From a bacterium (GTDB taxonomy: Bacteria; Cyanobacteriota; Vampirovibrionia; Gastranaerophilales; Gastranaerophilaceae), in the NCBI GenBank assembly GCA_017541465.1, contig JAFXYZ010000059.1, positions 1 to 39,436 on the forward strand: a stretch of DNA of 39,436 nucleotides. Reading direction: 5' to 3'. Of the stretch, positions 1-39,436 are shown piece after piece (the stretch's first letter is position 1; each line of letters opens with the position of its first letter). A program made the position numbers and the translations under genes. The notes under the pieces are model-generated. The model was not told the origin of the DNA. It searched no databases and saw only the letters and a list, made by a program, of their open reading frames with translations.

Positions 1-1464
1 GTTACCCCCTGGATTTTGAGTTTATCAGGGATAGAGAGTGATAATTTCTTTTTAAGACTGCTGAAGCCCGAATCATTTTCGCCTATCTTTGCATTGGTTG
101 GGGCTGTTTTGTTGTTGTTTTCTAAATCGGACAGAAGAAAAAACATAGGCTCTCTTCTTCTAGGGTTTGCAGTTTTGATGTATGGCATGGAATTAATGAA
201 AATGTCCATGTCCCCTCTTGCCGATGATCCTAATTTCGCTAACCTTATGACCACCTTTACAAACCCGCTTCTGGGGGTTGCAATAGGTGCTATGGTTACC
301 GCGGTTATCCAGAGTTCAGCCGCTTCCGTAGGTATTTTACAGGCTATGTCTTTAACGGGAACAATTTCTTATGCCATGGCTATCCCAATTATTATGGGGC
401 AGAATATCGGCACCTGCGCAACCGCTCTTATATCAAGTATCGGGGTAAACAACAGTGCAAGAAGAGTTGCTGTTATTCACGTTCTGTTTAATTTGTCGGG
501 AACTGCCATTTTTCTTGTTATCTTCTACCTCGGAAATTCGATTTTTACCCTTCCCTTCCTTAACGATAAAATTAATCCTGTCGGAATAGCTATTGCCCAC
601 ACTATTTTTAACGTTGCAACTACTCTTATGCTTCTGCCGTTTGTTAAACTGCTTGAAAAAATTGCAATGAACGCAATAAAAGATGAACACGACAAGGATG
701 ACGAAGTCGTTCTTCTCGATGAAAGACTTCTCTTGTCTTCAGGGCTTGCCATTGTTGAGTGTAAAAACTATACAAACGAAATGGCTACAATTTCAAAAGA
801 GAGTGTAATTCTTTCCTGCAAACTCTTAAAACACTATAAAGAGGCAATTCCTCCTATTGTAAAGGCAAATGAAAACAAACTCGATTTATATGAGGATAAG
901 TTAGGCACCTTCTTAGTAAAACTCCTTCAAAAAGATTTATCAGAGGAGGACAGCATTGAGGTTTCCAAACTTCTTCACACTATGGCTAAATTTGAGCATA
1001 TAGGCGACCACGCAACGAGCATTTTAAAAATTGCTACAGAAATGAATGAAAAGAAAATATCCTTCTCAGAGGTTGCCATTTCAGAGATAAAAGTTATTGT
1101 TAAAGCCGTTCGTGAGGTTTTGAGCATAACAGAGGAAATGTTTATCAATAATGACTGTGTGCTTGCAAAACGGGTTGAGCCTTTAGAACAGGTTATCGAC
1201 GGACTTATCTGGGAAGCTAAAAAGCGCCACGTTAAGAGATTACAGGCAGGAAAATGTACCATTGAACTCGGGCTTTTGCTCACTGATTTATTGTATAACC
1301 TTGAAAGAATATCTGACCAGTGTTCAAGTATTGCTGCCTGCTTAATACAGATTAAAAATTCTTCTCTTGAAAAACACCAGTACCTCAAAGAAGTTAAATC
1401 TAGCAGCGGTGAATTTACCGATAACTATAAAGAGTTTCAGGACAAATACAGTATCGGGGTGTAA
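1..1464 (+). CDS. Na/phosphate cotransporter family protein (NptA/PhoU type), 5' partial
   Basis: Inner-membrane sodium-dependent phosphate carrier with a C-terminal PhoU-like domain. The reading frame is open to base 1 and the first residues (VTPWILSLSG) look like the end of the first of the two inverted transport repeats, so the real start lies upstream of the window. The TTG at 16 is probably not a start. The second repeat is intact: the QSS signature appears in VTAVIQSSAASVG, followed by GQNIGTCATALISS. Several hydrophobic helices follow, then from about fragment residue 240 a charged, helical PhoU-like region with paired helices to the end. The gene converges with the minus-strand membrane glycosyltransferase with no base between the two stop codons. 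The family assignment is firm; whether the ion is phosphate cannot be read from sequence. Confidence 0.9.
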   Translation, partial: VTPWILSLSGIESDNFFLRLLKPESFSPIFALVGAVLLLFSKSDRRKNIGSLLLGFAVLMYGMELMKMSMSPLADDPNFANLMTTFTNPLLGVAIGAMVTAVIQSSAASVGILQAMSLTGTISYAMAIPIIMGQNIGTCATALISSIGVNNSARRVAVIHVLFNLSGTAIFLVIFYLGNSIFTLPFLNDKINPVGIAIAHTIFNVATTLMLLPFVKLLEKIAMNAIKDEHDKDDEVVLLDERLLLSSGLAIVECKNYTNEMATISKESVILSCKLLKHYKEAIPPIVKANENKLDLYEDKLGTFLVKLLQKDLSEEDSIEVSKLLHTMAKFEHIGDHATSILKIATEMNEKKISFSEVAISEIKVIVKAVREVLSITEEMFINNDCVLAKRVEPLEQVIDGLIWEAKKRHVKRLQAGKCTIELGLLLTDLLYNLERISDQCSSIAACLIQIKNSSLEKHQYLKEVKSSSGEFTDNYKEFQDKYSIGV

Positions 1465-3126
1465 TTATTCTTTTTCAAAGGAAATAAGACTCCACGCACC
1501 CGCATCGGTGTAGAGAATTAACTTTAGTCCGTTTCTTTCCGCCTGTTTTATAAGGTTGTTTTTAAGGTAAGAGAAAACAAGAAAGATAAACGGTGTTTTC
1601 TTATACTCTTCTATATTTTGGGTGATGTTATAAATATCCTTTTCGGAATAAAAAGATACGTTATTTAAAAATATAAATGCTATTTTTTCGCCCGGCTTCA
1701 TCTTGTCTAAGATATTGTTTTTGAGTGATTTTGCGAAAAATTTGGTGTCGTTTTCGTTAAAATAGTCGAAATATTCGAGCTCTGTATCTCTTATAATGTT
1801 TTTTATTCCGCTGTCAAAGAGGAAATAGGGGTATGAATACTTTGTTATTTCAACGATATTGTATTTTTTTGTATCCATGTACCTCTCAAAAAAGTGTTTG
1901 TCGTAGTAGGTTAAAACTATAATGTCGTTTTTTGTCAGCCCTGCGTTTTGTATGAGCGCGACAGGTGCATAATTTCCTTCATCTCTTGTCATCTTGGGTG
2001 CGCTGTTTGGCGAAATAATTATGTATGAGAGATTTAACACCATCAATAATGAGGTTAAGATTATCATTAAAGGCTTTTTAAGAGTTGTAAGCCCGAGTAC
2101 AATACCGAGTATTAAAAACGGATAAATCTCAATGCAGTATTTTGTTATGAGAACGATTTTTCCTCCGATTGCAGCGCAGATAACCGCTGCAAAAAACATA
2201 AGACAGGAAAGCGCGTAATATTTAACAGCTTTGTTCTTTTCAAAAAGTGCTTTAAATATTAAAAACAGGGATAAAACAGTCGGAATAACCGAAAATATAA
2301 TAAAGGCTATGCTGAGTGAGGAATTATGGAATAAACTCTGAAGAAGGTTCTTCGGGGTGTTTATTATGTTTATCTGAACGGGGGAAAGGAAATCAGAGAA
2401 TACATAATAGACCTTTGACCAGTTGAAGGTTGCCCAGAACTGAGAGAGGGTATGGGAAGAGGATAATTTTAGAAGTATAAGTGACAGAATAAAGATTACA
2501 ACAAGATAGGGAAGCGAGATAAATAATCCCTGCATTTTTGATATTGCTTTTTCTCTGAATTTCAGTATCAAAAGAGCGAAAATATTAAAGGTTACAAATA
2601 CTATTCCTATGGTGTGTGTGAAGATAATCAGGAAGTTTGAGAGTAGAAGATAAATAAGGTTTTTTCTTGTGAAATTTTTATAACATTTTATCCAAAAGAG
2701 AAGTGAGAGTGAGGTAAACAGGAATAAAAGACTGTAGATTCTGACCTCCTGGGCGAAATATATCAAAAATGAAGATATAACTGTGAAGGCTGCGGTCAAT
2801 AACCCCGTTTTTTCGTCTTTTGCTTCTTTCCCTGCGAGGTACATAACGGGTATTGAACACAGTGAGCAAACGACAGACGATATTCTGAGGTTTAAATCGG
2901 TATCAGGGAATATAAAAAGCCAAAACTTTAAAAATAAATAATAAACGGGCATATGGCAGTTTTTAATAAAAGCACTTACAAACGAGATAAAATCGTTTTG
3001 GGAAGCTATATACCACGCAACATACTCATCGTTCCAGAGCCCCTCGGGTTTATCAAGATGCCATGAGCGAAGAAGGAGTGCAATTATACACAAAATCAGG
3101 AGTTTAAAAAAAATATTTTTATTCAT
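1465..3126 (-). CDS. GT39/ArnT-like membrane glycosyltransferase (GT-C fold)
   Basis: A 553-residue polytopic membrane protein. Proteins of this family transfer sugars from polyprenyl-phosphate donors to lipids, glycans or proteins on the outer face of the inner membrane. After the first membrane helix comes an Asp-Glu pair in LWNDEY (residues 33-34), the acidic motif of the first external loop in GT-C enzymes, then HMPVYY (about 58-63) and the family-typical YFAQEVRIYSL (about 123-133). About ten hydrophobic helices run to roughly residue 370, followed by a soluble C-terminal domain of about 170 residues. It is divergent from the GT2 gene at 3187, which could make its lipid-linked donor. A TGATATAAT box about 35-45 bases upstream is a plausible promoter. 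Acceptor and sugar are unknown. Confidence 0.8.
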   Translation of the reverse strand: MNKNIFFKLLILCIIALLLRSWHLDKPEGLWNDEYVAWYIASQNDFISFVSAFIKNCHMPVYYLFLKFWLFIFPDTDLNLRISSVVCSLCSIPVMYLAGKEAKDEKTGLLTAAFTVISSFLIYFAQEVRIYSLLFLFTSLSLLFWIKCYKNFTRKNLIYLLLSNFLIIFTHTIGIVFVTFNIFALLILKFREKAISKMQGLFISLPYLVVIFILSLILLKLSSSHTLSQFWATFNWSKVYYVFSDFLSPVQINIINTPKNLLQSLFHNSSLSIAFIIFSVIPTVLSLFLIFKALFEKNKAVKYYALSCLMFFAAVICAAIGGKIVLITKYCIEIYPFLILGIVLGLTTLKKPLMIILTSLLMVLNLSYIIISPNSAPKMTRDEGNYAPVALIQNAGLTKNDIIVLTYYDKHFFERYMDTKKYNIVEITKYSYPYFLFDSGIKNIIRDTELEYFDYFNENDTKFFAKSLKNNILDKMKPGEKIAFIFLNNVSFYSEKDIYNITQNIEEYKKTPFIFLVFSYLKNNLIKQAERNGLKLILYTDAGAWSLISFEKE

Positions 3127-3186
3127 TTCGTTGTAATAAATCCTTTATGTATTAAAATTATATCATATCAGGATAGTTGTGAGAAT

Positions 3187-4128
3187 ATGAAATTAGTAAT
3201 TCAGATACCTTGTTATAACGAAGAAGAGAGTTTGTTAAAAACCCTCGAGGATTTGCCTAAGCACATTGACGGAATTGATGAAATCGAAATTTTAATAAGT
3301 GATGACGGCAGCACAGATAAGACAATCGAAGTAGCCAAACAATTCGGGGTACATCACATTGTTACATCTTCCCACCACAGAGGATTGGCGAGAACCTTCA
3401 CCGCAGCTATTCAGAAGGCTCTTTCTGTCGGGGCTGATATTATTGTTAACACTGATGCGGACAATCAATACTGCGCAGAGGATATTCAGAGACTGGTTAA
3501 ACCTATCCTTAACAGAACGGCTGATATTGTTATCGGCGCAAGACCTATTGATGCCATTAAGATGTTTTCACCCTTTAAAAAATTCCTTCAGAAGGTCGGG
3601 AGTTATGTTATCCGTCTTGTAAGCGGTACGGATATTGAAGATGCTCCGAGCGGCTTCAGAGCCTTTTCAAGAGAAGCGGCTTTAACTATAAATGTATTTG
3701 ATAATTATTCTTACACTATTGAAACAGTCCTTCAGTCAAAAACAAAAGGGCTTCATATCTGCTCGGTTCCGATAAGGGTTAATCCCTGTTATCGAAAATC
3801 AAGATTAATGACGAGTATGTTCCAGTATATAAGAAAACAGGTATTTACTCTGACAAGAATGTTTATTATCTACAGACCTTTCAGATTTTTTGCAATAATC
3901 GGCGGTTTGATTTTCTTATCAGGTTTGGCTGTTTTGACAAGATTTATGTTCTTATATTTCTCAGGTCACGGAAACGGACATATTCAGTCTTTGGTTATCG
4001 CATCAATACTTTTGATTATAGGTTTTCAGACCGGGCTCTTCGGTATCATCGCAGATCTTCTCGGTATAAACAGAAAACTTATCGAGGATGTTCAGATAAG
4101 GGTTAAGAAAATCGAAACAAAAAAATAG
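3187..4128 (+). CDS. Family 2 glycosyltransferase, polyprenyl-phosphate sugar synthase-like
   Basis: A 313-residue GT-A fold enzyme likely to transfer a nucleotide sugar to a polyprenyl phosphate on the cytoplasmic side (DPM1/GtrB-like). Residues 1-220 carry the GT2 landmarks: IQIPCYNEEESL at 5-16, DDGST at 39-43, the metal-binding DAD at 90-92 and SGFRAFSREA in the acceptor region. Two C-terminal membrane helices (about 233-255 and 268-290) are typical of the membrane-tethered members. The start has no obvious Shine-Dalgarno sequence. It is divergent from the GT39-like gene and 59 bases upstream of the TolC-like gene. The pair GT2 plus GT-C makes a donor-synthesis/transfer module plausible; that link is inference. 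Confidence 0.85.
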   Translation: MKLVIQIPCYNEEESLLKTLEDLPKHIDGIDEIEILISDDGSTDKTIEVAKQFGVHHIVTSSHHRGLARTFTAAIQKALSVGADIIVNTDADNQYCAEDIQRLVKPILNRTADIVIGARPIDAIKMFSPFKKFLQKVGSYVIRLVSGTDIEDAPSGFRAFSREAALTINVFDNYSYTIETVLQSKTKGLHICSVPIRVNPCYRKSRLMTSMFQYIRKQVFTLTRMFIIYRPFRFFAIIGGLIFLSGLAVLTRFMFLYFSGHGNGHIQSLVIASILLIIGFQTGLFGIIADLLGINRKLIEDVQIRVKKIETKK

Positions 4129-4187
4129 TCCTTTTCTCTAGCCGTTTTGGTTAGCTTCATTTTTATTCTTTTTCATAAAATTATAAA

Positions 4188-5660
4188 ATGAAGTTCATTT
4201 TTAGGTTGTTTTTAATTTCATATTTTCTGCTGAATACCTCGTTCGGGGCTAATATTCTTTTGCCTGATTATTCAACGATGAAGGAATATATTAAAGGAAG
4301 TGCGAGCTTCTCTGAGCTTGAAAAACAGGCTGAATTTGATAAGGCTCTCTCTGATGAACTTAAAACGGAGTTCATTTATACCGATTTAAAAGAGTGTCTC
4401 AAATATGCCCTCAACGATAATTATGACATTAAAATCAAGTCTAAATTATATGAAGAGAGGCTTTGGAACTTTAGGAACTCTGTTGTAAAAATTATCCCCG
4501 ATATTCATTATGACTATTCACGTCAGGAATTAAGAGGTGATTTTCTTGTAGGCGGAATTGTTCCCGTTGCCGTACATGAAATTGCAACTAATCTTTACTT
4601 TAACTTTGAATGGAACTGGTTTAATAAGGGAAGGTATTTCTTTGATGTTTTTCAGAATAAATACCTCTTAAATAAGGCAAAAGCAGAGCAGAAGTTTACG
4701 TTTGAAGAGACTCTTCTGAAAACCTCTCTTGCTTATTATAATCTTCTTTTGGCAAAACTTGAGATAGAAGAATACAGGGCTAATCTTTTTGAGCTCAGAT
4801 ATTATAAAGAAATGGCTGAGGCAAGATTTCAGGCGGGGCTCGATCGAAAATACGATGTCAAAAGGGCGGAGGCTGATTTGGCGCTTGCAGTAAAAGACTA
4901 TGAAACCTCTGTTAATAATTTAAGGCTGAAGCAGGCTCAGCTTTCTTCTTTTATAGGTTTAGATGTCCTCTCTGCCGTTTATCCGTTTGAAACGGAGGTC
5001 AGTGAGCGGGAAATTTTTATTGATAAATTTAATTTAGATGAGCTTTTTGAGATTGCGCTTTCAGCAAGAGAGGATATTAAAGCAATGAGACAAAAGATTA
5101 AAGCGGATATAGTAAAGAAGCACTCAAACATCTCTGATGTTCTTCCTGATTTTGTTCTTTCCTATAATGACGGTTTAGCCGGTACAAGAAGAACAGGGCT
5201 TAACGAAAATTCAAGCTTTGTTTTCACTTCAACAATTTCTCTAGGGAAAAATCTTCTTGCGGGTACAATAACAAAGATGAAGGCTGAAGATGCACTCATT
5301 AAAAGTGAAGAAATGGAGCTGGAAAAGAAAAAGGATAATATAAGAACCTCCGTTTTGTCCGCTGTTTTAACTAGAGACAACGCGAAAAACGGAATAAAAG
5401 CCTCGGAGGAAGAGTTTGAAGCGGCAAACGGAAGTCTGAAACTTGCAATAGGCGCATATAAAACAGGGCAGGGTACATTTGTCGAGGTTTTAGATGCTCA
5501 GACAATAAAAACTCAGGCAAAACTAAATATAAACAGAAACATCATTGACTACAATAAATCACAGTTACAACTTTTGTTTGAAACAGGGCTTATTACCTTC
5601 AACAGCGCTTTAGAGAACTACCAAGGCAAATATTCTCAAGAAGTTAAAGACTGTGGTTAA
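4188..5660 (+). CDS. TolC family outer-membrane efflux protein
   Basis: A 490-residue protein with an N-terminal signal peptide: positive start, hydrophobic run to about residue 18, likely cleavage after SFGA. The mature part shows two long alpha-helical halves of the outer-membrane-efflux type, including the coiled segment around residues 205-260 (RYYKEMAEARFQAG, VKRAEADLALA) and a second around 400-470 (GAYKTGQGTFVEVLDAQ). Members form trimeric channels across the outer membrane and periplasm and work with an inner-membrane pump and adaptor. No pump or adaptor gene lies nearby, so the partner is unknown. There is no Shine-Dalgarno sequence. A TAAAAT box ends six bases before the ATG, suggesting a leaderless transcript. 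Its presence is the main evidence for an outer membrane. Confidence 0.9.
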   Translation: MKFIFRLFLISYFLLNTSFGANILLPDYSTMKEYIKGSASFSELEKQAEFDKALSDELKTEFIYTDLKECLKYALNDNYDIKIKSKLYEERLWNFRNSVVKIIPDIHYDYSRQELRGDFLVGGIVPVAVHEIATNLYFNFEWNWFNKGRYFFDVFQNKYLLNKAKAEQKFTFEETLLKTSLAYYNLLLAKLEIEEYRANLFELRYYKEMAEARFQAGLDRKYDVKRAEADLALAVKDYETSVNNLRLKQAQLSSFIGLDVLSAVYPFETEVSEREIFIDKFNLDELFEIALSAREDIKAMRQKIKADIVKKHSNISDVLPDFVLSYNDGLAGTRRTGLNENSSFVFTSTISLGKNLLAGTITKMKAEDALIKSEEMELEKKKDNIRTSVLSAVLTRDNAKNGIKASEEEFEAANGSLKLAIGAYKTGQGTFVEVLDAQTIKTQAKLNINRNIIDYNKSQLQLLFETGLITFNSALENYQGKYSQEVKDCG

Positions 5661-5691
5661 ATATTTCCTGTTTTCTTCCGATAATATATTT

Positions 5692-6783
5692 ATGAAAAGA
5701 AGTATTTCAGAAATTTTATCAAAATTTTTTCCGAAAAAAGTAAGCGAGATGGAAAAAGAAATTTTTTCCCAGCCCGCAATTTTATCTGACCTTCTTCAGA
5801 GATATATTGACGGAGAAGGACACATTCAAATCCCTCTTCCTTCCAGTCTTAACAGAGTTGTTTTAATAGCTTCGGGTTCTTCTTATAACTGCGCTGCTAT
5901 AATTTCTTATCTGATGAGAGAATATGCACACATAAGCACTCAGTCGCTTTACGCAAGCGAGTTTGCCCAAATTCCGAGTTATGATGTTGAAAAGGACACT
6001 CTTTATGTATTTATTTCCCAGTCAGGTGAAACAACCGATACCCTTATGGCTTTAGAGCGGGTTAAAAAGGCTTCCGATAAAACAATGTGTATAACGAATA
6101 ATCAAACCTCAAAACTCTTTGACCGCTCGGACTATAAACTCTTAACCTTTGCAGGTGAAGAAAAAAGTATTGCGGCAACAAAATCTCTGAGTGCGCAGTT
6201 ATTTGTTCTCTGCCTTTTAATAGCAAAAATTATGCACTTTAAAAATATGGACACTTCTTCTTTTATGGAGGATTTAAAAAATATTCCGAACCTTTTAAAT
6301 GAAACCTTAAAGGATATTTCTTATATTAAAAAGGCAGCCCAGAGGCTTGCATGGTATAATAATATTTCACTTCTTGGCTCGGGGTGTTTTTATCCGCTTG
6401 CAAAAGAGGGTGCCCTAAAGATTAGAGAGGTTTCGTATCTTAATACTAATGCCTATCCTACGGGAGAATTTCTCCACGGGCATGTCGCCGCGCTTAATAA
6501 AAGAACGGCTGTTGTTGCGATATTGTCTCAGTTCAACAGAGATTTTGGGGTAAATATTTTAAAGAAAATACAAAAAGATTATTCCCCGCTTCTCTTTATT
6601 ATTTCCGATATTCCAAACACCGATGAGCTTAACCCCGATTTTTCCATTAAATTTTCTTATGAAAACGATTTGTTTTTGTTGTTTTCAACTCTTCTTATCT
6701 TACAGCTTACCTCTCTTGAAACGGGAATAAAACTCAAAAGAAATATTGATAAACCCTCAGGTTTAAACAAAGTCGTCAGATAG
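5692..6783 (+). CDS. Double SIS-domain protein, GlmS isomerase-domain-like
   Basis: About 363 residues, matching the C-terminal isomerase half of glucosamine-6-phosphate synthase, with no glutaminase domain. The family opening is visible (MEKEIFSQPAIL), then a first SIS domain with ASGSSYN and ISQSGETTDTL, the segment EEKSIAATKSLSAQ, and a second SIS domain with GSGCFYPLAKEGALKIREVS and GEFLHG. Such proteins bind phosphosugars; without a glutaminase it could be a deaminase/isomerase (AgaS/FrlB/NagB-II-like) or a regulator. I chose the ATG at 5692 because a GATAAT box lies six bases upstream; a GTG at 5653 would give 13 more residues and overlap the tolC-like gene by eight bases. The substrate cannot be set from sequence. 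Confidence 0.82.
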   Translation: MKRSISEILSKFFPKKVSEMEKEIFSQPAILSDLLQRYIDGEGHIQIPLPSSLNRVVLIASGSSYNCAAIISYLMREYAHISTQSLYASEFAQIPSYDVEKDTLYVFISQSGETTDTLMALERVKKASDKTMCITNNQTSKLFDRSDYKLLTFAGEEKSIAATKSLSAQLFVLCLLIAKIMHFKNMDTSSFMEDLKNIPNLLNETLKDISYIKKAAQRLAWYNNISLLGSGCFYPLAKEGALKIREVSYLNTNAYPTGEFLHGHVAALNKRTAVVAILSQFNRDFGVNILKKIQKDYSPLLFIISDIPNTDELNPDFSIKFSYENDLFLLFSTLLILQLTSLETGIKLKRNIDKPSGLNKVVR

Positions 6784-6837
6784 TTTTCTTAATTTTTCTC
6801 AATAAACTTTTGTTGAGTGGCGAAAATTCAAAATTTT

Positions 6838-6846
6838 TGCTATAAT
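6838..6846 (+). promoter_or_regulatory. Extended -10 promoter of the ferredoxin gene
   Basis: TG-C-TATAAT, a perfect -10 hexamer with the TGn extension and no good -35. Transcription would begin near 6853, giving a leader of about 48 bases that starts with a six-pair hairpin (CAGCAT/ATGCTG, about 6854-6871) and ends in a strong AAGGAG before the ATG at 6901. Confidence 0.6.
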
Positions 6847-6900
6847 AATCTAGCAGCATTTTATGATGCTGTAAATTATATAAGTTATAAGGAGAAAAAA

Positions 6901-7077
6901 ATGAACGTTACTATTGATGACGGTTGCATTGCATGCGGCGCTTGCGAATCAATCTGTGAAGCAGTTTTCAAAGTTGAAGACAGAGCAGTTGTTAACGGCG
7001 GCGCTGTATCAGGTAATGAAGATGCTGTTAAAGAAGCAGCTTCAGCTTGCCCTGTAAGTGCTATTATCGTTGAATAA
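6901..7077 (+). CDS. Single-cluster [4Fe-4S] ferredoxin
   Basis: A 58-residue electron carrier. Cysteines 9, 12 and 15 lie in CIACGAC and the fourth ligand is in ACPVSAI near the C-terminus, the arrangement of monocluster ferredoxins of the Thermotoga/Desulfovibrio type. A further cysteine at 19 is free or could pair in a disulfide. The start is ATG 6901 because TAAGGAG lies just before it; the frame stays open upstream to 6817 but that part is the leader. It is a single-gene transcript with its own extended -10 promoter and a strong terminator after the stop. It probably serves low-potential redox enzymes of an anaerobe; partners are not in the window. Confidence 0.93.
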   Translation: MNVTIDDGCIACGACESICEAVFKVEDRAVVNGGAVSGNEDAVKEAASACPVSAIIVE

Positions 7078-7096
7078 TATTCGTTAAATATTAAAG

Positions 7097-7134
7097 AAGA
7101 GGACGGTTTCAAAAAAATCGTCCTCTTTTTTTTT
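7097..7134 (+). terminator. Rho-independent terminator after ferredoxin
   Basis: A nine-pair perfect stem, AAGAGGACG (7097-7105) with CGTCCTCTT (7119-7127), followed by a run of T to 7134. Confidence 0.9.
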
Positions 7135-7135
7135 G

Positions 7136-7144
7136 TGGTATTAT
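7136..7144 (+). promoter_or_regulatory. Extended -10 box of nth
   Basis: TGG-TATTAT starts directly after the ferredoxin terminator and ends eight bases before the ATG at 7153. There is no room for a Shine-Dalgarno sequence between, so transcription would begin at or next to the start codon. Confidence 0.5.
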
Positions 7145-7152
7145 GGTTTATT

Positions 7153-7794
7153 ATGAAGGATATTGCAAAAGCTCTGAAGGAAATGAAAAAGATGAAACTC
7201 CCGAGAACCGAATTTGTTCGGTTTATGGAGGATATTCACAACCCTTTTATAGTTTTAATCGCATGTATTTTGTCTTTAAGAACAAACGACAAAACCACTT
7301 ACCCCGCTACTATGAGAATGCTGGAACTCGGAAAAACTATTGATGATTTTTCCCTTCTTTCACCTGATGTTCTTGAAAAAGCAATTTATCCCGTAGGGTT
7401 TTATAAAAACAAGGCAAAACAAATCGTTGAGATAGCAAAAAAAATAAAAGAAGAATATAATTCAACAGTACCCGATACCATAGAAGAGCTTGTTAAATTT
7501 AACGGTGTCGGAAGAAAAACGGCTAATCTTGTTCTTGCAAAAGGTCACAATAAACCTGCTATCTGCGTTGATGTCCATGTCCACAGAATTTCAAACCGCT
7601 TAGGTCTTGTTAAAACAAATACCCCGGAAGAAACAGAGTTTGCTCTGAAGGATAATCTTGAGGAAAAATACTGGACAGATTTAAACACCGAATTTGTAAC
7701 CTTCGGGCAGAATATTTGTAAACCCGTCAATCCGAAATGCCCTGATTGTCCTCTCTCTAAAGCCTGCGATTATTATATTAAAAAACCTTGCTGA
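7153..7794 (+). CDS. nth: Endonuclease III
   Basis: A 213-residue base-excision DNA glycosylase/AP lyase for oxidised pyrimidines. The helix-hairpin-helix with the catalytic lysine is visible in FNGVGRKTANLVLA, the catalytic aspartate region in VDVHVHRISNRLGL, and the C-terminal [4Fe-4S] ligands in CKPVNPKCPDCPLSKAC (C-x6-C-x2-C-x5-C). Length is normal for the family. The ATG at 7153 is preferred over the GTG at 7135 because the latter lies in the terminator tail and overlaps the -10 box. The 3' end overlaps a small convergent minus-strand gene by 17 bases. Confidence 0.95.
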   Translation: MKDIAKALKEMKKMKLPRTEFVRFMEDIHNPFIVLIACILSLRTNDKTTYPATMRMLELGKTIDDFSLLSPDVLEKAIYPVGFYKNKAKQIVEIAKKIKEEYNSTVPDTIEELVKFNGVGRKTANLVLAKGHNKPAICVDVHVHRISNRLGLVKTNTPEETEFALKDNLEEKYWTDLNTEFVTFGQNICKPVNPKCPDCPLSKACDYYIKKPC

Positions 7795-7981
7795 TGAATT
7801 TTACGGAATCATTGACTAATTCTTTTACAAAAGATTTTGCCAAAAAAGGAATTGAGAAGTTATCAACGTGCTCAAATGCAACATAAATTGGATCTTCTGT
7901 CTGTGTGAAGGTTGTTCTTCCGTCACATTTATTAAATAAATCTGATTTTACTCTTGTTAAATCGAAATGTACTTCTTCCAT
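7778..7981 (-). CDS. Small conserved-looking protein of unknown function
   Basis: A 67-residue protein I do not recognise. It is preceded by AAAGGAC at a good distance from the ATG and by TATTAT-like -10 boxes, so it looks expressed. The sequence is mixed charged/hydrophobic without membrane segment or cysteine motif (one Cys). The middle (IYVAFEHVDNFSIPFLAKSF) is faintly like the strand-helix unit of small STAS-like domains, but that is only a guess. Its 3' end overlaps nth by 17 bases in the opposite direction. Confidence 0.6.
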   Translation of the reverse strand: MEEVHFDLTRVKSDLFNKCDGRTTFTQTEDPIYVAFEHVDNFSIPFLAKSFVKELVNDSVKFISKVF

Positions 7982-8019
7982 TAATATTGTCCTTTGAACT
8001 CGTGTCTTATACTATAATA

Positions 8020-8065
8020 AAGAAAAGTATATACAAAATATTTACTTTTTATATATACTTTTCTT
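8020..8065. repeat. 14-bp perfect inverted repeat
   Basis: Arms AAGAAAAGTATATA (8020-8033) and its exact complement (8052-8065) with an 18-base AT-rich loop. It lies between the end of cysS and the start of the small gene at 7981, and ends where that gene's -35/-10 region begins. It could be the cysS terminator (weak, interrupted T-run) or an operator. Confidence 0.6.
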
Positions 8066-8096
8066 AATATTAGTTTACAAATAAATGGTGAGGGAA

Positions 8097-9542
8097 TTAT
8101 TTTTCTTCCCAGTATGTCTTTTCTTTTGTATCTTTCAGGATTATTCCGATTTTATCGAGTGAATTTCGTATCTTGTCTGAAACCGCCCAGTTCTTTTCCT
8201 GTCTTGCGAGGTTTCTTGCGGTAATAATTTTATCCATTATACTGTAGCCGTCCTGGGTTTTATCCTCTTCTGTCAGAAAATCAAGCTCGGGGATAATTTC
8301 ACTTAATTTTTCCTTTAATTCTTCCGCCGTCAACTGCTCTTTTTCTATTTTGAACCCGAGCACATCAGAGAGTTTTGAGAGTACGGACAGATATTTAATT
8401 GTCTTTTCTGTATTCTTTTCCGCAATTCCCTGATTTACGCTTCCACATAAATCAAACAGAACGGATAAGGCGACAGAAGTATTAAAGTCATTATCCATAC
8501 CTTCTTTAAACTTATTTAATTCTTCGCCTTCAATATTTTCTGAGAGTTTTTCTTTTCCGCCAACGAATTTTAACCCTTCATTTATCGCGTTTTTTATTCT
8601 TTTAAATCCGTTTTGGGCGCTCAGAAGTGCCTCATCATTAAATTCAACCGGCATGCGGTAGTGGTTTGTCAGAATAAAAAATCTTATCGTATCGGCATTG
8701 TATTTTTCGAGTAAATCCTGAATAGTGATAAAATTCTTCAGTGATTTTGACATTTTCTCTTTGTTAATGGTTACAAACCCGTTATGAAGCCAGTATTTTA
8801 CGAACCTGCAACCGTTTGCACATTCAGACTGCGCAATTTCGTTTTCGTGGTGAGGAAAGATTAAATCAGCTCCGCCTGCGTGAATATCGAGTTGTTTGGC
8901 GAGGTGTTTTCTTGACATTGCACTGCATTCAATATGCCACCCCGGTCTTCCTTTTCCCCAGGGACTGTTATAGCCGAATTCTTCATCTTTTTTCCAGAGT
9001 GCAAAATCGAGCACATCCTCTTTCTTGTCCGAAGCCTCTACTCTTGCGCCTGCCATAAGGTCATCAATAGACTGTTTGCTCAGTTTTCCGTAGTCTTTGA
9101 ATTTCTTAACCCTGAAATACACGTCACCGTCTTTTTCGTAGGCAAAATCATTATTAATCAAATCTTTTACTATCGAAATCATTTCCCCTATGGTTTTTGT
9201 CGCAAAGGGCTCAATATCGGGTTTTGTGACATTGAGTTTTGCCATTGCTTCAGAGAAAATATCGTAATATCTCTTTGAAATGACTTCCGTTGTTGTGTTT
9301 TCGGCTTTAGCCTTATTGATAATTTTATCGTCAACATCGGTTACGTTACGGCAGTAAGTCACATCATAACCCGAAAAGCGAAGATACCTCAAAACCATAT
9401 CCCAGGTAATGTAACATCTTGCGTGTCCGAGGTGGGGGTAATCGTAAACAGTCGGCCCGCAAACGTACATATTGACCTTATTTCCGTTTATGGGAATAAA
9501 CTCTTCCAGAGTGTTTGAAAAGGTGTTTTGAAGTTTCAGCAT
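8097..9542 (-). CDS. cysS: Cysteinyl-tRNA synthetase
   Basis: A 481-residue class I aminoacyl-tRNA synthetase charging tRNA-Cys in the cytoplasm. The first zinc ligand is in MYVCGPTVYDYPHLGHAR (Cys 28; HIGH motif PHLGH at 36-40), followed by NVTDVDDKIINKA. Further landmarks are the zinc-binding region GWHIECSAMS, HAGGADLIFPHHENEIAQSE, and the KMSKS loop in NKEKMSKSLKNF. A C-terminal DALR-like helical domain completes the usual length. AAAGGAC precedes the ATG and a TATAAT box lies about 35 bases upstream of it, so it seems to be transcribed from its own promoter in the 62-base gap after the amylase-like gene. Confidence 0.97.
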   Translation of the reverse strand: MLKLQNTFSNTLEEFIPINGNKVNMYVCGPTVYDYPHLGHARCYITWDMVLRYLRFSGYDVTYCRNVTDVDDKIINKAKAENTTTEVISKRYYDIFSEAMAKLNVTKPDIEPFATKTIGEMISIVKDLINNDFAYEKDGDVYFRVKKFKDYGKLSKQSIDDLMAGARVEASDKKEDVLDFALWKKDEEFGYNSPWGKGRPGWHIECSAMSRKHLAKQLDIHAGGADLIFPHHENEIAQSECANGCRFVKYWLHNGFVTINKEKMSKSLKNFITIQDLLEKYNADTIRFFILTNHYRMPVEFNDEALLSAQNGFKRIKNAINEGLKFVGGKEKLSENIEGEELNKFKEGMDNDFNTSVALSVLFDLCGSVNQGIAEKNTEKTIKYLSVLSKLSDVLGFKIEKEQLTAEELKEKLSEIIPELDFLTEEDKTQDGYSIMDKIITARNLARQEKNWAVSDKIRNSLDKIGIILKDTKEKTYWEEK

Positions 9543-9575
9543 AATTCTGTCCTTTGTTTATACAAGTTCAAACTT

Positions 9576-9581
9576 ATTATA
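9576..9581 (-). promoter_or_regulatory. -10 box of cysS
   Basis: On the minus strand this reads TATAAT, about 34 bases before the cysS start codon. A good -35 is not clear (TTCCAA at 17-base spacing). Confidence 0.4.
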
Positions 9582-9604
9582 AACAAAAAACAATTTAATT
9601 GGAA

Positions 9605-12600
9605 TTATACTTTATCAGCTTTGTAGAGAATTAATGCGTTCAAATCACCGTCTTCGATGACGATGTTACATTTCTTGCCGTTTTTGTCTCTGCCTTCGAG
9701 CCTGTATTCGCCGTCATCACCCGCAACTACTTCATAGTATTTCGCAGGGTTTGTGTTGTCTTTTCTTGCGTTCAGGAAAATTGTTCCGGGCTTAATACCT
9801 GCCTTCAGAGATTGTTTTGAATCGGCAAGTGCGTTTGACAGAGCAATATAAGACTGCCGTGTTCCGAAACTTTCCCATTCGAGAGTTTTTTGTTTTGCTC
9901 TTTCTAGCGGTTTGTAATTAGGAGTATTTGAACCGCTGGAATTGTAAAGTGTAATTACCACAGAGCCCTTGTCGTTATATCTCATAATTGCCTGAAATTC
10001 TTTATTGAACTGCTTTTTGTCCTGGTTTTTGTCATCCCACGTGCAATACTGGGGAAGGGTAACGGGAACACCGTCACTCAGGGCGCTCAGCTCAGGTCTT
10101 TGTCTCAGAGCGATTATGTCGTTCATCTTGTTATAAAATTCGCTGATGAATTTATAGTTGATATTTTTGTTTTCGAGCCATTCCCATCTGATAGGATTTC
10201 TGTTCTGCTGGTAAACGTTCTTTGAGGGGGTTTCAAATCCGCTTGCGCCGAGTTTGTCACCCGCAAAATCGGTTATGTTTCCGGGAAGGGTTACCATTGA
10301 TTTATACATTGTATAGAAGCGGTCAAACGCAGGCTCAAGTATGCTCTTCAGTATTTCTGCCTGGTATTTGTCCTGTTCTTCTTTTGTCAGTTTAATTTCT
10401 TTATTGTAATTGACCTGTTCAAATACGTTTGCAATGGCTATTTCAAAAGGTCTTACTCCGAAGAACTCTGCTTCTATGGGCTTGCCTTTAAATTCACCGC
10501 CTGCAATTTGTGCTATGGCATTATTTATAGCCGTTCTTGTCTTTACATCTTTGACTGTGCTGTTTACAGCCTGTCTTATTCTGATACCCATTGCGGCTTC
10601 AGGACCTCTTACGTCCTGGAAGTTTACTTTTTCTATGGGCTTTTGCAGTAATTTTGCGATGTTTTGTTTGTCCTGTTCTGAGAATTTGCCCATAAATACA
10701 CCCATATCGAGAGCGAGGAAGTGCATAACTCTCGGTTTGTCGTGGTTTCCGAGGAAGGTGTATGACTTAATTACACTGTCAATAGGTCCCTGGAACATAA
10801 ATCCGGGGTTCTGACACCAGGCTTTATCAAATTTTTCACGAAGCTCTTGGTTCTCTGATTTTTCGGCATTTCCGTTATGTTCACCCTTCTCAACACTTCT
10901 GAGGGTAAACATTTCGGGAAGAACAGAATAGAGGTAATCATAGTTTGCTATGGTTGTAATACCTGTTTCCATTAAGAATTTTCTTGTTGCATCGCTCTCA
11001 TCGTTAAATCTGCCGACTGAACCTTTTTTGAAGAAGGTATTTAAGTCGGTGATTTCGGCTGCCGTATATGCGTGAGGGTTAACAGAGGTTACGTTTTCTC
11101 TGTATTTACCCCAGAATTTAATTACACTGTCCCAGGCAGTATCGAAGGAATCAAGCCCTTGTCTTACGGCATCGAGGGAGGCTATATCTTTTGCAGCATC
11201 AATTCTCCAGCCCATGCCTGCTTCCGTTTTGTCTATTATGACATCAGCAAGCTGATAGGAAAGAAGGTCTGCATTTTCAAATCTGTGTTTTACAACGTTT
11301 GCGAGGTTTGTCAGCTCTTTATCCGAAATAGAATCAATACCTTTTTTGAGTAATCTGACAAGCTCTTTTGCTTCCGTAATACTGTCGGGTGTTCCGTAAG
11401 TGGTTATCCCGAGAGAGTTGAGAGTTGTATCTTCGGGTTTTACGTTTGAATAATCAAAATACCCCTGCTCATCAACGGTTATTTTTGCTTTCGGATTTAA
11501 ACCTTTAACCATTAAATACTGAGTTAATTCAGGTGTGATTTCGGATAAGATGTATTTACCCAAATCAGAAACCTGTCCCTGTGTCGATACATCAGCCTCT
11601 AAACCTGCCATAGCAATTATGCTGTGAATTTTTGGGGTTATTGAGGTCTTGTAAATATCATTCATTTCGGAATAAACCTGTTTGTATTCCTTCGGAACCG
11701 ATTTATCCCCTGCCATCATTAAATCGTATCTTGAAACACCAAGCTCTTGCTCATTGTTTGCTTTCTTTGATATGATAGGTGAACCCAAAACTCCGGAAAC
11801 ATCGTTTCCGACGGGAATTGCTTCAACGGGGAAGTCCATTGCGTTTCTTAAAATGAAATCTCTTGTCGTATAGTTGTTGTGAGTTCCTTCAGGGTTGATT
11901 TTATCTCTCATATCAACCGTCGTGAGCTTAGGGAACAAATATTCTTCGTTAATGACATTCTGCGCCAACTCTTTGCTCATTACCTCTGAAGCACTTTTGG
12001 GAAGAAGGTGTTTTTTAGATAGTTGTTTTATCTTTTCAACCACTGCTTCGGGTGATTTTTCGAGCCCTCTTAACTGTCTTGAACAGTAAGCCATCTGAAG
12101 GTCTTTTGTCAATTCTGTCCAGTATTTGCCTGAAGTTATGGCATAATCCTGAACGTTATATATTGAGCGCTGCATTTTTGCCATTTCTTCATTTCTGTAT
12201 TCTTCAGGAAGGGCTTCAATTTTTGCCTGGTCCTGATTTCCCAGATAGAAGTTGAGTTTTGCAATATCAACGTTGCCATCCCAAAGCTCAAAGCCTGCTG
12301 CGTTGCTCTTGTAGTCTATTGCAAAAGTTTCAAATTTCCCTATTTCTTTAATAGTTTCAATATCCGTAATATCGAATTTGTCGTTGAGTGATTTTTGCGC
12401 TCTCTGAACATTTTTTACGAGTACATCGGGATTAACCGCAAAATGATAAGGATAAACCATATCGTCATGCTTCTTTATATCAAGACTGTCAGGGTTTGTC
12501 TTAACGGAATAATCTTTTTTATCCGATGCTTCCAGCGGGTTCGCATTGTTTTTGTCGTAAGTTAAAATGACGTTCTTATCGTCTGTTTCCTGTTCTTTGC

Positions 12601-13729
12601 TGACTAATCTTGCGTCATAGAGCTGAACATAGGTCGGGGCTTTGGGGTTATAGTCGTTGTTTTTGACGACTTCCTTCTTTCCGTCAGAGCCTTCTTTAAT
12701 GGTTACGGGAGCATTGACGAATTTAATCCTCGTATCTTCACTGTTTTGGGGAATTACACCGAGTCTTTTGTATTCATCGGCTTTAAACCAGTATTTGTAC
12801 GGCGAATCATCAGGACCATGCCTCAGAAGGTTAGCAAAGTGAATACCCTGTAACCCTTCGTTTACGAGCGCAGCATCAGATACCCAGTCAATTCCGTGCT
12901 TAAACATTTCCTGCTGGAAGAGTCTGTAGTCCTTCATAGCTTCTCTTGGTACTTTTTCACCGCCCTTAACCTCGAAAGAGCCGAGCTGAGGGGCTAACTG
13001 ATAAGCATTTTGAGTCCAGTAAAGGTGTGAAGAAACCGTATCTTTAGTTAAAGGCATGCCTACAATTCTTGCATAGCCTTCTTTTTCAAGGTCATCGAGT
13101 TTATGAACAATACCCAAAAATCCGCCGCCGAGTTTGTTGATGTGTGTTCTGACGGAGGAAAGTGCTGTATTTCTTAAAGCCTGATTTACCGTTGTTTTGC
13201 CGTCTTTGAGTTCAACTCCGGGGTAATATTCATCGGGCATGATTAACTGCATTGCGCCTGCTTTGTTGATAATTGCGCCATTTGGAAGGACAAGGTTGAA
13301 CTTGTTGTCCGTTCTGTTTATATCTGCCTTTTTGTCGTCGTTTCTGTAGTCTGAAATGATGCTTCCGCCTATTACAACACCCGGATCAAAGGCATATTCT
13401 TTACTATTTTTGTTTTTTTTGTCGGTGAATACATATCTGTAGGCAAAGGCATAGTTACTGTTTGCTTTTGCCAAATCATCAAAATCAATATCGGGGCTGT
13501 TTCCTGAAGCATCAAGTCCTATAACTGTAATGGGTTTTCTCGTGTCAACATCATAATTTCCCGTTTTATTCTTCTGAACCGGGTAAATTTCGACCTCTGC
13601 GGTGTATTTCGTAGAGTCGTATAAATAGAAAAACTTATGCTTCTTAAATCCGTAATTATCCTGAAACTTCTTAATTCCGCCAAATGAAACTTGATTTTTA
13701 TTGTTGTAGCTTCCGTAAATATTCACCAT
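9605..13729 (-). CDS. Very large GH13 alpha-amylase-like protein
   Basis: A 1374-residue protein, over twice the length of a usual alpha-amylase. The GH13 catalytic signatures are present: nucleophile Asp 844 in GWRIDAAKD, acid/base Glu 892 in AAEITDL, and Asp 997 in FLGNHDKPR. A region-I-like stretch (GIDWVSDAALVNEG) is near residues 280-290, so about 550 residues separate it from the nucleophile where family members have a small domain B. There is no signal peptide; instead residues 1-18 end in QVSFGG, a leader also seen in other proteins here. The ATG at 13729 is chosen because AAGGAG precedes it, although only by three bases; an ATG at 13753 has none. It is probably an intracellular alpha-glucan-acting enzyme. 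Exact activity (hydrolase, debranching, transferase) is open. Confidence 0.82.
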   Translation of the reverse strand: MVNIYGSYNNKNQVSFGGIKKFQDNYGFKKHKFFYLYDSTKYTAEVEIYPVQKNKTGNYDVDTRKPITVIGLDASGNSPDIDFDDLAKANSNYAFAYRYVFTDKKNKNSKEYAFDPGVVIGGSIISDYRNDDKKADINRTDNKFNLVLPNGAIINKAGAMQLIMPDEYYPGVELKDGKTTVNQALRNTALSSVRTHINKLGGGFLGIVHKLDDLEKEGYARIVGMPLTKDTVSSHLYWTQNAYQLAPQLGSFEVKGGEKVPREAMKDYRLFQQEMFKHGIDWVSDAALVNEGLQGIHFANLLRHGPDDSPYKYWFKADEYKRLGVIPQNSEDTRIKFVNAPVTIKEGSDGKKEVVKNNDYNPKAPTYVQLYDARLVSKEQETDDKNVILTYDKNNANPLEASDKKDYSVKTNPDSLDIKKHDDMVYPYHFAVNPDVLVKNVQRAQKSLNDKFDITDIETIKEIGKFETFAIDYKSNAAGFELWDGNVDIAKLNFYLGNQDQAKIEALPEEYRNEEMAKMQRSIYNVQDYAITSGKYWTELTKDLQMAYCSRQLRGLEKSPEAVVEKIKQLSKKHLLPKSASEVMSKELAQNVINEEYLFPKLTTVDMRDKINPEGTHNNYTTRDFILRNAMDFPVEAIPVGNDVSGVLGSPIISKKANNEQELGVSRYDLMMAGDKSVPKEYKQVYSEMNDIYKTSITPKIHSIIAMAGLEADVSTQGQVSDLGKYILSEITPELTQYLMVKGLNPKAKITVDEQGYFDYSNVKPEDTTLNSLGITTYGTPDSITEAKELVRLLKKGIDSISDKELTNLANVVKHRFENADLLSYQLADVIIDKTEAGMGWRIDAAKDIASLDAVRQGLDSFDTAWDSVIKFWGKYRENVTSVNPHAYTAAEITDLNTFFKKGSVGRFNDESDATRKFLMETGITTIANYDYLYSVLPEMFTLRSVEKGEHNGNAEKSENQELREKFDKAWCQNPGFMFQGPIDSVIKSYTFLGNHDKPRVMHFLALDMGVFMGKFSEQDKQNIAKLLQKPIEKVNFQDVRGPEAAMGIRIRQAVNSTVKDVKTRTAINNAIAQIAGGEFKGKPIEAEFFGVRPFEIAIANVFEQVNYNKEIKLTKEEQDKYQAEILKSILEPAFDRFYTMYKSMVTLPGNITDFAGDKLGASGFETPSKNVYQQNRNPIRWEWLENKNINYKFISEFYNKMNDIIALRQRPELSALSDGVPVTLPQYCTWDDKNQDKKQFNKEFQAIMRYNDKGSVVITLYNSSGSNTPNYKPLERAKQKTLEWESFGTRQSYIALSNALADSKQSLKAGIKPGTIFLNARKDNTNPAKYYEVVAGDDGEYRLEGRDKNGKKCNIVIEDGDLNALILYKADKV

Positions 13730-13924
13730 AAACTCCTTAAAGACAAAGCCCATCAGTTATACAATACCCGGGATGAATTTTTGTTGCTTTTATAAACTCC
13801 CCTTTTAACAAAAATTTACACTAAAATCAGTTTAAGAAATGTAAAATTTTTATCCTCTGAAACCCTTTTAGGTGCAAATATTTTTATATTATTAATTTAA
13901 ACTTTTTGAGAAACGGTGATTAAG

Positions 13925-14206
13925 ATGTTAAAAGTGCAGCCTCTTTTCATAAATAATTATAAACCTTCTTTTTCAAAAAAGAAGAGTAAATCTCTTGTTA
14001 TTGAACCCCCTACCACTCCGTCTTATTCTCTTATGGGTGAAATTTATAAACAGGAGCTCGAGGAAAAACAAGCCAGGCAAAAGGCTGCCAAATCTTTAAT
14101 ACATGAGAACTACAGAGACAGAAATACCCTCAAAGAAAAAGCGCTTATTTATCTGCCTGCCATAGGGGCTTTTGCAGCGCTGAGAATTTTCGCCAAAAAG
14201 GGTTAA
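13925..14206 (+). CDS. Small protein of unknown function with C-terminal hydrophobic segment
   Basis: About 93 residues, unrecognised. The first 20 residues (LKVQPLFINNYKPSFSKKK) resemble the lineage-type leader, the middle (about 40-70) is highly charged and likely helical, and residues about 76-88 (LIYLPAIGAFAALRIF) could insert into a membrane, followed by a Lys-Lys-Gly end. The ATG at 13925 is preferred over GTG 13916, since GGTGA lies five to six bases upstream. It forms a two-gene unit with the next gene four bases downstream. Confidence 0.65.
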   Translation: MLKVQPLFINNYKPSFSKKKSKSLVIEPPTTPSYSLMGEIYKQELEEKQARQKAAKSLIHENYRDRNTLKEKALIYLPAIGAFAALRIFAKKG

Positions 14207-14210
14207 AATT

Positions 14211-14603
14211 ATGAAACTTCAGTCCTTTGGCGCTACTTTAAAAGTTGATGAAAAATTATATAAAAACCTTCCTTCGGATGCTCCTGAAGGGTATGTTGAA
14301 GATATAATCGAAAAATACAAAAATTTTATTGATAACCCGAAAATCTCAAAACTTTTGGGTGAGGATACCATTGAACTTTCAAGAGCAAAGATGAGAGGAT
14401 ATAACGGATATTCCGTAGCTTTGAAAATCTCATCCCCAAATAGTGATGACGTTTTTGAGGGCGGTATTTTTACAAACAAAAAAGATGTATCTTATTTCCG
14501 CTTTGTTGAGCTCTCAAGACAGACATATCAGTATATTTTCTCAAAATTCGGTGTTCCCGAAAAATTTAACCGCTTCTGGTATATGGCAACTCACAAAAAA
14601 TAG
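14211..14603 (+). CDS. Unknown protein with N-terminal SFGA motif
   Basis: A 130-residue soluble protein that I do not recognise. It begins MKLQSFGATLKVDEK, placing Ser-Phe-Gly-Ala at residues 5-8, the same motif that ends the leaders of the larger enzymes in this window. The rest is mixed alpha/beta with many aromatic residues in the last third (SYFRFVELSRQTYQYIF). No cysteine or metal motif is seen. It follows the small membrane-type gene by four bases and is probably cotranscribed. It converges with the helicase-like gene with a single base between stops. Confidence 0.7.
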   Translation: MKLQSFGATLKVDEKLYKNLPSDAPEGYVEDIIEKYKNFIDNPKISKLLGEDTIELSRAKMRGYNGYSVALKISSPNSDDVFEGGIFTNKKDVSYFRFVELSRQTYQYIFSKFGVPEKFNRFWYMATHKK

Positions 14604-14604
14604 T

Positions 14605-17301
14605 TTAAAGCCACTTATTTACAATTCTCGGGGCGGGGTTTCTTTTCTCAATAAGCCGTCTTTTGTGTGCTCTTAAAAGAAGAATGTTTCCATCCTCAAC
14701 ACCAGTGTAGTAAATTTTGCAGTTGCCGAGGCTATGGCGCCAGAGTGATTTGAATTTCAGAATAATTTTTTTATTTTCCGCAAAAATTTCGGGCAGGGCA
14801 TGGTAGTCCTTCTGTTCGATTAACCCTAAATATGAGTTCCTTCTGACAAGAAGGTAGGTCGGATTGTTTATCGGTGTGAAAAATTCATAGAGACATTTTA
14901 TATAAATCTGATTTTCTTTATCGTTTAGAGATTTTGTATAAATGAATTTTGTCCCGTCAAAGTTGTTTATTATATTTGTTTCTATGTTTTCGGGCTTAAC
15001 AGTTATTTTCCCCTGTTTATAGAGGGTTTTGAGTATAATTTTGCATACTGTTTTGGTCATATTGAGGTTTGTTGCTCTTGAAATCATCGCAAGGGCGGGA
15101 ACAACCATAAAACAAAAGGCAAACAAAATTGAGAAAATAAAGAGCTGAGGTCTTATGATAACGGAAGTGAGCGATAAAATAAAGACCAGAGTGAATAAAT
15201 AATAGTATCCCGTCTGGTACATATAGGCGGGAAGCTCGTGCTGGGTTTCGAGCCCTTCTGTCAGCGAGGGGGAAACATTTCTTTTGTTTGAAATAAGATT
15301 ATCCCAGGCAGATTTTGTCTGTTTTCTGTCTTTTGCGCTTTTTATGTAATTTGAATTTAATTTTAATAAGTCTTTAGGGGAATTAACCGAACAGTTATTC
15401 GGAAAAATTCTGCTCAGAGTATTTGATATTTTGTTCGTATTAATATCAAGCCCCGAAATATACTCAAATCTTGATTTCAGACTTTCAAAATCGGGCATTT
15501 TCGAGAGCTTAAACAGTGATTTTGTGCGTTTTTGATATAATGAGGCGATAAAAATGTTATCCGTATTGTGTTCAAACGCAGAGCAAAGATGCCAGATATT
15601 AACCGTTCTCTCCGGGCTTTCAGGGGAATAATTCAAAATCTGGTTTCTTATTTTTACGCTGTTTTTATCCCTGCTTGAAGTTATTATGACTGTATTTATG
15701 TTTGTGAGGTTATGCTCCTCCGTAAAACAGTTGCCTGTTGAAATTATAGTGTTAATTGTTCCTAAATCGAGCATTTTTAAAAGAGATCGGATAAGGGCAT
15801 TTCTTATACTGTCTTTTGAATATACGGAAATATATCCTTCAATCTTCTCAAATTCAGTTGTTGTGATGTTATCCCTGCTGATATATTTCGTTCTTAAAAT
15901 ATCATAGAAGTTTTCCTCGAGGTCTTTCGGGATAAGCATTAAATCCTCTGAGATTACAACTGATTTAAACTTGTAATTGTTTTCTCTCATCAGCTTTAAA
16001 ACAGAGAGAATATTTGTTGTTTTTTCGTAATTGCCGCTGTTATTTATGTTATCCGTAATAATTAACTGCTTTAAGTTTTCCCCTAAAGTAACCTGTTCTG
16101 CGTTTGTGATTTCCCTGACTGAAGTCAGTTTCCCAAGGCTCGAAGTGATTATTTTATCCGCCTTCGGTGAATTTTCAAACATCAGAGAGTAATCCTGAAG
16201 TAAATCATATTTTAAAAGAGCATTTTTAATCTCTGTAATTTCTTCCTCGAGCTCGGGGAATTTCTCGCTGTTGTTGATAAGCCCGCTCACAAAGTGCTGT
16301 GCTTCAGCGGCTCTGAACTCAGGAATGTCATAGTCCTCTGCTTCAAGCAGGTCCATAAATGAATCGGGGATAACAAAGTTCTTTGATTTAAAGAGTGACG
16401 CTAAAGAGGTGAAGAACATCAGGTTCTTATAAATCTCTTTGGTGTTATCCTCTGCGTGCTTCATAAATGAAGACGAATAGAGTTTGTTTATTAAAGAAGT
16501 GTTTTGCGTTATCTGGGGAAGAAAAAGCGCAATTTTCTTATCCTGAAAGGATATTTCACCGAGTTCTTTATCCGTCAGCTCGGAAAAGTACGCAAAGTCG
16601 CGGTAGGGCGCAAAAACATTGTCTTTATAAAGTTTATCAAGTGTTATTGTTTTGGTTATTTTTCCAAAGAGCTTTTCATAGACTGTTCCCTCCTGGGAAG
16701 AAGCCACGGGTGGAAGATTCTCGCTCACCGTTATCTGATGAAGGGGAGATAGGTTATTTATCAGAAAAGTTATTATATCGAGCCTTTTTGTGTCTGAAAT
16801 ATCGGGTTCATCAAAGCAGAGAGTTGTGATTTTGTTATTTTTTAAGAGTTTTACTATTTCATTTGCCTTATCGAGCCTGTATTTTGTCGTTCCCGTAAAC
16901 CCGCTTTGGTGTCTCAGGGGCTCATATTCACTCGCCTGACCGCAAAAGGCATTGATTAAAGCCTGGTAAGTGATGATAGTAACGGCTTTCGGAAGTCTTA
17001 TATTAGTTGAGACACTGTCTCTGTATTGACTTTCGAGGAAGTGGGAATAAATTCTCGAGCGCCAGATAGAACGGCTTGAATGGGAGCTTGTTATGATAAG
17101 AGCGGGGCAGTTTATGTGTCCGATGATTTCAAGCGCAATATCAAACCTGTTTGCCCCCATAGGGGTTATGAGATTAATTTTTGAACTCGAAAGTGAATAT
17201 TCAAGGTCGCTGAATATTTCGCTCTGGTACTCTCTCCACTTTCCTTTGTAAGAAAAATTTAGTTGTTGAATTGTTGTAGTTTTTTCTATATCCGCAATCA
17301 T
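14605..17301 (-). CDS. Degenerate SF2 helicase-like protein with two membrane segments
   Basis: An 898-residue protein with the frame of a DEAD/DEAH superfamily 2 helicase but with key motifs lost. After WREYQSEI (22-29) the Walker A site reads TPMGANRF (46-53), lacking the GKT. Motif II survives in part as FDEPD (163-167); the motif III position reads ITVSENLPP. The linker APYRDFAYFSELTDKE (231-246) matches the PYQD-Y-F-E pattern of the family. The second domain retains the frame of NTVIITSS...NIWHLC but not the arginines of motif VI. Near residues 700-741 two hydrophobic helices follow, then a 157-residue soluble tail. It is probably not an active helicase. There is no Shine-Dalgarno sequence; a TGCTAGAAT box ends seven bases before the ATG. 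Role unknown. Confidence 0.7.
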   Translation of the reverse strand: MIADIEKTTTIQQLNFSYKGKWREYQSEIFSDLEYSLSSSKINLITPMGANRFDIALEIIGHINCPALIITSSHSSRSIWRSRIYSHFLESQYRDSVSTNIRLPKAVTIITYQALINAFCGQASEYEPLRHQSGFTGTTKYRLDKANEIVKLLKNNKITTLCFDEPDISDTKRLDIITFLINNLSPLHQITVSENLPPVASSQEGTVYEKLFGKITKTITLDKLYKDNVFAPYRDFAYFSELTDKELGEISFQDKKIALFLPQITQNTSLINKLYSSSFMKHAEDNTKEIYKNLMFFTSLASLFKSKNFVIPDSFMDLLEAEDYDIPEFRAAEAQHFVSGLINNSEKFPELEEEITEIKNALLKYDLLQDYSLMFENSPKADKIITSSLGKLTSVREITNAEQVTLGENLKQLIITDNINNSGNYEKTTNILSVLKLMRENNYKFKSVVISEDLMLIPKDLEENFYDILRTKYISRDNITTTEFEKIEGYISVYSKDSIRNALIRSLLKMLDLGTINTIISTGNCFTEEHNLTNINTVIITSSRDKNSVKIRNQILNYSPESPERTVNIWHLCSAFEHNTDNIFIASLYQKRTKSLFKLSKMPDFESLKSRFEYISGLDINTNKISNTLSRIFPNNCSVNSPKDLLKLNSNYIKSAKDRKQTKSAWDNLISNKRNVSPSLTEGLETQHELPAYMYQTGYYYLFTLVFILSLTSVIIRPQLFIFSILFAFCFMVVPALAMISRATNLNMTKTVCKIILKTLYKQGKITVKPENIETNIINNFDGTKFIYTKSLNDKENQIYIKCLYEFFTPINNPTYLLVRRNSYLGLIEQKDYHALPEIFAENKKIILKFKSLWRHSLGNCKIYYTGVEDGNILLLRAHKRRLIEKRNPAPRIVNKWL

Positions 17302-17308
17302 GTCTTAT

Positions 17309-17317
17309 ATTCTAGCA
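17309..17317 (-). promoter_or_regulatory. Extended -10 box of the helicase-like gene
   Basis: The minus strand reads TGC-TAGAAT, ending seven bases before the ATG at 17301, which would give a leaderless mRNA. No convincing -35. Confidence 0.4.
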
Positions 17318-17419
17318 TAAATCAGCGAGGATATAAGAATTGTAACAATTTTGAAAATTTAGACAAAAAAAAATTTAACCGGACTTTAAACAGACACAAC
17401 CGAATTTTATGGAGTGAAT

Positions 17420-18889
17420 ATGCAAGTATCACCTGCTGATAACGTTAAAACCTCGCTATTTTATATTAATGATGTGCATGCCCAAATTCCGAAACTTGAG
17501 CGAATAGCTTCTGCCTCGCTTCAGTTTGATACCTCGGAGGACAGAAACTGTGATAAGCTGAAGGTTGCTTCGGGGGATATATTTTTAGGAAGTGATGAAG
17601 CCAGAAATGAAGCGGTAGCAAAATCTTTAAAAACAATAAAACTTGACGCAAAAGCACTCGGCAACCACCCTTTTGATTCTTTTGTAACAAAGATTTCAGG
17701 ATATATAAAAGACATCCCGACAAAATTTTTGGGTATGAATTTAAATCTTCCCGAAAATTCAGCGCTTAAAGATAAATTGATGCGCTCAACAATTATAGAG
17801 AAAAACGGAAATCAATACGGCTTAATCGGTATTCAGCCCGTTGATTTAAATTCAAGAATTAAGAAGAAGGAAAATCTTGAAGGAATAACGGTTGACGATA
17901 AAGAAGAGACCTTTAAAGAGCTCAGGGAAGAAGTAAAACAACTTCAGGATAAGGGTGTTAACAAAATAATTCTTCTCTCTCACGCAGGGAACGAAATTGA
18001 AAAGGAAATCGCACAAAGTATTGACGGAATAGATATTATCTTTGGCGGTCACTCGCACGATTTAATAAAAGGAATTAAAGAAGGTGAAAACCTTTTCTAT
18101 TCCTCTGACGGAAGCCCTGTCATTATCACTCAGGCAGGAAAAGACGGTGAACACTTCGGAATTTTGAATGTTGAATTTAGTCCTGAAGGAAAAATTGTAA
18201 AGGCTCAGAACAACGTTTATGATACGGAAAATTTCCCGAGAAACGAGTTTATGAGAATACAGGACGATGAACTTATGGGCGAAACCGAAGATATTGGTGT
18301 TCTTCGCTCTCAGGATTTGCCCGAAGACAATATGCTCTTTGAAAACCCTCTTGCATGTTTTGTTGCCGACTCAATGAAAAATGAACTCGGAGCAGAGATT
18401 GCCTTTGTCAATGCGGCAAACTGCAGAGGTTCTTTAAAACCCGGAAAAATTACAAATAAAGAAATAACAAGTGTATTCCCCTTCCCAAATAAACTTTATA
18501 AAGTAGCACTGTCAGAGAAAAATCTTGTAGCTGCTTTAGACCAGTGTGCAAAATCAGTGCTTGCGAAGAATCATAAACCCGGACTGATGCAGGTGTCGGG
18601 CTTAGAATATACCATTTCAAAGGATGGCGAATTAAAATCGGTTAATTATATTGACGCAAATAACCAAAAGCATCCGATAGATGTTAAAAACCCCAGTGAA
18701 ACAAAGACTTACTCGACCGTTTATGATGATTTTCTCTATAACGGCGGAGACGATATGGCATGTCTCAAAGACCAGCCTTTAATTGAAGCATATGATTTCT
18801 GCAAGGATAAAACAACAATAGATTATGTTAAAAAGCTAAATGGTGAGCCCTTTGATTTAAAGAATCAGGGCAGAATACAATATGTATAG
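17420..18889 (+). CDS. 5'-nucleotidase / metallophosphoesterase family protein
   Basis: A 489-residue two-domain protein of the UshA/YfkN type that hydrolyses nucleotides or other phosphoesters with two metal ions. Metal ligands are seen as Asp 18 and His 20 in INDVHAQ, Asp 53 in ASGDIF, Asn 82-His 83 in GNHPFD (usually GNHEFD), and GGHSHD near residue 213. The C-terminal nucleotidase domain shows FVNAANCRG and YNGGDDM. Most relatives are exported, but this one begins MQVSPADNVKTSLFY with no signal peptide, so it looks cytoplasmic. ATG 17420 is chosen because GGAG lies five bases upstream; GTG 17414 lies within that site. A strong terminator follows. Confidence 0.88.
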   Translation: MQVSPADNVKTSLFYINDVHAQIPKLERIASASLQFDTSEDRNCDKLKVASGDIFLGSDEARNEAVAKSLKTIKLDAKALGNHPFDSFVTKISGYIKDIPTKFLGMNLNLPENSALKDKLMRSTIIEKNGNQYGLIGIQPVDLNSRIKKKENLEGITVDDKEETFKELREEVKQLQDKGVNKIILLSHAGNEIEKEIAQSIDGIDIIFGGHSHDLIKGIKEGENLFYSSDGSPVIITQAGKDGEHFGILNVEFSPEGKIVKAQNNVYDTENFPRNEFMRIQDDELMGETEDIGVLRSQDLPEDNMLFENPLACFVADSMKNELGAEIAFVNAANCRGSLKPGKITNKEITSVFPFPNKLYKVALSEKNLVAALDQCAKSVLAKNHKPGLMQVSGLEYTISKDGELKSVNYIDANNQKHPIDVKNPSETKTYSTVYDDFLYNGGDDMACLKDQPLIEAYDFCKDKTTIDYVKKLNGEPFDLKNQGRIQYV

Positions 18890-18945
18890 GTTAAGAAGGT
18901 AATAATTCATATTATTGCATTATAAAACTTACCTTTATTGCAAAC

Positions 18946-18969
18946 GGGACGTATGTCCCTTTTTTTTTT
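18946..18969 (+). terminator. Rho-independent terminator after the nucleotidase gene
   Basis: GGGAC-GTAT-GTCCC stem-loop followed by about ten T. Confidence 0.85.
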
Positions 18970-19022
18970 GCTTGTTATTCCCCGAAAAATTTTGTATTAT
19001 TTTATCTTAGGAGGACAGAAAT

Positions 19023-20756
19023 ATGGAATTTGAATATAATTTATCTCTTGACGAATTAAAAATGAGAACCTCAAAGGACTGTTTAATACCTATAAAACTT
19101 CTTGATAAGGACTCTGAAGAGTACCTGAAACTCGATGAAGGCGACAAGACCGCTCTTATTTATCTTGTTAAGGCTGCTGAGGTCGGGAAAAAAGTTTATA
19201 TGAAACAGGATAATCCCTATAACCTCGAGTTTGAAAAATTCCTTATTTCTGAAACCGAAAAGGGAAGCGAGGAGGCAAAATTTACAAAAATCCTCTTTGA
19301 TGCTCAATCGGGAATAATCGGGATAGATTCAAAATCTCAGGATGTAATATTAGCCAAGAATTTCAAATCAACTATGGGAAAAGCCTTCTATCCTGCTGAT
19401 TTGACTGTAGAAGAATTCCATAAAATTCTGATTAATATGCTCGAAAACGGAAAAACTGACGAAGTCAGAAATATTCTCTCTCAGAGAACCATGGTGGTAA
19501 GAGAGGGGGAAGAATTAAAGGGAATTGATTATACGATATATTTTAAAACAGAGTTTGAATTGATGGCTGAATGTTTAAAAATGGCGGCACATTTTTCGAC
19601 CGATAAAAACTTCAGCGCCTATCTTCTGGCTCAGGTGGAGGCGCTTGTTAAAACTGATGCCATGCTTGATGCAAAAGCGGATAAACTCTGGGCACAACTC
19701 CAGGATACCCCGCTTGAGTTTACAATTTCGCGTGAGCAGTATGCTGATTTATTGACAGGTACTGTCATGGAAAATGAAACTCTTAATAATTTACTCAAAA
19801 AACACAAGATTGAACCTCTCAGCAAGGATTCGATAGGTGTTCGTGTCGGTATAATCAATAAATCAGGCACTTCCGATATATTGAAAATCAAAGATTATCT
19901 TCCGTTTATGGCTGAAAACATGCCCTATAACGACAAATACGAACAAAATATTTCAAAAGGCGACAATAAGCAGACAATGGTTGATGTTGATCTGGTTTCA
20001 TTAAGAGGGGATGAAGGCGCATACAGAGGAGGAATAACCATTGCGCAGAACCTTCCGAATAATGATAAACTCTCTTTAACCATAGGGGGCGGAAGAAGGA
20101 ATGTTTACCACCGCCAGATAAGAACGAATAAATCACCCGAAGCGCTTGCCCGCCGTCAGAAACGTCTTGATGCCATTTTAAACAAAGACTTTCATAAGTT
20201 TTATAACCCTGAAGCAGACCACTGGTTTACTATCGGGCATGAGAACGTTCACTCTTTAGGTCCAAACAGCGGAACAGAGGCTTTAGGCAAGTATCAGCAC
20301 ATCATAGAAGAAAATAAAGCCGATATGGGCTCGATAGCACTTTTGAATGTTCTTGTTGAGCATGGCGCATACACGGAAGAACAGAAAAAAGAAATTCTTG
20401 TTACCTTCGTAACCAATTTGTTTATGAAGGCAAAGCCGACACTCGCTCAGGCTCACAGAGTACGCTCGGTTATGCAGTGCCATTATTTCTTAAACCATGG
20501 CGCAATGAAGATTGAAGACGGAAGAATTGTTGTAAATATCGATAATGTTATTCCGGCTGCTTATTCCATGCTCTCTGAAATAGTTGATGTTCAATTATCA
20601 AAAGATTTTCAGAAGGGCGAAAAGTATGTGCTTGATAATTTCGTCTGGGGCGAAGAAATGGAAAAAATTTCAAAGAAACTTCAGGAAGTCGATAAGTCGC
20701 TTAACGGTACAATTAACACTCCGCTTGCCGATTATTTAATTACTCTTAATAATTAA
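19023..20756 (+). CDS. M49-like (dipeptidyl peptidase III-related) zinc metallopeptidase
   Basis: A 577-residue cytoplasmic protein. The zinc site is HENVH at 406-410, followed by SLGP and, 18 residues on, EENKAD at 429-434 as the third ligand motif. The combination HExxH-x-LGP with EExKAD fits the M49-related peptidases that include the DPP III-like part of some plant Nudix proteins. Classical DPP III has HExxGH and a longer gap to EECRAE. GGGRRNVYHRQIR (about 358-370) is a further conserved-looking segment. There is no signal peptide. A near-perfect AGGAGG precedes the ATG. A likely role is turnover of short peptides; specificity is unknown. A small gene follows after 69 bases. Confidence 0.78.
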   Translation: MEFEYNLSLDELKMRTSKDCLIPIKLLDKDSEEYLKLDEGDKTALIYLVKAAEVGKKVYMKQDNPYNLEFEKFLISETEKGSEEAKFTKILFDAQSGIIGIDSKSQDVILAKNFKSTMGKAFYPADLTVEEFHKILINMLENGKTDEVRNILSQRTMVVREGEELKGIDYTIYFKTEFELMAECLKMAAHFSTDKNFSAYLLAQVEALVKTDAMLDAKADKLWAQLQDTPLEFTISREQYADLLTGTVMENETLNNLLKKHKIEPLSKDSIGVRVGIINKSGTSDILKIKDYLPFMAENMPYNDKYEQNISKGDNKQTMVDVDLVSLRGDEGAYRGGITIAQNLPNNDKLSLTIGGGRRNVYHRQIRTNKSPEALARRQKRLDAILNKDFHKFYNPEADHWFTIGHENVHSLGPNSGTEALGKYQHIIEENKADMGSIALLNVLVEHGAYTEEQKKEILVTFVTNLFMKAKPTLAQAHRVRSVMQCHYFLNHGAMKIEDGRIVVNIDNVIPAAYSMLSEIVDVQLSKDFQKGEKYVLDNFVWGEEMEKISKKLQEVDKSLNGTINTPLADYLITLNN

Positions 20757-20825
20757 TCTTAACATATTGAAATTAAAATTTATGAGTGTTAAAATAACAA
20801 CAAGATTATATGTAAAGGAGTGAAC

Positions 20826-21086
20826 ATGCAAATTTCTTCAATTCCTGCTATCGGGTTAAAATCTGCAAATGTACAGAATCAGATGGGTTGTCAGCCTATT
20901 AAAAAAGCACAGAATTATGAGTTTGCCATGCCCTTTAAGTCTGTTCATCATAATCAGGATGGTGATGTAGCAGAACTTGACAGCGAAGTGTCACTCCAGG
21001 AAAAATATGATTTTGCATGCCGTTTAGCTGCGTACTACCAGCAGCAATATGAAAATTTAAAATTACAGGGAAACATTGAAGCGTAA
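20826..21086 (+). CDS. Small protein of unknown function
   Basis: An 86-residue protein I do not recognise. It starts at ATG 20826 behind AAAGGAG; a GTG at 20820 lies inside the ribosome binding site. The first half is uncharged and flexible with an AMPFKS segment that may be a variant of the lineage leader; the second half (about 50-82) is a likely amphipathic helix with a YYQQQYENLKL run. The start context GGAGTGAACATGCAA is nearly the same as that of the nucleotidase gene at 17420. Confidence 0.65.
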   Translation: MQISSIPAIGLKSANVQNQMGCQPIKKAQNYEFAMPFKSVHHNQDGDVAELDSEVSLQEKYDFACRLAAYYQQQYENLKLQGNIEA

Positions 21087-21089
21087 TTT

Positions 21090-21118
21090 TTGACTATTTT
21101 TTAATAGTATGTTATTTA
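21090..21118 (+). promoter_or_regulatory. Promoter of dprA-topA-aroE
   Basis: TTGACT (21090-21095), 17-base spacer ending in TGT, and TATTTA (21113-21118). The ATG of dprA follows seven bases later, so the mRNA should begin at or next to the start codon. Confidence 0.65.
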
Positions 21119-21125
21119 TTATTTT

Positions 21126-22220
21126 ATGAAAAATAATGATAAATATTGGCTTGCTTTTGCTAGCATTGAATGTATCGGCTCTAAATTTATTCAGACTCTC
21201 TTTGAACACTTTGGCGATATTGAAAAAGCCTGGAGCGTCAAAAGGTCTGATATTAATATTTTAGGTGCAAGGTTTAAGAATATGGCGGACGAGTTTTTCA
21301 GCCTAAGAGATAAAACCTCGCCCGATGAGTGTTTAGAATATATTAATAATAAAAATATTAAATATATAACTTTTGAAGATGAAAATTACCCCGAATTATT
21401 AAAACAGATTTCAAATCCGCCCATGGTGCTTTTTTATAAAGGTGATTTATCAGATTGTAATTTAGAAAGAACTCTTGCCGTTGTTGGTTCAAGAAGAGCA
21501 AGTGAGAGCGCAAAGGTTAATTTGAGAAAACTTTTGCTCGGGTTTAAAAATACTGATGTCGTGATAGTATCGGGCATGGCGGAGGGCATTGATACCGTAG
21601 CCCACAAGAGTGCGCTCGAAGCCGGTGTTAAAACAATAGCTGTTTTAGGGGGAGGGTTTGACCATATTTTCCCAAAATCAAATGTGAAATTGTTCAATGA
21701 AATAATAGATGGTCATGGCGCAGTTTTGACTGAATACTGGCCGACTTTCCAGCCTATGCCCTTCAGATTTCCGGTCAGAAACAGAATTGTTTCGGGGCTC
21801 TCAAAGGGTACTCTGGTCGCGGAAGCCGCACTAAGAAGCGGTGCATTGATTACGGCAAACCTTACTTTAGAGCAAAACAGAGAGCTGATGTGCATGCCGG
21901 GGGTAATTTCAAACCCAAATACCGAGGGAATTTTTAAACTTCTCAAAAACGGGGCTGCCCTAATTACAAATACAGATGATATTTTAGACCAGTTCGGGTG
22001 GAAAATTGAAAGAGCAGCAGATAATAATTCGTTCGATAACCAAAATTTAAACGACAGCGAAAAACTTGTTTTAGAAGAAATTAAGTTAAATTCTCTTTCG
22101 TTTGATGAATTAATTTTAAAGACAAATTTGAATATTAATGATTTAATGTTAATATTAACTCAGTTGGAAATCAAAGGTTTGATACAACAGACAGACGGAA
22201 ACAAGTATTTAATAAGGTAG
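21126..22220 (+). CDS. dprA: DNA processing protein DprA
   Basis: A 364-residue protein that in competent bacteria protects incoming single-stranded DNA and loads RecA. An N-terminal SAM/HhH-like region (LAFASIECIGSKFIQ) precedes the Rossmann-like DprA core with AVVGSRRASE, VSGMAEGIDTVAHKSAL, AVLGGGFDHIFP, FPVRNRIVSGLS and VAEAALRSGALITA. The last 60 residues form a winged-helix-like domain. Length is normal. It leads an operon with topA (two-base gap) and aroE, and seems to be transcribed from a promoter that leaves no leader. It could support natural transformation, but no other com genes are in view. Confidence 0.95.
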   Translation: MKNNDKYWLAFASIECIGSKFIQTLFEHFGDIEKAWSVKRSDINILGARFKNMADEFFSLRDKTSPDECLEYINNKNIKYITFEDENYPELLKQISNPPMVLFYKGDLSDCNLERTLAVVGSRRASESAKVNLRKLLLGFKNTDVVIVSGMAEGIDTVAHKSALEAGVKTIAVLGGGFDHIFPKSNVKLFNEIIDGHGAVLTEYWPTFQPMPFRFPVRNRIVSGLSKGTLVAEAALRSGALITANLTLEQNRELMCMPGVISNPNTEGIFKLLKNGAALITNTDDILDQFGWKIERAADNNSFDNQNLNDSEKLVLEEIKLNSLSFDELILKTNLNINDLMLILTQLEIKGLIQQTDGNKYLIR

Positions 22221-22222
22221 AG

Positions 22223-24448
22223 ATGGCGAAAAAAGAAAAGATATTATTAATAGTTGAGTCTCCCGCAAAATCAAAGACCATAGGCAAAATTTTGGGGGAT
22301 ACTTACCAGATTGAAGCCAGTTACGGTCATATCAGAGATTTTCCGCCAAAGGTGCTCGGGTTTGACGTTACAAATAACTTTCAGCCGATGTTTGAGGTTA
22401 TCCCTGAGAAAAAAGCAGTTGTTAAAAAATTAAGCGATTTAGCGAAAAAATCAGATAAAATCCTTCTTGCATCCGATCCTGACCGAGAAGGGGAAGCTAT
22501 TGCGTGGCATGTTAAACAGATTTTAGGGGTTGATGACAGTAAGGTTTCAAGAATTGAGTTTAATGAAATCACACCAAAAGCCGTTAAATATGCCGTTGAA
22601 AACCCGAGAGAAATCGATATGCAAAGGGTTAAAGCCCAGCAGACGCGCCAGATTTTGGACAGGCTTGTAGGGTATAAAATCAGCCCTGTTTTATGGAATA
22701 AGATGAGAAATTATCATCTTTCGGCAGGCAGGGTGCAGAGTGTTGCCCTGAGGTTTATCTGCGAGAGAGAAGAACTTATTAATGCCTTTGTTCCCGTTGA
22801 ATACTGGACAATTGACGCGCTTCTTGAAAAGGATAATATCCCCTTCACTGTTGAACTCTCAAAAATTAATAATAAAAAGCCTGAGATAAATAATAAAGAA
22901 GAGGCTGACAAAATTGTTGCCGATTTGAACGCGAAAGGGCTTAAATATTTGGTTTCCAAAATTGCGGTTAAAGAAACCCAAAGAAAACCGAGCGCTCCTT
23001 TTATTACTTCAACTCTTCAGAGAGAAGCGAGTTCAAAACTCGGCTACGGTGTTTCAAAAACAATGATGATAGCCCAAAAGCTCTATGAAGGTGTTGATAT
23101 AGGCTCTTCAGGTCCTGTCGGTTTAATTACTTATATGAGAACGGACTCGTTCAGAATCTCTGATGATGCGCAAAGTGCGGCAAAAGATTTTATTGAAAAC
23201 AATTTCGGGGATAAATATTACCCGGATAAACCCAACATATATTTCAAAAAAGGTCAGAATGTTCAGGATGCCCACGAGGCGATTAGACCTTCTTACGTTG
23301 ATAAAACACCTGAGAGTATTAAACAATACCTTACCTCAGAACAATACAGGCTTTATAAACTCATCTGGAACAGGTTTGTTGCTTCACAAATGGAGTGCGC
23401 AAATATTGAAAATACCCGGTATGAAATTTCGGCAGGTGATTATCTTTTAACCACCTCCGCGAGCAAGATTAAGTTTGACGGGTTTCTGAAGGTTTATAAT
23501 GACGTTGAAGATGAAGATTTGGCGAACGACATCCCCGATTTAAAACAGGGCGATGAGGTTAATCTGAAGAAGGTCAACCCGAAACAGCACTTCACTCAGC
23601 CGCCCCCGAGATATACCGAAGCCTCGCTTGTAAAAGAACTCGAAGAACACGGGATAGGCCGTCCTTCTACTTATGCGCCTATCATCTCAAAAATTCAGAC
23701 AAAAGGCTATGTTGAGAAGGTTGAAAAGGCGCTTGCGCCGACTCGTTTGGGTACAACCTTGTGTAAACAGCTTGTTGAACACTTCCAAAAGGTTATGGAC
23801 TATGATTTCACCGCACAAATGGAAGCTAAACTCGATGACATTGCCGAGGATAAAGCCGTCTGGAATGAAGTCATCAAAGATTTCTATTTCCCGTTTATCG
23901 AAATAGTTAATTCCGCAAGCTCAACAATGGAAAAGGTCAATATTGAGTCGGATAAACTTTGTCCGAACTGCGGAAAGCCCATGATTATAAGAACAAGCAG
24001 GTTTGGAACTCAGTTTTTGGGATGCTCCGGATATCCCGACTGCAAAACCATTATTCCTCTTGATAAACACGGGCAGGAACTTCCTGAACCCGAAATAACA
24101 GAGGAAAAATGTGAGAAGTGCGGCGGAGCTATGCTCAAAAAGGTCGGGCCCTACGGAACATATCTCGAGTGCGAAAGCTGCAAAACAAGAAAGAGCATGA
24201 ATAAATCAACAGGGGTAAAATGTCCTAAATGTGATGGCGGCGAAATAGTCGCAAAAAAATCTAAGAAGGGCAAAATTTTCTATGGTTGCAACAACTATCC
24301 TAAGTGCGATTTTGTTATGTGGTATGAGCCCGTTGACGAAAAATGTCCCGAGTGCGGCAGTTTGCTCCAGAAACGCTTTACAAAAAAATCTAAGAAGCTC
24401 GAATGTTCAAATAAAGATTGTTCATTTTCAAAAGAGGCGGAGGAATAA
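22223..24448 (+). CDS. topA: DNA topoisomerase I
   Basis: A 741-residue type IA topoisomerase that relaxes negative supercoils. It has the Toprim domain at the N-terminus (LIVESPAKSKTIGKIL, SDPDREGEAIAWH), the catalytic Tyr 304 in GLITYMRTDS, and GIGRPSTYAPIISKI. Four C-terminal zinc-finger units follow, each with two CxxC-type pairs: CPNCGKP, CEKCGGA, CPKCDGG and CPECGSL with their distal cysteines. It starts two bases after dprA, and its stop codon overlaps the aroE start by one base (TAATG). Confidence 0.97.
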   Translation: MAKKEKILLIVESPAKSKTIGKILGDTYQIEASYGHIRDFPPKVLGFDVTNNFQPMFEVIPEKKAVVKKLSDLAKKSDKILLASDPDREGEAIAWHVKQILGVDDSKVSRIEFNEITPKAVKYAVENPREIDMQRVKAQQTRQILDRLVGYKISPVLWNKMRNYHLSAGRVQSVALRFICEREELINAFVPVEYWTIDALLEKDNIPFTVELSKINNKKPEINNKEEADKIVADLNAKGLKYLVSKIAVKETQRKPSAPFITSTLQREASSKLGYGVSKTMMIAQKLYEGVDIGSSGPVGLITYMRTDSFRISDDAQSAAKDFIENNFGDKYYPDKPNIYFKKGQNVQDAHEAIRPSYVDKTPESIKQYLTSEQYRLYKLIWNRFVASQMECANIENTRYEISAGDYLLTTSASKIKFDGFLKVYNDVEDEDLANDIPDLKQGDEVNLKKVNPKQHFTQPPPRYTEASLVKELEEHGIGRPSTYAPIISKIQTKGYVEKVEKALAPTRLGTTLCKQLVEHFQKVMDYDFTAQMEAKLDDIAEDKAVWNEVIKDFYFPFIEIVNSASSTMEKVNIESDKLCPNCGKPMIIRTSRFGTQFLGCSGYPDCKTIIPLDKHGQELPEPEITEEKCEKCGGAMLKKVGPYGTYLECESCKTRKSMNKSTGVKCPKCDGGEIVAKKSKKGKIFYGCNNYPKCDFVMWYEPVDEKCPECGSLLQKRFTKKSKKLECSNKDCSFSKEAEE

Positions 24449-25302
24449 TGTATAAATTTGCATTAATCGGTTATCCCGTATCACAGTCACTCTCTCAGGT
24501 CATCCACAGAGCGGCTCTTAATTCTCTCGGGCTTGAGGGCGATTATGAACTCCTTCCGACACCTCTTGAGGATTTGGTGGACAGAATTAAATACCTGAAG
24601 GCAAACGACTATGACGGGGTTAATGTTACCATTCCGATTAAAGTTCCCGTAACTCTGTTTCTTGATTCTTTTGATAAAGTCGCAGATGTCGCAGGAAGTG
24701 CTAATACTTTAAAATTCACAGAAGACAGGTCAATGGTCGGATATAATACCGATGTTTATGGGTTTTATCAGGCTATTCCGAATAAAATCAGAACAGAGCT
24801 TCAGGGAAAAAAAGTCGCCGTTCTCGGTGCGGGCGGGGCTGCAAGAGCTATTGTCGTTGCGCTTGTTCAGTTAAATATTTCTTCTATCGATTTTTATGTA
24901 AGAAATATTTTAAACGCAAGAGACTGCGTTGAGAATATAAGAAAATATTGCCCGAGTTTAGAGGTTAATCTCAAACAAATGGAGAGTATGAACGATTTAT
25001 CAAAGTATTCTATGCTTGTGAATACTACTCCCGTTGGGATGATAAATAAATCAATGGGTATTTCGCCCGTTGATGAGAAGGTTTTGAATACTTTAAACGA
25101 TGATGCCATTGTTTATGATATTGTCTATAACCCGATTAAAACTGAACTTTTGAGACTTGCCCAAAAGAGAGGTATAAGGACAATATCTGGCTTGGATATG
25201 CTCGTTTATCAGGCACAGAAATCTTTTGAAATATGGACAGGAAAACTTCCCGATTTTAAAGATATGAAAATCGCCGCCCTCGAAGCGTTGCTGGATAAAT
25301 AG
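24448..25302 (+). CDS. aroE: Shikimate dehydrogenase
   Basis: A 284-residue NADP-dependent enzyme reducing 3-dehydroshikimate in aromatic amino-acid synthesis. The substrate domain has GYPVSQSLSQVIH, NVTIPIKVPV with the catalytic lysine, and AGSANTL and GYNTDVYGF. The nucleotide domain has VLGAGGAARAI, with NTTPVGM following and the closing SGLDMLVYQAQKSFEIW. ATG 24448 overlaps the topA stop by one base, and GGCGGAGG lies within the topA end as ribosome binding site, indicating translational coupling. Confidence 0.95.
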   Translation: MYKFALIGYPVSQSLSQVIHRAALNSLGLEGDYELLPTPLEDLVDRIKYLKANDYDGVNVTIPIKVPVTLFLDSFDKVADVAGSANTLKFTEDRSMVGYNTDVYGFYQAIPNKIRTELQGKKVAVLGAGGAARAIVVALVQLNISSIDFYVRNILNARDCVENIRKYCPSLEVNLKQMESMNDLSKYSMLVNTTPVGMINKSMGISPVDEKVLNTLNDDAIVYDIVYNPIKTELLRLAQKRGIRTISGLDMLVYQAQKSFEIWTGKLPDFKDMKIAALEALLDK

Positions 25303-25375
25303 TTCTTTTGTTTAAATTTTCTTAACAGTAAGGAACTTTTCAATTTTAAAAAAGTCTGATATAGTATAAAATGCG

Positions 25376-25399
25376 AAAAAGCACCCTGTTCGGTGCTTT
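25376..25399 (-). terminator. Rho-independent terminator (minus strand)
   Basis: Minus-strand AAAGCACC-GAACAG-GGTGCTTT followed by further T. It lies 32 bases after the stop of the 32-residue membrane peptide, supporting that tiny gene as a transcription unit. Confidence 0.75.
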
Positions 25400-25430
25400 C
25401 TCGATGATGATATTTAAATTTTACCGGGCT

Positions 25431-25529
25431 TTAATGCGATCCCGCATGCCTGCGCTCGAACACATTGGGAATAGCAATCAACAATATGTAGGTTACCAAC
25501 CCGAACAATAAAAGATAAATACCATCCAT
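25431..25529 (-). CDS. 32-residue single-span membrane peptide
   Basis: A short open frame below the usual length limit. The peptide begins MDGIYLLLFG and has one hydrophobic span of about 20 residues (positions 4-24), then a polar end with NVFERRHAGSH. A TGAGGG sequence sits eight bases before this ATG; an in-frame ATG at 25544 would add five residues but has no ribosome binding site. A clean terminator follows. Positively charged residues after the helix suggest the C-terminus faces the cytoplasm. The size recalls small subunits of membrane complexes (CydX or KdpF type), but the sequence matches neither on inspection. Function unknown. Confidence 0.6.
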   Translation of the reverse strand: MDGIYLLLFGLVTYILLIAIPNVFERRHAGSH

Positions 25530-25608
25530 AACAGAAACCCTCATATAAACTACTACATGTATATAATTACCCCTTTTTCGGATGTTTTAAACCTGTTTTT
25601 GGAGGATT

Positions 25609-25917
25609 ATGAACAAAAGTAAACTTAAAAATCTTATGGACAATTTTTGTTGTTCAAACTGTAAATCTGATTTTGAAGAAGAGTCTTTAACAATAGTGAG
25701 AGAAGAAGCAGGGCTTATTGTTGTCCAGATTTCCTGCCAAAATTGCGGAAAATCGTTTGGAATTGCACTTCTCGGAGTAAGTGAGCTCGATATAAAAGAG
25801 CCTGTTCCTTTTGAAATGGAGGACTGTCCCGATAAAATATCCTGCGATGACGTTATAGATGCACATAATTTCATCAAAAATCTTGATGAAAACTGGCAGA
25901 AATATCTTCCAAAATAA
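25609..25917 (+). CDS. Small zinc-ribbon protein of unknown function
   Basis: A 102-residue protein with two CxxC pairs: CSNC (about 15-18) and CQNC (about 43-46), spaced like a zinc ribbon; the strand between them (LTIVREEAGLIVVQISC) fits a beta hairpin. The C-terminal half is acidic with two more cysteines. A GGAGG precedes the ATG at good distance. It could bind zinc and take part in protein or nucleic-acid contacts; nothing more can be said. It converges with rpsG across that operon's terminator. Confidence 0.75.
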   Translation: MNKSKLKNLMDNFCCSNCKSDFEEESLTIVREEAGLIVVQISCQNCGKSFGIALLGVSELDIKEPVPFEMEDCPDKISCDDVIDAHNFIKNLDENWQKYLPK

Positions 25918-25942
25918 TAAAAAAAAGGAGCCAAACGGCTCC
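25918..25942 (-). terminator. Terminator of the rpsL-rpsG operon
   Basis: Minus strand GGAGCC-GTTT-GGCTCC followed by a run of T. It closes the operon 34 bases after rpsG, so fusA and tuf are not part of it. Confidence 0.85.
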
Positions 25943-25976
25943 AATGAGAATTTCTACCCTATATTTTGTTTAAAGA

Positions 25977-26447
25977 TTATGCACGGTAGTGAGCGAAAGC
26001 CTTATTAGCTTCAGCCATTTTGTGCGTATCTTCTCTTTTCTTGCAAGCTGCACCGTTTCCGTTTGATGCATCAAGAATTTCAGCAGTCAATTTTTCTACC
26101 ATTGATTTACCGCTTCTTTTCTTTGCGGATTCAATCAGCCAGCTTGAACCTAAAGCCATACCTCTGTCAGGTTTAACATCAAGAGGTACCTGGTATGTTG
26201 AACCACCGATTCTGCGAGCTTTAACTTCGAGAAGCGGGGTAACGTTTGTGAGTGCTTTTTGGAATACTTCAAGCGGTTCATCTTTAGTTTTTGTTTTGAT
26301 GTTTTCTAAAGTGCTATAGAAAATTCTTTCTGCGAGTGATTTTTTACCACGGCGCATAAGTCTGTTAATAAATCTTGAAATATCAACATTGTTGAATACC
26401 GGATCCGGAGCGGGAATTCTTTTTGCTGGTTTTGATCTTCTTGACAT
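25977..26447 (-). CDS. rpsG: 30S ribosomal protein S7
   Basis: A 156-residue primary 16S rRNA-binding protein that nucleates the 30S head. Visible landmarks are MSRRSKPAKR, FINRLMRRGKKSLAERI, ARRIGGSTYQVP, RGMALGSSWLI and the C-terminal KKREDTHKMAEANKAFAHYR. AAAGGAG precedes the ATG. It lies 16 bases after rpsL in the same operon. In many bacteria S7 also represses this operon by binding its mRNA; no such site was identified here. Confidence 0.97.
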   Translation of the reverse strand: MSRRSKPAKRIPAPDPVFNNVDISRFINRLMRRGKKSLAERIFYSTLENIKTKTKDEPLEVFQKALTNVTPLLEVKARRIGGSTYQVPLDVKPDRGMALGSSWLIESAKKRSGKSMVEKLTAEILDASNGNGAACKKREDTHKMAEANKAFAHYRA

Positions 26448-26463
26448 AATTCTTCACTCCTTT

Positions 26464-26844
26464 CTATTTCTTAGCCTTGGCTTTTTTAGCACCATACTTG
26501 GATCTGCTCTGTTCTCTGTTTGCAACACCTGCAGTATCCAAAGTGCCTCTTACAATGTGGTATCTGACACCGGGGAGGTCCTTAACCCTGCCGCCTCTGA
26601 TTAATACAACAGAGTGCTCCTGAAGGTTGTGACCGATACCGGGGATATATGTTGTAACTTCAAATCCGTTAGTTAATCTTACCCTGGCAACTTTTCTCAT
26701 TGCTGAGTTAGGTTTCTTCGGTGTAGTTGTATAAACCCTTGTGCAGACTCCGCGTTTTTGCGGGCAGTTTGCCAATGCGGGTGATTTTGTTTTATCAGTT
26801 AATTTTTGACGCTCTTTGCGTACTAACTGAGCTATTGTTGGCAT
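26464..26844 (-). CDS. rpsL: 30S ribosomal protein S12
   Basis: A 126-residue decoding-centre protein. It shows [11 protein letters not shown], the loop [17 protein letters not shown], and [18 protein letters not shown]. These contain the lysines whose change commonly gives streptomycin resistance, and both are in the sensitive, wild-type form. AAGGAG precedes the ATG. It is the first gene of a two-gene operon. Confidence 0.98.
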
Positions 26845-26933
26845 TATTTTCTCCTTATTGTTATTTTCATTTCGCGGGTAATAATTCGATTCAGCACAAA
26901 CGACTTTATTACACTATACTTCAATATTATTAA

Positions 26934-26962
26934 TAAATATGTCAAACATAACTCAATGTCAA
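26934..26962 (-). promoter_or_regulatory. Promoter of rpsL-rpsG
   Basis: On the minus strand TTGACA (26962-26957), a 17-base spacer and TATTTA (26939-26934), giving a leader of roughly 80 bases. A second TTGACA (26945-26940) lies 17 bases downstream of the first, with a TATAGT box at a long 21-base spacing. The divergent membrane-protein gene starts at 27061. Confidence 0.55.
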
Positions 26963-27060
26963 GTATAATCGTAATTCTATTTAATCATGTTAATTATTGT
27001 TAGATTAAATCTCATTTTTGAGTTATTATCAGATTAGTTTTTTCGATTTCCGGAGTTTTC

Positions 27061-28521
27061 ATGAAGATTTTTCATAATTACAGATTTTTGTTATTTACCG
27101 TTTGTTTATTGTTTTTTGTTTATACTTTTTTCTATATAAGAAATGCAATGGGGCTGTTTTTCGATATTCCTGCGCTCACAATTAATTCTATGAATTTTTC
27201 TTTATTTCACCACGGAATTATATTTCATTTAGATGAAAGAGTGCGCCTGGCAACAAATTTTCTTGTTGCAATACCGAATAACCTAATCGTTCAGTTTTTC
27301 TCTCCGCATTTTCTTCTTTCTTATCTTAAATCTTTTTCTTCTTCATATCTTATTGTTATGTTTATATCCTGGCTTCTTGCATTTGCAGTTGCAAAGAGAA
27401 CAAAAAGATATGATGTCATAACGGCAGGATTTGCGCTCTTTTGTCTTTGCTCTATTCCGAATTTTTGCTGGGTAGCAAGAGAAATTCATATTGCCATGAT
27501 ATATAATTTTATGCTTCTTGCGTATTTTCTTTCAGAGTCAAAACTCACAAAACACGATTTTATCCCCGTTACCCTTCTTCTCATCTATTCTTTTGAATCG
27601 TATGAAACCACCCTCTTTTTGGCGGCTTTGCTTTTTATTTTCTATTTTGTTTTTGAATACAAAATGGAGGATATAAATTTACCCTATAAACGCTACATCG
27701 GTTTAACCTCGGTTTTTATTATTCCTTATATGACAATAAGAATGGTGTTTCTGGACGGGCACGGGTTTGATTCTTCTCTTGCTATGTCTCAGATGCTCTT
27801 CAGCTCTGTTTATACCGTTCAAAACCTTTTTCACGGTACACTTTTAATCAGCTTTATTGCCCTTCTTGTTATAACCTTTTCCGTTTTCTATAAAAAAGCC
27901 TTCACCATAAAAAGTCTTTTTATATTCATTCCCTTTATTGCGGTTGTCCTCTTCTTTTATAATAAATTCATCGGTTTTCAGCTTTTCCCGAATACCGATT
28001 TACACTACCACGCGATAATTATGTGGATTATGCCTGTTATTTTCCTGTATTTTCTGGTTATTTCAGCGAAGGGTATAAAAGTTTCAAAGGATTTTATCAA
28101 AAATCTCTTTGCAATTTCCTGTGTCTGCGCGATTATTCATCTCTCGATTCAGACGGGAAGCGCTGTACAGTTCGGTCAGTATTTTAATTTTATGAAAAAT
28201 AAACTCGAAACCTCCCCTGAATCAGTTATTGTTCTGTCTGATGAAGAAATGGATCAGCCGTTTATGGTCTTTGCCTCCTGCTACGGAACCGAGCATTTAT
28301 CCTTATTTTTAACCGAGAACTATAAAAAACACAAAATTTTTCTTCCCAATACTGATTATATGGGAAATGTTCCGGGGTGTTTTCTTGAAGATACCTTTAT
28401 AGACAGAAATGACCACCTTTCACTTCAGGGCACTTTTCTTAAAAAAGAAACAAAATACTGGGATTTATCAGAACTATATGAAAATTTAAGGGAAAATAAT
28501 ATAGTTCCAAATGAAGAATAG
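27061..28521 (+). CDS. Polytopic membrane protein of unknown function, possibly GT-C-like
   Basis: A 486-residue protein with about ten to eleven hydrophobic helices over residues 8-385, then a soluble tail of about 100 residues (VIVLSDEEMDQPFMVFASC onward). The layout (many helices plus small extracytoplasmic tail) resembles GT-C glycosyltransferases and uncharacterised envelope-glycan proteins, but I see no clear Asp-Glu motif of the first loop as in the gene at 1465. A CGGAG lies six bases before the ATG. It is a single gene ended by a terminator shared with rubrerythrin. Confidence 0.7.
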   Translation: MKIFHNYRFLLFTVCLLFFVYTFFYIRNAMGLFFDIPALTINSMNFSLFHHGIIFHLDERVRLATNFLVAIPNNLIVQFFSPHFLLSYLKSFSSSYLIVMFISWLLAFAVAKRTKRYDVITAGFALFCLCSIPNFCWVAREIHIAMIYNFMLLAYFLSESKLTKHDFIPVTLLLIYSFESYETTLFLAALLFIFYFVFEYKMEDINLPYKRYIGLTSVFIIPYMTIRMVFLDGHGFDSSLAMSQMLFSSVYTVQNLFHGTLLISFIALLVITFSVFYKKAFTIKSLFIFIPFIAVVLFFYNKFIGFQLFPNTDLHYHAIIMWIMPVIFLYFLVISAKGIKVSKDFIKNLFAISCVCAIIHLSIQTGSAVQFGQYFNFMKNKLETSPESVIVLSDEEMDQPFMVFASCYGTEHLSLFLTENYKKHKIFLPNTDYMGNVPGCFLEDTFIDRNDHLSLQGTFLKKETKYWDLSELYENLRENNIVPNEE

Positions 28522-28523
28522 TT

Positions 28524-28557
28524 AAAAAAAAGAGGAGGTAAAAACCCCCTCTTCTTT
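28524..28557. terminator. Bidirectional terminator
   Basis: AAGAGGAGG with CCCCCTCTT (one mismatch) around a six-base loop, with A-run on the left and T-rich tail on the right; serves the membrane-protein gene on plus and rubrerythrin on minus. Confidence 0.75.
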
Positions 28558-28566
28558 TTAATTTTA

Positions 28567-29106
28567 TTAATAATTTTCTGTTTTTTCAAAGAAATAAGCC
28601 TGAGGGTGTTTGCAGACAGGACAGAGTTCGGGGGCTTTATCACCGACATAAATATGTCCGCAGTTAGCGCATTCCCAAACGATTTGTCCCGGGCGTACGA
28701 ATACTTTTTGCTCTTTTACTGCCTTCAGAAGTTTGTTATATCTCTCCTCGTGTGCTTTTTCGATTTCACCGACAAGCTCAAAGAGTTTTGCTATATCGTT
28801 AAACCCTTCTTCTTTTGCTTCTTTTGCAAATTCTTTATACATTTCTGTCCACTCAAAATTTTCACCCTTAGCGGCGGCTTCAAGATTTTCTATCGTTGTT
28901 CCTATGCTTCCGCCCTGGAGCAGTTTAAACCATATTTTAGCATGTTCTTTTTCGTTATTTGCGGTTTCTTCAAAAATTTTGCTTATCTGAACATACCCTT
29001 CCTTCTTTGCCTGAGAAGAAAAATAAGTGTATTTGTTTCTTGCCTGAGATTCTCCTGCGAAGGCTTCCATAAGATTTTTTTCTGTTTTGCTGCCTTTTAA
29101 TTCCAT
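28567..29106 (-). CDS. rbr: Rubrerythrin
   Basis: A 179-residue peroxide reductase of anaerobes. The N-terminal four-helix di-iron domain carries the ligand motifs [26 protein letters not shown] and [11 protein letters not shown]. The C-terminal rubredoxin-type iron site has CANCGHIY and [11 protein letters not shown]. Length and order are standard. AAGGAG precedes the ATG. It lies about 100 bases after a terminator following glgA, so it is transcribed separately. The rubredoxin at 34002 may be its electron donor. Confidence 0.96.
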
Positions 29107-29163
29107 GTTAAACTCCTTTCAACTTTTCTTTTTATTTTATCAGATATTTTCATATTTGCATAT

Positions 29164-29197
29164 AAAAAAAGAATGTTGATAATTCAACATTCTTTTT
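29164..29197. terminator. Bidirectional terminator downstream of glycogen synthase
   Basis: Perfect GAATGTTGA/TCAACATTC stem (29171-29179 with 29184-29192), flanked by seven A on the left and five T on the right. It serves the minus-strand glycogen synthase gene. Confidence 0.8.
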
Positions 29198-29216
29198 ATC
29201 TTTGTTAATAAATTAA

Positions 29217-32195
29217 TTAACCTAATTTTGAAAGTTTTGGTGCTGCATATTTAGTCGGTGTTACTGCAGTTGTACTGTTTTTTGAGGAAATCGGCTGAGC
29301 CTGTTTCGTTTCTTTTATTTCAGAGCTTGCGGGTTTATTTTCTTCCTTCTTTTTGCCGAGTTTAGACTTGATAAAGACAATTCCCGCAACGACAACCGCA
29401 ATTATAGGTGCTAATATTTTTCCGATTCCTACACCACTCTTCTTTTCTTTGTTTTCGTCAGGTTTAACAATAGTTTGTTCTTCTTTTACTTCTTCCGTCT
29501 TTGGAATTTCAAGAACGGGAACGGGCTTCACTTCTTCTGCCTTTTCTTCTTTTTCTTCCGCTTTTGTTTCTGCTTTAACTTCTTCATCCTCTATATCAAA
29601 CGGATCGTCTGAAGTTATTCCGACCATCGCTTCGTCATCGAACTCGCCTCTCAGTGAGGATACGGGTTTATCTTCCACTTCGTTGTCCTGAGTTCTGCAT
29701 TTGTCGTGAGCGTATAAATCAAGAGCGCTTCTTCCCTGGTTATAGGCTGAGTTATTGTGCCATTCGATTTTCTGCTCTAAGCAGTTTCCGATATATTCTT
29801 TTTGCTTTTTGGCAAACTTATTAAATTTTACCTTTTCGCTTCCTTTTCCGAGGAAGGGTGTTAAATATTTATCTCTCAGAGCTTCGGACACTTGTTTTGC
29901 GCTGTGCTTTACTCTTGCTTCATCAATTTCTTCATAAGTTGCATCTTCGGCTAACCCAAGAACATCTGATTGAACCATAAATGCACTTTTCGTTAAGAAG
30001 CCGTTTTTACCTTCCGTTATGAAGTCCGGAGCTCCGCCTGTTTTGATTGAAAGAACAGGCGTTCCTGTTGCAAAACTTTCAAACGGAGTTATTCCGCAGG
30101 GCTCCCAGCGGCTTGTAAATACCGCCAAATCAACGCAGTTTCCTATTCTGTTCGGGAATAAACCGTTGACGTAAAGTGCGTTATTTTTGAAAACTCCTTT
30201 TTCGCCGTTTACTTCGATTTCGGAGATTTCCTTCATTATCTTCTGTATATTTACCCATTCTGAGTTATCACCGCTGAAGGCATCGTTTCCGCCGCCTGCA
30301 CCCATTATTAATTTTAAATGTTTTCTTGTTTCAAGAGGAATTGATTCATCCATAAGGGTTTCTTTGAAGGCTGCAAGTGTTGTTACCAAGCCCTTCTGAG
30401 GATCAGGTCTGCCCCATGAGGTCATAAGAATATCACCTTCTTTGAACTCCGAGAAGCCGCCTAAAGTCAGGGGGAGGTTTTCATCCTGAGCCTGTCCTCT
30501 GATACCCTGCATTTTCATATCGTTAAAGAATACCTTTGCTATGGCATCTTTATCGTTTTCAAGTTCTTTTGTTGCATCAGCGAGAATGTTTATTAAATTT
30601 TTCTTGTTTTCCTGTTTCGCTTCAAAAATTGTTTCAACACTGTCGGTCGCTTTAAACGGTCTATAGTGTCTTTCATCGTTTACATCTTTAAAAATTGCGT
30701 TTAGCGTACCGTATCCGAAGAAGCCTCCCTGTGCATCTGTTGCCATATTCGCAGGTTTTGCGCCGTTTACAACGTCAACCGTTAATTCCGAGATTTCATC
30801 GAGTTTATCTGTTATTCCCTGCGCAATATCGGGGAGTTCTCTTGTTTCTCTTCCGTAAAACTTTGATACGTTTCCGGGTTTGCAGTTGTCAGGCTGAGCT
30901 TTTGTGGCAGCTATCGGAATCATTGTCATGTTAAATGTTCCTTCGCTGTCAATCATATTCGGGAAATAGCCCTTAAAGAATTTGTAAACACTTGCGCTTT
31001 CTTCTTCTGTTGCTTTTCCGTCAATAACCTTCTGCGCAATATCTTCTATTTCTTTATAGTGTTTGTCTGCCTTGAGTGCTTTTGCATCCTCTTTTGTTGC
31101 AACAACCCTGAAATAATCAAACGGGTTTGCATAGACACCCTGCTTGTCTCTTCCGGGGTTATGGAAGATAGGAACAAATCTCAACCCCTGGTAGTGTCTG
31201 TTTCCGTCTTTTGCCTTCTGCATGGCATCTGAAATATAAACATAGGCAAATCTGTCGTGGAGTAATATGCTCTGGGGATTGAATTTTTTGGCTTTTTGTT
31301 TTGCCATTTTTTCAATACCCTCTTCCATTGCACGAATTTGTTCCGTAAAGAACATATCACCTGCAGTGCTTCCTGCGAGTTTAAATTTGCCGTCTTTTAT
31401 AGCCTGTTCAATTCCGTTTCCACCGTCGGAGCTTGAAGCACCATAGGCGGTCGAACCATAGGCGGTTGAACCGTAAGCAGTTGTTCCGTTTCCTCCGCCG
31501 TTGTATTTGCTGTAAATACCATAGGCGGTTTTTCCGCTTGCCATTTCGGGGGTATAAATTACATAAGTTTGATCTTTTCTGTCAGGAGTCTGGGCTTTGA
31601 AAATTCTGTAGGGAATACTTTCCATATCAAGCCCTGTTCTTTTTGCACGTTCAACTTTTCCGCTGATTTCAATGTCATCAAGCAGGAAGAGTTTGTCAAC
31701 CTTAGAGCCGTCTTTTGATTCTGTGATTAAGACGAATTTTTCACCCTGTTTCAGTTTGTAGTTGACGTTTTCATATTTAAAATCTGCCTGTTTTCCGTCT
31801 CTTTTGTAGTAAACAGGTTCTTTCTTCTCAATTTTCTCAACAGTGTCTTTGGGGGCAACGTAAATTTTTCCGTCTGAATTATCAAATGAATAGTAGGGTA
31901 CAAAGGTTCTTACATCGAGTTCTTTCCCGTTAGTAACTTCTTTTGCGTGGTTGGCGAGTGCTTCGGGAAGGGCTTCCGCAACATCACCAAGACCGCCCGC
32001 TTTGTAGATACCGCCTAAGTAGTTGCTCTCTGTGGCATAAGCGGCTATTTGTTCGGGAACTTTATCGGGGTTGCCTGCAAACGAAATTTGTATATGGCGA
32101 TTTAAAGCCTCAGACTTGCCGTTTACCTGCTTTGTCTTTTTTAGGCTTGAGATGTTTATTCTGCTGTTCGCACCTGAAATTGCCCTTACGTTCAT
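29217..32195 (-). CDS. glgA: Glycogen synthase (GT5), long form with membrane anchor
   Basis: A 992-residue protein, about twice the usual length. Residues 1-43 form a leader ending in QISFAGNP. The ADP-glucose-dependent GT5 fold starts with YKAGGLGDVAEALP (64-77; Lys 65) and closes with SRWEPCGITPFESFATG near 690-710 and KTGGAPDFI. Insertions include a TAYG tandem repeat (239-252) and a long segment before the second Rossmann domain. From about 850 the protein becomes a Glu/Lys/Pro-rich linker, then one hydrophobic helix (IGKILAPIIAVVVAGIVFI, about 922-942) and a basic, low-complexity tail. AAGGGG precedes the ATG. It elongates alpha-1,4-glucan, here probably tethered to the inner face of the membrane; the anchoring is inference. 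The pyrophosphorylase-like gene is just upstream. Confidence 0.9.
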   Translation of the reverse strand: MNVRAISGANSRINISSLKKTKQVNGKSEALNRHIQISFAGNPDKVPEQIAAYATESNYLGGIYKAGGLGDVAEALPEALANHAKEVTNGKELDVRTFVPYYSFDNSDGKIYVAPKDTVEKIEKKEPVYYKRDGKQADFKYENVNYKLKQGEKFVLITESKDGSKVDKLFLLDDIEISGKVERAKRTGLDMESIPYRIFKAQTPDRKDQTYVIYTPEMASGKTAYGIYSKYNGGGNGTTAYGSTAYGSTAYGASSSDGGNGIEQAIKDGKFKLAGSTAGDMFFTEQIRAMEEGIEKMAKQKAKKFNPQSILLHDRFAYVYISDAMQKAKDGNRHYQGLRFVPIFHNPGRDKQGVYANPFDYFRVVATKEDAKALKADKHYKEIEDIAQKVIDGKATEEESASVYKFFKGYFPNMIDSEGTFNMTMIPIAATKAQPDNCKPGNVSKFYGRETRELPDIAQGITDKLDEISELTVDVVNGAKPANMATDAQGGFFGYGTLNAIFKDVNDERHYRPFKATDSVETIFEAKQENKKNLINILADATKELENDKDAIAKVFFNDMKMQGIRGQAQDENLPLTLGGFSEFKEGDILMTSWGRPDPQKGLVTTLAAFKETLMDESIPLETRKHLKLIMGAGGGNDAFSGDNSEWVNIQKIMKEISEIEVNGEKGVFKNNALYVNGLFPNRIGNCVDLAVFTSRWEPCGITPFESFATGTPVLSIKTGGAPDFITEGKNGFLTKSAFMVQSDVLGLAEDATYEEIDEARVKHSAKQVSEALRDKYLTPFLGKGSEKVKFNKFAKKQKEYIGNCLEQKIEWHNNSAYNQGRSALDLYAHDKCRTQDNEVEDKPVSSLRGEFDDEAMVGITSDDPFDIEDEEVKAETKAEEKEEKAEEVKPVPVLEIPKTEEVKEEQTIVKPDENKEKKSGVGIGKILAPIIAVVVAGIVFIKSKLGKKKEENKPASSEIKETKQAQPISSKNSTTAVTPTKYAAPKLSKLG
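31441..31485 (-). repeat. 15-bp tandem repeat inside glycogen synthase gene
   Basis: Three head-to-tail copies (31441, 31456, 31471) encode TAYGS, TAYGS and a diverged end copy; the first two differ by one base. A related single unit lies near 31520. Between the two glycan-binding domains it makes a flexible Gly/Ser/Tyr loop and could vary in copy number by slippage. Confidence 0.85.
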
Positions 32196-32292
32196 AAAAA
32201 CCCCTTTATACTTGCGCTATTTATAAAAACAACCGAAAATTATTATTATTGCGCTTTTTCTAACTGCTTTGTAATATTACTTAATGTTTTGA

Positions 32293-32330
32293 AAAGGGAA
32301 GTCTTTATTGAAAAAGACTCCCCTTTGAAT
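32293..32330. terminator. Possible terminator between the pyrophosphorylase-like gene and glgA
   Basis: A 14-base arm pair (AAAGGGAAGTCTTT, 32293-32306, with 32313-32326) with one G-T-type mismatch. The plus strand has T-run after GAA; the minus-strand T-run is short, so termination in the gene direction may be partial, letting some transcripts run on to glgA. Confidence 0.55.
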
Positions 32331-32334
32331 TTTT

Positions 32335-33774
32335 TTATTTTGCGTATGCTATTACATTTTTCATGTTAACTTTGTATTCTTTTGCAAAGTCATGTAAAAG
32401 CTCTTTTGTCTTTTCATTGAACGAAATGTTGTTGTTATTGTCAATGTTTTCATAGATGCTTTCTCTGACTTCACCCGGAAGGTTTCTGAAGCCGCCGTGT
32501 TTTACGTTAAGCATTTCTTTTGTGAAATCACTCTGACGTCCTAAATCAGACCAGGAATCGGTTTCGGGTTTTCTGTAAGCATAGAGTTTCAGAGCTTGTC
32601 CGTTTTCGTCTTTTATTTCACCTTTTGGCATAACGTCGATGAGCTTTCCGATAATCGTTCTTGAAAAATCGACTTTTCCTTCGTGGTCTTTGAATTGCTC
32701 GGGGTGTTCGATATAGTTGTCTTTGAGCCAGGTCAGAACTTCTTTTGAAAGTACGTAAGGTCCGACAACTCCAAGACACTGGTCTTTTGTTCCCGGGATA
32801 ATAAATTCTTTTACAAGTTCATCAGTGTTTGGTTTTTCAAAGAATTTGGTAACTTCAAGATCGTCCTGTCCTTTGACTTTTGCTGCACCGAGAGAACGGA
32901 TTCTGTCTGAATCAACGGGAAGTGTCAGCATTGTGAAGCCTGCGTGGTTTGCTTCATGCTCTTTGATTAATTTTGTTATGTCTATATCAGAGAAGTTGTC
33001 TCCCCATGAGAATACGAGAGGTCTGTCGGTCGGAATTTGTCCGTTTGCAAGCCCTTCAAAGAAAGCATATGCGCTTCCGAGTGCCGGCTGTACTTTTACA
33101 AAGTCATAGCCGTCATTGAGCTTGTCTGTTTTTGCAAAGTTTGTAAGGATAACCTGAACGAGCTTCATATCCTCTCTGTTTAACTGTGCGGGGATTTTTG
33201 AAGCAGGTTTTGTTACTCCGCCCTGAAGTTTTGCGATGTCTCTGTATCTTGTTCCGTCACCGTCACTGGGGATAAAGAAGTTGTAATCATCTTTAATTCC
33301 TGCGGTTTCAACTTCTTTCACATAATCTTCGACAACTGTTTTGTGCATACCTTTATCCCAGAAATCGGAGTATGCCTTCATCATTGTTTTGTCTTCGCCT
33401 TTTGAGTCTTTTCTGATACTTCCGAAGACTTTTCCTCCAAAGGACATCTGAGTTGTAATGACAAATCTTGTTGAGTCGTCAACAGTGCTCAGTTGAGATT
33501 CGGGGGTAAAAAGAATTGTTAAATCTTTGTATTTTTCGTCTTTCGGGTGAAGCAGAAATTTTGTGCCGACTTTTGCACCGGAAATATTTTCGATGTCAAA
33601 AAGTCCTTTTTCATCTCTGTAGTTTAAGATTTGCCCGTTTTCACCCGGTATAGTTTTAAAAGCATAACTGTTTGGACCATAGTTGCGGGCAGAAAATGAA
33701 ACTTTGTCGTTTCTCTGTGTTGTTTGCGCAGTTCTGTTAATGGGCGCAAAAGATGTAATTGGTAATATTTTCAT
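32335..33774 (-). CDS. Sugar-phosphate nucleotidyltransferase-like protein (possible ADP-glucose pyrophosphorylase)
   Basis: A 479-residue protein. The first 165 residues are an unrecognised domain headed by a leader with KVSFSARN (24-31). A nucleotidyltransferase core follows: FFIPSDGDGTRYRDI (166-180), a variant of the LAGGxGTRL loop, then VTKPASKIP (187-195), FSWGDNFSDID for the metal-binding Asp, and KFFEKPNTDE for the sugar-phosphate site. No left-handed helix repeats are seen at the C-terminus. Next to glycogen synthase, it most likely makes ADP-glucose, but the loop change leaves the activity uncertain. AGGAG precedes the ATG. It seems to head a unit with glgA. Confidence 0.75.
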   Translation of the reverse strand: MKILPITSFAPINRTAQTTQRNDKVSFSARNYGPNSYAFKTIPGENGQILNYRDEKGLFDIENISGAKVGTKFLLHPKDEKYKDLTILFTPESQLSTVDDSTRFVITTQMSFGGKVFGSIRKDSKGEDKTMMKAYSDFWDKGMHKTVVEDYVKEVETAGIKDDYNFFIPSDGDGTRYRDIAKLQGGVTKPASKIPAQLNREDMKLVQVILTNFAKTDKLNDGYDFVKVQPALGSAYAFFEGLANGQIPTDRPLVFSWGDNFSDIDITKLIKEHEANHAGFTMLTLPVDSDRIRSLGAAKVKGQDDLEVTKFFEKPNTDELVKEFIIPGTKDQCLGVVGPYVLSKEVLTWLKDNYIEHPEQFKDHEGKVDFSRTIIGKLIDVMPKGEIKDENGQALKLYAYRKPETDSWSDLGRQSDFTKEMLNVKHGGFRNLPGEVRESIYENIDNNNNISFNEKTKELLHDFAKEYKVNMKNVIAYAK

Positions 33775-33941
33775 GTCTTTCTCCTAAATAACCACCAAGA
33801 TTTCTAAAACGTATAATAAAATAATTTGCTACTTTTTTAAAAAAATAAAATTAGCATGCAGATATTTTTAATTTTAAACTCAACAATTTTTTTTGCAACT
33901 GATATTTTTTATAATTTTTGAGAAGAATAAACTTTACTGTC

Positions 33942-33970
33942 TTGATTTAATCTTAAACTTCCTGTATTCT
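33942..33970 (+). promoter_or_regulatory. Promoter of the rubredoxin gene
   Basis: TTGATT, 17-base spacer, TATTCT. Start near 33977, a 25-base leader with TAAGGAG, ATG at 34002. Confidence 0.6.
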
Positions 33971-34001
33971 TTTATTGTGTTAATTTTTAAGGAGAAAAAA
34001 T

Positions 34002-34139
34002 ATGGATGAATACGTATGCACCGTTTGCCAGTATGTCTATAAACCAGAGGAAAACGGCGGAGTAAAATTTGAAGATTTACCCGATGACTGGGTTTGCCCT
34101 CTCTGCGGTGTCGGTAAAGAGATGTTCCAGAAACAATAA
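34002..34139 (+). CDS. Rubredoxin
   Basis: A 45-residue iron protein, short of the usual gene-calling limit. The FeS4 ligands are CTVC (6-9) and CPLC (32-35) with the conserved [11 protein letters not shown] segment; start [13 protein letters not shown]. The loop between the two pairs ([10 protein letters not shown]) is about seven residues shorter than in the common 52-residue form, as in the short Desulfovibrio type. It has its own promoter and terminator. It likely hands electrons to rubrerythrin or another oxygen/peroxide reductase. Confidence 0.95.
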
Positions 34140-34152
34140 TTTTTAAGAAGAA

Positions 34153-34180
34153 AAGACTGCAAAATCTGCAGTCTTTTTTT
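34153..34180 (+). terminator. Terminator after rubredoxin
   Basis: AAGACTGCA with TGCAGTCTT, five-base loop, followed by T to 34180. Confidence 0.9.
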
Positions 34181-34226
34181 ATTGACATGCCCGAAATTTT
34201 TCTTAAAAGAGATTTGGGGGCAGATT

Positions 34227-34862
34227 ATGAATTATTTCAGCAAAAATTTTAAGTTGTATTTTTTGAGAGAGGATAAGAACAGGGATAAAGTTCTTTCTCA
34301 GTTTGAAAAAATGTTCTCTGAGCTAAAAGAGGATGTCGTTCGGTTTGAAATGGGAACTGATTTGGTTCCTTTTACGGATAAAATCGTTGATGTTTTGTAT
34401 AAGTTCAGAGAGAAAAAATTTTCTGAGACGGGGTTTATTTTTCCGCTTGTCCACTGTATTGATAATGACCGTTTGCAGGAAAACGAATATCGAATTTATG
34501 TTCAGGGCGAGCTTGTCGATATAGGTTTCGTTGTTTTTAATGAGAGCGAAATCAGAAAAGAGTTTTCCCAGGCGCTTGAGAACCTTTTTAACGATTACCT
34601 GGAGGATATTTTCACAAACGAAACGACCGAAAAATATATTTCTTCCGTTTATGCTAATAACTATTATCTTGTGCAGGAAATAAGACGGTATTATGATATG
34701 TGCGAGATAAAGAGTATTCTGGTTAATATGCTCAGAAACTCAAAATCAATAAAGAACATCAGACGAATTGTTGAAACAATCTGCGAGGTCAATACGGATA
34801 ACATAAAACTAACAAACAAAATCGTTTCCGTTACAAGAATGTCCGAGATTTTGTGCGAATAA
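34227..34862 (+). CDS. Stand-alone FlhA/InvA (FHIPEP) cytoplasmic-domain-like protein
   Basis: A 211-residue soluble protein. By eye it follows the order of motifs of the FlhA export-gate cytoplasmic domain. FEMGTDLVPFTDKIVDVL fits the 'ELGYGLIPLVD' strand. GFIFPLVHCIDNDRLQENEY (about 83-102) with RIYVQGELVDIG fits the 'VPPVRIRDNLQLxPNEYVIKIKGVEVGRG' region. FSQALENLFNDYLEDIF fits the HLTEVIRRHAHELLG helix, and EIKSILVNMLRNSKSIKNIRRIVE fits 'EIQxVLQNLLREGVSIRDLxTILE'. The eight-helix membrane part is absent and there is no membrane segment. Some middle subdomain seems deleted. The ATG at 34227 has GGGGG six bases upstream. No other flagellar or type III secretion gene is in view. Similarity is moderate, so the assignment is an inference. 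Confidence 0.6.
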   Translation: MNYFSKNFKLYFLREDKNRDKVLSQFEKMFSELKEDVVRFEMGTDLVPFTDKIVDVLYKFREKKFSETGFIFPLVHCIDNDRLQENEYRIYVQGELVDIGFVVFNESEIRKEFSQALENLFNDYLEDIFTNETTEKYISSVYANNYYLVQEIRRYYDMCEIKSILVNMLRNSKSIKNIRRIVETICEVNTDNIKLTNKIVSVTRMSEILCE

Positions 34863-34863
34863 A

Positions 34864-34889
34864 AAAAAGAGCCCTAAACGGCTCTTTTT
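34864..34889. terminator. Bidirectional terminator
   Basis: GAGCC-CTAAAC-GGCTC with A-run before and five T after. On minus strand it has eight U and lies four bases after the tRNA-like CCA, so it is probably the tRNA gene's own terminator, shared with the FlhA-like gene. Confidence 0.85.
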
Positions 34890-34893
34890 AAAA

Positions 34894-34916
34894 TGGTACT
34901 CTCGGGGGAATTCGAA
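34894..34916 (-). other. tRNA 3'-end fragment, likely attachment site (attL) of an integrated element
   Basis: The minus strand reads TTCGAATTCCCCC then GAGAGTACCA: T-loop, 3' side of the T-stem, acceptor strand, discriminator A and CCA. The bases before it (TGAGT) cannot pair with the T-stem, so the match to a tRNA stops sharply at the T-loop. A terminator follows. This is the pattern left when an element inserts into a tRNA 3' end. The intact tRNA should be at the element's other end, outside the window. tRNA identity not determined. Confidence 0.55.
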
Positions 34917-35181
34917 ACTCAAAAAAGAATAAATATACCCTATGAAATATAATATCTGACCTTAATTTATAAAATAATACACCTGTTTGTAAACATACTA
35001 TGGCTACATATAGGCTACATGAAATTTATCTATTTGTATGTATATATTTTTTTAGATTTGATATTTTTCCTGCTAAATTTACCTTTTTTCAATAAATATC
35101 ATTAGATACTTAGGATTGCTTGTTCATTTCTTTTACATTTCAGAATATTTATTTTTCTATTAATTTTGAATAAACATGCTT
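34917..35181. other. AT-rich noncoding stretch at the island's left end
   Basis: No supported gene here; short frames are AT-rich noise. It contains the direct repeat GGCTACAT at 35002 and 35013 and lies directly behind the recombinase gene, the usual place for recombinase arm sites. Confidence 0.5.
35002..35020. repeat. Direct repeat GGCTACAT, 11-base period
   Basis: Two identical octamers at 35002-35009 and 35013-35020, one helical turn apart, near the left end of the element. Candidate binding sites for the recombinase or an accessory factor. Confidence 0.5.
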
Positions 35182-35736
35182 TTACAATTCAAAACTAGAA
35201 TATGATATGTCTATTTCTTCTTGCGATATTCCTATATATCTTAATGTAATTGCAGGAGATGAATGGTTTAATATACATTGAAGAAGTGCAACATCATTAA
35301 ACTTTTTATAATGATGGTAGCCAAAAGTTTTTCGCATTGTGTGTGTACCTATTGCACCGACATCTAGGTTTAATGTATTTACTGCTTCATTAAGAAAGCG
35401 ATAAACAACAGAACGGTGCATTCTTGAACCTTTATCACCTAAAAATAATGGTGTGTTCAATCTGTGTGTAGATGTGTTTTTTAAGTATTCATTTATTAGT
35501 TGTTTTAGTTTATTGTTTAGTGGAAATTTTTTGTATTTACCTGTCTTTTTTTCTCTAATAACAATATTTTGTTTATCTTTAACATCACCAATATTTAAGG
35601 CTAATATATCAGATACTCTTAAACCTGTATTAATTCCAAAGGCAAATATCAGCCTATTTCTTTGGTTTGTTTTTGCTAAAAATGTTTCTATTTCTGAAAT
35701 ATGTTCTTTTTTACGGATAGGTTCAACTATGTTCAT
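35182..35736 (-). CDS. Tyrosine recombinase, catalytic domain only
   Basis: A 184-residue site-specific recombinase. Catalytic residues are visible: Arg in GINTGLRVSDILAL (about 40), Lys in REKKTGKYKKFP (about 64), the H-x-x-R box in THTMRKTFGYH (about 132-135), the second His in LNHSSPAITLRYIG, and the nucleophile Tyr in LRYIG (about 167). The usual N-terminal core-binding domain of about 100 residues is missing, so it is half the size of phage integrases. AAAGGAG precedes the ATG. It points toward the tRNA remnant at the element's edge, so it is the likely integrase; a local invertase is the alternative. Confidence 0.88.
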   Translation of the reverse strand: MNIVEPIRKKEHISEIETFLAKTNQRNRLIFAFGINTGLRVSDILALNIGDVKDKQNIVIREKKTGKYKKFPLNNKLKQLINEYLKNTSTHRLNTPLFLGDKGSRMHRSVVYRFLNEAVNTLNLDVGAIGTHTMRKTFGYHHYKKFNDVALLQCILNHSSPAITLRYIGISQEEIDISYSSFEL

Positions 35737-35840
35737 TTTTTATCTCCTTTAATTAAATTAAAAAAGATAAAAGTTTTCTGAAACATTATATCCATAAAGG
35801 CGCAACCCTTTTATATCTTTACTTTTTCTTTTAGTCTTTT

Positions 35841-35868
35841 TTGTAAAAAAGAACTTATAGCCTATTAT
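35841..35868 (+). promoter_or_regulatory. Promoter of the restriction-modification operon
   Basis: TTGTAA (35841-35846), 16-base spacer, TATTAT (35863-35868). It is framed by two related blocks at 35788-35800 and 35881-35893 that form an imperfect inverted repeat (11 of 13 bases). Confidence 0.5.
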
Positions 35869-35912
35869 ACTTCAGAAAGTCCATAATGGATATTAAGATG
35901 CAATAAAGGCAA

Positions 35913-35928
35913 ACCCCTAAAGTGGGGT
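35913..35928 (+). promoter_or_regulatory. Hairpin over the mod ribosome binding site
   Basis: ACCCC-TAAAGT-GGGGT pairs the only G-rich (Shine-Dalgarno-like) stretch before the mod start codon, ending four bases before the ATG at 35933. It could damp translation of the methylase-endonuclease operon. Confidence 0.45.
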
Positions 35929-35932
35929 ATTT

Positions 35933-37561
35933 ATGTTAGCAGAGAGCAGAGAACAGCTTATTGCAGAAATTGATAGACGATTAGAAGATAAATTAATTGA
36001 ACAAAAAAATGCTGATTTATTAAAACGATTAATTAAAAATGCTGAAACTTTGTCAGATGCTATTGATATTGCTGAATTAGGCACAACTTGGAAGAGAACA
36101 GGGTTTCATTTCGATAAACGATTAGAAGGTCAAAAAGGGAATACCATTAAATATTTTAAAAAGAATGAAGATTTGAGCTTTTCTGATGGAAAAGGCGGTG
36201 TTATACATAAACTTATTATTGGAGATAATTATGATGCTTTGCTAAATCTTTTAATAGAATATCGTGGAAGAATTGATGTAATTTACATAGACCCACCTTA
36301 TGGTAAAGATTCTATGGGACAATTTGCTGATACAAATTATAATAATGCAATCACTAGAGATAATCTTCTTTCAATGTTATATCCTCGTTTGATTTTAGCA
36401 AAACAACTTTTATCAGTAGATGGCGCCATTTTTGTAAGTATTGATGATAAAAACCAAGCTTATGTTAAATGTTTAATGGATGAAATTTTTCGTGAAAATA
36501 ATTTCATTGCTTGCGCACCAAGAAAAACCGGTGCAGGTGATGCTGCAACAAGAGGTGATTCTGAGTTAAGAAAACCTTATGACTATGTATTGATTTATTC
36601 TAATTCTAGGGTAGAAGTATCTTTGAATAAAAAAATTGTTGGAGAAAAACAATACCCATTATCTGATAAACTTGGGTCATATTATTTAGCACAATTTCAA
36701 GCATCGGGTTCTGATAGTACAAGAAAAGCAAGACCTAAATTATATTACTCTATTTTTTTACAAGAAGATGGTTCACTTTCGCTAAATAGAAATTTAATGA
36801 CTATAAAAGAATTATTACCCTCAAAAGTTAATGGTGAAGATGGAAGATGGATGTGGAGCAAAGAAAAATTTGAAACCTCTGCAAAAAATGAATTAGTTTA
36901 TGATGGAGATAAATTAAAAAGAAAAGTTTATTATGATGAAAGCAAAGACCAAAATAAATACCAAGTTGAAAAAGCTTTTTTTGATGATTCATCTTTTAGA
37001 AATGCAGAAGGCACAAATTTACTTAATTCGATTATTGGAAAGGGATTATTTAAAAATCCAAAACCTGTCGGGTTAATAAAACATTTAATTAATTTAATAT
37101 CAAACGAAGATTCAATAATTTTAGACTTTTTTGCAGGTTCAGGAACAACGGGACAAGCAGTATTGGAACTTAATAAAGAAGATGATGGGAAACGACAATT
37201 TATTTTATGTACATTAAACGAAATTACTGATATAAACCCTAATGGAGTTGCTTACGATGTAACATCAAAAAGGTTGAAAAGAGTTATGGCAGGTATTTGT
37301 TATGATGAAACATCTGATTTTGAATGGATTAAAAAAAATGAACCTTATGGTGGAACTCTTGATGTTTATGAAATAGAATCCGTATCAAATGCTGAGAATA
37401 CAAAGGGGAAAACAGCTTTTGATGTCATTGATGAAACTCTTTACGGAAAAGAAAAATTTAAAACTTTAAAAGATAAAATTGATTGGGTATGTAGTAATTT
37501 TGATGGTACTCAAAGAATAATTGAATCTGATGAAGATTGGGTAAAAAGGTTGGGTGTCTAA
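35933..37561 (+). CDS. mod: Type III restriction-modification methyltransferase (Mod)
   Basis: A 542-residue adenine-N6 DNA methyltransferase and specificity subunit. Motif IV is DPPY at 120-123 and motif I is DFFAGSGTT at 398-406; with IV before I this is the beta class typical of Mod. The region between (about 190-370) holds the variable target-recognition domain. The C-terminus has NEITDINPNGVAYDVTSKRL and a tail that probably contacts Res. Res follows after two bases. A/T-rich codon use sets it apart from host genes. The weak ribosome binding site lies within a hairpin. The target sequence cannot be read from the protein. Confidence 0.92.
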   Translation: MLAESREQLIAEIDRRLEDKLIEQKNADLLKRLIKNAETLSDAIDIAELGTTWKRTGFHFDKRLEGQKGNTIKYFKKNEDLSFSDGKGGVIHKLIIGDNYDALLNLLIEYRGRIDVIYIDPPYGKDSMGQFADTNYNNAITRDNLLSMLYPRLILAKQLLSVDGAIFVSIDDKNQAYVKCLMDEIFRENNFIACAPRKTGAGDAATRGDSELRKPYDYVLIYSNSRVEVSLNKKIVGEKQYPLSDKLGSYYLAQFQASGSDSTRKARPKLYYSIFLQEDGSLSLNRNLMTIKELLPSKVNGEDGRWMWSKEKFETSAKNELVYDGDKLKRKVYYDESKDQNKYQVEKAFFDDSSFRNAEGTNLLNSIIGKGLFKNPKPVGLIKHLINLISNEDSIILDFFAGSGTTGQAVLELNKEDDGKRQFILCTLNEITDINPNGVAYDVTSKRLKRVMAGICYDETSDFEWIKKNEPYGGTLDVYEIESVSNAENTKGKTAFDVIDETLYGKEKFKTLKDKIDWVCSNFDGTQRIIESDEDWVKRLGV

Positions 37562-37563
37562 GA

Positions 37564-39436
37564 ATGCTAAAAGATGTTATAGACCTTCAACAAAATGCTG
37601 TTACTAAATTAATTGAATTAATTAATTTAGATAAAAAAGATGAAATTACTTTTAAAGCTCCGACAGGTAGTGGTAAGACTTATATGATGGCTGATTTTAT
37701 GAATCAGATTATATCGGAGAACTCTAATGTAATATTTTTGGTATCTACATTATCAAAAGGCAATCTTGCAGGACAAAATTATGATAAATTTATACAGTAT
37801 GCAGATAATGGTAATTTTCCATATTTAAAACCATATCTTATAAATACAGAAATAACGGGCGAAGAAAGTTTGTTTATTCCAACCGACTATAATGTATATA
37901 TTTTACCACGAGACTTATATAAAAAAGGCGGTCGGTTAATGGATGGAGCAATGTTAAATTTTTTAAATTCAATGACAAGTTCTTTAAATGGTTTAAATAA
38001 AAAAATATATTTAATTAAAGATGAATGTCATATTGCAACATCAAATCTTGATTCTATATCTGAATCACATTTCAATAAAATAATAAATTTTTCTGCAACT
38101 CCTAATTTAAAGAGAGGGCAAGCTCCTGATGTTGAAATAACAGAAGATGAGGCTGTTCAAGCAAAACTGATAAAACAAGTAGAAATTGTTGAAGATGAAT
38201 ATGATGTTGATGATGCTTTAAATAAGCTAGAAGAAATAAAAGATGATTATATTAATCTTTTAGGTGTTAATCCCTGTTTAATAATTCAAATATCTAATAA
38301 AGATAAAGCATACGATGAATTATCAAACAATGTCTTTTCAGCATTGTCTAAACATCAGAAATTAAAATGGATGCTTATATTAGATAAAGAATCAGATTGT
38401 AATACTAATGATGTTTTTAAATCAAAAAAACTACCTGTTAGTAAATGGAAAAATTATGCAAAAGAAGATAAATCCACAATAGATGTTATTATTTTCAAAA
38501 TGGTAATTTCAGAAGGTTGGGATATTCCAAGAGCTTGTATGTTATGTCAAGTAAGAAAATCACAAAGCGAACAACTCGACAAACAGGTTATGGGTAGAGT
38601 ACGGAGAAACCCTAGATTATTAGATTTTGAAAATTTATCAGAAAAAGCTCAAAAACTTGCAACAACAGCTTGGGTTTGGGGAATGTCAGAGGAAGGTAAA
38701 GGGAAAAGTTACGCTGTTAAATTATTTGATGAACCCTCTGATATTACAAATGTAGTTAAACTTAAAACAACACGCTTGAAGAAATTAACAGAAAAAGTAG
38801 ATTTCAATTTGAACAAATTTATTGATTCACAAGATAATTTACCTAAATGCTCTAATATTTTTGAGCTTTATAGAAAATTGAATAAAAGTGATGATAGTAT
38901 AAAACAAATGTGTTATGAGTATGCTGATATGGTAGATAAATGGTGGAAATTTAATGATAATATTGATGCCATAATAATAGAAAGTAATAAATATACCTGT
39001 GATTATAGCAAAAGTATGGAAATTGTTAAAGATGAACAAGGTAAAGAAAAATTGACTTCTTTCCCTGAAGCTTCTTTTTATATTGATAATGAAAACTATG
39101 TTCCAATTTCTGATTGGGTATGGAAAAAGAAGAATGGTTCAAAAACCTTTTCTTTTGATAGTAATGCCGAAATGGAATGGGCGAGAATATTAGAAAAATT
39201 ATCAATGATGGTTAATTGTAATAATCAAAAAGTTATTAAACAAATTATTTGTGGAAAAAGTAATCCTAATGCAAAAAATTTGTTAAAAGATGTATTATCT
39301 GAAAAAATTAATCCTACTGAAAAATTCTTATGGGGTAAAAACTATATAACTAACTCTGAGATTAAATATGAATATTATCTTGACGGAACTCATTTTTCAT
39401 ACCCTGATTTTATTATGATGGATAGTTATGGAAGAA
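37564..39436 (+). CDS. res: Type III restriction endonuclease subunit (Res), 3' partial
   Basis: The frame is open from ATG 37564 to the window end (624 codons, no stop). SF2 ATPase motifs are intact: Walker A APTGSGKT at 32-39, DECH at 153-156, SATP at 177-180, EGWDIPRA, and motif VI Q-x2-GRVRR (341-348). Near the end, DSNAEMEWARILEKL and SYPDFIMMD begin the PD-(D/E)xK nuclease domain; the catalytic E-x-K lies beyond the window. Together with Mod it forms the translocating complex that cuts unmodified DNA. Family members usually have 900-1000 residues, so about a third may be missing here. The start is two bases after the mod stop. Confidence 0.93.
   Translation, partial: MLKDVIDLQQNAVTKLIELINLDKKDEITFKAPTGSGKTYMMADFMNQIISENSNVIFLVSTLSKGNLAGQNYDKFIQYADNGNFPYLKPYLINTEITGEESLFIPTDYNVYILPRDLYKKGGRLMDGAMLNFLNSMTSSLNGLNKKIYLIKDECHIATSNLDSISESHFNKIINFSATPNLKRGQAPDVEITEDEAVQAKLIKQVEIVEDEYDVDDALNKLEEIKDDYINLLGVNPCLIIQISNKDKAYDELSNNVFSALSKHQKLKWMLILDKESDCNTNDVFKSKKLPVSKWKNYAKEDKSTIDVIIFKMVISEGWDIPRACMLCQVRKSQSEQLDKQVMGRVRRNPRLLDFENLSEKAQKLATTAWVWGMSEEGKGKSYAVKLFDEPSDITNVVKLKTTRLKKLTEKVDFNLNKFIDSQDNLPKCSNIFELYRKLNKSDDSIKQMCYEYADMVDKWWKFNDNIDAIIIESNKYTCDYSKSMEIVKDEQGKEKLTSFPEASFYIDNENYVPISDWVWKKKNGSKTFSFDSNAEMEWARILEKLSMMVNCNNQKVIKQIICGKSNPNAKNLLKDVLSEKINPTEKFLWGKNYITNSEIKYEYYLDGTHFSYPDFIMMDSYGR

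Follow-up and report, generated by a model that had tools for sequence, protein, structure and literature searches.

A motif-degenerate member of a membrane-anchored XPB-like helicase family in a Gastranaerophilales bacterium: a candidate pseudohelicase

Introduction

Can a bacterial helicase lose its motor and still be kept as a protein of another kind? The question is raised by a reading frame in contig JAFXYZ010000059.1 of assembly GCA_017541465.1, whose 39,436 nucleotides, analysed as a whole, are called the window in this work. The host, a bacterium from the gut or rumen, is of the Gastranaerophilales type, a group of non-photosynthetic relatives of the cyanobacteria, and the gene is one copy of a widespread gene for a membrane-bound helicase. 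In an initial annotation, the product had been described as a helicase scaffold that has lost its ATP-driven function and may now bind DNA at the membrane.

The gene and its place in the genome

As initially annotated, the reading frame is intact over 898 residues; it is encoded on the minus strand, the plus strand over the same interval being full of stops.

14605..17301 (minus strand): whole gene, 898 aa, ATG to TAA; degenerate (motif-less) member of the membrane-anchored XPB-like SF2 helicase family

The gene is flanked by a divergent 5'-nucleotidase-like gene at 17414 on one side and by a convergent 130-aa ORF ending at 14603 on the other, and for this reason it probably forms a transcription unit of its own. 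Its codon usage and GC3 (0.41) match those of the neighbouring genes, and its alternative frames contain 73 (+1) and 65 (+2) stops. No other member of the family was found in the host genome (99.7% complete), where the window copy is single.

Two further genes of the window were noted. A DNA methylase gene (35933-37561, plus strand; N6_N4_Mtase, E 1.8e-32) has a GC3 of 0.14, compared to 0.32-0.42 in the other genes measured, a value so low that the gene was probably acquired recently. The other gene (9605-13753, minus strand) encodes a protein of 1382 aa that matches no Pfam or NCBIfam model; relatives of it (29-39% identity) are present in 14 of the 15 helicase-bearing genomes searched.

Descent and architecture of the family

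The helicase ancestry proposed in the initial annotation was borne out by several searches. The NCBIfam XPB profile matches the window sequence alone with an E of 4.8e-5, phmmer with the same single sequence gave a sub-significant match to an archaeal XPB, and whole-genome searches retrieved intact helicases that match over the full length, the closest of them with 31% identity over residues 16-897 (E 6e-132). This homology spans both lobes, the insert between them, the membrane hairpin and the C-terminal domain; the window protein is about 29% identical to all its relatives and falls in a tree clade of 62 rows. Intact members show Pfam matches to ResIII, DEAD and Helicase_C, and a profile of intact relatives finds XPBII in the PDB (E 2e-16). 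When scored against the NCBIfam XPB model (NF045503), the window copy reaches 22.1 bits and intact members 42-47 bits, all far below the curated cut-off of 610. XPB/Rad25, the SF2 protein known as XPBII in archaea and as a TFIIH subunit in eukaryotes, provides the best sequence and fold matches of this family. An insert between the lobes, the membrane hairpin and a C-terminal domain of its own set the family apart from XPB, and the window copy differs further in having no catalytic motifs. The following parts were delimited:

16582..17256 (minus strand): RecA lobe 1 (residues about 16-240), from the AF2 model and PDB matches to XPB; 35/88 near-invariant columns kept (residues 1-240)
16117..16581 (minus strand): helical insert between the lobes (241-395), from the AF2 model; 6/8 near-invariant columns kept
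15502..16116 (minus strand): RecA lobe 2 (396-600), from the AF2 model and fold search; 18/56 near-invariant columns kept
15088..15210 (minus strand): two predicted membrane helices (698-716, 720-738), from a hydropathy scan of the window copy and relatives; AF2 helices at 696-716 and 718-742
14608..15066 (minus strand): C-terminal alpha/beta domain (746-898), from alignments; no known family by sequence

By hydropathy, the hairpin sits at the same place in the window copy and in its long-form relatives. The two helices and the C-terminal domain had initially been described as gained or kept; they were kept, and the idea of a gain falls away, as both are common to the long-form family. For the C-terminal domain, no Pfam family common to the members was found, and the PDB matches were implausible, mainly to protein A constructs. 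A weak Pfam match of residues 747-800 to uracil-DNA glycosylase inhibitor (UDI), absent in the relatives scanned, was dismissed, and so was a match to FAD_SOX.

The RecA-like fold was recovered by structure prediction and fold search. The AF2 model of the window protein, based on an alignment with 30 relatives, has a mean pLDDT of 78, and its best PDB matches are to XPB of TFIIH (Z 22.7, rmsd 3.9 over 383 residues); Foldseek matched the model to archaeal XPB (E 9e-13), and the model of the intact relative L131 gave the identical leading PDB match (Z 19.5). Since the alignment includes intact helicases, the fold match of this model does not count as independent evidence, whereas the hydrophobic pattern reported below does.

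The family, defined here by its intact members, is an apparently undescribed group of membrane-anchored, XPB-like SF2 helicases, in which two RecA lobes with an insert between them are followed by a membrane hairpin of two helices and a C-terminal domain. More than 250 loci belong to it in GTDB genomes, with 252 candidates confirmed by tblastn; they occur in Gastranaerophilales, Bacteroidales, Elusimicrobia, rumen Alphaproteobacteria, Opitutales, Balneola, Lachnospiraceae, Carnobacterium and streptococci. Its distribution is patchy: in a sample of 383 genomes of the bacterial family, drawn from a larger group (about 1,040 genomes were looked up overall, overlaps included), 55 carry a copy, with 6/23 and 5/41 in two close genera. 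Judging from their motifs and hairpin, the intact members are probably membrane-tethered nucleic-acid translocases. Two variants were also observed, namely a shorter subfamily (about 815-870 aa; L005, L044, L053 and kin) in the same bacterial family, with the catalytic motifs kept and the hairpin absent, and a 1276-aa open frame (L004; G030:C41) with a C-terminal extension that carries several extra membrane helices.

The neighbours of intact members include a response regulator and a ribosomal protein in genus g8 and gpsA- and spoIVA-like genes, named by eye, in Lachnospiraceae. In g8, an OmpR-type response regulator lies directly upstream on the same strand in 10/10 loci fetched with flanks (L064-L066, L069, L072, L073, L075-L078), and the two genes possibly form an operon; at L065, an AsmA-like 1256-aa ORF adjoins the helicase. 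A reading of the intact family as a defence system was dropped, because these neighbourhoods consist of stable core genes and are not defence islands. The PADLOC defence models gave no match to the window copy and, for intact members, partial matches only, to the helicase parts of the PbeA and REase_I models.

Loss of the motor motifs

17224..17238 (minus strand): Q-motif-like WREYQ (residues 22-26); W, R, Y and Q kept, 33/33 relatives identical there
17140..17166 (minus strand): motif I / Walker A position (46-54), TPMGANRFD vs family AAPGAGKTT; K to R, T to F
17062..17088 (minus strand): motif Ia position (72-80), SSHSSRSIW vs family PTNTIKNQW
16798..16812 (minus strand): motif II position (164-168), DEPDI vs family DEAHH; DE kept
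16711..16725 (minus strand): motif III position (193-197), SENLP vs family TATPP
16594..16611 (minus strand): APYRDF (231-236), counterpart of family CPHQDF after lobe 1, from the alignment
15709..15741 (minus strand): motif V position (521-531), STGNCFTEEHN vs family GTQALLGEGWD
15631..15657 (minus strand): motif VI position (549-557), VKIRNQILN vs family NQMRGRAIR; both finger arginines gone

The elements that the initial annotation had read as retained, REYQ (23-26), the DE of motif II (164-165) and APYRDF (231-236), are all present, and the two losses that it had named are real: Walker A GxGKT is absent (PMGANRF where the family has APGAGKT), and so is QxxGRxxR of motif VI (KIRNQILN where the family has QMRGRAIR), with the Q, the G and both R gone. 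It had missed further losses in motifs Ia, III (SENLPP vs TATPP) and V. In total, five motifs (I, Ia, III, V and VI) and half of motif II are lost; the DEPD of motif II fits the generic DExD, and the family-invariant H-H of DEAHH is replaced by D-I. Of 47 motif positions that show little or no variation among 33 full-length relatives from its subfamily, the window protein keeps 13.

The initial annotation had also asked whether relatives share the degenerate motifs, and had named damage to this copy alone as a finding that would refute its reading. Taken as worded, such damage is what the alignment revealed: the relatives found have intact motifs and the window copy alone is degenerate, keeping 52 of the 110 columns in which at least 97% of 103 diverse homologues share one residue, compared to 105/110 in the next worst homologue. 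No full-length relative was seen to miss whole motifs; nine full-length rows were flagged for motif VI alone, of which one, L141, was read out and has QLRGRVIR. The remaining motif "losses" that a regular-expression search reported in relatives were, when read out, variants (GTQSLLGEGWD, GSGKT, GTKSLLGEGWD) or cut or interrupted ORFs (L038, L136, L149).

The losses are concentrated in the motor lobes, with 53/144 near-invariant columns kept in the RecA lobes vs 32/45 elsewhere (Fisher p 7e-5). Within the lobes, motif columns (13/46 kept) and other invariant columns (40/98) do not differ significantly (p 0.19), which indicates that the fine structure of the motor lobes has been lost in general, beyond the active site. 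The C-terminal domain has changed as well: R815T, R867G and R872N replace arginines that hardly vary, or do not vary at all, from phylum to phylum. The domain nevertheless stays basic, with a net charge of +14, compared to a family mean of +9.6. As these arginines are lost too, there is no retained active site from which a function could be read.

Fast evolution with an open reading frame

The terminal branch leading to the window copy is 2.79 changes per column long, where the median is 0.17. On the same contig, topA is ordinary, with mostly 62-75% identity to its counterparts in the bacterial family, and therefore it is the gene that has evolved fast and not the genome. The statement of the initial annotation that the gene is not simply decaying holds. 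In a neutral simulation of substitutions only, starting from the intact G217 gene, the sequence had on average accumulated 36 stops by the time its identity had fallen to 36%, and 27 when it stood at 53%, so that more than 25 would be expected under neutral drift, whereas the window copy has 0 in 898 codons. Moreover, always-hydrophobic columns are still hydrophobic in 91% of cases in lobe 1, 84% in lobe 2, 92% in the insert and 92% in the C-terminal domain, against a background of 38%. Plain neutral decay does not fit the absence of stops, the normal codon usage and the kept hydrophobic core. These features argue for a folded protein that would have been under selection over most of the branch, a statement about past and not present-day selection. 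Against relatives as distant as these, at 29% identity, dN/dS would be saturated.

A related explanation is that missense decay set in late, the helicase role having been lost recently or the protein being merely tolerated, with no present function. Within the clade the gene is dispensable and its occurrence patchy, as the counts given above illustrate, the window copy stands alone at the end of a very long branch, and conserved sites of the C-terminal domain were lost as well, all of which would suit this view. However, a protein that has diverged to about 29% identity to all its relatives has done so without a stop or frameshift and with its hydrophobic pattern kept, and its losses are concentrated in the motor lobes; we regard late decay as unlikely, though it deserves serious attention. 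The genus of the host is represented by 1 genome. Three genera that rank among the closest in topA were also covered: no degenerate copy was present among the copies found in g6 and g57, and g19 is without any copy. Peptides specific to the window copy retrieved no close relatives from the genome contigs or viral contigs scanned, nor did a viral scan with the family alignment retrieve any. The motif-degenerate state is thus known from a single orthologue, in which frame and core are kept.

Discussion

Our findings favour, with moderate confidence, the view that the window protein is an ATPase-dead pseudohelicase derived from a membrane-anchored XPB-like SF2 family and that it would now work as a membrane-tethered scaffold or regulator. 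With two RecA-like lobes and lost catalytic motifs, it has the architecture expected of a pseudohelicase. The sequence shows that it descends from intact helicases and has lost most of their catalytic and nucleic-acid-contact motif residues, while the open frame, the hydrophobic cores of both lobes, the hairpin and the C-terminal domain were retained. According to the proposed mechanism, ATP hydrolysis and nucleic-acid unwinding would no longer be possible, and the folded two-lobe body at the membrane may serve as an ATP-independent scaffold or regulator that binds a partner, more likely a protein than DNA.

The preference for a protein partner bears on the role first suggested for this gene, a DNA-binding anchor at the membrane. 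Helicase ancestry, the membrane hairpin and the still basic C-terminal domain would agree with such an anchor, but the ATP site, the nucleic-acid contact residues of motifs Ia and V and the three family-wide C-terminal arginines are gone, and the proposal, which found little support, appears improbable to us. Even less probable is a nucleotide-binding sensor that still binds an adenine nucleotide and switches shape without hydrolysis or unwinding: the Q motif (5/5 positions), D164 and E165, and G49 and A50 of the P-loop are kept, whereas the residues of the P-loop that grip the phosphates are gone (its final glycine is lost, Lys is replaced by Arg and Thr by Phe), as are the motif VI arginines. 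An assembly error, chimera or contamination in this metagenome-derived contig, conceivable for a genome of 74 contigs, is hardly credible given 99.7% completeness and 1.4% contamination, the ordinary topA on the same contig, the absence of frameshifts, codon usage like that of the neighbours, and motifs changed while core residues are kept, a pattern not expected from errors.

Pseudohelicases are known mainly from eukaryotes and from multi-subunit machines. Two of these proteins invite comparison: Utp25/Def, which, unlike the window protein, is not known to have membrane helices, and XPF, whose helicase-like domain is not known to have ATPase activity. Utp25/Def has a DEAD-box helicase fold in which the DEAD-box motifs were shown to be dispensable (PMC9539457), and the SF2 helicase-like domain of XPF mediates protein contacts, in SLX4 binding and recruitment (PMC5510004). 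The former is a precedent for the way in which the window copy may work, but it is a eukaryotic ribosome-assembly protein from another SF2 branch; the helicase-like domain of XPF, unlike the window protein, is soluble and fused to a nuclease. The direct homologues are the intact Gastranaerophilales members (e.g. L131 = G217; L084 = G380), which have the same length, insert, hairpin and C-terminal domain and, unlike the window copy, all catalytic motifs intact.

The case is thus one of a single-copy bacterial helicase that is without its motor motifs and has kept its frame, core and membrane anchor, within a family that is widespread, membrane-anchored and, in its intact form, apparently undescribed. 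Since more than 100 intact homologues are available for comparison, the switch from motor to scaffold is testable. We propose, tentatively and with less assurance than the pseudohelicase itself, that the gene represents a natural single-copy conversion, in which a helicase became a motor-free structural or regulatory membrane protein and the ancestral helicase disappeared from the genome. If true, such a motor turned pseudohelicase could be studied side by side with its many intact relatives.
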